From Methanopyrus sp. SNP6 (GTDB taxonomy: Archaea; JAADCQ01; Methanopyri; Methanopyrales; Methanopyraceae), in assembly GCF_002201895.1 (NCBI RefSeq), contig NZ_CP019436.1, forward strand, positions 1,339,867 through 1,403,866: a stretch of DNA of 64,000 bases, written 5' to 3'. Shown here piece after piece: positions 1-64,000 of the stretch. The notes below the pieces were generated by a model. The model was not told where the DNA came from and did no database searches. It saw only the letters and a list, made by a program, of their open reading frames with translations. A program made the translations under genes and the position numbers. How positions within the stretch are numbered: position 1 is the first letter of the stretch; each line of letters starts with the position of its first letter.

Positions 1-1332
1 GTTCTTACCGATCCTGAAGCCCGCGTCCTTAGCTATCTTCAGGAACCGGAGATCGTCGAGGTAGAACCTCACGTACGCCTTCCTGAGTAATTTCTTCAGT
101 TCTTTCCTCGAGAGGTACAGCGTCCTCATCACAGGGTGTAGCGTGGTGTATTTAGACCAGTCCTTGGTTTCTATCAGGCCTTTCCTCTCAGCCAGGTCGT
201 AGAGTGGTGTCCCTGGGTACGGAGTGCACACCGTGAACTGGGCGTAGTCCGGCTTCAAGTCGATGGCGAACCGGATGGTCCTCTTGATGTCATCCCGATC
301 CTCCCACGGGAACCCGAGTATGAACGAGAACAAGACCCCGAGCCCGTACCTGGCGGTTACTTTCCTACACGCGTACACGTCGCCCGTGGTGATCTGTTTA
401 TTGATCTTCCTTAGCGTCTCGTCACTCGCGGATTCGGCGCCCACGTACACGTACCGACATCCGTACTCCTGGAGCGCTTTCGCCATTTCCGGTGTCATAA
501 GGTTGGCCCGGGTCCCGCAGTCCCAAGGTACGTCGATTCCCTCCTTCCGTAATTTCTCCCCGATCTCCTCTACCCTGGAGACCGTGATCGCGAACACGTC
601 ATCCACGAACTCTATACGCTCCACGCCTTTTTCCTCCACCAGGTACTCTATTTCACGGACCACGTGGTCCGCGCTCCTGGCCCTCCATTCCCTCCCTAAT
701 AACCTAGAAGAAGCGCAGAACGCGCACTGGAACGGGCAACCTCGACTCGTGATCACCGGGGCGTACGGCTCGTCGGGATCAGGAGCGTACAACGAGATAT
801 CGATCTTGTCGTACGCCGGTAAGGGGAGCGAGTCTAGGTCCTCGATGGGTCTCCGGTCGTCGTTTCGTATCAATTTACCGCGCTCGTCTAGGTACGAAAT
901 GCCCGGCACATCCGACAGGTCAGGATCCTCCCAGCCGTCCACGTGGTCCAACAGGTCGGCGGTCGTGAGCTCACCTTCTCCCCTCACCACGGCGTCCGCG
1001 TGACTCTCCCGAAGGGCCTCTCCGTCCATGAACGTCGGATGCGGACCGCCTAGAAACACGAACACACCCTTTTCCTTGACGCGCCTGGCGATCTCGTACG
1101 CGTACGGGGCGGCGGGCGTCGTGACGGTGATCCCTACGGCGTCGTACCCTGAGGCCATCTTCACCACTTCCTCGATGTCCAACCCCTCGGCTGGGCAATC
1201 CACGATATCGGCCGAGAACCCCTCTCGCTCCAGGTAAGCTGATAAGTACAGTAGCCCGACGGGAAACGCCGTAGCACCTAGGACTTTCCTGATGTCGTCG
1301 TTATACGGGGGTTGAACCAGTAAGACCTTCAA
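1..1332 (-). CDS. B12-binding radical SAM protein, 3' end outside window
   Basis: The reverse strand reads open from a TTG at 1332 (preceded in frame by TAA at 1338-1336) to the window edge. The N-terminal ~140 residues look like a cobalamin-binding domain (start LKVLLVQPPYNDD, then ...FLGGPHPT). The radical SAM core follows, with the cluster motif CPFQCAFC encoded near 725-748 and a later GAESASDETL stretch typical of the B12-radical SAM (Elp3/MiaB-like) fold. Such enzymes usually catalyse methylations or ring rearrangements, and the substrate cannot be read here. It is divergent from the glycosyltransferase pair across a 470-base spacer. Family call is firm; function is open. Confidence 0.9.
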   Translation of the reverse strand, partial: MKVLLVQPPYNDDIRKVLGATAFPVGLLYLSAYLEREGFSADIVDCPAEGLDIEEVVKMASGYDAVGITVTTPAAPYAYEIARRVKEKGVFVFLGGPHPTFMDGEALRESHADAVVRGEGELTTADLLDHVDGWEDPDLSDVPGISYLDERGKLIRNDDRRPIEDLDSLPLPAYDKIDISLYAPDPDEPYAPVITSRGCPFQCAFCASSRLLGREWRARSADHVVREIEYLVEEKGVERIEFVDDVFAITVSRVEEIGEKLRKEGIDVPWDCGTRANLMTPEMAKALQEYGCRYVYVGAESASDETLRKINKQITTGDVYACRKVTARYGLGVLFSFILGFPWEDRDDIKRTIRFAIDLKPDYAQFTVCTPYPGTPLYDLAERKGLIETKDWSKYTTLHPVMRTLYLSRKELKKLLRKAYVRFYLDDLRFLKIAKDAGFRIGKN

Positions 1333-1805
1333 CGCTTAGGACTCCCCTGGAGGGTTCAGGCGGTCAGTGAATCCTAGACGATCCCTTGAACGTTTCGCGT
1401 TCGCATAAACGCGACTCGTAACCCCAGATCATGGTTTACGAATAAATACGATGCACGACTGCGGTCACCCCGCCCATCACGCGGTACCCTACTCGACTGA
1501 ATTAGTCGAGCGTACGGAAAGTTGAATGCCGTTAGCGGGACATTGGGTTAGACCCCGCACGACCGGTTACGGGTACGTACGCGTCAAGGGATTTCTTCTC
1601 GCTCGGTGGGTCCGGGGACGGTAGTGTGCCACGTCGGGCGTCACCCGAGGGAACCAGTACGTACCTACCTATCGACGATCCTACAGGTTGATGTTTTCGA
1701 AACATTAGCTCAGTTTAGCCCAGGTGAGTTAACGTTAGTTTAGTAGAACTTGCACGAGAAATGCATATTATCGGGTTGTACGCTCGGTAACAGACACCGG
1801 GGACC
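1333..1805. other. Intergenic region between divergent genes
   Basis: No convincing coding frame is seen on either strand. It is more AT-rich than its surroundings near 1680-1775 and must hold promoters for both the radical SAM gene and the glycosyltransferase gene. A short inverted repeat (CTCGACTGAATTAGTCGAG, 1492-1510) lies in the middle and could be a hairpin or an operator. Confidence 0.6.
1763..1770 (+). promoter_or_regulatory. Candidate TATA box for the pelF-like gene
   Basis: GCATATTA sits about 39 bases before the ATG at 1806. This places a transcription start near 1790 with a short leader containing GGGGA just before the start codon. Called by eye from archaeal TATA spacing. Confidence 0.5.
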
Positions 1806-3277
1806 ATGTTGGGCAAGCCTGAGGTCACCATTGTAACGGAGGGAACGTATCCCATCACTCTCGGCGGGGTCACCACCTGGGTACAGCGTCTCATCGAGCA
1901 CTCCTCAAACGTCAGGTTCAACGTGCTCTGTCTGGCGCCCTCAGGGAAGGCGGAACCTGTCGTTGATATCCCGGAGAACGTCCGGGACGTGGTCGTTCGA
2001 GAGCTGGTACCGAGGCGAGTTGGGAAGCGCCGCTGGGTGGCCCGCGTGTTCCCCGTCCACAGGATACGGTGGCTACTTGGGCGACGGGGTGAGCGGGCTC
2101 CTGAGGGCTTCCGCGTCCTGGAGCGAGCCTTCGAGTACATATTGGAGGGCGAGCCACTGGAGGGGGAGATGCTAGAACGGTTGTATGAGGTCTCGGAGAA
2201 CCCAGTGAGAGTGTTAGAGGGGCCCACGGTTTACACGCTGGCTCAGTACGTGGAGGACCAGTTGGGTTCGGATGAGCGGTTCAGCGACTTGTACTGGGCG
2301 GTGGCGAACGTCTGCTCATTCGTCATGGGGGCGGCCTCTGGCGCCCGCCACATGCCAGAGTGTGACGTGGCTCACCCTCAGAACTGCGGCGTGTGCGGCT
2401 TCCTGTGCGCCGTCAGGAAGGTTGTCAAGGGAACTCCGTACATCATCACGGAGCACGGCGTCCTGGTCCGAGAGCTGGACACTCGCCTCGAGGGGCTCGG
2501 GGATACAGTCCGGGAGCTGTACCGGAGATGCTTCGAGTCGATGATCAAAACCTCTTACCAGTACTGCGACGAGGTCCTTGCGATCTCCGATTACCACCGG
2601 GAACACGCCGTGGAGCAGGGTGTGCCGGAGGACCGTGTCGACGTGATCTACTCTGGGATCGAGACCTGGAAGTTCCCACCACCCTCGGACGTAGAGAAGA
2701 AATTCTGCGAGGCGGACAAGTTCCACGTGGGGACGGTCGCCCGGGTCGAACCCATCAAAGGGATCGACGTGTTCGTCCGGATGGCGGCGAAGGTGGTCGA
2801 GGAGGTAGGGAAGAACCGGGTCCGATTCCACGTGGTGGGCCCATCGACGACCGGGAGCACTACGAGAGGTGTCAGGAGATCATCGAGCGGCAAGGGCTAG
2901 AGCAGGTCGTGAGGTTCCACGGGTCTCGACCTCCGGAGGAAATCCTGCGGTTCTACCACAAGTTCCACGTGTTCGTGCTCTCGAGCAGGTCCGAAGGGCT
3001 CCCAATGGCCCTTCTCGAAGCGATGAGCGCCGGATGTCCCGTGGTGGCGTCTGAGGTAGGTGCGGTCCCCTACATCGTCGAGGAGGAGATAGGGCGGACG
3101 TTCCCTTCGGAGGATCACGAGGCCGGAGCGCGGGTCCTCCTGGAACTGCTCCAGGACCCGGAGGCCCTCCTCCAAATGTCTTACACGGCGACTAGGAAGG
3201 CTCGGAAGTTCGACATCACCCGGATGTGTGATGAGTACGCGCGACGATACGTGAAGTACGCGACCGGTCCTGGGTGA
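1806..3277 (+). CDS. PelF-like family 4 glycosyltransferase, interrupted by one frameshift
   Basis: The N-terminus has EGTYP at residues 12-16 and GGVTTW at 20-25, the signature start of the PelF branch (DUF3492) of GT4 glycosyltransferases. PelF polymerises UDP-HexNAc into Pel polysaccharide in bacteria. The first frame runs 1806-2900, but homology leaves it at GGCCCATC (about 2838-2845). It continues one frame over, with IDDREHYERC, then the GT4 donor-site motif EGLPMALLEAMSAG, to the stop at 3277. A single missing base, probably a C in the GGGCCC run, explains the break. The PelG-like gene follows 6 bases later. Either a sequencing error, a recent mutation or a slippage site; I annotate it as one gene of about 490 codons. 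Confidence 0.8.
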
Positions 3278-3283
3278 GGTCGA

Positions 3284-4795
3284 ATGGGGTTCCTGTCGGA
3301 TGCCATCGACAAGACCATTCGGGACGTGAAGAGGGGAAGGGCGGACCTCAAATCTGTCGTTAGATCGGCGCTACTCTTCACCCCCGTTTGGAGCGTCATC
3401 ACGCTGTTGGCGCTGTTAGAGTCGATGTCCATGAACGATCTACCCGAGCTCGGCTTCAGCCTAATCGTGGGTTTGCTCTCGTCATCACCTTTCCAGGTCC
3501 TGGGTTCGCGAATGGTGGCGGACGCTAGGTACCTACGGGTGCTGTCCCCCGTCATCGGCGTTCTCGCGCTGGTGGCGGTTGTCTACCCGCCCGTGCCGTG
3601 CCTTCTGAGCTGGTTGCTCTCGGCATCTTTCGGCGTGAAGCTCTCGCACGACGTCGTCCTGGCTGCCGAGTTGACGGGTATCGTTTACACCCTGACCTGC
3701 ATGGTAGCGGCCAGCTGTGAGGAGTGCCGGTGGAGGTCCGTCCTGCAGATCGTGATCTCGTGGATGGCGTTCTCGGTGTCGTTCGCGGTCCTCTCGGCGC
3801 TAACTTCCGACGTCCTGAGGTCGTTCGTGCTGTCCCTCCTGGCGGTCGCCCTGACGGTGAGCCTCGTCGCGAACGCGCGGAAGCACCTCGAGAACAATCC
3901 CGAAATCACCAAGGAGTATCTGGTAGGGTGCCTGGTCGTGGCCGTCGCTGCGGCGCTGGACTACTTCGTAATCATGCTATCCTCGATCGCGTACTACGCC
4001 ATGATGTTCCTCGACAAGATCGTCATCTGGTGCTGGCGGGGGTTCCCGTACCCACCACTTGACGTCCCGGCGTTCGTGGGGATGGTCCCCTTACTGGCCG
4101 GTACGTTCGCGGCCGGGATCTTCTGGACCGACGTCGGGAACGATCTGGATATGATCTACAGAGTCGAATCGAGGGAGCTCGAGGAGATAGGGCGTCGGAT
4201 GTTCTTCCGGTTCCTCAAAGGTACCTGGATAGCCCTCGCACTCTCAGGCGTCCTGGCACTGGTGCCCGCCTCGTTCGTGAAACCACGGTTCCATCACTGG
4301 ATGTCGGAGGGCGCCATGTACCTCCTCGAACAGGCCCTGAAGGCGTCGTCCACCCTGATCCACACACTGAGCCACGCCCCAGTCCCGACGTTCGGGATCC
4401 TTGCAACGTTGATGAAGTGGATCGAATGGAAACTTGCCGGTGCGAACCCGGACCTCCTGATCCTATACCTGTTGGGGAGCGTCCCGGGGGCGCTGGTGGT
4501 CTACACGTACCCGCAATTGATCATGTTCCGCCGAGAGATCGAGGCGACGGTGGCGCTATCCCTCGTCTCCGTCGCGGAGATCCTGGCGTGGCATCGATGG
4601 GGTGTGGAGTGGCTCGCCCTCGGCTACCTGATTGGGACTTGCATCTCTGCGACCGTATGCGCGCTGACCGCGGTCCGCATGTGGCTCAACCTGCACATGG
4701 AGGCGTACCGGGTGCTCTCCTACAACAACTTCGTTTCCTACGTGATCGAAATCCGGCGACGCGGGATCGAAGAGGTCCGCCCACGGGGTCTGTAA
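3284..4795 (+). CDS. PelG-like polytopic membrane protein (polysaccharide exporter)
   Basis: This 503-residue protein is almost entirely hydrophobic helices, about 12 by eye. A YRVESRELEEIGRRMFFRFL segment in the middle resembles the charged loop of PelG, the MOP-superfamily flippase of the Pel system. Position supports this: it starts 6 bases after the PelF-like gene, the same order as pelF-pelG in bacteria. The expected role is moving a lipid-linked or nascent HexNAc polymer across the membrane. No PelA, PelD or PelE homologue is adjacent. If not PelG, it is another MATE/Wzx-type transporter. Confidence 0.65.
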   Translation: MGFLSDAIDKTIRDVKRGRADLKSVVRSALLFTPVWSVITLLALLESMSMNDLPELGFSLIVGLLSSSPFQVLGSRMVADARYLRVLSPVIGVLALVAVVYPPVPCLLSWLLSASFGVKLSHDVVLAAELTGIVYTLTCMVAASCEECRWRSVLQIVISWMAFSVSFAVLSALTSDVLRSFVLSLLAVALTVSLVANARKHLENNPEITKEYLVGCLVVAVAAALDYFVIMLSSIAYYAMMFLDKIVIWCWRGFPYPPLDVPAFVGMVPLLAGTFAAGIFWTDVGNDLDMIYRVESRELEEIGRRMFFRFLKGTWIALALSGVLALVPASFVKPRFHHWMSEGAMYLLEQALKASSTLIHTLSHAPVPTFGILATLMKWIEWKLAGANPDLLILYLLGSVPGALVVYTYPQLIMFRREIEATVALSLVSVAEILAWHRWGVEWLALGYLIGTCISATVCALTAVRMWLNLHMEAYRVLSYNNFVSYVIEIRRRGIEEVRPRGL

Positions 4796-5351
4796 ACGGT
4801 CCGGGGAGCAGGACAACGGTCCGCCCGGCAGGTCGCGTTCGTGTCCTGGGTACTCCCACGGTCGTAGTTGTTCGGCCCCATCCGAGTGGTCGGTTTCCCG
4901 ATTCACCTGAACATCGCGAAAAGAGTCTCCATCACCGCACCTCGGCCGTGGTCTTCCCGCATGGAGGGGGTTAAAGATCCTCTTACCGGTTCTGCCGGGC
5001 TGGCCCTGCAGGCCTCGGCGTGAGACGGACTACTCATACCCAATCACTCCCGGTTCAGGACCCTTCGAACTCTCACTAACTCCCCTTCGCATCCGATCTT
5101 TCTCGGTGGACGCCGTCACTACGGGGCACGAGCTTGCCGTTCCACGTTCCAGAGGTGATTGACTTCGAAGCTGTTCTCTCAGATCCCGGTACCGCCGGTG
5201 GTTCTGCAGAGGCGCCGGGTCCGCGCCTAAAGACCCCCCTCGCCGCTCCCGCTTCCGTTGCTACCTTCCTTGTTTCCTTATCCTCTTTTCCACTACCGCT
5301 AAGCGTCCCTTCCCATGATGCGACGTTACGCCGGCCCGTCTCCGTCCCAGT
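4796..5351. other. Intergenic region, no gene recognised
   Basis: Open frames here are low-complexity (Pro, Ser, Arg-rich) with no conserved look. GGGGGTTAAAGATCC around 4966-4980 resembles a weak TATA element but leads into nothing recognisable. Probably decayed sequence continuing into the pseudogene tract downstream. Confidence 0.5.
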
Positions 5352-5625
5352 CTAGTCAGTAGTCTGATGAGTTTCGCATAAGTCATCCATGAAGGCCTTG
5401 GTGAGAGCCGCGAACTTCCGTATCAACTCCGCCTCCGGATCACTGTGATGGCGCGCCGCCCGGGCCACCGCCAGGGGCAGCGCGACCGGCGATTTGGAAT
5501 CCTAGTAGGATCTCGACCGGCGATCCGGCCACGCGTTCGCACTCTTCCGAGACGTTTTTCCCAGAATCAGGTAAGGTTCCGGGACTCTCACCCGACGTCC
5601 GTCTCCGTCGGACGCGACACCGATC
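5352..5625 (-). pseudogene. Remnant of an unidentified protein gene
   Basis: The reverse strand carries two coding-like segments in different frames. The upstream one includes NVSEECERVAGSPVEILLGF. The downstream one runs from SPVALPLAVARAARHHSD to ...FMDDLCETHQTTD and a stop at 5352, and has an in-frame TAG just upstream. A TAAATATTC element (reverse strand, about 5631-5640) could be the old promoter. I do not recognise the family. The frame change and the absence of one intact frame suggest a decayed gene. Confidence 0.35.
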
Positions 5626-5689
5626 GGTGAGAATATTTACGTACGATCATCGACTGGTACTCGTATTGACATCACATTATTCGTGTATG

Positions 5690-6110
5690 ATCTACGCATC
5701 ATCGTCGGATGATAGCAACACGATTTCAGCTCGCGGGCCCGCTCCGTGATGACGAGCACGTCCACGTCGGAACCGCCCGTGACCATTCCCTTGACCACGC
5801 TGTCGAGAGCGATCACCTCGGCCCGCGGGTCCACCCGCTCCCGGATCACCCCTTGCGATCCGGCTGATCCAGTACTTCCATCTCCGAACGTACTCCAGGA
5901 AGAGCCGGTACTGCCTCCGGAGGTGTCCCACGTACCACTCCGGGACGTCCTCCTGGGTCACGGGGCGATCCCACGTGGGATCGTACGAGGAGGCGTGATA
6001 GCTGCGTGATCATGCCGGTGAAGCGCTCAAGCTTGCGAGGTTCATCCTGGAGTAGGGTATGTGCAGGTAGACCGCGTTCCACGCCGAGTAGGCTGTGCAA
6101 TTGGGTATCA
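5690..6110 (-). pseudogene. Broken nucleotidyltransferase (MNT/DNA pol beta-like domain)
   Basis: Reading the reverse strand across frames gives an N-terminal helical part (WDRPVTQEDVPEWYVGHLRR then FLEYVRRWKYWISR). After a frame change near 5855 comes VIALDSVVKGMVTGGSDVDVLV, which holds the nucleotidyltransferase signature GSDVDV. The frame ends soon afterwards in unrelated residues, so the rest of the domain is missing. A further frame change near 6000-6020 separates the extreme N-terminus. Such proteins are usually minimal nucleotidyltransferases paired with HEPN partners in toxin-antitoxin modules; no intact HEPN partner is seen. Confidence 0.55.
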
Positions 6111-6282
6111 AGGCAACACTGGCGTTCTGCTGTTCGACGCGTACACGGACGCTCGTTACCTGGTAGAGTTCCCCTACGACACCGAAGAGGACGCGAAACG
6201 GTTCGTTGAAGTTGCCGATCTCGGGTACTCTCCGCGCTCGAGGAGGTCCTTCGGGGGGCACGGGTTCGAGGTGCGATGTTAA
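6061..6282 (+). CDS. Small hypothetical protein
   Basis: A 73-codon frame whose second half (YLVEFPYDTEEDAKRFVEVA) has the composition and third-position GC of local genes. The start is uncertain: GTG at 6061 or a later one. It lies antisense to the N-terminal part of the nucleotidyltransferase remnant, so at most one of the two was functional there. No family recognised. Confidence 0.35.
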   Translation: MQVDRVPRRVGCAIGYQGNTGVLLFDAYTDARYLVEFPYDTEEDAKRFVEVADLGYSPRSRRSFGGHGFEVRC

Positions 6283-6297
6283 ACACATTTGTTTCAT

Positions 6298-6786
6298 TTT
6301 ACTTTATCCAGTTTCGATCCTCCTTACGCGATCATCCGTCATGGGGTACCGTGCGTTGATGACACCAGTACTGTAGCCGTCACCGTGGCCTTCGACCTCC
6401 GAGTGGGTAATATCCTCGTCGACCGTTGAGAGAACGGACATGGCGTCGATCGAAAGGCTGAGGAACGAAGCCGCTCGAAGGAGGCGTCTTGCGTACGGGC
6501 TTAGGACTCGGGCTTCGCGTGAGGTCCCGAGCTGCCAGAGGGTGATTCGCTGGTACGGTTCATCGATCTGGGTGATCCGGTTGACGGCCAGAGTGCGAGG
6601 GGGAGCTCCAGAAGGTGATGAGGTAGTACCCAGAACATCGAGTCCCTGTTCCCGGAGAGGAGATCGTGGGGCCGGTCACAGCGGAACACTAATCGGTGGG
6701 CCGTGCCCGGCACTACAACAGCTCCGTATGATCACGGACACCTACGTGGCACGCGGAGAGGCCATCCGTCTACCCTCCTGAGAAGG
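6298..6786. other. Intergenic or decayed region
   Basis: It begins with an AT-rich patch (6280-6312) that could be a promoter for either direction. A frame from 6440 starts plausibly (MASIERLRNEAARRRRLAYG) but turns into Arg/Gly-rich sequence without conserved features. I treat it as decayed DNA. Confidence 0.4.
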
Positions 6787-6794
6787 GAAACCGG

Positions 6795-7242
6795 TTGCGT
6801 CTTCCGATTCCTTACGACCGAGCCACCCGGTTCGTTACGGCGTTCGTCCTGTCCTTCTCCTGCGCGGCTACGGCTTTTACGGCACTATGGAACGTCACCG
6901 TCGGCCTCTCGGTAGCGTCCTAGTATCATCCCTAACCGCGGCCTGGCTCCTGGCCCCGACGCACGTGGTGGTATGCGAACGCCGTATCACGATCGTCTCC
7001 ACGGGACGACGCGTCACCCCGGCCGTGAAAGGAACGGTGGGCACGATCGATCTCCAGGTGTCCGACTTCTGGGTTTCGGGGGCGTCTTCGGCTACGTCGG
7101 CCTCTACTGGGTGAAGGGCGTGGGCCGATGTTATGTGTACTCGCGCCGACAGTCGCGCCTGGCCGTCCTGGAGACGGACCGGGGGACCGTCTTGGTGGGT
7201 GCCGAACCGACAGAGGAGCTGCTGGATGCCTTGACCCGATGA
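6795..7242 (+). pseudogene. Decayed membrane protein with C-terminal PH-like domain
   Basis: Three frames in series make one sensible protein. From a TTG at 6795 comes LPIPYDRATRF followed by a hydrophobic segment ending at a TAG. A second frame gives a second hydrophobic segment, then ERRITIVSTGRRVT and ...VSDFW. A third gives GGVFGYVGLYWVKGVG and YVYSRRQSRLAVLETDRGTV to a stop at 7242. This order matches membrane proteins with a bacterial PH-like domain. At least two frameshifts separate the parts. Confidence 0.5.
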
Positions 7243-7852
7243 CGTCCGAAACGGGACGCTACGTCACGTCCAGCGATCGATCGACACGTGTACGATAGCG
7301 CCCAGTGGAGCCGGGGACGGTCGCATCACGCCTCTTAACTCCGGTCTCTGAGGGGGGTGGGGATGACGACTCCTTTAGTCCCTGAACGGTGATGATCGGT
7401 GCCGCTGTTCGACCGGGAACATCGGTGAGGAACCCTTCGGGCGCTGACGGGTGATGAGGGGCAGGCGTTCCCGAGCCACCCATTACCACATCCGAGAGAG
7501 GAGTTCGGATCACCACTCGGCGAGCCGGTGCCGGTCCAAAAGAGATCGCCGTCGGTATGTGCCATCCTCATCATCGATAGGCGCCCCTCGGCCTCCTCAT
7601 CCGCGTTCCCCCGCCGGGTCTCGGCCCGTTACCCGGAGGTCATCGGAGCCTCCCCGCAGAGCCACTCCGCATCGGCCCGATCTACCGTGTCCCGATCGCA
7701 TCGACCGAGTTCTGACCTACGGTCCGGCCCGCGCCGTTTCACGACCGAGGAACCGACAGCACCGGGACACGGTGACACCGCGTGTGTGATGGAAAGTCCC
7801 ACTATCCTTAATTACCTCATGTTCGAACGGCTTAGTACGGGGGAACTGAGGT
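7243..7852. other. Intergenic region, no gene recognised
   Basis: Both strands give only Arg/Ser/Pro-rich frames typical of shadow reading in GC-rich DNA. CCTTAATTAC at about 7807-7816 could be the TATA element of the surface protein starting at 7853. Confidence 0.5.
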
Positions 7853-8380
7853 TTGCTGGCTGCCATTCTTGGTCTGCTGGCGATCCTGTCACCCGCCGCG
7901 GCGGCAGGCACGTTGGACGTGAAAGACGTCGACTACCCTAGTCAGGTAGACGTGTGTTCGAGGTTGTCGGTCAAGTTCAAGATCGTCGACGCGTCGACGG
8001 GCCAGCCGGTACCTGATGCTTCAGTTTTGATCAGGATAGCGGGTGAGGAACACAAGGATTCTCCGCCCGAGGAGTGGACCAAGGGTCACTATGTGAAGAC
8101 CACTTCTGGTTCTGATGGTAGCGTGACTGCCCAGCTCACCGCGCCGGGTAAGGAGGGCACGTTCTACATCTGGGTCAAGGTCGAGAAGGAGGGCTACGAG
8201 CCTCTGGTGAAGTGCCTGGGAGAGCTGAAGGTCACGGGTACGTCGACGTGCGAGCACGAGGGCGAGCAACACCAACATCGGGGTGAGTACGGCGGGAACC
8301 CAGCCGACGTACCGGTCTCGCCACTAGTGGTCGTCGGAGCGCTCTGCGCGCTGGTACTGGTCGGTGCGACGAGGCGGTGA
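7853..8380 (+). CDS. Secreted Ig-like surface protein with C-terminal membrane anchor
   Basis: The 175-residue product begins with a hydrophobic signal peptide (LAAILGLLAILSPAAAA, about residues 2-18). Next comes a beta-rich domain with VDASTGQPVPDASVLIRI and TSGSDGSVTAQLTAPG, typical of carboxypeptidase-regulatory or Ig-like folds. A His-rich linker (EHEGEQHQHRGEYGG) precedes a C-terminal hydrophobic anchor ending GATRR. TTG at 7853 is the first start after the in-frame TGA at 7847, with GAGGT just upstream. Probably a cell-surface protein; no partner gene is adjacent. A related but broken gene lies at 57816. Confidence 0.8.
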   Translation: MLAAILGLLAILSPAAAAGTLDVKDVDYPSQVDVCSRLSVKFKIVDASTGQPVPDASVLIRIAGEEHKDSPPEEWTKGHYVKTTSGSDGSVTAQLTAPGKEGTFYIWVKVEKEGYEPLVKCLGELKVTGTSTCEHEGEQHQHRGEYGGNPADVPVSPLVVVGALCALVLVGATRR

Positions 8381-8631
8381 ACGCCCTCCCGCCGCCTCGA
8401 ACCACCTCAGCCCCGCGACTTTCGGTCGTTACTTCCGAAGTGAAACGGTCTTCATCGGTTCCCGGGGTCCGTGGGTGGAACCTCGGAATTACGAATTCTC
8501 AAACGACGACCGTCGACCGTTCCAGGTGGACCGTGGTGGTTGTTAACGTTGGGGAACCAAACGTTGGGAAACCATCGGTCGGTACGAGGCCGATCGCGCC
8601 TTATCACTTTCCTCGTTACCGGATATCGAAG

Positions 8632-8639
8632 TTTATAAT
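8632..8639 (+). promoter_or_regulatory. TATA box of the ferritin-like gene
   Basis: TTTATAAT lies about 40 bases before the ATG at 8675, giving a leader of about 15 bases. It is one of the clearest TATA elements in the window. The preceding 8381-8600 shows no gene. Confidence 0.65.
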
Positions 8640-8674
8640 AGCCTCGCACGCGCCGGTACGCTCGGGTAATACCA

Positions 8675-9052
8675 ATGTCCGGGCTGGAGGAACATCTCGA
8701 GAGGTGGTTCAGGAACGAGAGCGAGGCCGTGACCGTGTATCGTACGCTAGCCGGACTGGCGGAGGAGGCGGGCATGTCCGAGGTCGCCGAGACGTTCAGG
8801 AAGATCGCGGACGAGGAGCTGAGACACGCTGCGATCGTAGCCCGGATCGCCGGGAAGTTGAGCAAGGACATCAAGTCGGAGGTCGAGCGACTGGCGGAGA
8901 GGGAGGCGCAGGCCGCCGAGCTCAGGAGGAACGTGATCGAGGAGTACGGGGACGAAATGAGTGAGGACGTACGGGCGTACCTGATAAGCACCGCGCACGA
9001 CGAGGAGCGACACGCGAAGATGCTGAGGAACCTGTTAGAACGTCCGGAGTGA
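8675..9052 (+). CDS. Ferritin-like / rubrerythrin-type di-iron protein
   Basis: This 125-residue all-helical protein has the paired carboxylate-histidine motifs of the ferritin-like fold: an early Glu (ESEAVTVY), DEELRHAAI, a Glu-rich third helix (AEREAQAAELRR), and DEERHAKML. These would bind a di-iron site. It lacks the rubredoxin domain of classical rubrerythrin, so it is closer to VIT/rubrerythrin-only domains. Likely role is peroxide defence or iron handling. It is monocistronic with its own TATA box. feoAB lies nearby but is convergent. Confidence 0.85.
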   Translation: MSGLEEHLERWFRNESEAVTVYRTLAGLAEEAGMSEVAETFRKIADEELRHAAIVARIAGKLSKDIKSEVERLAEREAQAAELRRNVIEEYGDEMSEDVRAYLISTAHDEERHAKMLRNLLERPE

Positions 9053-9617
9053 GGGGTCGGTAACACCGACCCTCGTCACCAGTCGGCGTTCCTCGGTCTC
9101 CTCATTCCTCTTTTACTGATCCCGACCGTCGGCTCAGCCAGGCGAGATAAGGTTAGTGAGGATATTTAAGCAACGCCGCCCCCTCCCTCGCGATACCCGG
9201 ACCTCAGAATCTTAACGGACGCCGACGGATCGAAGTGAACGTGGAAACAATTTGGTTTCAAAATCGAATGACATGTACCGAAGCGTGGGCTCGCCGTCGT
9301 GAAGGTCGATCTCGTCGTGACGGCTCGAATCCGAGATTGAGCAAGGAGAGTCGAAGATGTTCCAGTGTCGACGTGGGCGAGATTGAGGTGTTAAATCCGC
9401 CCTTGAGACGGTATCGCCCCAGATCGCCGATGAATGCAGCCGTGAACACAGACCGTGAGCTCACAAGCCGACCCCCCGGACTTGGAGTCGGCTGACTTAC
9501 CACATCGTTGGCCTCAGCTCCCGTTACCCCCGGTCATCGGGAGGTCCTCGTCCCGGCGCCATTCCTCATCGGCCGGGCTCCCTCCTGGGTGAGAAGGAGT
9601 GACAGTCGGGACACCAT
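9053..9617. other. Intergenic region with an orphan promoter
   Basis: No convincing protein gene on either strand. A strong TATA-like element at 9162-9169 points into about 450 bases of apparently non-coding DNA, so a small RNA or short peptide transcript is possible. Frames at 9235 (+) and 9503 (-) are Arg/Ser-rich and look like shadows. Confidence 0.45.
9162..9169 (+). promoter_or_regulatory. Orphan TATA-like element
   Basis: ATATTTAA in GGATATTTAAGC matches the archaeal TATA consensus well. A start would be expected near 9192-9196, but no recognisable gene follows before the convergent end of feoB at 9618. Confidence 0.45.
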
Positions 9618-11597
9618 TCACGGGAAAACAACGTAACTGCGAGTCCAGCCGCCGAGCGCCACGAGCGCATGGTGCGCTGCCGCGCCGACCAGGGTCGCGA
9701 GGGATAGGTTCGCCGCGACGGAGAGCGCGGTGTATCTCAAGGAACCGGTTTCCGAGTAGACCGCACCTATCGTGGCGGCGCACGGGATGTACAGCGCGCT
9801 CACCAGGGTGAGCACGTAGGCGTTCTCGGGTGTGGGGTGCGCGTGCAGCATGGCGAGGGTGGAGATGACGATCTCCTTCGCAACGATCCCGTTGAGGGGT
9901 GCCACGGCTCCCTTCCAGTCCAGCCCTAGGAGGGCTACCGTCACCGGCTCGAGGGACTTACCGACGAGCTCGATCGCGCTTCCACCGGTCCCTAACGGTT
10001 TCGGGTACCGGGTGGCGGTCCAGAGCAGGACCGAGGCCGCCAAGATGATCGTACCGGCCTTCTGGAGGAACTCGTTCGAGCGTAGCCAAGTAACGGTGAG
10101 CACCGTGCGTAGGTGTGGCTTACGGAGGCGTGGGAGCTCGATCACGTGCCCGCGGTGGGGCTCCGGCTTACCGAAGAGGAGGCGGTGTAGGACGTAGGAC
10201 GTGACTGCGAACAGAGAGAGGGCGACGACGTAGATGGAGACGGCGGCCGGCACGCGCCAGGGGTCCGGTAGCTTCGCCGTTAGGAACGTAATCACCTCAA
10301 GGCGAGCACCGCATGGGATCATCGGTACGACGATTGCGGTCAGTAGACGGGCCCGTTCATCCTCGATGATCCGGCTCGCCGTGATCCCTGGCACATTGCA
10401 GGAAAGGGACAGGACTGCGGGGAACACGGTCTTGCCGTGGAGACCGAGGCGGGCGAGCAGACCGGACGCTAAAGCGGCGAGGCGGGCCGTGTAGCCGACG
10501 TCCTCGAGCACGGTGAGGAGCAGTAACATGACGAACACGTACGGATACATGGCGAGAACTGTTCCCACGCCGGGGATCACGCCCTCGGCGAAGACGTCGG
10601 ACCACGGTGCTGGCAGACCCCGGGCGAACCAGACGAGGTGGTCGAACGCCCCCTCCACGAGCTCGGAGATGGGGTCACCCAGGAAGAACGACAACGCGAA
10701 CACCGTCCCGAGCACGCCCAGGGCGAAGAGGGTGCCCCACACAGGGTGTGTGAGGACGCGGTCGATCCGGTCCTGACGGGAGAGCGAAGGCCGACCCGTC
10801 ACGCAGCTCCGGGCGATCCGCGTGGCGAGCTCGTCTCGGGCCTGTGAGATCAGGACGGCCGGGTCGTGGGAGGTCCGCTCGGCGATACGTTTCTTGACTT
10901 CTTTAACCCGTTTTAGAAGTTCGGGATCGCGTTTTTCGAGTTCCTGGAGGAGTTCGGGGTCCCCCTCGAGAAGCTTGAGGATGGCCCAGCGCGGTGGGTA
11001 CTCACGGAGCTTCCCACCGACCTCCGGGGCGAGCTTCTTCACGGCCCTCTCGACCTCGCGAGGGTATCGGAGGGATATGGGATTCGGCTCGACCCTTCCC
11101 TGTACGACGTCCGCGATCGCGCGCTTGAGGCGCTCGATCCCGTACCCTCGCTTCGCGGAGAGGCCGACCACAGGAGCTCCTAGTTCGCGCTCCAGTCGCT
11201 TCAGGTCGATGCCGATGCCCGTACGCTCCGCTTCGTCGAGCATGTTCACGGCCAGGATGACGTGGTGGTACCCGAGCTCTGCGATCTCGAGGAACACGCG
11301 AACGGCTCCGGCCACGTTGAGCGCGTCCCCGACGACGACCACGGCATCCGGCTTACCGTCGGTCCGGCCGAGCAGGTAGTCGCGGGCGACGCGCTGGTCT
11401 TCGGAGAAAGCCGTGAGGCTGTACGTGCCCGGTAGGTCGATGAGACGGTACCGCTTCCCTCGGAACTCGTACGTGCACGTCTTCCTCTCGACAGTGACCC
11501 CTGGCCAGTTCCCGACCTCCAGGTTCGCGCGGCAGACACGGGACATTATGGTGGTCTTACCCACGTTCGGTGGTCCCGCCAGCGCTACCGTCCTCAT
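9618..11597 (-). CDS. feoB: Ferrous iron transporter FeoB
   Basis: A 659-residue Fe(II) transporter of the cytoplasmic membrane. The N-terminus is a GTPase with the P-loop GPPNVGKTT at residues 7-15, DLPGT (switch II/G3) and NMLD (G4). A helical spacer follows, then a polytopic membrane half with the conserved gate sequence CNVPGI and a second gate half further on. Length is typical for archaeal FeoB. feoA lies immediately upstream on the same strand with a 4-base gap, so the two form an operon. The palindrome and TATA element before feoA suggest metal-dependent repression. Confidence 0.97.
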   Translation of the reverse strand: MRTVALAGPPNVGKTTIMSRVCRANLEVGNWPGVTVERKTCTYEFRGKRYRLIDLPGTYSLTAFSEDQRVARDYLLGRTDGKPDAVVVVGDALNVAGAVRVFLEIAELGYHHVILAVNMLDEAERTGIGIDLKRLERELGAPVVGLSAKRGYGIERLKRAIADVVQGRVEPNPISLRYPREVERAVKKLAPEVGGKLREYPPRWAILKLLEGDPELLQELEKRDPELLKRVKEVKKRIAERTSHDPAVLISQARDELATRIARSCVTGRPSLSRQDRIDRVLTHPVWGTLFALGVLGTVFALSFFLGDPISELVEGAFDHLVWFARGLPAPWSDVFAEGVIPGVGTVLAMYPYVFVMLLLLTVLEDVGYTARLAALASGLLARLGLHGKTVFPAVLSLSCNVPGITASRIIEDERARLLTAIVVPMIPCGARLEVITFLTAKLPDPWRVPAAVSIYVVALSLFAVTSYVLHRLLFGKPEPHRGHVIELPRLRKPHLRTVLTVTWLRSNEFLQKAGTIILAASVLLWTATRYPKPLGTGGSAIELVGKSLEPVTVALLGLDWKGAVAPLNGIVAKEIVISTLAMLHAHPTPENAYVLTLVSALYIPCAATIGAVYSETGSLRYTALSVAANLSLATLVGAAAHHALVALGGWTRSYVVFP

Positions 11598-11601
11598 CGC
11601 C

Positions 11602-11841
11602 TCACCCCTGTTCCTCCTCGACGATCACTTTGGCCGCAAGGCCGCGACCCAGGGAGTACTTCGCACCGCCGACGCGCACGATCACGGGACCCGGACCGGA
11701 CTTCACGACCTCGACGCGTGCTCCGGGCCGGATCCCGAGCTCGTACAGCATAGCGGCCGCTCCCTTACCGGCGGCCACGTCTACGACGCGGACCGTCCTC
11801 CCCTCTGGCACCTCCAGCAGCGTCCTCACGGCACCACCCAC
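11602..11841 (-). CDS. feoA: FeoA, SH3-like partner of FeoB
   Basis: A small FeoA-domain protein (79 residues from GTG 11841), with the typical LYELGIRPGARVEV core and a C-terminal LGRGLAAKVIV strand. FeoA binds and assists FeoB. Two in-frame GTG codons are possible, 11841 and 11829. The TATA box at 11845-11856 predicts transcription start near 11825-11829. The second GTG (giving MRTLLEVPEG) may therefore be the real start, on a leaderless mRNA. Confidence 0.93.
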   Translation of the reverse strand: MGGAVRTLLEVPEGRTVRVVDVAAGKGAAAMLYELGIRPGARVEVVKSGPGPVIVRVGGAKYSLGRGLAAKVIVEEEQG

Positions 11842-11844
11842 CGT

Positions 11845-11856
11845 TGGTATTTAATT
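11845..11856 (-). promoter_or_regulatory. feoAB TATA box
   Basis: The reverse strand reads AATTAAATACC here, about 20-25 bases before the second possible feoA start. It abuts the palindrome at 11858-11871, which would cover the BRE position, so a protein bound there should block TBP/TFB. Confidence 0.6.
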
Positions 11857-11857
11857 G

Positions 11858-11871
11858 CTAGGCGTGCCTAA
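11858..11871. promoter_or_regulatory. Candidate DtxR-type operator at feoAB
   Basis: CTAGGCGTGCCTAA on the plus strand (TTAGGCACGCCTAG on the gene strand) is a 5-4-5 inverted repeat of the form TTAGG-N4-CCTAR. This resembles half-sites of DtxR/IdeR/MDR1 metal-dependent repressors (TTAGG...CCTAA). The same pattern occurs twice before the iron-sulfur locus at 13623-13658. No DtxR gene is in the window. Confidence 0.6.
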
Positions 11872-11873
11872 CA

Positions 11874-13214
11874 TTATAATACTTCCGCCCACCTGGCCGC
11901 GTGGTACAGTGCCCTCGCGGCGCGCTCGGGTGAGGGGAACGTAGGCACTCCACCCTCCTCTAGAACCCTGATCCCAAGTGCCACGGAGTGTCGTCCCATC
12001 CAGACACCGATTACCGGTCCTGGGAACTCCTCGGCGAACTCCACGACCGCCCGTGCGGTTTTCACGGGCTCCGTCACGCTCTGCGGCGTGAGGATAACCA
12101 TCACGGCCCCGTACCGGTCGGAATCAGCGAACTCCTCCAGCGCGACCCGGTAACGCTCCGCGTTCGCGTCACCCAACACGTCGACGGGGTTACCCGTGGC
12201 CGCCTCCGGTGGCAGTACCGAAGGGTCTCCCGCGGGCTCCGGGAGCTCGAAGCCCAGCTCGTGCAGGGCGTCCGTCGCCAGGATCCCGCCGCCCCCGGCG
12301 TTCGTCACGATCAGCACGCGGTCCGAAGTCGGGGGACCTGCCTTTGCCAGTAGCTTCGCCGCATCGAACGCCTCCTCGAACCCTCTCACGAAGATACCAC
12401 CCTCCCCCTCGATGAGTCCCTCGTAGACCTCTCCCGATCCCGCCAGTGAACCGGTGTGGGTGCCGACCGCCTCGGCCCCGGCCTCCGTTCTGCCGCCCTT
12501 GAGCACGATCACTGGCTTACGCCCGGAGCACTCGGACAGCGCGTCCAGGAATCGCGACCCGTCCTTGACGCCCTCCAGGTACAGCACGACCACGTCGGTA
12601 TCGTCGTCCTCCGCCAGGTACTCGAGGAAATCGTGGAAGTCCAGGTCGGCCGCGTTACCCAGGCTCACGAACTTGCTGAATCCCACGCCTACGGCCCCGA
12701 CGTCCCCGGAAGAGAACCAGTCGATTACCGAGGTCGCGAGGGCCCCGCTCTGCGTCACGAACGCGATGTTGCCCGGAGGAGGGGACTCCGCCGAGAAGGA
12801 CGCGTTCAACCCGATCTTCGCGTTGATGATCCCGAGGCAGTTGGGGCCTACCAGCCGGACGCCGACCTTCCGGGCGGTCCTAACCAGCTCCCGCTCGAGG
12901 TCTTCGTTGCCAGCCTCGGAGAAGCCCGCGGAGATCACCACGCAGTACGGTACTCCTGCTTCCCCGGCCTCGCGTACCACTTCCGGGACGACTGGAGCGG
13001 GGACCGCGATCACCGCGAGGTCAACCCGTTTGGGGAGCTCGAGGAGCGACGGGTAGCAGCGTCGACCTAGGAGCTCGTCGGCGTGGGGGTTCACCGGGTA
13101 CACCGGCCCGTCGAAGTCGCGTAGCAAGTTCCGGAAGACACCGTGACCTACTTTCGAGGGATCTCGGGAAGCGCCGACCACGGCGACTGCCTCCGGGTGG
13201 AAGAGCCGGTTCAA
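11874..13214 (-). CDS. ADP-forming acyl-CoA synthetase, alpha-type subunit
   Basis: The 446-residue product has an N-terminal CoA-binding Rossmann domain (VAVVGASRDPSKVGHGVFRN, residues ~10-29) and two succinyl-CoA ligase-like domains. The phosphorylated histidine lies in GTHTGSLAGSGEVYE. Such alpha subunits, with a separate ATP-grasp beta subunit, convert acetyl-CoA or other acyl-CoAs to acid plus ATP. The beta subunit is not next to it. It starts 4 bases after the CBS-domain gene and is probably co-transcribed with it. The gene ends at TAA 11874-11876, just outside the feo operator. Confidence 0.9.
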   Translation of the reverse strand: MNRLFHPEAVAVVGASRDPSKVGHGVFRNLLRDFDGPVYPVNPHADELLGRRCYPSLLELPKRVDLAVIAVPAPVVPEVVREAGEAGVPYCVVISAGFSEAGNEDLERELVRTARKVGVRLVGPNCLGIINAKIGLNASFSAESPPPGNIAFVTQSGALATSVIDWFSSGDVGAVGVGFSKFVSLGNAADLDFHDFLEYLAEDDDTDVVVLYLEGVKDGSRFLDALSECSGRKPVIVLKGGRTEAGAEAVGTHTGSLAGSGEVYEGLIEGEGGIFVRGFEEAFDAAKLLAKAGPPTSDRVLIVTNAGGGGILATDALHELGFELPEPAGDPSVLPPEAATGNPVDVLGDANAERYRVALEEFADSDRYGAVMVILTPQSVTEPVKTARAVVEFAEEFPGPVIGVWMGRHSVALGIRVLEEGGVPTFPSPERAARALYHAARWAEVL

Positions 13215-13218
13215 CGGT

Positions 13219-13590
13219 TCACTCCCCTAACAGCACGCGGATAGCGTCCAGTACGGTGAGTACGCCGACGACTTCCCCATCCTCAACCACTACCGCACGG
13301 TCCTCACCGACGGCCGCCATCAGGTCCAGTGCGGTCTCGAGATCCTCGTCGGGGTTCACGGTCACGGCCTTCCGGGTGACCTCGCCCGCGGTCAGCTCTC
13401 TCCACTCGCCCGAGGCCAGGGCGCGGACAACGTCGACCGACGTCACGATCCCGATCAATCGACTACCCTCTTCGACGACGGGCACCCCGTGGATCGACTC
13501 GGACGCGAACGTCCGGAGCACGCGCTCCAGGGGCTCGTCCGGCCTCACGACCACGACGTCCTCGGTCATCGCGTCCCGGACCGTGGGCAC
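13219..13590 (-). CDS. CBS-domain pair protein
   Basis: The 123 residues form two CBS repeats: MPTVRDAMTEDVVVVRPDE...GIVTSVDVVRALA, then AVTVNPDEDLETALDLM...GVLTVLDAIRVLL. A pair of this kind binds adenine nucleotides and acts as an energy sensor. It precedes the ADP-forming acyl-CoA synthetase subunit by 4 bases, so it may regulate that enzyme; this link is inferred from position. A TATA-like element about 22 bases upstream suggests a leaderless start at GTG 13590. Confidence 0.92.
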   Translation of the reverse strand: MPTVRDAMTEDVVVVRPDEPLERVLRTFASESIHGVPVVEEGSRLIGIVTSVDVVRALASGEWRELTAGEVTRKAVTVNPDEDLETALDLMAAVGEDRAVVVEDGEVVGVLTVLDAIRVLLGE

Positions 13591-13607
13591 GGCCTTTCCA
13601 TCCCCAA

Positions 13608-13617
13608 AGTTTTATTA
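13608..13617. promoter_or_regulatory. Shared AT-rich promoter core between CBS gene and Fe-S locus
   Basis: AGTTTTATTA reads as a TATA-like element on the plus strand (start of transcription near 13640) and as TAATAAAACT on the minus strand (about 22 bases before GTG 13590). One patch may serve both divergent units. Confidence 0.45.
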
Positions 13618-13622
13618 CCGCG

Positions 13623-13636
13623 TTAGATCACCCTAA
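13623..13636. promoter_or_regulatory. Operator site 1 of the iron-sulfur locus
   Basis: TTAGATCACCCTAA is a 5-4-5 inverted repeat with one mismatch to TTAGG-N4-CCTAA. It lies 22 bases, about two helical turns, before the perfect copy at 13645. Confidence 0.5.
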
Positions 13637-13644
13637 TCGCGGCG

Positions 13645-13658
13645 TTAGGAGGGCCTAA
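13645..13658. promoter_or_regulatory. Operator site 2 of the iron-sulfur locus
   Basis: TTAGGAGGGCCTAA is a perfect TTAGG-N4-CCTAA palindrome, the same form as the feoAB operator. It sits 12-25 bases before the ATG at 13670, where it would overlap the transcription start. This suggests joint metal-dependent control of feoAB and this locus. Confidence 0.6.
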
Positions 13659-13669
13659 GGGGGAAAGGC

Positions 13670-14074
13670 ATGGCGAGCCGACGATATAGGTACATCGGCC
13701 CGTGCAGGTGCGGATTAGGTCCACACGCGTTCTACGAGGACACGGAAACGGGAGAGATAAAGCACGTCTGGCAGGTATTGGGTGAAGGAGGTACGCCGGC
13801 ACCGGCGTGGCCCGGTGGTTGGTGGAGGGGAGGCTGGCGCGGTGGTCCCGGTTGGGGAGGTGGTTGGTGGTGGCTAGCAACGGCGGACGAGGAGACCAGG
13901 AAGGAGGTACTGGAGGCGATACGCGAGGCTTTCGGGGAAGACTTCGCCAAGGCCGTAGAGAAGCTCGCGGAAAGCGTGCCGAAGGGCTCGGAAAGCGGGA
14001 AAACGGTGGAGGAGCTGCGGAAGAAGCTCGAGGAACTCGAGAAGCGGCTGCGAGAGGTGGAAGGGGAGAAGTAA
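13670..14074 (+). CDS. Hypothetical protein with Gly/Trp-rich middle and C-terminal coiled coil
   Basis: The 134 residues fall into three parts. An N-terminal segment has a CRCGLGPHAF motif. A Gly/Trp/Pro-rich stretch (WPGGWWRGGWRGG...) spans about residues 44-68. The Glu/Lys-rich C-terminal half (VEELRKKLEELEKRL) is predicted coiled coil. It leads an operon of ferredoxin, zinc-ribbon, NifX-like and MinD-type genes, and resembles the small Gly-rich coiled-coil proteins (DUF5320-like) often found beside NifX/MinD pairs. Function unknown. ATG follows AGGGGGAAAGGC. Confidence 0.75.
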   Translation: MASRRYRYIGPCRCGLGPHAFYEDTETGEIKHVWQVLGEGGTPAPAWPGGWWRGGWRGGPGWGGGWWWLATADEETRKEVLEAIREAFGEDFAKAVEKLAESVPKGSESGKTVEELRKKLEELEKRLREVEGEK

Positions 14075-14113
14075 CCAAGGAGAGAAGTAACCCGGGCGGA
14101 GACACCTCAGGCG

Positions 14114-14296
14114 GTGTTCGTGCACGACGCTTCGGAGTGCGAGGGATGTGGTGAGTGCATGCGAGCCTGTCCCACCGGTGTTCTCCTCGTTTCCGTCGGG
14201 TACGTCGAGGTGGACGCCTCCAAGTGCCGTGCCTGCGGAGCGTGCGACCGAGCCTGTCCGGCGAGTGCGCTCCGGATGGAACCCAAGAGGGGGTGA
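14114..14296 (+). CDS. Small 2[4Fe-4S] ferredoxin
   Basis: A 60-residue ferredoxin with two complete cluster motifs, CEGCGECMRACP and CRACGACDRACP. Each has the C-x2-C-x2-C-x3-C-P form of low-potential bacterial-type ferredoxins. It starts with GTG at 14114, 40 bases after the preceding gene, and is the second gene of the Fe-S operon. It could donate electrons to, or serve as a cluster source for, the neighbouring NifX-like and MinD-type proteins; this is inferred from position. Confidence 0.92.
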   Translation: MFVHDASECEGCGECMRACPTGVLLVSVGYVEVDASKCRACGACDRACPASALRMEPKRG

Positions 14297-14302
14297 TCGG
14301 GC

Positions 14303-14542
14303 TTGATCCGACGCGACGTGAAGGTCTTCCGGTGTTCCAGGTGCGGTGAGATCATCGAGGTGCCGTACGGTGCTCCCAAGCCCTCGAGCTGTCCGAACTG
14401 CGGAGCCCCAGCCGTGTTCATCCACAGGCTGAACCCCGGACCTGGTACTTGGGGAGGCTACGCCGGTCTCGGACGCGGTATGGGCCGTGGCGGTCCCGGC
14501 CGCGGAGGTCACGGTGGTCCGGGGCGAGGGGGTCCCAGGTAA
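14303..14542 (+). CDS. Zinc-ribbon protein with Gly/Arg-rich tail
   Basis: The 79 residues begin with a rubredoxin-like knuckle pair, CSRCGEII...CPNCGAP (about residues 11-38), likely binding zinc or iron. They end in an RGG-like tail (GRGMGRGGPGRGGHGG and further repeats, residues ~54-79). Tails of this kind are unusual in archaea and can mediate RNA or protein contacts. The gene lies 6 bases after the ferredoxin and abuts the NifX-like gene (TAA 14540, GTG 14543), so all are co-translated. Function unknown. Confidence 0.85.
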   Translation: MIRRDVKVFRCSRCGEIIEVPYGAPKPSSCPNCGAPAVFIHRLNPGPGTWGGYAGLGRGMGRGGPGRGGHGGPGRGGPR

Positions 14543-14872
14543 GTGCGTGTGGCCGTAATGGTGGAGGGTGATGGGGTGTCCACTCGGTTCGCCCGAGCCC
14601 CGGAGATCCGCGTGTACGAGGTGAAGGATGACGACGTCGAGCTCGTAGAGTCCAAGGGTAACCCGGTCGCGAACGTCCCGCGCGGGGCCGGTAGGCAGAT
14701 CCTCACGGTCCTCACGGAAATGAACGTCGAAGCCACGGTCGCCGCGCGTTATGGTCCCAACGCACTCCAAGGTCTCAAGGCCCAAGGGATAAAGGCTTAC
14801 GTAGCGGAACCTGGGACCGATCCGGAAGAGGCGGCCCTGAAGGCCGCCCGCGGCGAGTTATCCGAGGAGTGA
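14543..14872 (+). CDS. NifX/NifB-type dinitrogenase cofactor-binding family protein
   Basis: The 109-residue protein is a single NifX/NafY-like domain (family of dinitrogenase iron-molybdenum cofactor biosynthesis proteins). It shows the usual VAVMVEGDGVSTRFARAPEI start and VAARYGPNALQGLKAQGIK core. In non-diazotrophs these proteins are thought to carry or shield iron-sulfur or iron-metal clusters. Here it stands between a zinc-ribbon protein and two ferredoxin-containing MinD-type ATPases, an arrangement common in anaerobic archaea, so a cluster delivery role is likely. No nif structural genes are in the window. Confidence 0.88.
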   Translation: MRVAVMVEGDGVSTRFARAPEIRVYEVKDDDVELVESKGNPVANVPRGAGRQILTVLTEMNVEATVAARYGPNALQGLKAQGIKAYVAEPGTDPEEAALKAARGELSEE

Positions 14873-14879
14873 TCCTGGA

Positions 14880-15663
14880 ATGTGGCTGGCTATCACGGGC
14901 GGTAAGGGAGGAGTCGGCAAGACCACGGTCGCTGCCCACGTCCACAGGATCCTGGGTTGGGACGCCCTAGACCTGGACGTCACCACCCCCAACCTCCATC
15001 TCTACCTCGACTGCGAGGAGATCGATCGGTCCGACGTGTACATTCCGTGCCCGAAGCTTGAGGACGAAGACGAGTGCGATCTCTGCGGGACGTGCGCGCG
15101 GGCCTGTGCGCCTGGTGCCCTCGTGGTCGGGCGTTCGTGGGATCTGGACCCCCATCTGTGTCATGGCTGTGGACTATGCGTCGAGAGCTGTCCCAACGGC
15201 GCCCTAGCGTACGACTGCGTCCGGATCGGTGAGGTGAGGAGATACCAGGTGTCCGTAACCGGGGCGATTCTAACCTCCGGAACGCTCGACGTGGGTGATC
15301 GACGGTCCCGACACCTGGTTCGAACCCTTCTGGAGGGTGCGGACGACGGAAAGGACCTTATCCTCGATACGCCGGCCGGTGCAGGTAAGGACGTGTACGA
15401 CGCGCTCAAGGCCGCTGACGCCGCGATCGCCGTGACGCAGCCGACCCCGGCGGCCGCGACCTGAGACGTCTGATGCGCATCGCCGACCGCGCCGGGACCG
15501 ATGTAGTCATCCTGATCAACAGGTCCGACCTGTCGGATCTCTGGAGATGTAGGATCGAGGAGGAGGTCCGAGCCCATGTCGTCGAGGCCCCTACCGTGGA
15601 CGATCCGCTCCGATCGGGGGTTTTAGGGAGGCGGTGGAGCTTTGCCTGGATGAGGTCGTGTAA
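14880..15663 (+). CDS. MinD/Mrp-type P-loop ATPase with inserted ferredoxin domain, two frameshifts
   Basis: The protein begins with the deviant Walker A GGKGGVGKTT (residues 7-16). It carries an inserted 2[4Fe-4S] domain (CDLCGTCARAC and CHGCGLCVESCP). Homology leaves the first frame at 15459-15464, where TQPTPAAA should continue DLRRLMRIADRAGTD one frame over. It leaves the second at the GGGGG run 15616-15620, where it should continue GFREAVELCLDEV to TAA 15661. Each break is explained by one missing base. Either the gene is inactivated or two bases were lost in sequencing. A paralogue follows 15 bases later and is intact. Confidence 0.75.
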
Positions 15664-15678
15664 CCGGGGGGTGCCGCG

Positions 15679-16467
15679 TTGGATCCTGAGTTCAGGGTCG
15701 TCGTCTTGGGAGGGAAGGGCGGCGTGGGGAAGACGGTTTTCTCGATCGCCCTGGCGGCGGAGCTAGGGGTACCGCTGGTGGATGCCGACGTGACCGAACC
15801 CGACGTACCCGCGTACCTGGAACTGGAAGTCGAGGAAGCATTGGGAGAGATCATGGCCCGTTACGCGGTCAGAACCGACGATTGCGTCGGATGCGGGAGG
15901 TGCTCGGAAGTCTGCCCTTGGAACGCCGTCGAGGATCCCACGGCCTGCGACGGGTGCGGGATTTGCGCGATCGCCTGTCCCGAGGACGCGATCGAGTTCG
16001 AGTCGGAGGTTCTCGGTGAGATAGTCAGGTCGCGCAACCCGGACTTGGACCTCGAGGTGATCCATCCGGAGTCCGAGCCCTGGGTACCCGAGCTGGCGCA
16101 CTTGATCCACAGGATGGTCCCTCGACGCCCGTGCGTGATCGACTGTCCGGCTGGGCTGGGATGTCCCGTGGTCGCGGCCCTCTCCCACGCCGACGTCGCG
16201 GTACTGGTAACAGCTCCGGACCCCGCGGCCCGTCACGACTTCGAGCGCGCCAGGATCCTGGTCGAGAGGTTCCGAATACCCGCCGTTACCGTCCTGAACC
16301 GGTCGGACGGATCGGACGGTGACTTCGACGTGATCGTCCCGGAGTCAGAGGACGTGCTGGACGCAGCGCTGCGAAGAGACGCGCGGGCGCTGTACCGGGC
16401 GCTCCGACCCTACGCGCGGGAGGTCGTCGAGGAGATCCGGTCCGAGGTATCGTTTCAGGACGCGTAA
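15679..16467 (+). CDS. MinD/Mrp-type P-loop ATPase with inserted ferredoxin domain
   Basis: This intact 262-residue paralogue has GGKGGVGKTVF at about residues 11-21. The inserted ferredoxin domain has CVGCGRCSEVCP and CDGCGICAIACP (about residues 71-98). C-terminal ATPase motifs include IDCPAGLGCP. Such ferredoxin-bearing MinD proteins always come in pairs and probably work as a dimer that loads or transfers Fe-S clusters with the NifX-like partner. TTG at 15679 follows a G-rich Shine-Dalgarno sequence. It ends the operon begun at 13670. Confidence 0.92.
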   Translation: MDPEFRVVVLGGKGGVGKTVFSIALAAELGVPLVDADVTEPDVPAYLELEVEEALGEIMARYAVRTDDCVGCGRCSEVCPWNAVEDPTACDGCGICAIACPEDAIEFESEVLGEIVRSRNPDLDLEVIHPESEPWVPELAHLIHRMVPRRPCVIDCPAGLGCPVVAALSHADVAVLVTAPDPAARHDFERARILVERFRIPAVTVLNRSDGSDGDFDVIVPESEDVLDAALRRDARALYRALRPYAREVVEEIRSEVSFQDA

Positions 16468-16512
16468 CGGCGACCCTGAGGCCTTAAACCCTGGAACCCC
16501 GCGTGACCCCCA

Positions 16513-17232
16513 ATGGGGACGACCACCCTGCCGGTGAGGGAACCTTCCCGCGGGGAGTTGGAGGAGTACCGGGAGGTGCTCGAGGAGCTGACCGGCTCGG
16601 ACCTCGGGATCGCAGACCGGGAGGTGACCGTGGAGCGCATCCGAGGACCGGTCCGGGCCGACCGCGTCTTCGTTGACGGTCGTCCGGTGCTCACGGTCAC
16701 GTTCGACCCGTGGACAGCCTCCTGTGTATACACGCTGACCCCCCACGGCGCGAGGGAGGCGGAGGAGATAACCGGGGAGCGCCCGGAACGCCGCCGCCTG
16801 GCCCGTCGCGACCCGTACGGCCTCCTGGATTTCGAGTCGACCGGAACGAAACGGGACCTGAGGAAGGCGGTGATCCGCGCCTTGGAGGAATGCGACGTGG
16901 ACGTCCTGGAGATGGAAACCGCCACGGAACGCGTGAACGGCGTCGAGCTGACGGGTCTGGCCGTGTACACGGCTCGGGAGTTCCTCTACGTGGACGTCGT
17001 CCCACCTGACCCCGCAGGACGTCCGAACCCGGTGAACGCCGTCGCCCGGATACTACATGCGTTCGGTGGCGAAGAGACGCGCCCATGGACGCACCCTGAG
17101 TACAGGTTCCTCGGCGTTCGCAGGGTTCGCGACGGTAAGGTCGCGCGGTGCCGCCTGGGCCGCGAGTTGATCGAGTTCGAAGCCAGGATCACGCGGACGG
17201 GTCTGGTATTCCTGTCCGCTCGGGGTGACTGA
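16513..17232 (+). CDS. Hypothetical protein, 239 residues
   Basis: I do not recognise the family. It is a soluble acidic alpha/beta protein with an internal similarity between its two halves: ...VRADRVFVDGRPVLTVTFDP and ...FLYVDVVPPDPAGRPNP each follow a Glu-rich helix. A weak TATA (CCTTAAACC, about 16481-16489) sits about 27 bases before the ATG, so the mRNA may be leaderless. The HARP gene starts 3 bases after its stop and the ThDP gene overlaps that, so it heads a three-gene operon. Confidence 0.75.
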   Translation: MGTTTLPVREPSRGELEEYREVLEELTGSDLGIADREVTVERIRGPVRADRVFVDGRPVLTVTFDPWTASCVYTLTPHGAREAEEITGERPERRRLARRDPYGLLDFESTGTKRDLRKAVIRALEECDVDVLEMETATERVNGVELTGLAVYTAREFLYVDVVPPDPAGRPNPVNAVARILHAFGGEETRPWTHPEYRFLGVRRVRDGKVARCRLGRELIEFEARITRTGLVFLSARGD

Positions 17233-17235
17233 CGC

Positions 17236-17916
17236 GTGTACAAACAACGGTTCGTGCTAGACACTACGGCGTTCACCGACCAGGGCGTGGTGGATGAGCT
17301 CGGAGAAGGTGACCTATGCGAGGCGGTGACTCGTATACTGGACTTGATCGGTAGGGCTCGGATGGAACTGGCCATCAGCTGCTACATCCCGTACCCCACG
17401 GTGTACAGGGAGCTAAAGGGGTTCCTGGAGCGGAACGGGTGTCCGGAGTTGTTGTCCAGGATCGACACGTGGATCGTAAAGAAGACCCCGAACCGGTACG
17501 ATGTCAAGGTCCCGGCTCGGTTGTTCATGGCCTATGTGAAGGATATGAGGGAGCGGCTGGACCGTGGGAGGAAACGGGCCGAGAAGGCCATCTGGGAGGC
17601 GGCCCTGGAGGCGTACGAGATCATGTTACGTGAGGAGGCGGACGTGCCTAAGGAGCGGATCATCCGGGAGGTGATTGGGGAAACGGTGCGACGCTTCCGG
17701 CGGAAGTATCGTCAGACGGTGCGCCACGGGACGCTGGACAGCGCGCCGGATCTGGACGTGCTCCTGCTCGCGAAGGAATTGGACGCGGCCGTGGTGGCGA
17801 GTGACGAGGGTATCGAGCGGTGGGCCCGGGAGCTCGGGCTGCGTTTCATGCCCGCGGGTTCGTTCCCAGATATGATCGAGGAATACCTGGAAATGTCGAA
17901 GGAGGTGGAAGGATGA
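17236..17916 (+). CDS. HARP: protein-only RNase P of the PIN-like family
   Basis: The 226-residue protein belongs to the 'RNA ligase partner' family (MJ0950-like), whose Aquifex member Aq880 is a single-protein RNase P that cuts 5' leaders from pre-tRNA. The PIN-like fold starts with FVLDTTAF, giving Asp9. Further acidic residues Asp168, Asp172 and Asp190 have the same 4 and 18 spacing as the catalytic Asp138, Asp142 and Asp160 of Aq880 (recalled from the literature). A basic helical insert lies between. The start is GTG 17236, and the stop overlaps the next ATG (ATGA). The RNA-based enzyme's subunit rnp1 is also in this window. Confidence 0.9.
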   Translation: MYKQRFVLDTTAFTDQGVVDELGEGDLCEAVTRILDLIGRARMELAISCYIPYPTVYRELKGFLERNGCPELLSRIDTWIVKKTPNRYDVKVPARLFMAYVKDMRERLDRGRKRAEKAIWEAALEAYEIMLREEADVPKERIIREVIGETVRRFRRKYRQTVRHGTLDSAPDLDVLLLAKELDAAVVASDEGIERWARELGLRFMPAGSFPDMIEEYLEMSKEVEG

Positions 17917-19349
17917 TCTCGTTCCGGCTACGTCCGGTGTTCGGAGTGCCAGGGGACGACGTGGCCCGACCGTACCTGAGACTCGCGGAGAGTGACGAGC
18001 TGGTCCGGACCACGCGGGAGGACGCGGCCGTGTACGCGGCGATCGGGGCCGCCGAGGTTTCGGGCGAGCCTGCGGCTGCCCTGGCGACTCGAGGCCCTGG
18101 GGTGGCGGTCGCGCTGGCGGGGCTGGCGTGCGCGCTGGCCGATCGCGTGCCCGTGCTCTGCGCAACCGGGGAGATCACCGAACGCGGGTTCCAGTCGCTT
18201 GTACCCTCGATGGCGTCGGACGGCGCGGAACTCACGGTGACGGACGACCCGGGGGAAGCCGCGCGGACCCTAGCCCGCTCGGAGCCTGTACTGTACGTCG
18301 ATCCGGGATTCGACCCGGACGAAGTCTCCTCGGAGCTTGAGGGGATCGAACCCGCCGAGCCGGATCCCGAGGACGTGGAGCGCGTCCGTGGGCTCCTGGA
18401 GGGCGAGCGCGTGGCGATCCTGGTGGGAAGGGGTTGTTACCGCGCGCAGTGCGGGGAGCTAGTGGAGCGGTTATGTGGGATCCTGGAGGCGCCGGTCGTG
18501 GAGACTATGCGCGGCCGAGGCGTGGTACCTGAGTACCATCCTCGTAATGTCGGGGTCGTGGGTCTCAGGGGCTGGGCGAACGACGTGATAGAGGAAGCCG
18601 ACGTCGTGCTCGCACTGGGGGCCCGACTGTCGGAGCGGACGCGCGCGAACCTCGACTGGCCCACCACGGTCGCGATAGGTTTCGAGGTGAAGGACGCGGA
18701 CGAGGTCGTGGAGTGTGACGTGCGGGCCTTCGTGGAAGCGCTGCTCGAGGATCCTCCGAGGACGGAACCATGGGACCCGAAGCCGAGTGAGCCGCCGGGC
18801 TTCGACCTCGAGCTGTACCGGGTCGTGAAAGCCGCCCTGAAGGGCTGGATCGGACCGGCTACGGTGGACTCGGGTCAGATTACCCCCACCGCGCTGTTGG
18901 CCGCTCGGGTTTCCTCCCCGTCCGAGGTGATCTACTCCGGGTCGTTCTGTCCTATGGGGTTCGCGATCCCGGCTGCGCTAGGGGCTTCGGCCCGAGTCCC
19001 CGAGATGGTGCTCGCCCTGACCGGAGACGGAGGGTTCATGGCCTCCTTCCAGGAGCTGGAGACGGCGGTCAGGGAGGACCTCCAGATCGCGGTGCTCGTC
19101 ACCCGCAATGGGGAGCTCGGGTTTACCCGGCAGGTGATGGAAGAAAAGGAAGGTAGGGCGGCCAAGATGGGGCTGGACGCCGACGTTCCGAGTATAGCCG
19201 AGTCCTTGGGCGTCGAGGTCGAAGTGATCGGGAAACCGGACCCCGATGAGGTGAAAAGAACCCTCAGGGACGTGGAGATGAGTGGAGAAACCACCGTGGT
19301 GGTCGTCGAGCTCCCGCACGAGGACGTCCCGATGCCAGGGTCGGGATGA
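17913..19349 (+). CDS. ThDP-dependent enzyme, acetolactate synthase-like
   Basis: A 478-residue protein of the acetolactate synthase/benzoylformate decarboxylase family. It has the activating Glu in TTREDAAVYAA, a central Rossmann domain (VAILVGRGCYRAQCG), and the ThDP/Mg motif GDGGFMASFQELETAV. It is about 80-100 residues shorter than IlvB; the first helix is trimmed, with FGVPG already at residues 10-14. The start at ATG 17913 follows GGAGGTGGAAGG and overlaps the HARP stop by 4 bases. A much longer upstream reading exists but runs through the HARP gene and is rejected. The substrate is not predictable; sulfopyruvate- or phosphonopyruvate-type decarboxylation is possible. Confidence 0.85.
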   Translation: MISFRLRPVFGVPGDDVARPYLRLAESDELVRTTREDAAVYAAIGAAEVSGEPAAALATRGPGVAVALAGLACALADRVPVLCATGEITERGFQSLVPSMASDGAELTVTDDPGEAARTLARSEPVLYVDPGFDPDEVSSELEGIEPAEPDPEDVERVRGLLEGERVAILVGRGCYRAQCGELVERLCGILEAPVVETMRGRGVVPEYHPRNVGVVGLRGWANDVIEEADVVLALGARLSERTRANLDWPTTVAIGFEVKDADEVVECDVRAFVEALLEDPPRTEPWDPKPSEPPGFDLELYRVVKAALKGWIGPATVDSGQITPTALLAARVSSPSEVIYSGSFCPMGFAIPAALGASARVPEMVLALTGDGGFMASFQELETAVREDLQIAVLVTRNGELGFTRQVMEEKEGRAAKMGLDADVPSIAESLGVEVEVIGKPDPDEVKRTLRDVEMSGETTVVVVELPHEDVPMPGSG

Positions 19350-19465
19350 GGAGAACCCCGGTCACCGAGTAGATGAGGAGGGACAGGCGCCCCGACCAGT
19401 CGGGACGACGCCCGGATCCGATCTTGGTCCTGACGATGATGAGTACGGGGCCCGTAAGGTGATCG

Positions 19466-20281
19466 ATGGTCGGACATCCGCCTGCCGAGTCGGGCGGTGG
19501 TCCGTTGCTCCGCCGCGGTAAGAGCGCCGAGGAGATCGCGACCTCGATCCTGCGGAAGGAAGGCTTCGAGGTCGTGGCTAGGAACTACCGGGTGGAGCTG
19601 GAGAACGAGCTGGTCGCTGAGATCGACATCGTGGCGGAGAAGGATGGGGAGCGGTACGCCGTCGAGGTGAAGGCCGGAACGGTGGGCGTGGACGCGGTGA
19701 GGCAAGCGTACGTGGCGGCGGAGCTCACGGGTTATCGGCCGCTCGTGATGGGGAGGCGGGTACACCCGTCAGCGGAGGCGCTCGCGGACCACCTCGGGGT
19801 TGAGGTACGGGAGTTCTCCGAGTTCGTGGAGGTCGAGCCGGTGGACGAGCTGGGAGCGGTAGTGTCGGACTTACTTCAGGATAAGATGTTGGGACTACTC
19901 TCCGCCGCCTCGAACGTGTCGTGGGAGGATCTCTACGTAGCCTTCCAGGGCGACCTAAGGCGGGTTACGGAGCTGGTCCGGGTTCGGGACCGCTCCCAGG
20001 CCGAAGATCTGGTTGAGGCGCTGGCCTTCCTGAAGCTCATGGCCTCGGACACCGTGGGGGCCGTCAAAGGGGTCGAAGGGGACGAATTCCTGCTGGAGCT
20101 GGACCCCAGGGTGAGGGTCCCGGACGGTACGACGCTCGTCGTGTTGAACCGGTGGGGATCCCCGGCGTTCGTCGTCGCCGAGCCGGTGAGCGTAGGGACG
20201 CACCGGGCGAGGATGCGCTCGTGGGAGGGGGAAGTCGAGACGGGTGAGCGCGTGGTCTACCTGGGCGAGGTGGAGGGCTGA
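19466..20281 (+). CDS. Restriction endonuclease-like (YraN/RecB-family) protein
   Basis: The 271-residue product opens with RRGKSAEEIATSILRKEGFEVVARNYRV. It then shows a PD-(D/E)xK nuclease core: AEIDIVAEKDGERYAVEVKAG, with Asp, Glu and Lys in place. This is the UPF0102/archaeal Holliday-junction-resolvase-like fold. The C-terminal 130 residues are a separate alpha/beta region ending in a strand-rich domain (RVRVPDGTTLVVLNRWG). It probably acts on DNA structures. The 3' end overlaps the convergent PP-loop gene by 25 bases. Confidence 0.8.
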   Translation: MVGHPPAESGGGPLLRRGKSAEEIATSILRKEGFEVVARNYRVELENELVAEIDIVAEKDGERYAVEVKAGTVGVDAVRQAYVAAELTGYRPLVMGRRVHPSAEALADHLGVEVREFSEFVEVEPVDELGAVVSDLLQDKMLGLLSAASNVSWEDLYVAFQGDLRRVTELVRVRDRSQAEDLVEALAFLKLMASDTVGAVKGVEGDEFLLELDPRVRVPDGTTLVVLNRWGSPAFVVAEPVSVGTHRARMRSWEGEVETGERVVYLGEVEG

Positions 20282-21291
20282 ACCGTGCCGAGTTGTCGGG
20301 CCCGCTTGAGGATGCTCTCGAGGGGCGGATCGTCCACCTCCTGAACCTCCTCCGGGCTCCCCAACTCCCACCTATCGGCGAGCTCGTCGAAGGCCGCCTC
20401 CGCGGCCCGCTGAGCGTCGCGGTTCCATCCCCAAGGCAGCGGGATCAGCACGGGGTACACACGCCCATCGTCGTACAACACGACGGCCGTGTCGTAGTGG
20501 TGACCGCACCAGGCTCCCTCCTCGAGTAGGACCCGGTGGAACGTGTCGTTGGCTTCGGCCGCCTCCAGCACCCCTTCGGGATCGGGATCCCGTAGGTAAT
20601 CCCGCACTCCGCACCCGCTCTCGTTCTTCCACCACTCGAACCTGGGAAAATGGAGATCAACCTCACGTAGGGCCGCCACCACATGACCTTTGTCGAAGCC
20701 CAGATCGAGGAGGGGTCGGTACTCGACGGCCTGTCCGTGGTGCGTGATCGCGTCGAGTCGGGCCCTGTGCGGGGCTTCGCCGAAGTTCGCGCCTCCGAGT
20801 ATTACGGAATCCGGAAACGCCTGGGCCGCGACTTCGAACCGGAGCCGGCCGCAGAGCTGGCAGAGTTCGCGCTTGGATCCGACCGGAGGTGGCACGTCGA
20901 GGTGGTACAGGTAGACAGGGGTCTCATAGCGGCTGTCGAGTTCGGAGGCGACTAGATACGCCCGCGCGTGGACGAGCTCGCGTGGCATCCCGGGATAGAA
21001 TCCGACGGTGTAACAGACGAGCTCCACCCCGTACTCCTCGCAGGCTCGGGCGGCTGCCGCCGCACACAGGGTACTGTCCATACCCTCGAGTCCCACGCAC
21101 ACCCGGGCGGCTTCGGTCTCATAGAGTATTTCCCGGACCGCGTGGACTACCTCTCGGAACAGTCCTTCTTCGTGCCGTTGGTAGGGATACACAGCGTCCC
21201 ACGCAGGGGCCTCCGTGACGGACGGGACCTCTCGGAGCAGCTCCAGGAGCTTCCGCTCCGGTTCGATCTCATAAACCTCGATCTCGGGCAT
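20257..21291 (-). CDS. PP-loop superfamily ATPase with modified loop
   Basis: A 344-residue adenine nucleotide alpha hydrolase-type protein. The expected SGGxDS loop reads GLEGMDSTLC (about residues 67-76), followed by VELVCYTVGFYPGMP. A CQLCGRLRF pair and GGANFGEAPHRAR further on resemble tRNA-thiolation or LarE/asparagine synthase-like enzymes. The Leu-Glu in place of Ser-Gly suggests an altered or lost pyrophosphatase activity. Its 3' end overlaps the nuclease gene. A TATA-like ACAATAAAGG (reverse strand, 21310-21319) lies before the start. Substrate unknown. Confidence 0.8.
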   Translation of the reverse strand: MPEIEVYEIEPERKLLELLREVPSVTEAPAWDAVYPYQRHEEGLFREVVHAVREILYETEAARVCVGLEGMDSTLCAAAAARACEEYGVELVCYTVGFYPGMPRELVHARAYLVASELDSRYETPVYLYHLDVPPPVGSKRELCQLCGRLRFEVAAQAFPDSVILGGANFGEAPHRARLDAITHHGQAVEYRPLLDLGFDKGHVVAALREVDLHFPRFEWWKNESGCGVRDYLRDPDPEGVLEAAEANDTFHRVLLEEGAWCGHHYDTAVVLYDDGRVYPVLIPLPWGWNRDAQRAAEAAFDELADRWELGSPEEVQEVDDPPLESILKRARQLGTVQPSTSPR

Positions 21292-21513
21292 CGGGAGAGC
21301 CCCGGTGGATACCCTTTATTGTTCTACAATTTTCGACTGAGGAAGCGTAACTGTAAAGGTACGAGGCCCCCCTGTGCCCGGGTGTCGGCAGATGGTCTCA
21401 TCCCACCTGGCCGGTCGGTCCGGCGGTGTCCCGGGCCGTTGGGCCGGGCCCTCATCGGTGGCGCGAAGCGCTTCCTAGGGGCCCGGGTCGCGGGCGTACG
21501 GGGGCCTGAGACG

Positions 21514-22227
21514 TTGGCTCTGCTCGAGGTTAAAGACCTGCGGGTGGAATCCAAGGACGGGACGGAGATCGTTCGAGGTGCCTCCCTGACTGTCGACGAG
21601 GGCGAGATCGTCGACCTGATCGGTCCCAACGGGTCGGGGAAGAGCACGCTGGCGAAGACCATCGTGGGATGCTCCGGGTACGAGGTAGTCGAAGGTGAGG
21701 TCCGGTTCAAGGGCCGGGATATCACCGACCTCCCAATGTACGAGCGGGCGAGGATGGGACTGACGATGTCCTGGCAGGAGCCCGCGAGGTTCGAGGGCCT
21801 GACCGTGGGTGAATACCTGTCCGTCTGCACCGACGACGAGGACTGGGCGCGACGGTGTCTCCGGATCGTCGGCCTCGACCCTGAAGAATACTGGGATCGC
21901 GAGTGTGGTGAAAACCTGAGCGGGGGCGAGCGGAAGCGCGTCGAGCTGGCGGCGGTGATGGCGATGAGGCCGAACCTGGTGATCCTGGACGAGCCGGACG
22001 CGGGACTGGATATGTCGTCGATGGAGGATTTGGCGAAGGTCATCGAGACTATGAGGGAAGAAGGTTCCGCAGTGCTGTTGATCACGCACAACCGCGACTT
22101 GGCGGAGCAGGTCGGCGACAGGGCCTACCTGATGATGGACGGTAAGATCGTCGATGAAGGAGACCCAAGGGACGTGGTGCTCAAGTGCCTGATGTGCGGG
22201 GGTGGCTTGGTGTGCGGGGCGGAGTGA
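21514..22227 (+). CDS. sufC: SUF system ATPase SufC (SmsC)
   Basis: A 237-residue ABC ATPase with Walker A GPNGSGKS, the signature LSGGERKR, Walker B NLVILDEPDAGLD and the H-loop LLITHNRD. The DEPDAGLD form and the tight link to a SufB-like gene identify SufC. I chose TTG 21514 (LALLEVKDLRV) because earlier codons in that frame are antisense to the PP-loop gene or lack ABC features. The last four bases overlap the next GTG. No SufD, SufS or SufE gene is adjacent, matching the minimal archaeal SUF/SMS arrangement. Confidence 0.93.
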   Translation: MALLEVKDLRVESKDGTEIVRGASLTVDEGEIVDLIGPNGSGKSTLAKTIVGCSGYEVVEGEVRFKGRDITDLPMYERARMGLTMSWQEPARFEGLTVGEYLSVCTDDEDWARRCLRIVGLDPEEYWDRECGENLSGGERKRVELAAVMAMRPNLVILDEPDAGLDMSSMEDLAKVIETMREEGSAVLLITHNRDLAEQVGDRAYLMMDGKIVDEGDPRDVVLKCLMCGGGLVCGAE

Positions 22228-23135
22228 GCCCCAAGGAGGTGTTCAAGCCCACAGGTTACCACGCGGGCCCGGACACGCCACGGATCGTGATCATCGAGAA
22301 CAAGGTCGTGAACGTTCAGGGTGCGGAAGGCCTCGAGCTCAACGCCGAGGAGGAAGACGACACCGTCGTCGCCGAGCTCGTGGTGAAAGAGGGATACGAG
22401 TTCGACGAGCCCATCCACATGTGCGTGGGGGTCCCGTGGCCGGAGGGAGTCCAGCGAATCGTGACGAGGCTGATCGTGGAGCCCGAAGCGAAGATACGGC
22501 TGATGTCCCACTGTTCGTTCCCGAGGGCACGTGACGTCGTACATGAGATGGAAGCTGAGTTCGAGATCGGTGAGTGCGCGGACGTGAAGGTCACTGACGT
22601 ACACTATCACGGGGAAGGAGGCGTACGGCTGAAGGCCGAGTACGACGTGTCCGTGGGACCCGAGGCGTCCTTCACGACCGAATTCAAGCTCACGGAAGGA
22701 CGGGTCGGCGAGCTGGAGTGGGGGATGGACGCTCACGTCGAGGAGCGGGCTACTATGGAGGGAGTTGCGAGACTAAGGGCCGTCGAGGAGGATCGCGTCC
22801 GGGCGGTGGAGAGCGTCCGGTTGATCGGGGAGGACGCGCGGACACTCCTGGACTTCAAGGCGGCCGCGATCAACGGCGCGTTCATCGAGCTGGTCGGTGA
22901 GATTTCAGGGGAGGCGGACGGCGCCCGCGGCCACGTCGAGTGCTCGGAGATCATTAAAGGGGGCGGAAAGGTCGTCAGTGTTCCCAAGCTGCGGGTAGTC
23001 CACCCCGGTGCCAGGTTGACGCACGAGGCCGCCCTCGGTACCGTGGAGAAGAAGGAAGTTGAGACCCTGATGTCCCGAGGTCTCTCGGAGGAAGAAGCCG
23101 TCGAACTACTCGTGAACGCGATGTTAAGGGGTTGA
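22224..23135 (+). CDS. sufB: SUF system scaffold SufB/SufD family (SmsB)
   Basis: A 303-residue SufB/D family protein. It is shorter than bacterial SufB (~470), with a beta-helix core and a conserved C-terminal stretch (HVECSEIIKGGGKVVSVPKL, then THEAALGTVEKKEVETLMSR) including the Cys, Glu and His region used for cluster assembly. With SufC it should form the B2C2-type scaffold that builds Fe-S clusters. GTG 22224 overlaps the sufC stop (GTGA); a start at 22185 is possible but would overlap sufC by 43 bases. An FKBP gene follows with a TTGA overlap. Confidence 0.92.
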   Translation: MSPKEVFKPTGYHAGPDTPRIVIIENKVVNVQGAEGLELNAEEEDDTVVAELVVKEGYEFDEPIHMCVGVPWPEGVQRIVTRLIVEPEAKIRLMSHCSFPRARDVVHEMEAEFEIGECADVKVTDVHYHGEGGVRLKAEYDVSVGPEASFTTEFKLTEGRVGELEWGMDAHVEERATMEGVARLRAVEEDRVRAVESVRLIGEDARTLLDFKAAAINGAFIELVGEISGEADGARGHVECSEIIKGGGKVVSVPKLRVVHPGARLTHEAALGTVEKKEVETLMSRGLSEEEAVELLVNAMLRG

Positions 23136-23800
23136 TCGTCGTGGCCGTCGAGAAAGGTGACTTCGTAAAGATCCACTACACTGGACGCATGAGGGACTCC
23201 GACGAGGTGATCGACACCACGCGGAAGGAGGTCGCGGAGGAGCACGGTCTGAACGTCAAGCCCGGTCCGGTGGTGATCGTGGTCGGGGCCGGGATGGTGT
23301 GGGAACCAGTCGAGGAGGCGCTGATGGGCTCGGAACCGGGGGACGAGCTGGAGGTCGAGGTACCTCCGGAGAAGGCCTTCGGAGAGCGTGACCCTTCGCT
23401 GGTCCGGACGTACCGTAAGTCCGAGTTCGAAGGGAGTGTGAAGCCCGGGGACACCGTCGTGAGTCCCGACGGTCGGCGCGGTCGCGTGCTCAGCGTCGAC
23501 GGTGGACGGGTAAGGGTCGACTTCAATCACCCGCTGGCGGGCAAAACGCTGACCTACGAGGTGGAGGTTGTAGACGTACTGAAGGACACGATGGAGCGGG
23601 CTGAGGGCCTGCTGGAGACGATGGTACCGTCCGTCGACGCGGAGCTGGAGCTGGACGGTAACACACTGCGAGTCAGGGTAGAGGGCGGCGACACCGCCAG
23701 CCCGGCGTGGGCACGGGCGAAGCAGAGGTTCGCGAAGTTGATGATGGAATACGACGACGCCGTGGAAGAGGTTGTGTTCGAGGAACGTTTCACTGAATGA
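23132..23800 (+). CDS. FKBP-type peptidyl-prolyl isomerase (SlyD-like)
   Basis: The 222-residue protein starts with the FKBP strand [20 protein letters not shown]. It contains the IF-domain insert ([22 protein letters not shown]), and ends the FKBP fold with [20 protein letters not shown]. An extra ~75-residue C-terminal alpha/beta domain follows, as in archaeal long FKBPs. It acts as a cytoplasmic folding helper. Start TTG 23132 overlaps the sufB stop; GTG 23141 is an alternative. It overlaps the convergent egsA end by 11 bases. Confidence 0.92.
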
Positions 23801-24851
23801 CGCCCGTATCCTCGGCCGCCCTCTCCGCAGCCTTTCGCGTTAGCCCTTTATCCCCTAAGATGGTGTACCGGTTCGGACGTATCTCGTGCGCCATGCAGAG
23901 CGCCTCGATGATCTCCTCGTCGCTCACCCCTAGGTCCTCGGCCGTGGTGGGCGCGCCCGCCGTTTCGAGCGTCTCACGGATTTCCCGCCAGTTGCCCCCG
24001 TGGAGGTACTCCATGATGATGGTGCCGACACCGCACTGCTCGCCGTGAAGTGCCGGACGTTCCGCTATCACGTCCAGGGCATGGCTGAAGAGGTGCTCCG
24101 ACCCACTGCACGGTCTAGAGGAGCCCGCGATACTCATAGCCACCCCGCCGCTGATGAGCGCCTGAACCAGCTTCTTGATGCCTTCCGGTAGGAGATTACC
24201 GATAGGCTTCGCGTTCTTCATCACGATCCGGGCCGCCATCAGCGATAGGGAAGACGCGTACTCGCTGTAGGGCTCGTTCCTGAGCCGGTGCGCCAGTCGC
24301 CAGTCCTTTACAGCCGTCACGTTGGAGACGACATCCCCGACCCCGGCGCGGATGAGGCGCTCCGGGGCCTTTCGGATGACTTCTATGTCCGCCAGGATGG
24401 CCAGGGGTGCCTGGGCGGGCTCGGAGTACGGTCGTCCCTTCCGTCGGATGGAGGCGAACGGTGACGCGATACCATCGTGGGAAGCGGAAGTGGGAACGCT
24501 GATGAACGGGATATCCCGACGGTACGATGCTACCTTCGCCACGTCGATGACCTTACCGCCGCCCACCGCGGCCACCACGTCCGCGTCGATCTCGTCCAGC
24601 GCCTCCAAAGCTTTTTTCACGTCGTCCCCGGTCGACCCCTCGACGATCACCGGTGATGTTTGGTACCCGGCTTCCTCGAGGTAGTCGACGACCTCGTTCC
24701 CCGCGATCTTCATGGTAGTTCGTCCGGAGAACACCGCGACGACTCCGTTCGGTATTCCGACGCTACGTAGGACCTTCGGAACTTCGGGGAGTACGTTCGA
24801 ACCCACGACGACCTCTCTCGGGAGCTGCATGCGTTTCTTGGGAACGCTCAA
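23790..24851 (-). CDS. egsA: sn-glycerol-1-phosphate dehydrogenase
   Basis: The 353-residue NAD(P)-dependent enzyme makes glycerol-1-phosphate, the stereo-specific backbone of archaeal membrane lipids. It belongs to the iron/zinc-dependent dehydroquinate synthase-like superfamily. Visible motifs are the nucleotide-binding [28 protein letters not shown], and metal-ligand regions including [11 protein letters not shown] and [10 protein letters not shown]. Length and motif order are typical of archaeal G1PDH. Start TTG 24851; ATG 24830 is possible. It is divergent from proS with only 29 bases between. Confidence 0.95.
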
Positions 24852-24880
24852 CTTCCGTCGACCCCCAGAGGGGTGATCGA

Positions 24881-26284
24881 TTGGAGTTCTCGGAGTGGTA
24901 CGCGGAGGTCCTGCGCAGCGCGGAGATAATGGACGTGAGGTACCCCGTTAAGGGTATGTACGTGTGGTTACCATACGGGTTCGAGATCCGACAACGGGTA
25001 GTCGAGAAGCTGAGGCGAAAGCTGAGGGAGACCGGGCACGAGGAGGTGCTGTTCCCGACGCTGATTCCGGAGACCCAGCTGAAGAAGGAATCCGAGCACA
25101 TAGCAGGGTTCGAGGACGAGGTGTACTGGGTGACTCACGGGGGACTCAAAGAACTCGACGAGAAGCTGGCGCTGCGACCGACCAGCGAGACCGCGATCTA
25201 CCCGATGTTCGCGCTGTGGATCAGGTCGCACGCCGACCTACCGCTTAAGATATTCCAGGTCGTGAACACCTTCCGGTATGAGACAAAGCACACCCGACCG
25301 CTGATCCGGATGCGGGAGATCACCACGTTCAAGGAGGCTCACACTGCCCACGCGACCGAGGAAGAGGCGGAGGAGCAGGTCAAGGAGGCGGTGGAAATAT
25401 ACTCGTCGTTCTTCGATGAGCTCGGGATTCCGTACATCGCGTCGGTGCGGCCGGAGTGGGACAAGTTCCCGGGCGCCGAGTACACAGTGGCCTTCGACAC
25501 GCTGATGCCGGACGGTCGGACGCTGCAGATCGGTACCGTCCACATGCTCGGTCAAAACTTCGCGAAGACATTCGAGGTCACCTACGAGACGGAGGAAGGC
25601 GACCAGGAGTACGTGTACATGACCTGCTACGGTATATCGGACCGAGTGGTGGCCTCGATGATAGCCATACACGGGGACGAGCGTGGCCTGGTGCTGCCGC
25701 CGGACGTGGCACCGTATCAGGTAGTAGTGGTCCCTATCCTGAAGAAGGGAGTTCGGCGGAAGATCCTGGAACGTGCTGTGGAGGTCGAGGAGATGTTGCG
25801 GGAGGAGGAAGTCCGGGTCAAGGTAGACGACCGCGACATGAGTCCGGGACGTAAGTTCCACTACTGGGAGCTGAAGGGTGTCCCGTTGCGTATCGAGCTC
25901 GGAGCCCGGGAACTCAAGGAGGGGACCGCGGTAGTCTTCCGTAGGGACGAGCTCGATCGTGAGACGTACGCGTTCGAAGAACTGCCCGAGGTCGTTCCCG
26001 ATCTGATGGAGGAGATCGCGATGAGGCTGCGGAAGCGGGCCCGCGAGAAGTTCGAAAATGGTATATTCCGAACGGACTCCCCTGAGGAGGCACGAAGACT
26101 GGTTGGTAAGGGGATCGTCGAGACCGGTTGGTGTGGTTCCAAGCGCTGTGGTATGCGTATGGAGGAGGAATTCGGTGGAGACGTTCTCGGTACTCCATAC
26201 CCCGAAGAAGACACCGAATTCGAAAGGTGTCCGATCTGTGGTGAAACAGCCGAGTACACCGTCCGTATCGCGAAAACGTACTGA
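24881..26284 (+). CDS. proS: Prolyl-tRNA synthetase, archaeal/eukaryal type
   Basis: The 467-residue class II enzyme charges tRNA-Pro. Motif 2 is [22 protein letters not shown] and motif 3 lies in [16 protein letters not shown]. It ends in the archaeal zinc-binding domain ([14 protein letters not shown] ... CPICGETA) and the usual C-terminal Tyr. TTG 24881 is supported by a near-perfect AGGGGTGATC Shine-Dalgarno seven bases ahead. psmB follows on the same strand after 25 bases. Confidence 0.97.
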
Positions 26285-26309
26285 AACTGGGATCAGGGGT
26301 TGTCTGGTT

Positions 26310-26960
26310 TTGCAGTTGAGTGACGTGATGAAGGAGCTGGACCAGCTCACCAAGGGAACCACGACAGTCGGCGTATTGGCCGATAAAGGAGTCGTGTTGG
26401 CCGCCGACCGGCGAGCCGTAATGGGCAACCTGATCGCGGGCAAGCAGGTGAAGAAGATCTTCCGCATCCACGACTACATCGGCGTGACCACGGCCGGCTC
26501 GGTGGCCGACGCCCAGAAAATAGTCGACCTCATGCGGGCGGAGGCCAGACTGTACGAGCTGAGGCATAACCGGACGATCAGCGCCAGAGCGCTGGCTAAC
26601 ATGACCTCGCACGTACTGCACTCAAGCCTCAAGGCGTTTCGCCCGTACCTCGTGCAGCTGATCGTCGGCGGGTTCAACGACGACGACCCGACGCTGTACA
26701 ACCTGGACCCCAGCGGATCTATCATCGAGGAGGACTATACGGCCACGGGTTCCGGCTCTCCGACGGCCTACGGTGTGCTCGAGGCCGAGTACGAGGAAAG
26801 GATGTCTTTGGACGACGCGATCGAGGTAGCAGTCCGTGCCGTGAAATCCGCGCTCGAACGTGATACTGGCACCGGTGAGGGGGTGACTGTGGTAACCATC
26901 ACCCGGGAGGAGGGGTACCGAGAGTTACCAGAAGAGGAGGTGGAGAAGCTCCTCTCGTAA
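26310..26960 (+). CDS. psmB: Proteasome beta subunit
   Basis: The catalytic beta subunit of the archaeal 20S proteasome. A short propeptide ends in LTKG, and cleavage exposes Thr1 of TTTVG. Counting from it, Asp17 and Lys33 of the active site are present (VLAADRRAV, QVKKIF), as is the GSGSPTAYGVLE turn. Start TTG 26310 is preferred because it follows GGGGTTG and gives a 16-residue propeptide; TTG 26316 or GTG 26325 are possible. It lies between proS and fttA, all on the plus strand. Confidence 0.95.
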   Translation: MQLSDVMKELDQLTKGTTTVGVLADKGVVLAADRRAVMGNLIAGKQVKKIFRIHDYIGVTTAGSVADAQKIVDLMRAEARLYELRHNRTISARALANMTSHVLHSSLKAFRPYLVQLIVGGFNDDDPTLYNLDPSGSIIEEDYTATGSGSPTAYGVLEAEYEERMSLDDAIEVAVRAVKSALERDTGTGEGVTVVTITREEGYRELPEEEVEKLLS

Positions 26961-27002
26961 TCCTCATCCTCTCCCTCGGGCAATCGAGCCCGGTGATCAC
27001 CG

Positions 27003-28982
27003 GTGAAGCCAGGGGCGGATGCGTTGAGCGAGCGAAGAAGCGGCGAAAAGACGTTGGAAGAAGTCAAAAAGAAGGTCATGGAGAGAGTCGAGGAAGTGCT
27101 GCCATCGGACATCGTCGTGACCGACATAGACTTCGAAGGTCCCGAGGTCGTCCTGTACACTAACTCGCCGCACTCTTTCGTCAAGGACGATTCGGACCTG
27201 GTCACGAAATTGGCTAAAGCCCTGAGGAAACGCGTCAAGATCAGGCCAAATCCCGCCGCGCTCTCCCCGGCTAAGGAGGCCAAGAAGGTCATCCTGAAGA
27301 TCATCCCCGAGGAGGCCGGGGTCAGCGAACGGGATCTGCTGTTCCTGGACACCGGGGAGGTAGTGATCTTCTCTAAGAAACCCGGACTGGTGATAGGCAA
27401 GCGCGGGAAGAACGTGCACAGGATCTCCCGGGATACAGGTTGGGTACCTCGGATCTACAGGCAGCCACCAATCCCGTCGAAGACAGTGAACACGACGCGA
27501 CGATTGATACTCTCGGACGACTCGCGCCGTAAGTTCCTGAGGAACGTCAGCGCCCGGATCTTCTGCGGTCGAACGCGGAGCCGCGGCATCGAATCACGCT
27601 GGGCCCGGGTCAGCGCTCTGGGAGGCTTCCAGGAAGTCGGACGATCCTCGCTGTTCCTGCATACCGAGGAGAGTCGCGTGCTTCTGGACTGCGGCGTGAA
27701 CGTGGCCGCTAACGGTACGGACGCTTACCCGCACTTCAACGTCCCGGAGTTCCGTATGGACGACCTCGACGCGATCGTGATCACGCACGCGCACCTTGAC
27801 CACTGCGGCTTCCTTCCGTACTTCTACCGACACAAGGTCATCGAGACCCGGGTCCCGGTCTACTGCACGCCACCGACCCGCGACCTCATGTACCTACTGT
27901 TGACGGACTATATCAAGGTCCTTGAGAAGCGTGGCCAGGAGCCACCGTATACCGAAAAGGACGTCAAAAAGGTCATCAAGCGCACGATCACGATAGACTA
28001 CAGGGAACCCACAGACATCACACCCGACATGAGCATCACATTCTACAACGCCGGTCACATCCTGGGATCGGCCTCCGTGCACGTGTTCCTTCAGGATAAA
28101 GGTCACAACTTCGTGTACACGGGCGACATCAACCCGACCACGTCCAGGTTGCTCGAAGGCGCGGATAACAGGTTCAAGCGAGTCGACTCGATGGTCGTCG
28201 AAGCCACCTATGGAGACTCGCGGCACGGGAGCCGTCGCAAGGAGGAGAACCGGTTCAGGAAGATCGTGCGGAACACGCTGAAGAAGGGTGGTAAAGTGCT
28301 CATACCGTCCTTCGCCGTCGGACGCGCTCAGGAGGTCATGCTCGTTCTGGAGGACATGTACCGTAAGGACGAGCTCGAGGGTCCGGTGTACCTGGACGGC
28401 ATGATCTACGAGGCGACTGCCATCCACACGGCGTACCCGGAGTACCTCAACCGCCGCCTGCAGCACAGAATACTACACGAGGACGACGACCCGTTCACCT
28501 CTGAAATCTTCGAACCCGTGGAGGGGTCGGACCACCGTCAGGCGATCATAGAGGACGGCGAACCTGCGGTAATCCTCTCTACCTCCGGTATGCTTGAAGG
28601 GGGCCCGATCTTGGAGTACCTGCGCGAGCTCTCCGACGATTCCAAGAACACGCTAATCTTCGTGGGTTACCAGGCCGAGGGCACGCTCGGAAGGCAGATC
28701 CAAGAGGGTGCTAAGGAGGTTCCGCTACCCACTCCTACGGGCAAGACGGAGACCTTACGGATCGAGCTCCGCGTCGAGACCGTGAGCGGGTTCAGTGGAC
28801 ACGGCGACAAGATCGAGATCACCAAATACGTGCAATCTATACACCCGTCACCGCCGTCGAAGGTCTTCACGAACCACGGCGAGCCGCGCGCGTGTAAGTA
28901 CTTCTCCAACCACCTACGCCGCAAGATCAGGAAGGTCTTTTCCATGGCGCCCGAGAACCTGGAGTGCTTCCGTCTCACTTAG
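27003..28982 (+). CDS. fttA: FttA/aCPSF1, KH-domain beta-CASP ribonuclease
   Basis: A 659-residue archaeal CPSF73 homologue that cleaves RNA and terminates transcription. Two KH-like domains fill the first ~190 residues (VIGKRGKNVHRISRDTGW near residue 130). The metallo-beta-lactamase domain follows with HAHLDHCGF, YTGDINPT and VVEATYGDSRHG. The beta-CASP region includes IPSFAVGRAQE, and the C-terminal motifs are SGFSGHGDK and TNHGEPRACKYF. Zinc ligands look intact. GTG start 27003 follows GGTGATC. It is 13 bases before purM, likely co-transcribed. Confidence 0.97.
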   Translation: MKPGADALSERRSGEKTLEEVKKKVMERVEEVLPSDIVVTDIDFEGPEVVLYTNSPHSFVKDDSDLVTKLAKALRKRVKIRPNPAALSPAKEAKKVILKIIPEEAGVSERDLLFLDTGEVVIFSKKPGLVIGKRGKNVHRISRDTGWVPRIYRQPPIPSKTVNTTRRLILSDDSRRKFLRNVSARIFCGRTRSRGIESRWARVSALGGFQEVGRSSLFLHTEESRVLLDCGVNVAANGTDAYPHFNVPEFRMDDLDAIVITHAHLDHCGFLPYFYRHKVIETRVPVYCTPPTRDLMYLLLTDYIKVLEKRGQEPPYTEKDVKKVIKRTITIDYREPTDITPDMSITFYNAGHILGSASVHVFLQDKGHNFVYTGDINPTTSRLLEGADNRFKRVDSMVVEATYGDSRHGSRRKEENRFRKIVRNTLKKGGKVLIPSFAVGRAQEVMLVLEDMYRKDELEGPVYLDGMIYEATAIHTAYPEYLNRRLQHRILHEDDDPFTSEIFEPVEGSDHRQAIIEDGEPAVILSTSGMLEGGPILEYLRELSDDSKNTLIFVGYQAEGTLGRQIQEGAKEVPLPTPTGKTETLRIELRVETVSGFSGHGDKIEITKYVQSIHPSPPSKVFTNHGEPRACKYFSNHLRRKIRKVFSMAPENLECFRLT

Positions 28983-28995
28983 GGGGTACGGCGAG

Positions 28996-30033
28996 TTGTC
29001 CGAGATGACCTACAAGGACGCAGGGGTGGACATCGACAAGGAGGCGCTAGCTGTCCGGGCGATCCGAGACGTGCTGGAGAAATACAAAGTGGAACCGGAG
29101 GGCTGCCGGGAAGTCGAGGGAATCGGACACTACGCCGCCGTGCTCGAGGTGCACGGGGAGCTGCTGACGCTCAACGTTGATGGCGTGGGATCCAAGGTCC
29201 TCGTCGCCCAGCTGGTCGGACGGTATGACACCGTCGGCATCGACGCGATCGCCATGAACGCAAACGACGCGGTGTGCCTTGGGGCGCGACCGCTGGCCTT
29301 CCTCGACTATCTGGCTATGGAGGACCCCGACCCTGACATCTGCGCGGAGATCGCGGAAGGACTCGGTAAAGGGGCTCGGGAGGCAGGCGCTCCGATTGTC
29401 GGAGGAGAGCTGGCGACGCTCCCGGAGGTGATCCGCGGGGAGGAGGAAGGGCGTGGGTTCGACCTCGTGGTCGCCTGTCTGGGTAGGGTCGAAAGTGACC
29501 CGATCACGGGGGAGGACGTGGAACCCGGCGACGCGATCGTGGGATTGCGGAGCTCCGGGATCCACAGCAACGGCTTAACGTTGGCTAGGAAGGTTCTCCT
29601 CTCGGAGTACGACGTGCACGACGAACTCCCGCACGGTAAGACCGTGGCCGAGGAGCTTCTCGAACCGACGCGCATCTACGTCCGGCCCATTATGGAGGTA
29701 CTCCGGGACTACGAGGTGCGTGGGATCGCCCACATCACCGGGGGTGGTGTAGAGAACCTGAAGCGGCTCCGAGACGACGTGCGCTACGTGCTAGACGATC
29801 CGTTCGAGCCTCATCCTGTGTTCGAGATAATCAGGGAGCTGGGGAACGTACCGGTCGACGAGATGTACCGTACGTTCAACATGGGGATGGGGATGGCGTT
29901 GATCGTCCCGGATGAGGAGGCCGAAGACGTCGTCGACGCGGTGTCGAAGCACGTGGAGTCGAAGATCGTGGGACGCGTGGAGGAGGGACGTGGGGTGGTC
30001 GTTTACGCGGACGGGCACGAGGTGAAACTCTGA
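28996..30033 (+). CDS. purM: Phosphoribosylformylglycinamidine cyclo-ligase PurM
   Basis: The 345-residue AIR synthetase carries out the fifth step of purine synthesis. Motifs: TYKDAGVDIDKE at the N-terminus, VDGVGSKVLVAQ, MNANDAVCLGARPLAFLDY, GGELATLPEV, GLRSSGIHSNGLTLAR and HITGGGVENLKR. I start it at TTG 28996 after GGGGG; ATG 29005 is three codons later. It ends 11 bases before the convergent L32e gene. Confidence 0.96.
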   Translation: MSEMTYKDAGVDIDKEALAVRAIRDVLEKYKVEPEGCREVEGIGHYAAVLEVHGELLTLNVDGVGSKVLVAQLVGRYDTVGIDAIAMNANDAVCLGARPLAFLDYLAMEDPDPDICAEIAEGLGKGAREAGAPIVGGELATLPEVIRGEEEGRGFDLVVACLGRVESDPITGEDVEPGDAIVGLRSSGIHSNGLTLARKVLLSEYDVHDELPHGKTVAEELLEPTRIYVRPIMEVLRDYEVRGIAHITGGGVENLKRLRDDVRYVLDDPFEPHPVFEIIRELGNVPVDEMYRTFNMGMGMALIVPDEEAEDVVDAVSKHVESKIVGRVEEGRGVVVYADGHEVKL

Positions 30034-30044
30034 CAAAACCCAGA

Positions 30045-30440
30045 TTACGCGTTCAGTACGACGATCCCAAGTTCTTCGGCCTTATCGAGGATCTCCTGGC
30101 GCTTCCTCTTCCCCACCCGGCTGGCGATGCGCGCGGCCTGACACTTCGGGTCGATCTTCTCCAAGTCCTTCGGGTTGTACACCAGCACCTCCTCGTACCC
30201 GGACGGGTGCAGGCCGCGGACTTTCTTCGGGGAGCCGTACCCCGGATTCGGCATCTTCGGCCTGCTCTTGAGCTTCCTACGCATCTTGCTGTGACGGCCC
30301 TTCGGTCGGCGCCACTTCTCACCCAGCCGCTTGTACCGGTGCCACTCCTGTCGGCGGAACTTCGGCTTCTTCCGCTTGAGTTCCTCCCGGAGCTTGAGCA
30401 TGCGCTTCTCCTCCTTGGAGAGGTTCGGGTTCCGTACCAA
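30045..30440 (-). CDS. rpl32e: Ribosomal protein L32e
   Basis: A 131-residue basic protein of the large ribosomal subunit, matching archaeal L32e: [23 protein letters not shown], the [18 protein letters not shown] core and a helical C-terminus ([17 protein letters not shown]). It is the last gene of the minus-strand spc-type cluster. In many archaea L19e, L18 and S5 follow, but here purM is convergent, so the cluster is split. Start TTG 30440. Confidence 0.97.
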
Positions 30441-30452
30441 TGCACCTCACCC

Positions 30453-31067
30453 TTACACGACCTTCTTGCCGTCCTTCTCGACGATGTAAATACCGTCCTG
30501 GAACACACGCGGATCCCGATCCTTGATGTATGTGGCCTGCTCCAGGTTCGCGGCGGTCTGTCCGACGGCCTCCTTATCGATACCGCGTACGATGATGTCC
30601 TGGCCCTGTACGATGACCTCGGTGTTCTTCGGGTCGACGATCTCGGCGACGCGCGGCACGTTCTCACCCATGAAGTTCTCGATGTAGACCTTACCCTCCT
30701 TCTGGTCCACCTTGACCTCTGGCGGGAAGTGCGAGTACACCAGCTTTAGCTTGTATTCGTGGCCCTCGGTGACGCCCTTCTGCATGTTCTTGATGTAGGC
30801 CTTGATCATGCCCAGGATGGCCTTCTGACGCCGGTTAGACTTCGTGGCGGCGATCACGACCTCGTCGTCCTCGACCCAGAGGTACACGTCTGGGTAGTAA
30901 AACTCCTTCGTGACTTCTCCTTTCGGACCCTTGACGGTGACCTCGTACCTCCGGTCCTCGCGCTGGGAGATCTCGATCTCGACGTCGTCCTTGATTTTGA
31001 CGCGTTCCTCCATTACGACGACGCCGGGAATGGCGTCTTTCGCAGGTTCTAGCTTAGCCTCCGCCAC
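30453..31067 (-). CDS. rpl6: Ribosomal protein L6
   Basis: The 204-residue L6 has the two duplicated alpha/beta domains of the family. Domain 1 contains [14 protein letters not shown], and domain 2 contains [10 protein letters not shown] then [11 protein letters not shown]-like sequence ([18 protein letters not shown]). Residues 1-20 are an extra N-terminal extension before the usual [11 protein letters not shown]. It follows S8 with a 13-base gap and precedes L32e. Confidence 0.97.
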
Positions 31068-31080
31068 AGTCCAGTCCCCC

Positions 31081-31473
31081 TCAATACACGTACGCGAGCA
31101 ACCGTCCTCCGATGCCTTTCTCTTTCGCCTCGTAGTGGCTCATGACGCCCTCGGGGGTGGTCACGATCAGGAGGCCGAAGTCTCGGGCCGGCAGGTAGCG
31201 CTGCTCCCAGTACTCCCACTCGTCCTTCTTGACCGGGTGTCTGGGCTTGATTACACCGCAGTCGTTGATCCTGCCGACCAGCTTGACTAGGAACTTCCCG
31301 GAGCGACCGTCGTCGATGAACTCGAAGCTACCGATGTAACCGTACTCCTGCATCACTTTCAGCACACGACCGATGAGCTTGGACGCTGGCTCGATCACGC
31401 ACTCCTTGTTACCTACCATCTCGTTGTTCTTGATCGTGGCCATCGCGTCCGCGAGTGGGTCCATCATGGCCAA
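31081..31473 (-). CDS. rps8: Ribosomal protein S8
   Basis: The 130-residue S8 binds 16S rRNA helix 21. The open frame extends further upstream, but the family start (MxxMDPLANAL...) places initiation at TTG 31473, giving [25 protein letters not shown] Shine-Dalgarno lies 10 bases ahead. The C-terminal RNA-binding motif [16 protein letters not shown] is intact. The start lies 17 bases after the S14 stop. Confidence 0.96.
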
Positions 31474-31489
31474 GCGATACCAACCCCCC

Positions 31490-31636
31490 TCAGTTGTACT
31501 TCTTAAACCCCATCTTTTCAGCCACTTCTCGGAAACACTGCCTGCACAGCATGATACCGTACTTTTGTATGACTCCGTGCGTATCACCGCAGCGCCGGCA
31601 CCGGCGTGCGCCCTTGCCGAACTCCCTCCTCGCCAT
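31490..31636 (-). CDS. rps14: Ribosomal protein S14, zinc type
   Basis: A 48-codon gene between L5 and S8: ATG at 31636, TGA at 31490-31492. The product [18 protein letters not shown]... ends ...MGFKKYN. It has the zinc knuckle CRRC...CRQC (Cys at about residues 13, 16, 31, 34) of archaeal S14. The place in the operon, L5-S14-S8, is exactly as expected. RRGGTGACCC-like sequence before the ATG provides the ribosome site. Confidence 0.96.
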
Positions 31637-31650
31637 TCCGGGTCACCCCC

Positions 31651-32211
31651 TCAGGGCAGGACCTCCACGTCGAACTCCTCCTCCATGAAGACTATGCCCT
31701 CCTCCTTAGTCAGCCGGTGCCGGCGCGGGACGGGGCGACGACAGCGACGCCTCCTCATCACTCGGAAGCCCGGGCGCTCCAGGGTCACGGCGATGTCCAT
31801 ACCGAAGATGCCTATCTCCGGATCGTACTCGACGCCCTCAAGGGCGATGTGCTCCTCCAGACCGAAGCACACGTTACCGAACTCGTCGAACTGCGACTCG
31901 TGGAGCTCCCTGTCGACGGCGTCCAGTGTCCAGTCGAGGAACTCGATCGCCCGCTCTCGTCGCAGGTCCACCTTCACTCCGATAGGCTGGCCGCGTCGGA
32001 TCCCGAAGCTCGGGTTCGTCTGCTTGGCCCTGGTATAGACGGGCTTCTGTCCGGTGAGCTCCTGGAGGAGCTCGTAGGCCTTCTGCAGCCGATCCCCGGA
32101 CTCGCCGACGCCTATGTTCACGGTGACCTTGCCCACGTGCGGCTTCCGCATCGGGTTGCTCTCCCAGTCCTCCAGGATCTTACGCCGGATCTCCTCGTCG
32201 ACGACGGCCAA
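31651..32211 (-). CDS. rpl5: Ribosomal protein L5
   Basis: The 186-residue L5 binds 5S rRNA. Recognisable parts are [47 protein letters not shown], and [21 protein letters not shown] at the C-terminal side. Start TTG 32211 lies 12 bases after the S4e stop. The C-terminal acidic tail ([11 protein letters not shown]) is typical for archaea. Confidence 0.97.
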
Positions 32212-32223
32212 CTGGGGATCCCC

Positions 32224-33006
32224 CTACTCCTCCTTCCTCACGGTGACTATCGGCTCGTCCTTACCGATCGCAATGAGCCGGCCCTTCGTGGTCTGGAATC
32301 TGTCTCCCTCCGGGTTCTCGACGGTGACGAGGTCTTCTTGCGGACCCTCGAAGGTTTGGATCTCGACGACATGACCTACCTCGCCCGAGTGTCGGCCGGT
32401 CATCGCGTACACCCAGACGTCCTCCTCGAACGGGATGTGGTCCACGACCTCCCATCTCTCACCGCTGTCCGGTTCCGGGAGCTCGAGCACGAGGCTGTCT
32501 CCCACGCTGTAGACGTCCTCCTTCGGATCCGTCGGGTCCTCGATCTCGACGAGCCAGTTCTTGCCGTCGTGCATCGTGATCTGGAGGTTACCTCCCTTCA
32601 CGTAGGTCTTGTTCTTGATTCGGCAGACTTTCACCCTGGCCTCTTCCTCTGAGATCGGGACGACGTCCAGGCGGTGGTGCTCGTTCATGACCACGCGGTA
32701 CCTATCTCCGGTACGCGGGATCTCTACCACGTCCATGATGCCCACCGGAAACTTCGGCTCCTTCCTCACCACGCCGTCAACGTAGATTTCACCGCGCGTG
32801 ATGATCTTCCGGGCTTCCCGCGCGTAGTCGGCGTATCCCAGCATGTCGCGTACCAGGATCAGCAGCGGCACGCTCGTGTCCATGGTGTGCGGTCCAGGGT
32901 ACGGCCTCGGTGCGAACTTACCACCTTCCTTCCTAGGGATCGGCCAGGCGTACGGGGCTGCGAGGCGCTTCACGTGACGCTTCGGACCGCTACGCGCGCG
33001 ACCCAA
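32224..33006 (-). CDS. rps4e: Ribosomal protein S4e
   Basis: The 260-residue archaeal/eukaryal S4e begins with a basic N-terminus (KRHVKRLAAPYAWPIPRK). An S4-like RNA-binding region follows (ARKIITRGEIYVDGVVRKEPKFP), then the central S4e domain and a C-terminal KOW-like segment (GHVVEIQTFEGPQEDLVTVEN). TTG at 33006 lies 15 bases after the L24 stop. Confidence 0.97.
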   Translation of the reverse strand: MGRARSGPKRHVKRLAAPYAWPIPRKEGGKFAPRPYPGPHTMDTSVPLLILVRDMLGYADYAREARKIITRGEIYVDGVVRKEPKFPVGIMDVVEIPRTGDRYRVVMNEHHRLDVVPISEEEARVKVCRIKNKTYVKGGNLQITMHDGKNWLVEIEDPTDPKEDVYSVGDSLVLELPEPDSGERWEVVDHIPFEEDVWVYAMTGRHSGEVGHVVEIQTFEGPQEDLVTVENPEGDRFQTTKGRLIAIGKDEPIVTVRKEE

Positions 33007-33021
33007 GCGGGTTCACCCCCC

Positions 33022-33468
33022 TTACTCCTCGGACTCTTCCTCCTCCGTTTCTTCCTCTTTCTCCTCCTTCTCCTCTTCGGGTACGGACTCGACCTCAGGA
33101 GTACCGCCGGAGCGCTCTATGATCTTACGCCGCATCGGGTCGTCCAAGTTCGGCTCGATTATCATCACGTTGGAGGGGTGAATCGGATAGTACACCTCCT
33201 CTCCGTTCGCCCGCTCGATCGTGGCGCCCTCCACGTAGATACGTAGGCGTTTCAAGTCCACCTCGACGACCTCGCCCTCGTGATCCTTGAAGTCACCTCG
33301 CATGATCCTGACCACGTCTCCCTTTCGGACCGGCAGGCTCCGTCGGTTGAACTTCTTCCTGAGCTCCGGGTGGAGCGTAGCGCTCATGAGCTTCTGGCGC
33401 TTGTGCAGCGGGGCGTTGAAGAAGGCTTTACGCTGTTTCCTCGGCTGACTGGACTTCGTCCAGCGCAA
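33022..33468 (-). CDS. rpl24: Ribosomal protein L24 with acidic tail
   Basis: L24 with its usual [20 protein letters not shown] start and KOW motif ([20 protein letters not shown]). The last ~20 residues are almost pure Glu/Lys ([18 protein letters not shown]), longer and more acidic than in most archaea and in line with the acidic proteome here. Start TTG 33468, 13 bases after L14. Confidence 0.96.
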
Positions 33469-33481
33469 GTGTGACGTCCCC

Positions 33482-33883
33482 CTAAACTATGATACTCGCG
33501 ATGCTACCGATCCTGGGCCAGCGCTCCGCGGCCTCCTTGGCCACGGGGCCCCTGATCTCGGAGCCTCGCGGGGCGCCGTCCGGCGTCACGATGACGGCCG
33601 CGTTATCCTCGAACTTCACTCGAGTTCCGTCGGGACGACGGTACTCCTTGCGCTGACGTACGATGACGGCGTTCACGACCTCCTTCCGCATGTCCGGAGT
33701 ACCTTCCTTCACCGAGCACACTACCATGTCGCCGATCCCGGCGTTCGGTAGCCTCCTACGGACACCCTTGTAACCCTTCACGGCGATGATCTGGAGCTCC
33801 CTGGCGCCAGTGTTGTCCGCGCAGGTCAGTCGTGCGCCCACGGGTAGCGCGGCACGCGGGGACTTCGCCTTGATCGCCTTCAC
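33482..33883 (-). CDS. rpl14: Ribosomal protein L14
   Basis: The 133-residue L14 shows [25 protein letters not shown] near the N-terminus, then [19 protein letters not shown], and [35 protein letters not shown]. All are highly conserved parts of the family. GTG start 33883, 18 bases after S17. Confidence 0.97.
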
Positions 33884-33901
33884 GGCGGCTCACCCCTACC
33901 T

Positions 33902-34234
33902 CTACTGTGCACGTTCGAGGACCTCGACCACGACAAAACTCTTCGTCTTGCTCAGGGGACGGCACTCCGCGATCCGGACCTTGTCACCTTCCCGGGCGTC
34001 TATGCAGGGCGGGTTGTGGGCCGGGATCCTGGAGCGTCTACGCTCCCAACGCTCGTACTTCCGATCGTACCGGTAGTACTCGCGCTCCACGATCACCGTC
34101 TTGTCCATTCGGTCGCTCACTACGACACCCTCGAGGACCATCCCACGGACCCTCAGGTTACCGTGGAACGGGCAGTTCGGATCGTCGCACTCCCTCCGCG
34201 GTGGCTTGACGCCGAGCCCGATGTCTTTCACCAT
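33902..34234 (-). CDS. rps17: Ribosomal protein S17
   Basis: Archaeal S17 with [23 protein letters not shown] and the OB-fold segments [15 protein letters not shown] and [22 protein letters not shown] start it at ATG 34234 (MVKDIGLG, matching the family start), which follows a strong GGGGGAG Shine-Dalgarno. TTG 34252 would add six residues and overlap the rnp1 stop by 4 bases. Confidence 0.95.
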
Positions 34235-34248
34235 TCGATACTCCCCCG

Positions 34249-34572
34249 TCAATCCAGGTAGTCCTCAGGATCGAACCTACCGCGCGCGATCTCCGCGTAT
34301 TTGATCCGCTTAGAAAGCCTTTCCTCCGGACGACCCACGAGCAGGGCACCGTCAACGCGTACCCTCTCGCCCGACGGAAGCTTGAACTCGAGCAGCACCC
34401 GATCTTTCACTATAACCTTTTCACCGGACTCCGTCTTCAATACCAGGGTGTTCTTCGTTTCGTCTACGATTCTGCCTTCCAGGCCCTCGTACGGAGGTCC
34501 TAGCGACTTCACCACTCGGCACTTCAGGCCGATGAGCTCGTGTCGGACGATGTTGCGTGGGGTGATCGGCAA
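34249..34572 (-). CDS. rnp1: RNase P protein component 1 (Rpp29/Pop4 family)
   Basis: The 107-residue subunit of archaeal RNA-based RNase P has an Sm-like fold with [31 protein letters not shown] and [18 protein letters not shown]. It heads the minus-strand ribosomal cluster before S17, its usual place in archaea. Start TTG 34572 overlaps by one base the ATG of the divergent plus-strand gene. A HARP-type RNase P is encoded at 17236, so two kinds of RNase P seem present. Confidence 0.96.
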
Positions 34573-35003
34573 TGTCCGGAATCCCCGAGGTTAAGGTCTT
34601 CCGGTCCGCGACATGTCAGGACCTCCTGAGGCTCGCGATGGAGAGCGCGAGGAAGCTGGAGCCGGTTTCCGGGGACAGCGTCAGGTACGACGCGGACTCC
34701 CGGGTGTTGAAGCTCACGGAGGACCCGACATACCTGGATGTACGATCCGGAGAGGCCGGCAGGAAGCTCGGTGGGGAAGAACCCGTGATGATCACATTCA
34801 ACGACCCGGCCGTGGCCGAGACCGAGAGGTGCTGCTTCCGGGACAAAATCGAGCTCGCCTCGGAGCTGGCCGAGCTGCTGATCGAGGGGCGCAGCAGGGA
34901 GTTCGCACGCAGGGTTAAGGGATTACCCGAGGTGGCCCTCGTGGAGCTCGGAGGCGATCCCAGGTACGAGCCGGTCTCCCTACGCTCTCCACTCACTCGG
35001 TAG
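34572..35003 (+). CDS. Hypothetical protein, 143 residues
   Basis: I do not recognise the family. It is a soluble alpha/beta protein with two adjacent Cys ([11 protein letters not shown]) and a helical C-terminal half ([21 protein letters not shown]). Its ATG at 34572-34574 shares a base with the start of the divergent rnp1, so its promoter must lie inside rnp1. The last 11 bases overlap the convergent dehydrogenase gene. Codon use matches neighbours, so it is probably real. Confidence 0.75.
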
Positions 35004-36000
35004 CCACGCGCTTCGCGATCGCCTCGGCCACCCCCTCCGTGGTCTCGGAACCTCCGAGATCTGGGGTCCTCACGCCCTCACGCAGTACTTCCTCAACAGC
35101 ACGCTCGATGGCACGGGCCTCCTCCCCATAACCGAGGTAATCCAGCATCATGGCGGCCGAGAGGATCGCAGCTACCGGGTTCGCGATCCCCTTGCCTGCG
35201 ATGTCGGGTGCCGATCCGTGTACGGGCTCGAAGAGGGCCGCGTCGTCCCCTAGGTTCGCGCTGGGCGCTAGGCCGAGGCTCCCCATCAGGCCCGCAGCCA
35301 GGTCGGAGAGGATATCCCCGAACAGGTTGGAGGTGAGGATCACGTCGAAGCGGTTCGGCTCACGCACCAACTTATAAGCCGCCGCGTCCACGTACTCGTC
35401 GTCCCACTCCAGACCGCGGCGCTCCACGGTTTCCGCCGCGACGCGCTTGAACGTCCCGCACGTGAGCTTCAGCACGTTGGCTTTGTGAACTATGGTCACG
35501 CGGCCGGAGCGTTCCTCGGCTAAGTCGCATGCGATCTTGGCGACCCTACATGTACCTTCCTCGGAGATCTTACGTAGGGCTACGGTGACACCGTCGTGTA
35601 CCTCGCACTCACACCCGGTGTAGAGGCCCTCGGTGTTCTCCCTGACGATCATTAGATCGAACTCCGTGTCGACCGGTCTCGGTACGGGCCAGGAACGGGC
35701 CGGGCGGACGTTGGCGTATAGCTCGAGCTCCTTCCGCAGCGTCACGATGGGGCTCTCGGCTTCCGGACCCTCCGGGGTCGTGCACGCGCCGAAGAGAACG
35801 GCGTCCGCCTCGCGGCAGCGCTCGACCGTCTCGTCCTCGATCGTGATCCCTCGTTTCTTCCACAGCGAGTACCCGGCCTGTTCCTCCACGATCTCCAATT
35901 CGTCGCCCAGGACCGCCCTAACGACTTTCAGGGCCGCGTCGATGACCTCCGGTCCGATCCCGTCCCCTGGAATGACCACGACGGTCGGCGACGCGTTCAC
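34993..36000 (-). CDS. Isopropylmalate/homoisocitrate dehydrogenase family protein
   Basis: The 335-residue decarboxylating dehydrogenase has GDGIGPEVIDAALKVV at the N-terminus, the substrate arginine region LRKELELYANVRPAR, IVRENTEGLYTGCE, the metal-site SNLFGDILSDLAAGLMGSLG, and the NAD-binding EPVHGSAPDIAGKGIANP. It could be LeuB (leucine) or AksF (homoisocitrate dehydrogenase for coenzyme B), and methanogens often carry both. aksA, aksD and aksE lie 4-7 kb away on the other strand, which makes AksF plausible but not proven. Confidence 0.9.
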   Translation of the reverse strand: MNASPTVVVIPGDGIGPEVIDAALKVVRAVLGDELEIVEEQAGYSLWKKRGITIEDETVERCREADAVLFGACTTPEGPEAESPIVTLRKELELYANVRPARSWPVPRPVDTEFDLMIVRENTEGLYTGCECEVHDGVTVALRKISEEGTCRVAKIACDLAEERSGRVTIVHKANVLKLTCGTFKRVAAETVERRGLEWDDEYVDAAAYKLVREPNRFDVILTSNLFGDILSDLAAGLMGSLGLAPSANLGDDAALFEPVHGSAPDIAGKGIANPVAAILSAAMMLDYLGYGEEARAIERAVEEVLREGVRTPDLGGSETTEGVAEAIAKRVATE

Positions 36001-36067
36001 CCCCGTCGGGCCTCGGAAAGGCCAATCCTCGTCACCGATCTCGCAGAGCCGGCCTCGTCATCGGCCA

Positions 36068-37420
36068 TCATCGCGGGAACTTGGGCGGTATCCGACCGTC
36101 CCTGCGGAACATGGTCGGTCGGTAGTCCGATACGTCCATGACCGGGGCCCTGCCGAGTAGTCCGCCCATCTCGAACTCGTCCCCGGGCTCCTTGCCCGGC
36201 GCTGGGATGATCCTGACCGCCGTCGGCTTGCCCGTAGCCACGCCGATCGCCGCCTCGTCAGCGATGATACCCGCGATGGTCTCGACCGGGGTGTCTCCGG
36301 GCACGACAACCATGTCGATCCCAACGGAGCACACCGCGGTCATGGCCTCAAGCTTCTCGAGGGTGAGGACTTCCTCCGCCGCTCGGGCCATCCCCGCGTC
36401 CTCGCTCACCGGGATGAACGCCTCGCTGTAACCGCCGTGTCTCGAGGTCGCGGCCGCTCCACCCTTCTTGATCGCGTCCATCAGCAGGTACAGCGCGGCC
36501 GTGCTTCCGGGACAACCGCACGATTCTAGGCCAATCCTCTCCAGGATCTCCGCGACACTGTCGCCGTCCTCTGGGGTCGGGGCCAGCGACAGGTCCACGG
36601 CCCCGAACTCCACCCCTAGTCGCTCCGCCACCCGATGGCCCACCAACTCGCCCACTCGGGTGATCTTGAACGCTGTCCGCTTGATCTCGTCGTGCAGCGT
36701 CCGGAAGTCGGCGTCCTTCAACTCCTCGACGACTGCTCGGACGACGCCCGGTCCCGAGATCCCCACGTTGACGCACGCCTCGGGTTGTCCGACCCCGTGG
36801 AATGCTCCGGCCATGAACGGCGTGTTCTCGGGAGCGTTGGTCAGCGCCACGAGTCTGGCACAACCGTGCCCCTCGGTGCGTTCCGCGGTCTCCTTGACGG
36901 CCTCCGCGGTCCTGTACACCGCGTCCATGTTAATCCCGTAGCGCTCGTCCGCGACCACGACCGACGCGCAGAGCCGCTCCGTCTCCTCGATGGCTTCCGG
37001 GATAGTGTCCAGTACGGCCTCGTCAGCCTCCGTGAACCCGTCGTAAACGAGCGCCGTGTACCCACCGAGGTAGTCGACACCAACCTCCTCCGCCGCCTCG
37101 TCCAACGCCTCCGCGATGGTCAGGACGGCCTCGCGCCCCTCCTTCCGGATGGCAGACGCGGCCACGAGTGAGCATGGTGTGACGGCGATTCGCTTGTTCA
37201 CCACAGGCACTCCAAGCTCGTCCTCCACCTCCTCTACGACCTCCACGAGGTCACCGGCGACCTCGACGATCTTCTCGCGAACGCCCCGCGCCAGCTCCTC
37301 CGGATCCGGGTGGGCGCAGTCCAGGAGGTTGATCCCAAGTGTCACCGCTCGGACATCGAGGTTCCGCATCCGGATCATCTCGATGGTCTCGATGACCTCC
37401 TCCACGTCCAGACTGGACAT
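36068..37420 (-). CDS. UPF0210 (DUF711) family protein
   Basis: A 450-residue cytoplasmic protein of the widespread UPF0210 family of unknown function. Features include VRAVTLGINLLDCAHPDPEEL, VNKRIAVTPCSLVAA, FMAGAFHGVGQPEACVNVGISGPGVV, and LAPTPEDGDSVAEILERIGLE. In many bacteria and archaea it follows a small ACT-domain protein, as here (5-base gap), so the ACT protein may be its regulatory subunit. Conserved Cys, His and Gly patterns suggest a cofactor-binding enzyme. Confidence 0.92.
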   Translation of the reverse strand: MSSLDVEEVIETIEMIRMRNLDVRAVTLGINLLDCAHPDPEELARGVREKIVEVAGDLVEVVEEVEDELGVPVVNKRIAVTPCSLVAASAIRKEGREAVLTIAEALDEAAEEVGVDYLGGYTALVYDGFTEADEAVLDTIPEAIEETERLCASVVVADERYGINMDAVYRTAEAVKETAERTEGHGCARLVALTNAPENTPFMAGAFHGVGQPEACVNVGISGPGVVRAVVEELKDADFRTLHDEIKRTAFKITRVGELVGHRVAERLGVEFGAVDLSLAPTPEDGDSVAEILERIGLESCGCPGSTAALYLLMDAIKKGGAAATSRHGGYSEAFIPVSEDAGMARAAEEVLTLEKLEAMTAVCSVGIDMVVVPGDTPVETIAGIIADEAAIGVATGKPTAVRIIPAPGKEPGDEFEMGGLLGRAPVMDVSDYRPTMFRRDGRIPPKFPR

Positions 37421-37425
37421 GAGGC

Positions 37426-37698
37426 CTACACCCGGTGCATCGCGCGGTACACGTCCTCATGCTGAACGATCACGTCGACACCGAGCTCTTCGCCAGCCTT
37501 TTGAAGCTCCTTCCTCAGCTCACCCACACTCACGTCGGCCTCTGAGAGGTCGACGAGCATGACCATCGCGAACAGGTCACGTAGTACCGTCTGGGAGATG
37601 TCCTCGATGTTCGCGTTGTGTTCGGCCAGAACGCTCGAGATTCCGGCTACGATACCTGGTCGGTCCGCACCGATCACGGTCACCACCGCGCGGGTCAA
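37426..37698 (-). CDS. UPF0237 ACT-domain protein
   Basis: The 90 residues form a single ACT domain (AVVTVIGADRPGIVAGISSVLAEHNANIEDISQ ... AMVMLVDLSEADV), of the GcvR-like UPF0237 family. It probably binds an amino acid and regulates UPF0210, which starts 5 bases downstream. GTG or ATG start at 37698. Confidence 0.93.
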   Translation of the reverse strand: MTRAVVTVIGADRPGIVAGISSVLAEHNANIEDISQTVLRDLFAMVMLVDLSEADVSVGELRKELQKAGEELGVDVIVQHEDVYRAMHRV

Positions 37699-37887
37699 CT
37701 CGATGCCCCCAGGAGCGTGATCGCGACCGTCAGAAAGGTTTTCCTCGAAGGGCCCGAGGACCGGGACGGAGTGCGGACGCCGCTTCGACGTCGAACTGCG
37801 GAACGGGCCTTCCGACAGCTCGTGGAAGTACCCGACCCGCGACGTCAGATACCGGTAATCGCCTTCCGACTCCGAATTCCGAACAGA

Positions 37888-37895
37888 GATTTAAC
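37888..37895 (+). promoter_or_regulatory. Candidate TATA box of the uppP-crcB unit
   Basis: GATTTAAC lies about 30 bases before GTG 37922 and only about 18 before GTG 37910. A normal 25-base spacing puts transcription start near 37916-37920, favouring GTG 37922 as a leaderless start. Confidence 0.45.
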
Positions 37896-37909
37896 TTCGG
37901 GCAGTCTCG

Positions 37910-38731
37910 GTGGTGGAGGGGGTGCGGGAGATCGAGTTATTGACCGCCGTCCTGGCCGGCGTGGTGCAGGGTATCACGGAATGGTTACCGATCAGCAGCG
38001 AAGGTCAGGCGACAATGACGATGATGAAGGTACTAGGTATCCCACCCTCGACCGCGATGGACCTGGCGCTCTGGCTCCACGCCGGCACATTGCTCGCCGT
38101 GCTGTTACGGTTCGGAGTCCCGTACTGGATGACGGTGAAGGACCTACTGACGGGCGGACCGTGGCGGCGACCGGGACTGTTCTTGATCGTTGCCACGGTT
38201 TGTACGGCCGTCGTCGGGCTCCCTGTCTACAAGGCATTGAAGGGTATCTTCTCGGCCGCCACGGGAGACGCGATCCAGATGGCTATCGGAGGTGCCCTGA
38301 TCGTCACGGGACTCCCCCTTCGGATATCGCCCGAAGGACTGAGGGACCGCAGAGATGTCAACGTCGTGGACGCCATCACCGTGGGCTTGGGGCAGGGGTT
38401 CTCGGTGATCCCCGGGATCAGCCGATCAGGTACGACGATGGCGCTCCTGCTCTGGCGTAAGTTCGACGGTAGAGAGGCAGTATGGTTGTCGTTCTACCTG
38501 GCCGGTCCGGCGATGTTAGGCGCGACGGCTCTGGAGCTTAAGGAGGGGCTGAGCGCGGCCACGAAGATGGGCACGACGTGGATGGTGACGGCGATAGTGG
38601 TGTCCTTCGTCGTGAGCTTGATCTGTATGGAGGCGCTGCTGCGGGTGGCGAGGCGTCTCGACTTCTCGAAGGTGTGCCTGCTATTGGGTGGGATCGCGCT
38701 CTTAGTGCCGCTAGCGGCCAAGATGATCTGA
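37910..38731 (+). CDS. uppP: Undecaprenyl-diphosphatase-like protein UppP/BacA
   Basis: A 273-residue polytopic membrane phosphatase with the family motifs GITEWLPISSEGQ (residues ~22-34) and PGISRSGTTMALLLWR. In archaea it should recycle the polyprenyl (dolichyl-type) diphosphate carrier used in glycan assembly. GTG 37910 is the longest start; GTG 37922 (MREIELLTAV) fits the TATA spacing better. It ends 8 bases before crcB. The glycan link to the PelF/PelG pair is only thematic. Confidence 0.92.
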   Translation: MVEGVREIELLTAVLAGVVQGITEWLPISSEGQATMTMMKVLGIPPSTAMDLALWLHAGTLLAVLLRFGVPYWMTVKDLLTGGPWRRPGLFLIVATVCTAVVGLPVYKALKGIFSAATGDAIQMAIGGALIVTGLPLRISPEGLRDRRDVNVVDAITVGLGQGFSVIPGISRSGTTMALLLWRKFDGREAVWLSFYLAGPAMLGATALELKEGLSAATKMGTTWMVTAIVVSFVVSLICMEALLRVARRLDFSKVCLLLGGIALLVPLAAKMI

Positions 38732-38739
38732 GAGGGGTG

Positions 38740-39129
38740 ATGAAAATCGGGGTCCGGGAGTTGGCCGCCGTGGCGGTCGGAGGCGCGTTGGGGGCTGTCT
38801 GTCGCTACTTGCTGTCAGGTCTCGTGCCGCAGGTGCGTGGGTTCCCTGTGGGGACGGTCCTCGTGAATACCCTCGGGTCGTTCATCTTCGGATTCCTAGC
38901 CTGGTTGATGATGTTCGGCTCGCTCTCCCCCAAGATCCGAGCGCTCGCGATGGTGGGGTTTTGCGGGAGCCTAACCACGCTGAGCACGATGGCGTACGAG
39001 ACCGTGGAGCTGCTAAAAGCCTCACCGGTACTCTCCATTCTCTACTTAACAGCTAACATCGTGTTCGGGATCGCGGCCATGATCGGTGGTATGGCGGCGG
39101 CGCACGTGGTATGGTCGGGGAGGGCGTGA
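38740..39129 (+). CDS. crcB: Fluoride exporter CrcB/FluC
   Basis: The 129-residue four-helix channel subunit has GGALGAVCRYLLSG, the pore-lining GTVLVNTLGSFIFGF, and GFCGSLTTLSTMAYETVELL. It exports fluoride from the cytoplasm and works as an antiparallel dimer. ATG 38740 directly follows GAGGGGTG; GTG 38737 is one codon earlier. It is 8 bases after uppP and overlaps the DUF190 gene, a common neighbour. Confidence 0.94.
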   Translation: MKIGVRELAAVAVGGALGAVCRYLLSGLVPQVRGFPVGTVLVNTLGSFIFGFLAWLMMFGSLSPKIRALAMVGFCGSLTTLSTMAYETVELLKASPVLSILYLTANIVFGIAAMIGGMAAAHVVWSGRA

Positions 39130-39464
39130 GGTTGGTCAGGGAGATCGAGGAGCCGGTGAGACTGAAGGTGTACCTGCTCGAGGGGGACAGAGTCGATGGA
39201 GTGCCGGCGGTAGACTGGATCCTCGAACGCGTACGCGAGCTTGGACTGAGAGGAGCCACCGTATACCGCTGCTTCGCGGGCTGCGGCCGTCGCGGGCACT
39301 CAGAGGCGCGTATCCTCAGGACGTCGATGAACCTGCCCGTGGTCGTCGAGGTGGTGGACAGTCTGGAGAAGGTCGAGCGCCTTCTGGAGCTCCTCAAAGA
39401 GCGTCTCGACGTGGGCGTCGTAACCCTGGAGCGGTTAGAGGTCGCGTACGACCTGGAGGGGTGA
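39126..39464 (+). CDS. DUF190 protein, CrcB partner
   Basis: A 112-residue PII-like DUF190 protein: VRLKVYLLEGDRVDG, LGLRGATVYRCFAGCGRRG, NLPVVVEVVDSLEKVERLLELL. These proteins often sit next to crcB and are thought to sense a ligand that controls it. I use GTG 39126, whose GTGA overlaps the crcB stop; ATG 39111 would overlap by 19 bases. It ends 4 bases before aksA. Confidence 0.9.
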   Translation: MRLVREIEEPVRLKVYLLEGDRVDGVPAVDWILERVRELGLRGATVYRCFAGCGRRGHSEARILRTSMNLPVVVEVVDSLEKVERLLELLKERLDVGVVTLERLEVAYDLEG

Positions 39465-39468
39465 GCAC

Positions 39469-40662
39469 GTGCAGAGTCCGTACGTACGCGAGGCCGTGAG
39501 GGAGATGAACCTGCCGGACGAGGTTATAATCTACGACACGACGCTGAGGGATGGTGAGCAGACTCCGGGTGTCAGCTTCACGCCCGAGCAGAAGCTGGAG
39601 ATCGCACACCTACTGGACGAACTGGGTGTGCAGCAGATCGAGGCCGGGTTCCCGGTGGTGTCCGAGGGTGAGCGGGACGCCGTGCGCATGGTAGCTTCCG
39701 AGGGATTGGACGCAGACGTACTGTGCCTGGCTAGGACGCTACGGGGTGACGTGGACGCGGCGCTGGATTGCGATGTGGATGGTGTCATCACCTTCATCGC
39801 GACCTCCGAGCTGCACCTGAAGTACAAGCTCCGGATGTCGAGGGAGGAGGTGCTCGAGCGGATCGCCGACACGGTCGAGTACGCGAAGGACCACGGGCTG
39901 TGGGTGGCGTTCTCCGCGGAGGACGGGACAAGGACGGAGTTCGAGTTCCTGAAGAGAGTGTACCGGACTGCGGAAGAGTGCGGGGCGGACCGCGTCCACG
40001 CGACGGACACCGTCGGCGTCATGATCCCTGCGGCGATGCGCCTTTTCGTGACGAAGATCCGCGAGATCGTGAACCTACCCATCGGCGTGCACTGCCACGA
40101 CGACTTCGGTATGGCCGTGGCCAACTCGTTGGCCGCCGTCGAGGTGGGGGCACAGGCGATCTCCACCACCGTGAACGGGATCGGTGAGCGCGCGGGCAAC
40201 GCGGCCCTCGAAGAGGTTATCATGGCACTCAAGAAGCTGTACGGGATCGACCCGGGGTTCAACATCGAGGTACTTGCGGAACTCTCGAGGAAGGTCTCGG
40301 AGTACTCCGGTATCGACGTGCCCCCGAACAAAGCCGTCGTGGGCGAGAACGCCTTCAGGCACGAGTCCGGGATCCACGTGGCCGCGGTCCTGGAGGAGCC
40401 GCGCACTTACGAACCTATGGATCCCAACGAGGTTGGTATGGACCGGAAGATCGTCCTCGGTAAGCACACCGGACGTAAGGCGGTGGTCGCGAAGTTGGAG
40501 GAGCTGGGCGTGGAACCGGAGGAGGAGATCGTCGAGGAGGTCCTCAGGAGGATCAAAGCTCTCGGGGACCGGCGGGTCAGGGTCACCGACTCCAAGCTCG
40601 AGGAGGTCGTCCGGAACGTGCTGGGATCGAGAGGTGACCGAGACGATCCAGGTAATCGATGA
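39469..40662 (+). CDS. aksA: Homocitrate synthase family enzyme AksA
   Basis: The 397-residue enzyme of the isopropylmalate/homocitrate synthase family has a TIM barrel beginning IIYDTTLRDGEQTPGVSF. It also has LDELGVQQIEAGFPVVSE, VHCHDDFGMAVANSLAAVE, and NGIGERAGNAALEEV. It lacks the C-terminal allosteric domain of LeuA. The details (YDTTLRDGEQTPGV.F, QIEAGFP.VSE) match methanogen AksA, which starts the 2-oxoacid elongation leading to the coenzyme B side chain. aksD and aksE follow, supporting this. Its last 80 bases overlap a minus-strand gene. Confidence 0.88.
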   Translation: MQSPYVREAVREMNLPDEVIIYDTTLRDGEQTPGVSFTPEQKLEIAHLLDELGVQQIEAGFPVVSEGERDAVRMVASEGLDADVLCLARTLRGDVDAALDCDVDGVITFIATSELHLKYKLRMSREEVLERIADTVEYAKDHGLWVAFSAEDGTRTEFEFLKRVYRTAEECGADRVHATDTVGVMIPAAMRLFVTKIREIVNLPIGVHCHDDFGMAVANSLAAVEVGAQAISTTVNGIGERAGNAALEEVIMALKKLYGIDPGFNIEVLAELSRKVSEYSGIDVPPNKAVVGENAFRHESGIHVAAVLEEPRTYEPMDPNEVGMDRKIVLGKHTGRKAVVAKLEELGVEPEEEIVEEVLRRIKALGDRRVRVTDSKLEEVVRNVLGSRGDRDDPGNR

Positions 40663-41149
40663 GTCCCCAGGCTTCCTCCGCGTACTCCAGGAACGCGTCC
40701 GCCTTATCGGGCCAGGACCCCTCGATCGACGCCGAAGGGTTCGCGGCGAGCCATCTCAGGGCAAGTTTCACCAGCCCGTCCTGTCTGTCGTCCCCGGTGG
40801 GCGCTATCCGTAACCCCGAGACGCGCCGTCCCGACCTCTCCAACGGTTCCATCGGCAGCGCGCACCTGCCCACCGGTCCGAGGAGGTCGCACACTAGACA
40901 TGTCACGTAAAGGTCTTCTTCGTACAGGTAACGGCGACCCGACTCAAGGATCCTGCCAGCCGCCTCTAGGTCCCACATCGAGAGGTAGCCCCGCGGCCGG
41001 TACTTACCGACGTCTCGCGGATGACAGTAAGGAGGTCCCCCGATAGGACATGCGAAGGCCGGGTGACCGACTTCCCGCAGTACCACCTCGCACAACGCCC
41101 GACGGAGGAGCTTCCTGCAATCCTCCTGCCGAGATCGTATCACTATCAA
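40583..41149 (-). CDS. Hypothetical Cys-rich protein
   Basis: The 188-residue product has Cys/His groupings that may bind a metal or Fe-S cluster: FACPIGGPPYCHPRDVG near residues 33-49 and TCLVCDLLGPVGRCALP near 83-99. I do not recognise the family. It lies between aksA and aksD on the opposite strand and overlaps the aksA 3' end by 80 bases. Start is TTG 41149 or GTG 41143. The spaced cysteines make it more credible than an ordinary shadow frame. Confidence 0.55.
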   Translation of the reverse strand: MIVIRSRQEDCRKLLRRALCEVVLREVGHPAFACPIGGPPYCHPRDVGKYRPRGYLSMWDLEAAGRILESGRRYLYEEDLYVTCLVCDLLGPVGRCALPMEPLERSGRRVSGLRIAPTGDDRQDGLVKLALRWLAANPSASIEGSWPDKADAFLEYAEEAWGLIDYLDRLGHLSIPARSGRPPRAWSR

Positions 41150-41179
41150 CCCAGCCTACCCCCCGAAGGGGGAGCGGAC

Positions 41180-42388
41180 GTGGCGTCCGTCGCGGAGAGG
41201 ATCCTCTCGGAGAGGGTCGGAGAACATGTCGAAGCCGGCGAGGCCGTGTACGTGGAACCCGACGTGATCATGTTGCACGACGGGTCCGGAGCGACCGCCC
41301 TCAGGACGCTGCGAGAGCTCGGTGTGGAACGCGTCGAGAGTCCGGAGAAAGTCGTTCTAATCTTCGATCACTCCGTACCTCCCAGCTCGGTGGAGGCGGC
41401 GAACTGCCAGAACGAGCTCCTCGAGTTCGCCCGACGCCATGGGATCGAGCACGTCCACGTGGACGAGGGTGTATGCCATCAGGTGCTCGTCGAGGAGGGG
41501 TACGCTGGACCCGGTCGGGTGATTTTCGGCGGCGACTCCCATACCCCGACCGCGGGAGCCGTTTCCGCCCTCGCGTTCGGGTTCGGAGGAACGGACATGG
41601 CCTTCGCCCTCCTCTACGGCGAGCTCTGGATTCGGGTCCCAAGGACCGTGCGAGTGCACGTCGAGGGCGAGCTGAAGGAACCCACCACCGCCAAGGACCT
41701 GGCCCTGACCGTGGTCGGCGAGTTGGGTGCAGGGTACGCGGACTACGCGGTCCTCGAGTACACGGGGTTCCCAGAGCGCATGCCGCTCGGCGACCGTATG
41801 TGCCTGTGTAACCTGGCCACGGAGGCCGGTGCGAAGTCCGCGTACGTACCACCGGAAGGGGGTCCCGAGGAACTCCGACCTGGGGACGCGGACGAGGTGA
41901 TCGAGCTGGACGCCTCCGAGGTCGAGCCAGTGGTCTCGGTCCCGCACCGCGTCGATGACGTGCGACCCGTGGGCGACGTCCAAGGTGTGGAGGTGACCAG
42001 GGTGTTCGTGGGATCCTGCACCAACGGTCGCTACAAAGACGTGAAGACTTTCACCGAGATCCTGGAGGAACTCGGCGGTCCCCACCCCGATGTGCGGATC
42101 GTAGTCGTACCGGCGTCTCGCCGAGTGCTCGAGCGCATGACGGAGACTGGGATAACCCTGAAACTGATCCGTATGGGCGTCACGATCGCCCCACCCGGCT
42201 GCGGGCCCTGCTTAGGTGAACACCTCGGAGTGCTCGGAGACGACGACATCTGCGTCTCCACGGCGAACCGGAACTTCCCTGGTAGGATGGGATCCCGGGG
42301 GGCCGAGATATACCTGGCGAGTCCCGTGACGGCCGCAGTCGCAGCGGCGGAGGGAGAGCTGGTAGACCCACAAGACGTCCTAAGGTGA
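41180..42388 (+). CDS. aksD: Homoaconitase/isopropylmalate isomerase large subunit (AksD/LeuC)
   Basis: The 402-residue catalytic subunit of an aconitase-type hydro-lyase. The [4Fe-4S] ligands are in FVGSCTNGRYKD and PPGCGPCLGEHLG; the substrate region includes GGDSHTPTAGA. The frame is open from 41021, but GTG 41180 after GGGGGAG gives the family start (MASVAERILSERVG). With AksE it should isomerise homocitrate homologues for coenzyme B. LeuC in leucine synthesis is the alternative, and the nearby AksA favours the former. Confidence 0.85.
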   Translation: MASVAERILSERVGEHVEAGEAVYVEPDVIMLHDGSGATALRTLRELGVERVESPEKVVLIFDHSVPPSSVEAANCQNELLEFARRHGIEHVHVDEGVCHQVLVEEGYAGPGRVIFGGDSHTPTAGAVSALAFGFGGTDMAFALLYGELWIRVPRTVRVHVEGELKEPTTAKDLALTVVGELGAGYADYAVLEYTGFPERMPLGDRMCLCNLATEAGAKSAYVPPEGGPEELRPGDADEVIELDASEVEPVVSVPHRVDDVRPVGDVQGVEVTRVFVGSCTNGRYKDVKTFTEILEELGGPHPDVRIVVVPASRRVLERMTETGITLKLIRMGVTIAPPGCGPCLGEHLGVLGDDDICVSTANRNFPGRMGSRGAEIYLASPVTAAVAAAEGELVDPQDVLR

Positions 42389-42867
42389 GCTTCTTGAGCG
42401 AACGGATGAACAAGCTAGCGTACAGACTCCTCGACATCACGGTACACGTCGTGATGATCCTCATCCTCGCCATCACCCTCTTCATCTTCGGGGTAGGCGT
42501 GTACGACATTGTGAAGACTTTCCTCACCAGTCCTTACCAGGTTCGTTTCCGCATGACTTTCGGACTCATCGTGGAGTGTGTGTTCGATGTGCTCCTGCTC
42601 CTTGAGGTCTATCAGAGCGTACTCGAAACTCTCAGTCACCGACGCGTGCCGCTGCGGTACGTTGTAGACATCACCATCATCATGATACTTCGGGAGACGT
42701 TCCTGAAATACTACCGAGGAGTCATACAGCCTGTCGAGCTGCTCTCGGTGACCGCTATGTTGACAGTACTCGTCGTGTCACGCGTCGTCGTACTCAAGTA
42801 CTCACCCGACTACTTCGAAGCTCATTTCAAGGAAATACGGGGGCAAGAGCGTGAAGTGGAGCGGTAG
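42385..42867 (+). CDS. PsiE-like small membrane protein
   Basis: The 160-residue protein has four hydrophobic helices with a charged N-terminus and tail. It resembles the phosphate-starvation-inducible PsiE family (TFGLIVECVFDVLLLLEVYQ, YYRGVIQPVELLSVTAM). Its GTG overlaps the aksD stop (GTGA), and its end overlaps the aksE start by 17 bases. It is thus translationally locked between the two subunits of one enzyme. Function unknown. Confidence 0.8.
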   Translation: MSFLSERMNKLAYRLLDITVHVVMILILAITLFIFGVGVYDIVKTFLTSPYQVRFRMTFGLIVECVFDVLLLLEVYQSVLETLSHRRVPLRYVVDITIIMILRETFLKYYRGVIQPVELLSVTAMLTVLVVSRVVVLKYSPDYFEAHFKEIRGQEREVER

Positions 42868-43357
42868 GGGACACGTGTTCGGAGACGACGTCGACACCGA
42901 TCAGATCATCCCCGGACGTTACCTGAGGAGGGTCTCTTACGATGAGCTCGGCCGCTACGCCATGACCGGTGTTGACCCGGAGTTCCCCGAGAAGGTCCGT
43001 GAGGGCGACGTGATCGTGGCCGGGAAGAACTTCGGCTGCGGTTCCTCCCGCGAACAAGCCGTCATGGCACTCCAGCAGGCTGGGGTCACCTGTGTGGTAG
43101 CGAGGTCCTTCTCCCGTATCTTCTACCGGAACGCGATCAACCGCGGGCTACCCACAGTCGAGGCCGAGAAGGATCCTACCGAGGTGGTGGAGGATGGCGA
43201 CCGGGTCACCGTAGACTTGGACGAGCTGGTTCTCCGGGTCGGGTCAGAGGAGGTACCGCTGCGCGAGCCCCCCAAGTTCGCGCTACGAGCCTGGGAACAG
43301 GGGGGTTTATTGGAGATGGCCAGAAGGAACCCGAATAAGCCGCCCTGGAGGGACTGA
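42851..43357 (+). CDS. aksE: Homoaconitase/isopropylmalate isomerase small subunit (AksE/LeuD)
   Basis: The 168-residue swivel subunit begins VFGDDVDTDQIIPGRYLRR and contains GKNFGCGSSREQAVMALQQAG, ARSFSRIFYRNAINRGLP. The loop after Tyr-Leu sets substrate length in methanogens: YLRT-type loops go with homoaconitase and YLV-type with isopropylmalate isomerase (recalled from work on Methanocaldococcus). YLRR here is nearer the homoaconitase form. GTG start 42851 lies inside the PsiE-like gene. Confidence 0.85.
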   Translation: MKWSGRGHVFGDDVDTDQIIPGRYLRRVSYDELGRYAMTGVDPEFPEKVREGDVIVAGKNFGCGSSREQAVMALQQAGVTCVVARSFSRIFYRNAINRGLPTVEAEKDPTEVVEDGDRVTVDLDELVLRVGSEEVPLREPPKFALRAWEQGGLLEMARRNPNKPPWRD

Positions 43358-43443
43358 CTCGTGCTAGCGTACTGATCGGAAATCGCCGACGTTTCCGTAG
43401 CCCGCGGGAATGTTACGACGACCGGAACGTTCGGGGCTCTAAA

Positions 43444-43860
43444 ATGAGAGATCTTCTGAAAATCGTAAGTTGGTTGCGCGCACGACGCGTGGTGGAGGTG
43501 GGTCACGGGAGGAACCTCCGATACCTCAAGGAACTGATGAGGCTCGGAATTGACGCGTATGGGGTAGAGATCGATATACAGCACGTCCGACGGGCGTTGA
43601 ATGAAGGAATACCTTCGGTCAACGCGGACGCTATCAAGGAGTCAAGATGGATACTGCGGACACTACGTCCTGATCTGGTGTACGCCGTGCGACCGCCGGT
43701 GGAACTGGCGGTGGGACTGATAGAGCGGTACCCGACGGTCGCACTGAAGATGATGGAGGAGGAACGGTACGAGTTGCCGGAATCGCTAGTACGGGTCGGA
43801 GGTTGGCTTCTACACTGTGTTCGATTTTCACACTTTCGAGAAAAACCGAAAAAGCCTTGA
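43444..43860 (+). CDS. UPF0146 family protein
   Basis: A 138-residue Rossmann-like protein typical of methanogens: VVEVGHGRNLRYLKELMRLG resembles a methyltransferase SAM-binding start but is reduced, then YGVEIDIQHV and LIYAVRPPVEL-like sequence (LVYAVRPPVELAVGLIERY). Function unknown. It precedes the hydrogenase genes by 58 bases on the same strand. Confidence 0.88.
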   Translation: MRDLLKIVSWLRARRVVEVGHGRNLRYLKELMRLGIDAYGVEIDIQHVRRALNEGIPSVNADAIKESRWILRTLRPDLVYAVRPPVELAVGLIERYPTVALKMMEEERYELPESLVRVGGWLLHCVRFSHFREKPKKP

Positions 43861-43918
43861 ACGGCCCGGTGGAGGGGCGGCGCGGAGGCGAGTTCCGCCA
43901 TTTTCGGGGGAGTGCTCA

Positions 43919-44876
43919 GTGAGTTTCGATGATCTCCTGGAAACTCCCGTCGACAGGAGGACGTTCTTGAAGCTTGCGTTCACAGGCGTGTTGTCCGTCC
44001 TGGTGTCGGAGGAACCTGTTCGGGCGCTGATTAAATCCGTCCCGAGGTCCGTGGCCATGGTTTTCGGAGGGTCGTGTGGAGGTTGTACCACGACGTTGGT
44101 CGAGATCGGTATTGATCTCAAGGCGCTCGCCAACGCAGATCCCGTGTTCGGAACTCTCAGGCGCTCATTGATCTACTGTCCCAGTTTCACAGATCGATCA
44201 TTGGATGATTTTCTCCGACTGAGCAGTGTAGACGTTACGCTGATCACGGGAAGTGTAGGGCCCACAATCCACGATTTCGAGACAGTTGTGGAACACGCAC
44301 GTGAAATCTCCAATACGGTGATAGCAGTGGGTAACTGCGCGTGGACGGCCGGAGTGAACCGTCTGAGTCCGTACGGGTTGAGACCTGTATCCGACGCGGT
44401 TGTGGTGGACGAGTACGTGCCGGGGTGCCCTCCCAGGCCTGAGCACATCTGGTACGCCATGACCGGCGGAGCCATCGGTGAGCCACCATCTTCGACGGAG
44501 CTGGGAGGTAGTCGCTCCGAACCGGGGTTCAAGACCGTATGTAGGACGTGTGTGTGGCGTAGGACGAGGAAGATTGCGAACACCTTAGCCGAACCCGGAT
44601 GTAGGGGAGCTATCGGCTGCAAAGGGGGCTGAAACCCCAAACTGCGCGGCCTCGAAAAGCACCGCCGGTGTTTCACCGTGCACGGCGACGGGCGACCTGT
44701 GCATCGGGTGTTACTCGGATCAGTTCCCTAAGCTGCCGTTCTACGAGTACCTGGCCCGAGTGCCGTCGAAGCCCGTGACCACAACGGAGAAGGGTCCCTC
44801 TACCATCCCCGTACCGTTCGTCGGTATCCCGGCTTACCATAGTATTGCCGAGTTCTTCAGGAACTTGCTCCAATGA
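43919..44876 (+). CDS. Tat-exported [NiFe]-hydrogenase small subunit, frameshifted
   Basis: Start GTG 43919 gives a twin-arginine signal (DRRTFLKLAF, residues 12-21) and a hydrophobic stretch. The Fe-S ligand motifs follow: GGSCGGCTTTLVE, AVGNCAWTAG, VPGCPPRPEH. The first frame stops at 44632 after GCKGG. One frame over it continues GCKGAETPNCAASKSTAG, LCIGCYSDQFPKLPFY to TGA 44876, exactly the C-terminal cluster region of group 1 hydrogenases. One extra G in the run AAAGGGGGCT explains the break. Unless recoded or a sequence error, the subunit is truncated and lacks two clusters. Confidence 0.8.
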
Positions 44877-44891
44877 TTGGGGGAATGACGG

Positions 44892-46496
44892 GTGGGTAAA
44901 GTGGAAGTGCGCCCACTGACACGGGTCGAGCATCACTGTGAACTCCTACTGCTGGAGGAGAACGGTGTGGTAGTCGGGAGGAACATCGAGCGGGACGGGA
45001 AGCTGAATCACTTCGACCCTGAAGGCAGGTACCCGAAGTATGTGGTCACCGACCTCCGTGGGATCCAGGAAATCGCGAAAGGGAAGGAGCCGGAGGACGT
45101 TCCGAAGCTCGTCTCCCGCGTCTGTGGTCCATGTTCCTTAGCCCATTGTTTAGCCTCCGTTCAGGCTGTCGAGGACGCATACGACACAGTCCTCCCTACC
45201 ACCGCCTGGAAGGTTAGGCGGTTCCTATGTGCAATTCACACAATTCAAGACCATCTACTGTGGTCGCTACTGATCTCGAGGGACTTCCTACCCGACACCG
45301 TGGTCGACGACCTCTACGACCAATTCGTGAAGTATCACGGCGACGCGCAGGCGTTGGTGGCGGTCTTTACGGGTAAGCCGGTGCATCCCGCCTCCGTGTG
45401 CGTGGGTGGCTACACGGGAGACGTAGAGAAGCTGTCGAGCCTCTACTCGACCGTGAGGAGCAGGTTGGAGTCGATGCAGTCCTTCCTCGAGTCGGTAATA
45501 CCGACCTTCTGGAAGTACCTGAGCGCGTATCTGCCGGACGACGTCGGCGATCGTCCCGCTCACATGATCAGCTCGGGTACTCCGTTCTATTCCGGTCTAA
45601 CCTCAGGATACGTCCACCCGTACCTTGCGACGTCCGGAGGTGTACTGATAGCCGACACCAAGGACCAGGGGAGCGTGGAGCGTGCCCGACTGGTGCCGTT
45701 CTACCACGATAGGGTGGGTAAAATAAAGCTGGCTCGGGGGTCGAACCTGAACGAGCGATGCTACTCCTACTCCGAAGTCGGATATTACGAGTGGAACGGT
45801 ACCAAGTACGCGTGCGAGGCGGGACCGTTAGCCAGGTTAGCGGTAGCTTACAAAGCTGGGGATGAAAACGTCAGGTGGTTCCTGGACTCTTGGAGTGAGA
45901 AGCTTGACGTGGAAGTGTGGGGACTCTTGAAACCGTGTGCCCGTAACAGGAACATGGCGAGAATACTGGAGGCGTTGCTCCTGACGCGTCTGGCCTTGCA
46001 CTGGATAGACGACCTCCCAACCACGGGCTCCACGTACAAGGATCCCTCGCGCCGCTCCGGGTGCTTTGGCACCGGTGTCATCGAGGCTCCGAGGGGAACC
46101 CTGATCCACAAGGTGTCCATCGGGTCGGACGGCAAGGTGGTAGGTTACGAGATAATCACGCCGACAAACCTCAACCACGCGCCGATCGAGGAGTCCATGG
46201 TCGGGGAAAGAGTGTACATCGACGAGAAACTGGCGGCCGTGAAGCGTCAGGTGTCCGAATCCGAGCGCCTGCTGCTCGGGGATGCGTGTAGGGCGGCTCG
46301 GAGCTTCAACCCGTGCAACTCCTGTGCGTCCCACACAATCGTGAAGGTGGTGAAGAAGAGGGGTGGACGAACTCCCGGATACCGGTACATCAGGCCGGCA
46401 CTCTACAAAGAAGAAGCCTGTGTGGTACGGTATATGTTGCCCTGTTCGTACCTACTCTTCCTCATCGGGGCAGCTTTTTCATACATAGTGTTTTGA
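44892..46496 (+). CDS. [NiFe]-hydrogenase large subunit fused at its end to tatC
   Basis: Group 1 large subunit with the nickel motif RVCGPCSLAH (about residues 76-85). The C-terminal motif is NPCNSCASH, where the usual first residue is Asp. After TIVKVVKKRGG the sequence turns into a TatC segment (YRYIRPALYKEE, then LLFLIGAAFSY) and stops at 46496. The normal short C-terminal peptide removed by a maturation protease is therefore replaced by about 40 foreign residues. This points to a deletion that joined the hydrogenase gene to the inside of tatC. Activity is doubtful. Confidence 0.82.
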   Translation: MGKVEVRPLTRVEHHCELLLLEENGVVVGRNIERDGKLNHFDPEGRYPKYVVTDLRGIQEIAKGKEPEDVPKLVSRVCGPCSLAHCLASVQAVEDAYDTVLPTTAWKVRRFLCAIHTIQDHLLWSLLISRDFLPDTVVDDLYDQFVKYHGDAQALVAVFTGKPVHPASVCVGGYTGDVEKLSSLYSTVRSRLESMQSFLESVIPTFWKYLSAYLPDDVGDRPAHMISSGTPFYSGLTSGYVHPYLATSGGVLIADTKDQGSVERARLVPFYHDRVGKIKLARGSNLNERCYSYSEVGYYEWNGTKYACEAGPLARLAVAYKAGDENVRWFLDSWSEKLDVEVWGLLKPCARNRNMARILEALLLTRLALHWIDDLPTTGSTYKDPSRRSGCFGTGVIEAPRGTLIHKVSIGSDGKVVGYEIITPTNLNHAPIEESMVGERVYIDEKLAAVKRQVSESERLLLGDACRAARSFNPCNSCASHTIVKVVKKRGGRTPGYRYIRPALYKEEACVVRYMLPCSYLLFLIGAAFSYIVF

Positions 46497-46832
46497 AGGT
46501 CTCTATAAGGGTGTTGTACTCGTTTGCCCCCGGAGTAGGTGCCGAACCCTTCATGTCGCTTGAAGAGTTCGTATCCTTCGTGGTAACCGTGATCTTCATC
46601 ATGGGAATCGTGTTTCAGCTTCCCTTGATAACTTACTTAGCCGCACGCTCAGGGCTGATAGATCCCGAGACGCTCAAGAGGCGCAGGAAAGAGGTGTGTG
46701 GCGGTACTGACGATAGCAGGCGTAGTCACCCCAGACCCTACCCCGTGTACGCAAGTGCTGGTATCGGTCCCCGTACTGCTCCTCTACGAGGTAGGGGTGC
46801 TAACCGCGAAAAAGGAGGTGAAAAGAGGATGA
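46375..46832 (+). pseudogene. tatC: Truncated tatC (Sec-independent translocase)
   Basis: Three frames in series read as the C-terminal two-thirds of TatC. First, IRPALYKEEACVVRYMLPC and LLFLIGAAFSYIVF (shared with the hydrogenase frame). After a lost base near 46495-46515 comes LYSFAPGVGAEPFMSLEEF and IVFQLPLITYLAARSGLI. After an extra base near 46695 comes AVLTIAGVVTPDPTPCTQVL and PVLLLYEVGVL, ending at TGA 46830. The first ~90 residues, with the conserved N-terminal signal-binding part, are missing. It cannot work as it stands. Confidence 0.75.
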
Positions 46833-47020
46833 TAGGAGGGTTGGGTACCTCGGAACTGCTGTTGATCCTGGCGGTGATATTGCTCCTGTTCGGCCCGAAG
46901 AAGCTTCCAGAACTGGCACGTGCGATAGGGGAGGCGGTAGGGGAGTACAGGCGAGCGCAGCGGCGCGTCGAGTGGGAGTTGGAGGCTGAGGAGCGTCGAA
47001 AGGAGAAGCGGGATGACTAA
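46829..47020 (+). CDS. tatA: TatA, Tat pore component
   Basis: The 63-residue protein is a complete TatA: short N-terminus, one helix (ELLLILAVILLLFGPKKLP), the FGPKKLPELARAIG hinge and an amphipathic charged tail. ATG 46829 overlaps the tatC stop (ATGA), with AAAGGAGGTG ahead of it. It is intact while tatC is broken, which suggests that decay of this locus is recent or that another TatC exists elsewhere. Confidence 0.88.
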   Translation: MIGGLGTSELLLILAVILLLFGPKKLPELARAIGEAVGEYRRAQRRVEWELEAEERRKEKRDD

Positions 47021-47712
47021 TCGGACCTAAGAAGTACGCGTTCCACCTCGGGGAGCTCGTCCGGGGTGTTGACGTTCAGGAGTTCGGCGTCGTCCCGGGG
47101 TGGTACGACCCGGAAGGTCAGACCGCACTCCCGGAGAACCGGGTTCAGGTTGAGAGCGTTGGGACCGCGGACGTCGGCGGCGAGTTCTTCAATCGTTTCT
47201 AGGAACTCGAGGACGGCGTCCTTCCGGAGGGCGAGCGGCGGCCCGTGACCTAGGAGATCGTCGCCGGAGATCTCCTCGTCCGGGGCGCCACGATCGAGTA
47301 CAGAGGCCCCGTGTTCGGCGGCGGTCTCGGCGAGACGACGCATGGTCTCGGCCGTGACGGTGGGCTGATCGCCGGCGAGGATAAGACTTACGTCGGCGTC
47401 GGAGCGTCGGAGGAGGTTGGCTGTAGTACAGGCCATGGGGACGTCGACGGGGTCGTTGAGGACGGGGCGTGCGGGTACGGTCGCGTGCCGCCGGACGACG
47501 TCCCAGACGAGTCCTGCGTCGTAACCGAGACCGACGAGGAGCTCGTCGACGACGCTGGAGGCCCGCTCGACGACCCAGGCGACCATGGGCTTACCGGCGA
47601 CTGGGTACACGAGCTTACTCACGGGCTCCTCACCGCGCTCCTCGAGGGCCTCGCGGAAGCGGGTGGAACGTCCGGCCGCGAGCACACACGCGGCGACCCT
47701 CAAGGTCCTCAC
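47017..47712 (-). CDS. MobA/MocA-like nucleotidyltransferase
   Basis: The 231-residue GT-A fold NTP transferase has CVLAAGRSTRF at residues ~9-19, KLVYPVAGKPMVAWVVE, and the metal-site LILAGDQPTVTAETM. Relatives add GMP or CMP to molybdopterin or make activated phospho-compounds. It overlaps the end of the GTPase gene (GTGA at 47709-47712) and converges with tatA (4-base overlap). Substrate not predictable. Confidence 0.85.
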   Translation of the reverse strand: MRTLRVAACVLAAGRSTRFREALEERGEEPVSKLVYPVAGKPMVAWVVERASSVVDELLVGLGYDAGLVWDVVRRHATVPARPVLNDPVDVPMACTTANLLRRSDADVSLILAGDQPTVTAETMRRLAETAAEHGASVLDRGAPDEEISGDDLLGHGPPLALRKDAVLEFLETIEELAADVRGPNALNLNPVLRECGLTFRVVPPRDDAELLNVNTPDELPEVERVLLRSD

Positions 47713-48875
47713 CCGTGGAGTTCGACGACGTCACCGTCCTCCAGGACGTGATCACGCCCGACCATCATACCGTCTTTTTTGACGGACTTACCCCAGACGC
47801 GGGCGTACTTGAGGTTCTTAGCTAGGTCGGAGTGTATCTCTCGGGCGACGTCCTCGACCGTAGCGCCTTTAGTTAGGACTATTGGCGGCTTCTGCGGTTT
47901 CCCACCGGGTTTCTTCGTGTAGACCCGAATGATGCCGAGCGTATCGTAGAGGCGACGCTTGAACTCGTCCAGGTTGATGCCCTTCTCGGCGGAGACGGGG
48001 ACGACGGGGAGGTCGAACTCCAGGTCATCGACGCGTTCCACGAGCCGCTCGTACGATTCCTTTGAACCCGGCGCGTCGCCCTTATTGGCGACCAGGAGGG
48101 CCGGCTTGTATTCGATGCGCTTGTCGAGGGCGTCCGCAACATCTTCGAGGGTGATACCGTCCTCCTCGATGATGACGACGGCGCTGTGGATCCCGGCATC
48201 GTGGAGGAGCTCCTTGACGTCGTTCGGGTCGCAGTCGAGGCGATCCTCGCCGCGTATCTCGATACCGCCGGTGACGCGTTCCTCGATGGTGACGGCGGGC
48301 GGGTCCTGGTTGAGCTTGATGGCCGCCGACTCGAGCTCGCGGAGTACCGTCTCGAGTTGTTCGACGGGGTCTTCGGTGAGGTCTATAATCAGACAGAGCG
48401 CGTCGGCGTTGCGGATGACACCGACGAACTTGGAGCCGTCACCGCGGGTGAACCCCTCGTAGATCGGCGGGATCTCAACCAGTTGTATCTGAACGTCCTT
48501 GTATTCCATCATACCGGGCACGGGCTCCTTGGTCGTGTAAGGATAGGGGGCGGTGTCGGGGTCGGCGTTGGTGAGCTCGCGGAGGAGTGTGGACTTACCG
48601 GCGTTGGGGGGTCCGACGAGGGCGACTTGGGCCGCACCCTCCTTCTTCACGTTGTAATCGGGCCCACCACCCGACTTCTGCTGACGGCGCTTCTCGACCT
48701 CCTCGCGGAGCTTGGCTAGTCTACGCTTGAGTAGGGCACGAAGGTTCTCGGTTCCCTTGTGCTTGGGGACGACGGCGAGCATTTCCTCGGTGATCCTAAG
48801 CTTCTCCTCAGGGGAGCTGGCCTTCCGGTACTTCTCCTCGAGCTCGTGGTACTCGAGGGGTAGGTTGGCGGGCAC
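47709..48875 (-). CDS. Obg/DRG-family GTPase with TGS domain
   Basis: This GTPase has an N-terminal helical region (LPLEYHELEEKYRKASSPEEK), the G1 loop LVGPPNAGKSTLLRELTNADPD, G3 region VEIPPIYEGF in a modified form, G4 LLVANKGDA, and a C-terminal TGS domain (PIVLTKGATVEDVAREIHSDL). DRG-type GTPases act in ribosome function. GTG 48875 follows GGGGGTGACT and falls just after the MarC stop; a start at 48905 would overlap it. Confidence 0.92.
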   Translation of the reverse strand: MPANLPLEYHELEEKYRKASSPEEKLRITEEMLAVVPKHKGTENLRALLKRRLAKLREEVEKRRQQKSGGGPDYNVKKEGAAQVALVGPPNAGKSTLLRELTNADPDTAPYPYTTKEPVPGMMEYKDVQIQLVEIPPIYEGFTRGDGSKFVGVIRNADALCLIIDLTEDPVEQLETVLRELESAAIKLNQDPPAVTIEERVTGGIEIRGEDRLDCDPNDVKELLHDAGIHSAVVIIEEDGITLEDVADALDKRIEYKPALLVANKGDAPGSKESYERLVERVDDLEFDLPVVPVSAEKGINLDEFKRRLYDTLGIIRVYTKKPGGKPQKPPIVLTKGATVEDVAREIHSDLAKNLKYARVWGKSVKKDGMMVGRDHVLEDGDVVELHG

Positions 48876-48879
48876 ACAG

Positions 48880-49482
48880 TCACCCCCGCACGAAGGCGCT
48901 GACACCGTCGAGGACCATCTGAACGCCGATCGCCGCGAGCAGGACCCCCATGACGCGCGTAAGGACTCGGATGCCGGAGCGACCGAGGAACCGGGCGAGA
49001 CGCTCCGCGGCTCGGAAGATCACCAAGGTGAGGAGCATGACGATGAGGCAGGCCAGCATCGTCTCGAGGCGACCATGACGGTGGAGCATGATGATCACAG
49101 TGACGATTGCGCCGGGACCCGCGAGGAGGGGCGTTCCAAGGGGGACGTAAGCCACGTCGATGCGTGACTCCGGTTCTATGCGGAAGCCCGTGGGATCTCC
49201 CTCGACCATACCGAAGGATGCGCGGAGTAAGAGGACACCGCCGGCTATCATGAGTGCCTCGACGGAGATCCCGAGGTAATCGAGCGTTGCTTTACCGGCG
49301 ACCGCGAAGCCGAGGATGAGCACGGCGGCGAATGCGACGGCTCTATGGACGACGCGTACGCGATCCCGTGGTCGGAGTTCCGAAGTGACCGCGAGGAGCG
49401 CCGGCACGTTCCCGATGGGGTCGACGACCACGAAGAGCTCGATTACACCCTTGAGCACGCTGTACGGGTCCAAGACCTTCAA
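48880..49482 (-). CDS. MarC-family membrane protein
   Basis: The 200-residue protein has six hydrophobic helices with the family hallmarks FVVVDPIGNVPALLAVT near the N-terminus, AGGVLLLRASFGMVEGD and VPLGTPLLAGPGAIVTVII. The function of UPF0056/MarC proteins is unknown. Start TTG 49482, divergent from ilvD across 56 bases. Confidence 0.92.
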   Translation of the reverse strand: MKVLDPYSVLKGVIELFVVVDPIGNVPALLAVTSELRPRDRVRVVHRAVAFAAVLILGFAVAGKATLDYLGISVEALMIAGGVLLLRASFGMVEGDPTGFRIEPESRIDVAYVPLGTPLLAGPGAIVTVIIMLHRHGRLETMLACLIVMLLTLVIFRAAERLARFLGRSGIRVLTRVMGVLLAAIGVQMVLDGVSAFVRG

Positions 49483-49492
49483 CCCCAGCCAT

Positions 49493-49505
49493 AAGCGTTT
49501 AACTT
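49493..49505 (+). promoter_or_regulatory. Candidate ilvD TATA box
   Basis: AAGCGTTTAACTT lies about 39 bases before TTG 49539, suggesting a leader of about 14 bases with a GGGGGGGTC ribosome site. The reverse complement could serve marC. Confidence 0.45.
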
Positions 49506-49538
49506 ACGCGCCTCTGGGTTGGCCGGGGGGGTCTCCGG

Positions 49539-51188
49539 TTGCGCAGTGGTGATATCAAGGAGGGCGTAGAACGGACGCCGCACCGGGCGCTGCTTCGTGC
49601 GTGCGGACTCACTGACGAGGAGATTGACCGACCGTTCGTCGCAGTAGTGAACACGTACTCGGAGGTCGTCCCGGGACACATGCACTTGGACAAGGTGGCG
49701 GAGGCCGTCAAAGCCGGGATCCGCATGGCCGGCGGGGTACCGTTCGAGGTCGAGACGATCGCCCTGTGCGACGGTATCGCGATGAACACTCCCGGTATGA
49801 AATATTCCCTCCCGAGCCGTGAGCTCGTGGCCGATACTATCGAGACCGTGATCGAGGCGCACCGGTTCGACGGGTTCGTGGCGATCGTCTCGTGCGATAA
49901 GATGGTGCCTGGAGCGTTGATGGTGGCGGCGCGGCTGGACCTACCCGCGGCGGTCGTGACCGGGGGCCCGATGGAACCCGGGCGCGTGGACGGCGAGCGG
50001 GTCGACCTGATCGATGCGTTCGAGGCGGTGGGAGCGTACGAGAAGGGGAAGATCTCGGAGGAAGAACTCGAGGAGCTGGAGCGGCGCGCGTGTCCTGGAC
50101 CCGGATCCTGTGCTGGGATGTTCACGGCGAACACGATGGCGTGCATGACCGAGGTGCTGGGAATGTCTGAGTTCAACTGCGCTGCGACCCCGGCGACGGA
50201 GGCGGAGAAGCTGCGGGTCGCGAAGCTTACGGGCATGCGGATCGTGGAGGCGATCAGGGAGGGGATCACAGCACGGGACGTGCTCACGCGGGAGGCCTTC
50301 CTGGACGCGATCCGTGTCGATATGGCGCTGGGTGGGAGCACTAACACCGTGCTGCATCTGCTCGCGATCGCGCGTGAGGCCGACGTCGAGCTCTCACTCG
50401 ACGACTTCGACGAGCTGAGTAGGGAGACGCCGCATCTATGCGCAATGCGTCCGGGTGGCCCCTACACGATGCGGGATTTGTACGAAGCGGGTGGCGTCCC
50501 CGCGGTCATGAAGGAACTGGCGGACGACCTGCACCTGGACAGGATCGACTTCGCAGGTCGATCGATGCGAGAACGGGTCGAACTGGCCGAGGTGAAGGAT
50601 CGCGAGGTGATCAGGCCGAAGGAGGATCCCGTGCGTGAGGAAGGTGGTATCGTCGTCCTGTACGGGAACCTCGCCCCGAAGGGAGCGGTTATCAAGACGG
50701 CGGCGCTCTCGGAGGAAATGTACGAGCACGAGGGTCCGGCGGTGGTGTTCGACTCGGAGGAGGAAGCGACGGAGGCTATATTGAACGGCGATATCGACTC
50801 GGGTGACGTGGTCGTGATCAGGTACGAAGGTCCCGCCGGCGGTCCCGGAATGCGTGAGATGCTCACACCTACGGCGGCACTGTGCGGGATGGGACTGGAC
50901 GACTCCGTGGCGCTCGTGACGGATGGGAGGTTCTCCGGCGGTACGCGAGGTCCGTGCGTGGGGCACGTGTCACCGGAGGCGTACCGGGGCGGACCGATCG
51001 CGGTCGTGGAGGATGGAGATACAGTCCGACTCGACGTGCGGGAGCGACGGCTCGAGGTGGACGTCGAGGACGAGGAACTGGAGGCCAGGTTGGAGGAGTG
51101 GGAGCCCCCGGAGGACGAAGTCACGGGGTACTTGAGGAGGTACAGGGAGCTCGTCCGCGGAGCCGATGAAGGGGCCGTACTGCGGTGA
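49539..51188 (+). CDS. ilvD: Dihydroxy-acid dehydratase
   Basis: The 549-residue Fe-S dehydratase of valine/isoleucine synthesis. Cluster ligands are in [11 protein letters not shown] and [17 protein letters not shown]; other motifs are [29 protein letters not shown], and [25 protein letters not shown] 49539 follows a GGGGGGG Shine-Dalgarno. The stop overlaps cbiC (GTGA). Full length for the family. Confidence 0.97.
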
Positions 51189-51784
51189 CTCTCGGAGAGC
51201 GGACAGGTCGGGGCCGTTCGATCGCCGAGCGCAGCCTCGAGCGGTGGATCGAGAAGCTCGGTGAGCCCGAGAACTTGGAGGACCTTCTCTCCCTCCGCAT
51301 ATCTCATGCCACGTGGGATCCGTTCGTGTCGGAGACCCTGAGGATCGAGCCCTCGGAAGAAGCCGTCGTGGAGGGTTTGGAGTCCGCTGAAGTAGTGGCG
51401 GTGGACGTGGGTATGGTGGCGGCCGGAATCCGTCGATCGGTAGATCGCATCGGGTTGGAAACCGTCATCGCCTCGGAGGTCGGCGAGCGGGTCCACGAGG
51501 ACACTGTAACCGGGGATGGCATGCGTCGGATCCTGGAGGACCACCGGAACGTGGCGGTCGTCGTCGGGAACGCCCCGACGGCCGCGGAAAAGGTCGCCGA
51601 GTACCCGGAGTCGATCGCTGTATCGGTCCTGTTCCCGGTGGGGATCGGTGCGATAGAGACGAAGCGAGCCGCGGTGGACGCCGGGGTTCCGGTAGTAACG
51701 AACGTCTCAGTCCGCGGTGGAACACCGCTCGCGGTAGCGGCGTTCAACGCCCTGGTGGACTACGTCACCGGAAACGCTCTTTGA
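51185..51784 (+). CDS. cbiC: Cobalt-precorrin-8 methylmutase CbiC
   Basis: The 199-residue enzyme moves the C11 methyl group in anaerobic cobalamin synthesis. It shows the catalytic-His region [33 protein letters not shown] and [18 protein letters not shown] 51185 overlaps the ilvD stop. Methanogens need corrinoids for methyl transfer. The 3' end overlaps convergent purE by 20 bases. Confidence 0.95.
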
Positions 51785-52250
51785 TCGTGTCGTCGTCCCT
51801 GGCCACTTGCTTCTTCATCTCTTCCCTGTATTCCTCCAAGAAGGACCTGGTGTCCTCGTTCTCCAGCGCCAGGATCTGCAAGGCTAATAGAGCCGCGTTC
51901 TCCCCACGATCCACGCCGACGACCGCCACCGGTACGCCCGGAGGCATCTGCACGGTCGAGAGGAGCGCGTCCAGGCCACCCAGTTTCGCCTCCACCGGCA
52001 CAGCGATCACGGGCTTCAGGGTCTTGGCGGCGATCACACCAGGTAGATGAGCTGCCAGACCCGCGATCGCAATGTACACCTTCACGTCGGGCTCGTACTC
52101 CTCGATCAGATCGTCGATACGCTCCGGAGTCCGGTGAGCGGAGGTCACCCGCACGTCGTAATCGACGCCGGCTCGGTCGAGAACCTTAGCGGCCTTCTCG
52201 GCAACGTCCCGATCGCTCCTACTTCCCAGAACGATCAGAACGTCGACCAT
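51765..52250 (-). CDS. purE: N5-carboxyaminoimidazole ribonucleotide mutase PurE
   Basis: The 161-residue purine enzyme has [29 protein letters not shown], and [40 protein letters not shown] charged 30-residue tail extends past the usual end. Whether it uses CO2 directly (class II) or N5-CAIR (class I) cannot be told by eye. It lies 6 bases after the DedA-like gene. Confidence 0.95.
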
Positions 52251-52256
52251 TCCCGG

Positions 52257-52799
52257 TCACCCCGTACTCATGAGCATCTTCAGGACCTTTGGCCCCAGAT
52301 AGTAGGAAATCCAGTTGCGGACTGTCTCGGACTGGGCTACGTATCCCAGGAATAAGAACCGTAGGAAACGACCCATCACGACTGCGGTTATAAACAGTCG
52401 CAGGTCCATCTCCACCAGGCCGGCGCCGATCGTGAACGGCTTGAACGGGACGAACTGCAGGAGACCGGCCAGGAAGACGGCGGCCCAGGCGGAGAACCTG
52501 TGCTCGGTCAGTTTGGACTCGGCCCTCGTCAGGTTGGCCTCGCCCACCATCCTGACGGCGATCGGTCGTCCTCCGAAGTAACCGATCGCGTACCCGAGCA
52601 GGCTACCTGCGATCGAGGAGAGAGTCACGAGAGTCGCCAGAACCCACGGGTTCATCCGCATCGCGAACGGGAAGACGAACGGTTCTGGCGGGACAGGGAG
52701 CACGCTGCACTCCAGGGCGGTAATCACGAGCATCCCTGGTAGGCCCATGGCCCGCTCGAAGTCCATGAAGTAAGCCACGAGCGTCTCCGTGATCGACAT
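52257..52799 (-). CDS. DedA/SNARE-associated (YqaA-like) membrane protein
   Basis: The 180-residue protein has four or five hydrophobic helices and the family features ITALECSVLPVPPEPFVFP, GSLLGYAIGYFGGRP and LAGLLQFVPFKPFTIGAGL. It belongs to the YqaA branch of DedA flippase-like proteins, whose bacterial relatives handle polyprenyl-phosphate or phospholipid turnover. ATG 52799 is preferred because it follows the apgM stop by 4 bases; the frame is open to 52841. Confidence 0.85.
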   Translation of the reverse strand: MSITETLVAYFMDFERAMGLPGMLVITALECSVLPVPPEPFVFPFAMRMNPWVLATLVTLSSIAGSLLGYAIGYFGGRPIAVRMVGEANLTRAESKLTEHRFSAWAAVFLAGLLQFVPFKPFTIGAGLVEMDLRLFITAVVMGRFLRFLFLGYVAQSETVRNWISYYLGPKVLKMLMSTG

Positions 52800-52803
52800 C
52801 CGA

Positions 52804-54066
52804 CTACGCCCCGAACTTCTCGATGCGGTCGGCCAGGTCACGGAGCACGTTCAGCAGGTGGGGCCCCGAGAAGCGCCCGAGGCACCCTCGTGCCGCCGAG
52901 ATCTCGTCGTACCTTTCCACGGGGTCGCGTCGCGTGTCCGCGGTCCAGATAACCACTGGCACGGGATCCGCCGTGTGATCACCGACGACCACCGGCGTCG
53001 AGTGGTCGGCGGTCAGGCACACCACAGTCTCCTCCGGGTCTACCCCCTCCAGGAGCGTTCCTACCAGCTCCCGGTCCATCCGTTCGATCATCTCGACCTT
53101 GCCGCGGGCGTCACCGTCGTGCCCGGCCTCGTCCACAGCGTTGAAGTTGACGAGCACGAAGTCGTGGTCGTCCAGGGCCTCCAATGCTAGCTCGGCCTTC
53201 CTCTTCAGGTCGGTGTCCTTACGACCCGTGATCGCGTCGTCCTCGGGCACGTCCATCCCCAGCATCCGGCCGATCCCCTTGATCAGGGACGCACCCGCGA
53301 CCACGGCCCCGCTCATATTGTAGCGGTCCGAGAACGGCTTGACTTCCTCGAGTTGACCGGCTCCGCGAGGGAGGATCACGTTCGCCGGCGGCTTACCGCG
53401 TCGCTCCCTCTTTCGGTTGATCGGGTGGTCCTTCAGCACCTCGTACGCCTTGCGGACGAACTCGTTGACTATATCCGCCGTCCGAGCCGCCGCTGGATCG
53501 TCCGAGGTCGGCTTCACGTCCTTCACGGGCTCGCCGGCGCGCTTAGGGTCCGCGTCCGTGATCTCGGCGGAGAGATCGTCGCCTCGCAGCACCAGGACGG
53601 CCCTATGACCGACAGCCTCCTTGAACTCGAACTCTACCGGCAGGTCGACCTCTTCATTGATCGTCTCGGCCAGCTCCCGCGTGCCCTCGTCCTCGTTTAT
53701 CCTGCCGGCTCTGCGGTCCACGACGACCAGCTCGTCGTCCCGTTCCTCGGCCGTCGCGAAGTTGCAGCGGAAGGCCACGTCTTTCGGTCTCACCTCGACA
53801 CCGGCACCCAGGGCTTCCAGTGGGCCGCGTCCTGGGTAGACCTCGAACGGGTCGTAACCGAGTAGGGCGAGGTGCGCGGTGTCGCTACCCGGACGTACTC
53901 CGGGCCGGATCGGGTCGAGCAGACCCACTGACCCCTCCCTCGCGAGCCGGTCCATGTTCGGAGTGTCGGCGGCCTGAAGCGTGGTCTTTCCGTCGAGCTC
54001 AGATACAGCTCGATCCGCCATTCCGTCTCCTACGATCACCAGGATCTTCCTCTCCAATCCGGTCAC
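52804..54066 (-). CDS. apgM: 2,3-bisphosphoglycerate-independent phosphoglycerate mutase
   Basis: The 420-residue archaeal iPGM of the alkaline phosphatase superfamily has VIVGDGMADR at residues ~10-19, ADTPNMDRLAREG with the catalytic Ser/Thr region, PGSDTAHLALLGYDP, NFNAVDEAGHDGD, and TADHSTPVVVGDHT for the second metal site. It serves glycolysis and gluconeogenesis. It leads an operon with the DedA-like gene and purE. Confidence 0.96.
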   Translation of the reverse strand: MTGLERKILVIVGDGMADRAVSELDGKTTLQAADTPNMDRLAREGSVGLLDPIRPGVRPGSDTAHLALLGYDPFEVYPGRGPLEALGAGVEVRPKDVAFRCNFATAEERDDELVVVDRRAGRINEDEGTRELAETINEEVDLPVEFEFKEAVGHRAVLVLRGDDLSAEITDADPKRAGEPVKDVKPTSDDPAAARTADIVNEFVRKAYEVLKDHPINRKRERRGKPPANVILPRGAGQLEEVKPFSDRYNMSGAVVAGASLIKGIGRMLGMDVPEDDAITGRKDTDLKRKAELALEALDDHDFVLVNFNAVDEAGHDGDARGKVEMIERMDRELVGTLLEGVDPEETVVCLTADHSTPVVVGDHTADPVPVVIWTADTRRDPVERYDEISAARGCLGRFSGPHLLNVLRDLADRIEKFGA

Positions 54067-54287
54067 CCTCAGCCGCTCCCGTGGTCGTCACGGAACGCTC
54101 GGCGTGCTGTAGGTACATCATCGGATCATCGTGAAGTTCGAGGAGTGTGGACTTCCGACCGCCGACTCTCGGACTTACCTTTTACGCGGTTGGATCCAGG
54201 TGCGGGGCCGGAGCCTCGGATCACTACCCTCGAACACCGACGACGGCGTCGACGGGGAACGCACGCAGTTCAACCGTGGCGACACGG

Positions 54288-55034
54288 TCACCGGATGATC
54301 GTGAGATCGGGTGGCGGCGCCACCTCCACGTTCAGACCACGGAACTCCTCCCGCACGCGGCGCGCCAGCTCCTGGACACCGGGCAATTCGCTGTACTCGT
54401 GGCCCAGCTCGACCACGGTGATCCCCTCCTTGAGGAGCTCGGCCCGCGCGTGGTACTTGATCTCACCCGTGATCACCGCGTCGACCCCGCACCGCAGGCA
54501 CTCCGTCACGAGTCCGTCCGGCGCGGCCCCTGGCACCACGAGCACCCGACCAACACCCTCCCATTCCCCGTGGACCGTGGTCAACGGTGAGAGGTTCCGG
54601 AGCGCGTTGAGCAATTCCTCCTCCGATCCGGGCACCCTGCACAGACGCCCGAACCCGTCGCACGCCTCGCATTCGACGCGCAGGTTCAGACGACGGGCGA
54701 GCGTGTCGGCCACGCCGCCTTCGGCCCGGTCCAGATTGGTGTGGGCCGCGTAGAACACGGCGTCAGTCTCCAGGACCGCCCGGAGCACCCGGTACCAGCG
54801 ACCGCTGATCCTCCTAGGGAGTCGGAACAGGAGCGGGTGGTGGGTTAGCACCAGGTCCGCGTCTCCGGCTCGCTCGAGCGCGTGGGTGGCGTCCAGGGCG
54901 ACCATGACTCGCTCCGCCTCACTGTCCAGACCGCCGGGAGGACAGACCTGAATCCCGGGATTATCCCAATCCTCGGCCAGGTCCGGCGGGGCCAGCTCCT
55001 CCACGAAATCGATCACCTCCTGGACCGTCGCCAA
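54288..55034 (-). CDS. Nif3/GTP cyclohydrolase 1 type 2 homologue
   Basis: The 248-residue Nif3-family protein has FVEELAPPDLAEDWDNPGIQV, metal ligands in LVLTHHPLLFR and AAHTNLDRAEGGV, and near the C-terminus VITGEIKYHARAELLKEG with VVELGHEYSE. It forms a di-metal toroid; biological role unknown. It overlaps the PAP2 gene by 22 bases and is likely co-transcribed. Upstream 54067-54287 shows no gene. Confidence 0.93.
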   Translation of the reverse strand: MATVQEVIDFVEELAPPDLAEDWDNPGIQVCPPGGLDSEAERVMVALDATHALERAGDADLVLTHHPLLFRLPRRISGRWYRVLRAVLETDAVFYAAHTNLDRAEGGVADTLARRLNLRVECEACDGFGRLCRVPGSEEELLNALRNLSPLTTVHGEWEGVGRVLVVPGAAPDGLVTECLRCGVDAVITGEIKYHARAELLKEGITVVELGHEYSELPGVQELARRVREEFRGLNVEVAPPPDLTIIR

Positions 55035-55594
55035 GACCGAACGCCCCGGGCGAGCGGGTCGATGGTCGATAGAAACCTAACCCATAACCAGGCGGTCCTG
55101 TGCGTGGCGACAGCGATCATGATACCGATTAGGGCCCCTCCGATCACATCGTGCGGCCAGTGCACGCCGAGGACCACCCGAGAGCATCCCACGAGTGCTG
55201 CCCAGGTCCAGAGGATCGCGGTGAGCGCGTCCCGACGCTCCAGGTGGTAAGCGGCCGCGAGGGCGAAGGAACGGGAGGTATGCCCGCTGGGGAAACTCCC
55301 GTAGGGCTCGTCAGGGTTCGTGAGTGGTGAGACCACGTGAAGGACGAAGGGTCTCGGCTCACCGATCAGCCCTTTAAGAACGACCGTGATCAGGATCGTA
55401 CCGACGACGGCTGTGGCCAGCACGTAAGAGGTACGGCGGTCCCGAAGGTACGTCCAGCCGAGGATGATGAGGGTGACCATGAACGAGGTCTCGGAGAGGA
55501 AACGCATCCAAGGGTAGAGCAGCCCGTGGCTTTCCCTCAGGATTCCGGCCTCGATCCCGAGAAGGTCCGGTACCAACCCGATCCCTCGGCGCAC
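55013..55594 (-). CDS. PAP2-family membrane phosphatase
   Basis: The 193-residue protein has several transmembrane helices and all three PAP2 motifs: KGLIGEPRP, PSGHTSRSFA, and SRVVLGVHWPHDV. It probably dephosphorylates a lipid pyrophosphate such as dolichyl diphosphate. The start region is AT-rich and divergent from the RHH regulator gene. The Nif3 gene overlaps its end. Confidence 0.93.
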   Translation of the reverse strand: MRRGIGLVPDLLGIEAGILRESHGLLYPWMRFLSETSFMVTLIILGWTYLRDRRTSYVLATAVVGTILITVVLKGLIGEPRPFVLHVVSPLTNPDEPYGSFPSGHTSRSFALAAAYHLERRDALTAILWTWAALVGCSRVVLGVHWPHDVIGGALIGIMIAVATHRTAWLWVRFLSTIDPLARGVRSWRRSRR

Positions 55595-55642
55595 GACCGG
55601 GGGTCGTATGCATAAGTTTTGCCGCAGTACTTTAATAGTTAA

Positions 55643-55658
55643 GCATCACATATGATGC
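55643..55658. promoter_or_regulatory. Candidate autoregulatory operator of the RHH gene
   Basis: GCATCACATATGATGC is an inverted repeat (GCATCA / TGATGC around CATA) that contains the ATG at 55652 and the predicted start of transcription. A TATA-like CTTTAATAGTT lies just before it (55630-55640). A protein bound here would block the RHH gene and perhaps atwA. Confidence 0.5.
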
Positions 55659-56017
55659 AGGGCGTTTTGCGAGTCACGGTCCGGCTGCCGGGTCCCGTAC
55701 ACCGGCGGATCCGGAGGGAACACGGGAGCGTGGCCGGTTACGTCCGTAAGTGTTTGGAAGACGAGCTTACGCGGGTAACGCTACGGGAGCTGGCCGATAT
55801 GGGTAACGGTCGTCGCCTATCGACATCGTTGGAGCTTCCCGAAGACCTCGTGAGGGAGCTGGATGAAGTCGCGGACCGGCTCGGGATCTCCAGGAACGAG
55901 CTCGTGATGTGCCTCGTGTTGCGGGAGTTCTTGAACGAGATGACCGCACGTAGGATCGTACGATCGGACGTGGTAGGCGCCCTGCGCGAGCTCCTCGACG
56001 CGCTGAAGGAGGGGTAG
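55652..56017 (+). CDS. Ribbon-helix-helix regulator with two RHH-like segments
   Basis: The 121 residues contain two segments with the strand-helix-helix pattern: VLRVTVRLPGPVHRRI...SVAGYVRKCLEDEL (residues 5-39) and LSTSLELPEDLVRELDEVADRLGISRNELVMCLVLREFL (about 56-94). The second is the clearer CopG-type match. A tandem arrangement could fold as a single-chain dimer. It is followed after 4 bases by atwA, so it may control this methyl-CoM reductase activation gene; that link is inferred. The start at ATG 55652 (or 55655) is probably leaderless. Confidence 0.82.
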   Translation: MMQGVLRVTVRLPGPVHRRIRREHGSVAGYVRKCLEDELTRVTLRELADMGNGRRLSTSLELPEDLVRELDEVADRLGISRNELVMCLVLREFLNEMTARRIVRSDVVGALRELLDALKEG

Positions 56018-56021
56018 GAAC

Positions 56022-57728
56022 TTGACCTCGTCGGTCGTCGTGGAGGGGTTGACGAAGATTTACGAGACCGAGACACGCGGTGAGATCGTTGCGCTCGACG
56101 GCTTCGATATGGAGGTGGAGGAGGGCGAGATTCACGGCATCCTGGGTCGGAGCGGGGCCGGTAAGAGCACGCTTATCAGGATACTACGCGGGGTCGAGCG
56201 GTTCGACGAGGGTCGAGTCGAGGTGTGCGGGATCGAGCTCACTCACGACTCCCCCAAGTCGCGGTTCACCGAGGTGAAGCGGATTACGGCGATCCACCCG
56301 CAGCGCGAATTCGGCCTGTGGCCCGAGACCGCTGCCGAGAACGTGATGCGTAAGCTCTACTGGAAGCGCCGCGGTGCCGAAGAACTCCCCCCGAAGGACT
56401 CCTCCGAGTACGAGGAGCTCTACGAGGAGGCCCTCGAGTACCTGAGGATCGTCGGGCTTGAGCACAAGGCCGACCATTACGCGCCCGTGTTGTCCGGAGG
56501 TGAGAAGCAGCGCCTGCTCCTCGCGCGTCAGCTCGCGAAGGACCCCGAGGTGCTTCTCCTCGACGAGCCTGCGGCCATGGCGTGTCCCGGCACTAAGCAG
56601 CAGCTGCTCGACGCGGTGAGGAACGCGAACGAGGAGAAGGGGATCACCGTGATAGTTGTATCCCACTTGACCGAGATCATCGAGTACTTGTGCGACTCCG
56701 CGACTCTCCTCGAGGACGGGCGAGACGTCCTACACGGGAGTCCGCGTGAGGCCGTCGACAGGCTCACCCGAGGTATGCCCGAGCCTGAGCGGGCGCCGGA
56801 GCCACGGGATGAGGTCGTCGTCCGCGTGCGGGACCTCGAGAAGCGGTACGCTCTAGTCCGCTGCGGTGAGACCTTCCACATGCGCGGGATCGAGCTCGAG
56901 GTGAGACGTGGCGAGATCCTCGCGGTCGTCGGACCGAGCGGTGCGGGTAAGACGGTGCTCCTCCGCATGATAGCCGGGCTCGAGTTTCCCGACTCGGGCG
57001 ACATTGAGGTCCGCGTCAACGGCGACTGGGTCAGCATGACCGACCTCGGCTACGGCAGGATGGAGGTCCGCCGCCGCGTCGGAATCGTCCATCAGGAGTT
57101 CGGTTACGTCCACCACGCCACCGTCCGGGACCTGTTCGCCGGTCGCTTGGGAGTTAAGAGTTCCACCGTCCTCGAGCAAGCCAGGCGCCGCGCGGAGGAG
57201 CTCGGGCTCGGAGAGGAGGCTCTCGACGTGCTCTACGCGCTGACCGACCTACCCCGAAAGGAGGCCGAGGCGAAGCTCAAGGAGCTCGACCTCAATCCCG
57301 ACATCCTCGACGAGCTTTTCCCCAAGTTCCCTTCCGACGAGGTCGAGAGGTTCGCCCGTCCGGTGTTCGAGGAATTCGACCTCCCCATGGAGGTCTTAGA
57401 CATGAAGTTCGGCGAGCTATCAGGTGGACAGCAAGTACGTGTCGCCATCGCCCTCGAGCTCGCCACCGAACCAGAGGTGCTCCTCCTCGACGAGCCCTTC
57501 GGAGATCTAGATCCCGTCACGCTCCGCAGCGTCGCTAACTCCATCAAGCGTATCGTCGACCGCGAGAAGATCGCTACGATCCTCGTCAGCCACGACGTCA
57601 GGTTCGTCGAGGAGACGGCCAATCGCGTCGTCCTCGTCGACGATGGTGAGATCGTCATGGAGGGCGACCCGAAGGAGGTCTGCCGAGAGTTCATTGAGCT
57701 CAGTGAGGCCCGGTTCCTGAAGGGATGA
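56022..57728 (+). CDS. atwA: Methyl-coenzyme M reductase activation component A2
   Basis: The 568-residue protein has two ABC ATPase domains in one chain. The first has GRSGAGKST (about residues 46-54) and LSGGEKQRLLLARQL, with the altered Walker B tail LLLDEPAAMACPGT typical of AtwA. The second has GPSGAGKTVLLRMIAG and LSGGQQVRVAIALEL, LLLDEPFGDLDP. AtwA supplies ATP hydrolysis for reductive activation of methyl-coenzyme M reductase, the last step of methanogenesis. TTG start 56022, 4 bases after the RHH gene. Confidence 0.95.
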   Translation: MTSSVVVEGLTKIYETETRGEIVALDGFDMEVEEGEIHGILGRSGAGKSTLIRILRGVERFDEGRVEVCGIELTHDSPKSRFTEVKRITAIHPQREFGLWPETAAENVMRKLYWKRRGAEELPPKDSSEYEELYEEALEYLRIVGLEHKADHYAPVLSGGEKQRLLLARQLAKDPEVLLLDEPAAMACPGTKQQLLDAVRNANEEKGITVIVVSHLTEIIEYLCDSATLLEDGRDVLHGSPREAVDRLTRGMPEPERAPEPRDEVVVRVRDLEKRYALVRCGETFHMRGIELEVRRGEILAVVGPSGAGKTVLLRMIAGLEFPDSGDIEVRVNGDWVSMTDLGYGRMEVRRRVGIVHQEFGYVHHATVRDLFAGRLGVKSSTVLEQARRRAEELGLGEEALDVLYALTDLPRKEAEAKLKELDLNPDILDELFPKFPSDEVERFARPVFEEFDLPMEVLDMKFGELSGGQQVRVAIALELATEPEVLLLDEPFGDLDPVTLRSVANSIKRIVDREKIATILVSHDVRFVEETANRVVLVDDGEIVMEGDPKEVCREFIELSEARFLKG

Positions 57729-57815
57729 TCCATCTCCATCCTCAACGACTGATGAACTATCCTCTTAGACGACAGACGACGTCGTGATCCCTGAGACGAA
57801 TCTGGTAATGCTGTG

Positions 57816-58224
57816 ATGGGGGTGAACCACCTGAACCGCTGGGTGGCACCTGTGGTGGTAGGCCTCTTGGGACTGGCTATCCTCGGGCTTGTGACGACAC
57901 CACGCCGGAAACCCCACGAGAATCCGCGCCTGGTACGCAGGTAACGACCGCGTGTACGTGGCCGTGGTGGACGCCAGGACCGGCGACGCCCTGCCGGGTG
58001 CCACGGTACGGATGTACGTCCGAGAGGGAGGACGTTGGCGGGTCATCACCGAGGAGGTCTGAGGGTGAACGGGGACGGCGGAATTCGACGTGTCCAACGT
58101 ACACTCAGACCTGAGGTTCGTGTTCCAGGGCGGAGGTGGATACGCCCCGTCCGAGAAGATAGTAACCGCCCAGGCGCTGGAGAGGGCCAGAAGGGAATAC
58201 GGGGGTCAGCCCATACCCCTGTGA
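57816..58224 (+). pseudogene. Decayed Ig-like surface protein gene
   Basis: ATG 57816 begins a signal-anchor (NRWVAPVVVGLLGLAILGL) and stops in frame after ~42 codons. One frame over, AGNDRVYVAVVDARTGDALP and GATVRMYVREGG continue an Ig-like or carboxypeptidase-regulatory domain, but two in-frame TGA codons at about 58061-58070 interrupt it. The same frame then gives GTAEFDVSNVHSD and GGGGYAPSEKIVT to a final stop at 58222. The gene resembles the intact surface protein at 7853. Confidence 0.5.
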
Positions 58225-58318
58225 CCCGCGGGGTAAACCCGGGCCGGGAACCCCGTCGGGGAGGGGGCGGGGACGCCCCGCCTTCTGGACGATGAATCGT
58301 TCCGGGTGAAGTGGTAGC

Positions 58319-59296
58319 TCACTGGCCGCTCTTGGTCCAGGAGAGTGATTCCCCGAGCAGCGGTCCTAGCGTCACGTCCCAGAGCCACTTCCGGAAGGGG
58401 ACGAGTGCGACTCCTATGCCGTCGTGCTTGACGGAAGTTATGTACACGCACGTGGCTCGTGCTCCATCGAACAGTCTCTCGGCGGCCCTACGGACGTTGG
58501 GGTTGTCGGGATCGAGCCCGTACTCGATCACGTATACCGGTCCTTGGAACCGGGACAGTGCCCGTAGGTTGCTCTCAAGCTCGCTCCGTGAGTACAGCCT
58601 CCCGGAACCGTCCGAGATCACACTCTCGACGACTAACGCGAACCCAAGCTCTGACTGCAACCTGGCCATATCATCCCCCTCGAATGCCCACGCACCCGCG
58701 TTGACCATAACGTGAAGACCGAGACCGTGAGCCGTTCGTGTGATCCATTTCACGGCGTTCAGCTCGTCCTTCCTGAGATCACCGTGCGGATTGACTCGAT
58801 CGTACCACCGCACGTACCAGCTATGTGAGTGTGCATCCACGACGTCCAGGAACACGCCTTCGAAGCCCAACTCCTTGAACCTGACCAACTCGGAGCGGAG
58901 GACATTCCTCCACGCCGGTTCCCAGAACTTGACGGCGTAGTCCCCTGGCCACTCGGGATCGTCGACACCCAGCAGACTCCGCCTTTCGGCCTCGCGGTAC
59001 ATGGTCGGATGGTACTCTGCGACCACACACACTGGGAGATAAGCGATAGGTTTCACCCCTGCGTTTTCGACCTTCTGGAGCTCTTCCTTCGTCCACGGGC
59101 GTCCATTAAGGCCGCACCACGGGTCGAGGACGAGGACTCTCGGCCGCTTCTGCAGTACCTCGTTCATCTTCACGTCCTGGTAGTACGTGGCGAAGGGTAT
59201 GCCGGTGCTTTCTACCATTACCTCCCCCACGATCCACTGGGATAAGACGGGTACCCACGCTAGGAGTACCGTCAATAAGATAAGGTACGTCCTCAA
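58319..59296 (-). CDS. Secreted GH114-like (TM1410/DUF297) glycosidase
   Basis: The 325-residue product has a signal peptide (LILLTVLLAWVPVLS) and a TIM-barrel of the GH114/TM1410 group: GIPFATYYQDVKMNEVL, VLVLDPWCG, IAYLPVCVVAEYH, GFEGVFLDVVDAHSHSWYVRW, and VESVISDGSGRLYSRSE. The family includes alpha-1,4-galactosaminidases that cut GalNAc polymers. The acidic residues in FLDVVDAH and the VVES strand are candidate catalysts. A link to the PelF/PelG pair (a GalNAc-type polymer) is attractive but distant. Confidence 0.8.
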   Translation of the reverse strand: MRTYLILLTVLLAWVPVLSQWIVGEVMVESTGIPFATYYQDVKMNEVLQKRPRVLVLDPWCGLNGRPWTKEELQKVENAGVKPIAYLPVCVVAEYHPTMYREAERRSLLGVDDPEWPGDYAVKFWEPAWRNVLRSELVRFKELGFEGVFLDVVDAHSHSWYVRWYDRVNPHGDLRKDELNAVKWITRTAHGLGLHVMVNAGAWAFEGDDMARLQSELGFALVVESVISDGSGRLYSRSELESNLRALSRFQGPVYVIEYGLDPDNPNVRRAAERLFDGARATCVYITSVKHDGIGVALVPFRKWLWDVTLGPLLGESLSWTKSGQ

Positions 59297-59721
59297 GGTG
59301 CAACCCCCATATCACACCGCCACGGTCGGTCGGGCCCCTCTCCTCATCCTTGGGTCGGCTCTGCGGGACCTCTTCATCCCGGATCCCGCGATGCGAATGG
59401 ATTGCGGAACTCGCCCTGGCCGCACCACCAGTACACGTCGGCCCGTTTATAGCGACTTCTCGAGGGGAACGCCGTGAGCGGTTACCGCGCTATCCCATAC
59501 AGGCTACGCTACCTAGAGTATGTCATCGGTGAGAGGGCCTAGCCCAGGACCGTTCGTGCTTCGTGCGAGCGTTTCACCGCGAGCTGACCGTTAGTGGTGT
59601 CGTCCCTAGACGTTCGGCGCGAGCCCACCGGATCGTTCTGAGGTTGTGTAATGGTGTCATTTGGTAAAAACTGAGTACGAAATCGAATTAGCTCTGGTCG
59701 ACGGGGTGGTTCAGGACGCGA
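59297..59721. other. Intergenic region with gene fragments
   Basis: A TATA-like GTTTATAGC (59444-59452) precedes a short frame, GTG 59474 to TAG 59540-59542 (22 codons, VSGYRAIPYRLRYLEYV...), with GAGGGGAAC ahead of it. It may be the start of a decayed gene. From 59661 the plus strand reads LVKTEYEIELALVDGVVQDA then IIRGTTYYP, which resembles the start of archaeal LplB (lipoate ligase accessory) proteins but breaks off by 59750. Confidence 0.35.
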
Positions 59722-59958
59722 TCATAAGAGGGACCACCTACTATCCCTCTCATCGGACTCTAGCTCCAGGTCGATATCTTCAACCGCTATCTCAGCCGCT
59801 CGTTCTGCCCGCTGGAGCAAGTCCGAGATGTCGTCCTCGGGTTCCACCTTTTCGACTTCGCCGCGTAGCCTTTCGAGCTCCATCCTTAGCATGTATATCT
59901 CGTGTCGGAGGGCCCGGAGCTCCTCGATCAACTCCCGGACGAGTTCGGCCTCACTCAC
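59722..59958 (-). CDS. Small coiled-coil protein
   Basis: The 78 residues are almost entirely heptad-like: AELVRELIEELRALRHEIYM, then LRMELERLRGEVEKVEPEDD, ending in an acidic segment. Predicted cytoplasmic coiled coil. GTG 59958 is the first start. Codon use matches real genes. No family recognised and no partner evident. Confidence 0.6.
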   Translation of the reverse strand: MSEAELVRELIEELRALRHEIYMLRMELERLRGEVEKVEPEDDISDLLQRAERAAEIAVEDIDLELESDERDSRWSLL

Positions 59959-60340
59959 GGAAGCCTCGCCCCTTTAGGGCGGAAGAGGGGGCTATTTCTA
60001 GTTTTGTTTCCTACAGGAGCCGTCGGTTGGTGGATGATCCGCGGGGATCCTTGGGTATGTTCACCGCCGGACCCCTCCGATGTGAGGATCGCTTCGACCG
60101 GTCCGACAGCCCGATGAAAGGGTTGGATCGAACGGGACCGGGCTACCGCCTCCACGGCTCTTTTTTCCAGTGTATCCGGGTCGTCCCGTGGTTAACGATC
60201 TCGTGTGTTCATCGTCTGGCCGCTAATCTCGCGAGTGTGTCGCGCGCTTTCCGGGAGCATCGGGACCTCGTCGGGAGACGCTGCCGGTCCGTGAAGGGTA
60301 TGGATATGGGCTCCAGAACGGTTTTAACTCCAGGTTGACG
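59959..60340. other. Intergenic region, no gene recognised
   Basis: Nothing convincing on either strand. ACGGTTTTAACTCCA at 60319-60333 is a plausible TATA element for the decayed gene that follows. Confidence 0.4.
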
Positions 60341-60930
60341 GTGTCGGGGACGGCCGCGCGGAGGATGACGGCCTTGTGTGTCAACGGGACCCTGGAGCTC
60401 CCCGATCGGCAGCGTGAAAGAGTGTTGCTTGAGGCTGAATCTCGGGGAGCGGTTAAAAGAGTTGGGGTTGCAGATCGGTAGGCTACCGAAGTACGGGTTC
60501 GGGAGCGTAGCCGGTCGTGGGTCGTCGACCGAAGGGTGTGCGCTGCGCGGAGGATGGGGAATTGCGATTGGAAACCGTGGACTGCCGGGAAGGTAAGTTG
60601 GCCGACGCGACCGAGGTGTTCCTGGTCTGAACTCCTCGACGAGCTCGCCAGCTATACGGTCCGACCCACGTCCAGTGCGGAGCTAGAGCGAGCTTAGGAG
60701 AAGCTCGAAGGGGAGATCGTTCCCAAGGACTACCTTGAGGTGCTCCGGGCGTTGTCGGGCGGACACCCCGGGGCGGTGATCGGGAGAGCCGTGAAGAACG
60801 TGGGTCTCGGGACCGCGGTTGCTCGAGCTGCTCGTCTTGAGGCTTCGGGAGACGTGGACGGGAAGGGAAACGGAAGCACGTCAACTCGAGGCTCCTACGG
60901 AGGTCCATGGGTAAAGCCACATCGGAGGGG
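60341..60930 (+). pseudogene. Decayed gene of unknown family
   Basis: Coding-like pieces appear in series. GTG 60341/ATG 60365 starts MTALCVNGTLELPDRQRER and VLLEAESRGAVKRVGVADR up to a TAG. Another frame has GELRLETVDCREGKLADATE. A third has SELLDELASYTVRPTSSAEL, an in-frame TAG, then EKLEGEIVPKDYLEVLRALS and GAVIGRAVKNVGLGTAVARA. A TATA-like element is at 60319. I cannot name the family. The pattern is that of a gene inactivated by several frameshifts and stops. Confidence 0.4.
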
Positions 60931-61348
60931 GGATTAGAGGAGAAAGTCTCACCCGGATGCGCCTTCGTGTTCGAGCGACGATGGTAACGTATCGTGTCGT
61001 GCTACCGTCGTTTCCGGATTCTATCGAGATGTCGATCTCGGCTCGCGTTGAGAACTTTGAGAGTCCATCGGAGCCCGTAGATCTCACCCGAAACGCGCCG
61101 TTCGTTCTGGGGTGGTGGAATCCGACGGACGGTATGAAGCCCTGTGTTCATGTGGGAAGAGTCCGGTTCTTCTACTTCCGACGGTATACGGGCGCTTTCG
61201 GGTGGTGTGCGGTTTAATCGTAGCACTCTATCGGCGTACAATGGTACTATCGTACGTCGAGTTAGGCGGTGCACGGGCTTCGGACAAACCTTAAGGCGTA
61301 GGAACACATGTTCGGAAGTGATTGAAAGACGAACATTGGGGGATAATC
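60931..61348. other. Intergenic region before the secreted-cysteine cassette
   Basis: Frames at 60957 (+) and 61307 (-) are open but unconvincing. ACAAACCTTAAGG at about 61283-61295 may be the promoter of the gene at 61349, whose GGGGG ribosome site is at 61338-61342. Confidence 0.4.
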
Positions 61349-61693
61349 ATGCGTACCATCGCCCTGCTGATCGCAGCGCTGGCGATCCTAGGTGCTGCGT
61401 CCGCGACGACGTACTATTGTCCGGTTACCGGTCGGTACTTCGACGACTCCACAGCCCCAGGGAAGCACTGTGGCAACTTCGTGGATGAAAACGGTGATGG
61501 GTACTGCGACAACCTACGGGTTCTGAGCGGAGAAACGAGTGCAGAGACGAGTGAGTCTGGAGAAGTCTCGACGAGTAGCACGTCGGAACAGCAATCTTCC
61601 GCCACGAATGCGACCTCATCAACAGCTCCTGTGGGCCTTGTCGCCGTGATCGCAGGTCTTGTAATCGCGGCGGTGCTGCTGCGGCGCCTCTAG
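61349..61693 (+). CDS. Secreted Cys-containing protein with EF-hand-like motif and C-terminal anchor
   Basis: The 114-residue product has a signal peptide (LLIAALAILGAASA), then a short domain YYCPVTGRYFDD...HCGNFVDENGDGYCDN (about residues 21-55). This domain has three cysteines and a DxNxDG calcium-type loop. A Ser/Thr-rich linker of ~35 residues and a C-terminal hydrophobic helix ending LLRRL follow. It looks membrane-anchored with the Cys domain outside. The NapH-like polyferredoxin two genes downstream suggests a redox or metal role. Start ATG 61349 after GGGGGATAATC. Confidence 0.8.
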   Translation: MRTIALLIAALAILGAASATTYYCPVTGRYFDDSTAPGKHCGNFVDENGDGYCDNLRVLSGETSAETSESGEVSTSSTSEQQSSATNATSSTAPVGLVAVIAGLVIAAVLLRRL

Positions 61694-61738
61694 CCCACAC
61701 GCCCTTTCAGTTTATCTCTTGGCAAGGGGTCTCAAGAC

Positions 61739-62041
61739 ATGCTGAAGACATTCGGGTCCAGGGCGGCGATCATGATGGTTATTCTGGCCTATATCCTGAT
61801 GGTTCCCTCACACTTGACGTGGGCCGGGAAGCCCGCCGAAGACGCCAAAGAGGCGATGGCGGAGAAGAAGAACGATCAGAACGATCAAGGGATTCAACAG
61901 GAACAGCGATCGGTGGGAGGGGGCAAGGGCCCGGAGGGAGAGTCTCCCGGCTCGACAGGTGGAGGGTCGGCCGGCAGCGGCTCGTCCGGTAGTTTCGTTT
62001 GCACGGGCAACTGCGCGGCGTGTCCGAACCCGTGTCACTGA
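61739..62041 (+). CDS. Small secreted protein with C-terminal Cys cluster
   Basis: The 100 residues begin with a signal sequence (AAIMMVILAYILMVPSHLTWA). A Lys/Asp/Gln-rich part and a Gly/Ser-rich flexible linker (GGGSAGSGSSGS) follow. The protein ends CTGNCAACPNPCH, four cysteines and a final His in 13 residues. That ending could bind an Fe-S cluster or metal. It lies between the EF-hand-like protein and the NapH-like membrane protein. A TATA-like CAGTTTATC is at 61710-61718. No family recognised. Confidence 0.75.
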   Translation: MLKTFGSRAAIMMVILAYILMVPSHLTWAGKPAEDAKEAMAEKKNDQNDQGIQQEQRSVGGGKGPEGESPGSTGGGSAGSGSSGSFVCTGNCAACPNPCH

Positions 62042-62082
62042 GCTCCGCTCTTCTTCCGAACCGTAAATTGTCCGTTATCCGC

Positions 62083-62090
62083 CTATTTAT
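62083..62090 (+). promoter_or_regulatory. Candidate TATA box of the NapH-like gene
   Basis: CTATTTAT in an AT-rich patch lies about 48 bases before the ATG at 62134, with GGGGAGG as ribosome site. The gene may therefore also be transcribed on its own. Confidence 0.45.
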
Positions 62091-62133
62091 CCGACCCGTG
62101 AACGTCCGTCTAACACCGGACGTGTAGGGGAGG

Positions 62134-62931
62134 ATGTCGGGTATGGAGATCCGAAAGCTGAGAGTGGCGGCCCAGCTCATCTCCGCCGGTGTGGCTGCCG
62201 TCGGTGTAGCGTTCGGGCTCAAGGTTGTGGTACCCGGAATCGCGGCGGGCTGCGCCGGTATCATCGACACGGGCACCGTGCTCTTGATCCTGCCGGTCGT
62301 GGCGGCCGGGCTCGTGGCCCTGACGCAGCTAACGGCGATCGCACTGGTGGGTTGGATCGTGCCGGCGATCCTCGTCGGAGGCTCCATTTGCGGTTGGATC
62401 TGTCCCTTGGGGCTTGTCCAAGACGCGCTCGAGGGTCTCGGTAGTAGACTAGGCCTGATCGTGCACCGCCCGCCCGGTCATGAGGTGCTCCTATACCTGA
62501 GGTACGTAATCCTGGTTGCCACTCTGGTGCTCGGACCATTTGCCACATATAAGCTCTGGTACAAGGTCTGCCCGATGCACTACCTATCCTACATCCTGCT
62601 GGGACGGCAAGAGATCGGCCTTTACTCGGCGCTCAAGATGTCAGCAGCGTTCGGTATACTGGGAGCGTCCGTGTTCGTTCCACGGTTCGTATGCCGTTAC
62701 ATCTGTCCGGTCGGTGTCCTCCTGCGCCTGGCGAACGGCTGGAGTCTACTCGATCCGCTCCTTAAGGACAAAACGGAACTCGTTCGAAAGGGTTGCAAAG
62801 GCTGCAAGGTCTGCACGGTATGTCCCAAAGCCCTCGACCCGGCCGAAGCGTTCCCAAACGATTTCGACTGCATGAGGTGTGGGAGATGCCTGAACTGTCC
62901 TATCCATCTGAGGATGGTCGGTGAAGGCTGA
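62134..62931 (+). CDS. NapH/NosR/CcoG-like membrane polyferredoxin
   Basis: The 265-residue protein has about five transmembrane helices. Two CxxxCP motifs at the membrane surface are CGWICPLG (about residues 86-93) and CRYICPVG (about 189-196). A C-terminal ferredoxin-like domain has CKGCKVCTVCP and CMRCGRCLNCP. This is the architecture of NapH, NosR and related quinol- or flavin-linked electron carriers. Here it probably moves electrons across the membrane to the two Cys-containing secreted proteins encoded just upstream. No nitrate or nitrous oxide reductase gene is present. Confidence 0.88.
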   Translation: MSGMEIRKLRVAAQLISAGVAAVGVAFGLKVVVPGIAAGCAGIIDTGTVLLILPVVAAGLVALTQLTAIALVGWIVPAILVGGSICGWICPLGLVQDALEGLGSRLGLIVHRPPGHEVLLYLRYVILVATLVLGPFATYKLWYKVCPMHYLSYILLGRQEIGLYSALKMSAAFGILGASVFVPRFVCRYICPVGVLLRLANGWSLLDPLLKDKTELVRKGCKGCKVCTVCPKALDPAEAFPNDFDCMRCGRCLNCPIHLRMVGEG

Positions 62932-63160
62932 CGCTAGGACGAGGGAACCCACTCGTCACCTCCGACCTCGTCTTCTGTCTGATGGGGGTCGCGGTCGAAC
63001 TTCACCTGGTCTGAGGAAGGGTCCGAGACAGAGGTCCGCTCCGGATCGTTTTGTAACTCGTAACGACCCACTGGTTGAATTGAGGAGATCGGCGGCGTCG
63101 TAGCGGGTCATAGTCTTCTGGACAGATTTCACGCCTCCGATCGAGACCGTCGGGTCCACC

Positions 63161-63841
63161 TTGAGACAGGATCGAAGCCGAGTCGGACGACCAGGTCCGG
63201 ATCTACGGGGGAAGGTCGTAGGATGGGGCGAGGGGAGCGCCGAGCTCGAGCTCACCACACCCGACGTTCGGTGTAAACCGACTGAAGATCGAGGAATCCG
63301 ACGCCGAGTGGAGTTAAAGTGGAACGACCGTAGGTTGTTGTTAGATTCCGGAAAAGCACAACCCCTAACGGGGGGATACCCTTCGCGTGTAAACCTGAAC
63401 GGGCTGGAGATCGAGGTCACCGAAGGGAGCTTCGTGAACGAGGTATATCACTGGTTTCGGAAGGAAGGATTAGCCGCAGTCGCTCAGGTGAGGATCCCTG
63501 GGGTTAGAGGTCGTGTAGATCTACTGGTCGTGGATCGCAGGCCCGTAGTCGTGAATGTGGGGTTCCCAGGCGTCGAAATCACGGACGAGGACCTGCGTAG
63601 GGCGCTCCGGTACGTCCGAGCGATCATCGAACGGAACTCGGACTTGGAGCCGGCGGCTGTCGTAACGAACATGAGGGAAGCGTGGTACCGGGACGACCCG
63701 ATAGGTGAGTGGAAGAAGGAGGAACTGGAAGACCCGATGTCCGACCTAGTCGTGCTGGTTCGGAAGCTCGTGCGTACCGGGATCGAGACGGAGGAGCGTA
63801 GATCGGAAAAACCGGGGGACACCGAAAGGATGTTGCCGTGA
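63161..63841 (+). CDS. Hypothetical protein with nuclease-like fold
   Basis: The second half is coding-like: VNEVYHWFRKEGLAAVAQ then IPGVRGRVDLLVVDRRPVVV and a helix (LRRALRYVRAIIERNSD). The pattern resembles a PD-(D/E)xK nuclease core (RVDLLVV...VVVNVG), but the expected Glu-x-Lys is Asn-Val-Gly, so it may be inactive. The start is uncertain: TTG 63161 is the longest, GTG 63309 fits the better-looking part. The 62932-63160 spacer holds nothing clear. The stop overlaps the next GTG. Confidence 0.55.
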   Translation: MRQDRSRVGRPGPDLRGKVVGWGEGSAELELTTPDVRCKPTEDRGIRRRVELKWNDRRLLLDSGKAQPLTGGYPSRVNLNGLEIEVTEGSFVNEVYHWFRKEGLAAVAQVRIPGVRGRVDLLVVDRRPVVVNVGFPGVEITDEDLRRALRYVRAIIERNSDLEPAAVVTNMREAWYRDDPIGEWKKEELEDPMSDLVVLVRKLVRTGIETEERRSEKPGDTERMLP

Positions 63842-64000
63842 TCACGTCGTTCACAGCCCTCGGTGTGAGTCATCGACGACAGTCTCGATTGCACTCGATC
63901 GTCCCGAGGCGTCTCGGTCAGATAGCCACCTCCTATGGGTTACGTCAGGCAGTACTTGAATTAGAGTGGCGGCACGGTCTGGGGTGGACCGCGCTAGGAG
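63838..64000 (+). CDS. Hypothetical protein, 5' part only
   Basis: GTG 63838 overlaps the preceding stop (GTGA) and opens a frame of at least 54 codons to the window edge: VITSFTALGVSHRRQSRLHS ... AVLELEWRHGLGW. Too short to assign. The overlap suggests it is co-translated with the nuclease-like protein. Confidence 0.4.
   Translation, partial: MITSFTALGVSHRRQSRLHSIVPRRLGQIATSYGLRQAVLELEWRHGLGWTALG

Follow-up and report, generated by a model that had tools for sequence, protein, structure and literature searches.

Three adjacent genes of Methanopyrus sp. SNP6 (P0001, P0002 and P0003) encode two small secreted proteins with distinctive cysteine motifs and a NapH-like membrane polyferredoxin, and on balance they probably constitute an envelope electron-transfer system in which a NapH-type conduit serves a tethered three-Cys carrier. 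The gene partners and the cysteines together suggest that the cassette works in electron transfer or in the binding of a metal cofactor. The genes were found in a 64,000-nucleotide stretch of DNA (the window) from a genome of 1.42 Mb in one contig. The domain of P0001 represents a NapH-associated three-Cys family, defined here from its sequence pattern, that is unnamed and has no Pfam or NCBIfam model.

The cassette and its three proteins

The genes are separated by 45 bp (P0001/P0002) and 92 bp (P0002/P0003), and these short same-strand gaps make it likely that they form one operon (Table 1). A second Methanopyrus-type genome (G001) preserves the order P0001-P0002-P0003, with identities to the window over aligned codons of 74%, 63% and 91% respectively; the corresponding dN/dS values of 0.24, 0.37 and 0.16 indicate purifying selection. 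Given this synteny, these ratios and a Cys tail that is identical in both genomes, all three are real genes under selection.

Table 1. Features of the cassette, in window coordinates.
Feature	Position	Strand	Remarks
P0001, secreted, membrane-tethered, one three-Cys domain	61349..61693	+	114 aa
Three-Cys domain C24...C41-x4-DENGDGYCD, residues 24-54	61418..61510	+	alignments A1, A5
P0001 C-terminal membrane anchor helix, residues 93-111, then RRL	61625..61681	+	sequence
P0002, secreted, Gly/Ser linker, C-terminal four-Cys tail	61739..62041	+	100 aa; signal-like N-terminus
Four-Cys tail CTGNCAACPNPCH, residues 88-100	62000..62038	+	identical in G001
P0003, NapH-like membrane polyferredoxin (Fer4_5)	62134..62931	+	265 aa, 14 cysteines
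P0003 Cys40, predicted outer loop 1	62251..62253	+	alignment; predicted sidedness
Two C-x3-C-P motifs (C86/C90, C187/C191), predicted inner side	62389..62706	+	Fer4_5 match, alignment
P0003 Cys146 (KVCPMHY), predicted outer loop 2	62569..62571	+	alignment; predicted sidedness
Two [4Fe-4S]-type motifs C-x2-C-x2-C-x2-C (C221-230, C246-255)	62794..62898	+	sequence

A sequence-only reading of this DNA had described two small secreted proteins, one with a Cys/DxNxDG domain and an anchor, ahead of a NapH-like membrane polyferredoxin. This description was borne out: both small genes were found, with signal-like N-termini and a C-terminal helix in P0001, and P0003 matched Fer4_5 (PF12801) above cut-off in two stretches (3.8e-14), being the sole Fer4_5 protein of the source genome. 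P0003 shares with the NapH/MauN family two C-x3-C-P motifs, a multi-helix membrane architecture and two C-terminal four-Cys clusters. However, its match to the NapH/MauN model TIGR02163 (3.2e-17; 62.9 bits) falls far below the curated cut-off of 213, its clusters (C-x2-C-x2-C-x2-C) have a spacing shorter by one residue, and it has outer-loop cysteines and small Cys-containing partners. A search for related loci with P0003 gave no match, a PDB sequence search gave chance matches only, and nothing relevant to the Methanopyrus NapH was found in the literature.

P0001 begins with a signal-like helix and contains three cysteines (24, 41 and 53) and the loop DENGDGYCD. Its residues C24, C41, D46, C53 and D54 occupy invariant columns in alignments A1 (nine domain copies) and A5; the domain follows the pattern C-x(n)-C-x4-D-x-[ND]-x-D-G-x-C-D, and across phyla it keeps the three cysteines and D-x-[ND]-x-[DN]. 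P0001 belongs to the family by this pattern and by the electron-transfer-type membrane partner, adjacent or fused, that accompanies the domain across the set. No Pfam or NCBIfam model matched the domain above cut-off, a PDB sequence search with P0001 yielded chance matches only, and no description of the domain was found in the open-access literature. AlphaFold modelled the domain alone with low confidence (pLDDT 55).

Distribution of the three-Cys domain and its membrane partners

A search for the domain (A1) in 297 archaeal genomes gave matches in 34, of which 31 were strong and placeable. A NapH profile was run on the same genomes, and comparison of the two sets of positions placed a NapH-like gene less than 2 kb from the domain (328-1892 bp apart) in 16 of the 31. 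These 16 are all of the stand-alone-domain genomes of three families: f1 (Methanopyrus-type), f22 and f42, the latter two apparently Methanocaldococcaceae. With 1-4 NapH-like genes per ~1.6 Mb, the chance of such a pairing in one genome is less than 1-2%; the 16 genomes are related, and we count them as at least two lineages (Methanopyrus and Methanocaldococcaceae) plus a bacterial case. NapH without the three-Cys domain was common among the archaeal genomes searched, so the domain partners some NapH proteins, not all.

The remaining 15 of the 31 genomes encode a fusion, a membrane protein that has the three-Cys domain at its N-terminus followed by a His-containing domain of four helices. AlphaFold modelled the helices of this fusion well, and a Foldseek search of the model against the PDB gave no match; a conserved His and weak DUF4405 and cytochrome b matches hint weakly at heme binding. 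Matches of the fused helices to VKOR and OST3/OST6 were judged to be due to chance and rejected, because they are below cut-off and the helices have the conserved His instead of CXXC. At two loci (L048:9494-9808, minus strand; L047:7910-8224, plus strand) a small four-helix His-containing protein is encoded directly upstream of the domain fusion and is possibly a second subunit. In genome G004, a third copy of a three-Cys domain protein is flanked by two TauE/SafE sulfite-exporter-type permeases (L038:983-3041).

In bacteria, a species-genome scan, in which counts are lower bounds (at least), showed the domain among the matches listed in Patescibacteria, Caldisericota, Coprothermobacterota, Atribacterota, an actinomycete and Ardenticatenales. 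The Ardenticatenales locus (Chloroflexota, L119) has five domain copies in two reading frames with a NapH-like gene directly downstream; the remaining bacterial copies are mostly four-helix fusions, and that of Caldisericota matches DUF4405 weakly. The domain was rare in further samples, occurring in 3/301 Chloroflexota and in 5/299 genomes of the actinobacterial class, where one stand-alone domain protein comes after a clear DUF4405 cytochrome gene (1.1e-10). Judged by sequence, the membrane partner thus varies, yet remains of an electron-transfer type.

Several Methanocaldococcaceae clusters add a ferritin-like DUF2202 protein, CWB2 and an FprA-like flavodiiron protein, neighbours that hint at a role in oxidative or metal stress; none of these lies beside the window genes. 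Literature searches on the locus tags of the M. jannaschii cluster and on DUF2202 in methanogens gave nothing relevant. Small secreted proteins with Cys/His-rich tails are encoded in the same clusters (L083:8803-9219, L092:8964-9338, L094:8886-9296 and L096:6249-6575, all on the minus strand) and are unrelated to P0002. The count of Cys-tailed small proteins near these loci is suggestive; it carries little weight, with a background of mostly antisense ORFs.

The four-Cys tail and the outer-loop cysteines

The exact tail pattern of P0002, CxxxCxxCxxxCH, occurs once in the source genome and once in G001, each time at the cassette locus, and as a separate gene P0002 has no relatives outside these two Methanopyrus genomes (G000 and G001). 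The corresponding position in G004, between the genes for the domain protein and NapH, has a 62-aa ORF whose N-terminus is similar but which contains no cysteines. Five actinobacterial genomes, however, encode single polypeptides that combine the three-Cys domain with a C-P-[LF]-G-x-C-x2-C-x2-C motif; in 2/5 this motif is C-terminal (GGCPFGPCVACGACFS and RGCPLGLCAICGICRSS). The spacing of its cysteines (C-x4-C-x2-C-x2-C) differs from that of P0002. Because these homologues hold both Cys modules in one polypeptide, such a Rosetta-stone fusion supports, short of proof, a joint action of P0001 and P0002.

The sequence-only reading had staked its proposal on the small proteins recurring beside NapH-like genes in other genomes. 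P0001 and NapH do recur together, in 16/16 genomes of the three families and in one Chloroflexota genome. The expectation that both small partners would co-occur fared less well, with a separate P0002 gene in two Methanopyrus genomes only, a shortfall softened by the actinobacterial two-module proteins. The idea of a system of a methanogen with NapH proved too narrow, as the domain extends to bacteria and to DUF4405-type and four-helix partners.

NapH proteins adjacent to the domain have a Cys in both predicted outer loops, and these are absent in most other NapH proteins examined. The loop-2 Cys is present in 14/15 domain-linked NapH (the 15th being truncated), in 0/7 tandem second copies and in 1/6 other NapH; this last exception, from G002, is a 49% homologue close to P0003, with the outer cysteines present and the domain protein absent. 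The loops were assigned a side on the basis of NapH topology and of their positive flanks; the predicted topology is less certain for the Methanopyrus NapH, which has one extra hydrophobic stretch. The co-occurrence of outer-loop cysteines with the three-Cys domain is a lead towards a functional link, not proof of one. At Methanocaldococcaceae loci (L083:4511-6739, L092:4694-6857 and similar), tandem NapH genes stand beside the domain, the outer-loop Cys being in the first copy only.

Candidate mechanism, alternatives and surrounding genes

The anatomy of the cassette, the recurrent membrane pairing, the two-module fusion, the outer-loop cysteines and the absence of ApbE form the observed basis for the mechanism that we favour. 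A cytosolic donor would pass electrons to the C-terminal [4Fe-4S] motifs of P0003, which would carry them outward across the membrane and, through its outer-loop cysteines, deliver them to P0001. Held by its C-terminal helix, P0001 would act as carrier by means of the three invariant cysteines that its EF-hand-like loop bears. From there electrons would pass to P0002, which may be a second carrier or an acceptor with four more cysteines at the end of its flexible linker, or to another target. The carrier chemistry could be thiol/disulfide or involve a bound metal (Fe or Fe-S), and under oxidative or metal stress the system might perhaps help to keep envelope proteins, or metals, in their reduced state. 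The direction of electron flow, the membrane topology, the cofactor and the physiological use are those that we infer.

More broadly, although we would put this somewhat below an even chance, an undescribed family of envelope carriers based on an EF-like loop with three Cys may work with interchangeable conduits (NapH-type Fe-S proteins or DUF4405-type cytochromes) to send electrons out to thiols or metals, even in a methanogen class without cytochromes; Methanopyrus would then have the two modules of one carrier divided between two genes. DUF4405 cytochrome-type proteins (PF14358) are membrane partners of the domain in other lineages, with weak or clear matches, but are absent from the three window genes. 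Quinones are not known from the host class. A route of this kind, supplying electrons to the outer face of the membrane in archaea without cytochromes or quinones, would be undescribed; if the proposal is true, a small domain that recurs with two unrelated membrane redox-type proteins would be a carrier common to archaea and bacteria. A partial analogy to P0002 is offered by DUF4266, which has a C-terminal CXC tail and occurs in DsbD systems (PMC8238504): both are small secreted Cys-tailed proteins by a transmembrane electron conduit, although P0002 has four cysteines and a sequence relation was not found.

The main rival to an electron carrier, unlikely in our estimation but to be taken seriously, is a structural role, in which the three-Cys domain would bind calcium, be stabilised by a disulfide, and only hold or dock the protein at its membrane partner or at the cell surface, carrying no electrons. 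The loop D-x-N-x-D-G-x-C-D-x-S-[EQ] resembles an EF-hand-like loop, DxNxDG alone could bind calcium, and the tandem copies of Ardenticatenales resemble docking repeats. Excalibur (PF05901; DxDxDGxxCE), which contains a disulfide and folds upon binding Ca2+ (PMC5137146), is likewise small and extracellular, with cysteines and a loop of the DxDxDG type. The P0001 domain nevertheless has an odd number of invariant cysteines (three versus two), its Cys stands one position earlier (DxNxDGxCD), and Methanopyrus has R or Q at loop position 12; the Pfam Excalibur, EF-hand and TSP3 models gave no match. Moreover, the partners are always electron-transfer-type membrane proteins, and domain-linked NapH has the outer Cys. 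Distinctly less probable is a role in metal handling, in which NapH would, like CcoG, reduce a metal (Cu or Fe) and its two small partners would be metal chaperones of the envelope. The Cys/His composition of the P0002 tail would suit such a role, as would the small, Cys/His-rich secreted proteins encoded near several of the clusters in Methanocaldococcaceae and the DUF2202 ferritin-like neighbours, but the CcoG model did not match P0003 and matched its relatives only weakly, the Methanocaldococcaceae Cys-tailed proteins are not homologous to P0002, and a metal transporter is absent beside the window genes.

Two further explanations are scarcely credible. In flavinylated systems a NapH-like conduit feeds an exported carrier, with an FMN-binding domain and ApbE (Meheust 2021, PMC8238504), and the NapH-like and DUF4405-like partners seen here are reminiscent of them (PMC8238504). 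The cassette would share the path from NapH-like conduit to exported carrier; its proposed carrier, however, is a three-Cys domain, the FMN-binding domain having no match in P0001, P0002 or P0003. A search of the whole source genome for ApbE found none, the same search being positive in seven control genomes, and because of this absence the NapH-plus-FMN scheme is inapplicable and is refuted for the source genome. That unrelated genes are adjacent by chance might be argued from the restriction of P0002 to Methanopyrus, but this stands against the synteny in G001 and is refuted for P0001 and NapH by their recurrence as neighbours in 16 genomes of three families and a bacterium.

No nap or mau genes were found among the ORFs at 52-64 kb or in the ~11 kb past the right end of the window, and no conserved enzyme partner among the domain neighbourhoods examined. 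A secreted GH114-family glycoside hydrolase (PF03537, 1.5e-12) is encoded at 58319-59296 on the minus strand, and just upstream of the cassette, at 60380-60640, lie pieces matching an intact 145-aa ORF of G001 (L034:10876-11313, minus strand), apparently a decayed gene in the window. That no terminal reductase is near, as the sequence-only reading had stated, is true within the window; formate dehydrogenase genes lie outside it, 2.3 kb past NapH. These FdhA/FdhB-like genes (L046:4079-6891, minus strand, opposite to the cassette) are of the ordinary F420 type. The FdhA frame begins at profile position 135, a late start that is possibly due to an in-frame selenocysteine TGA upstream.
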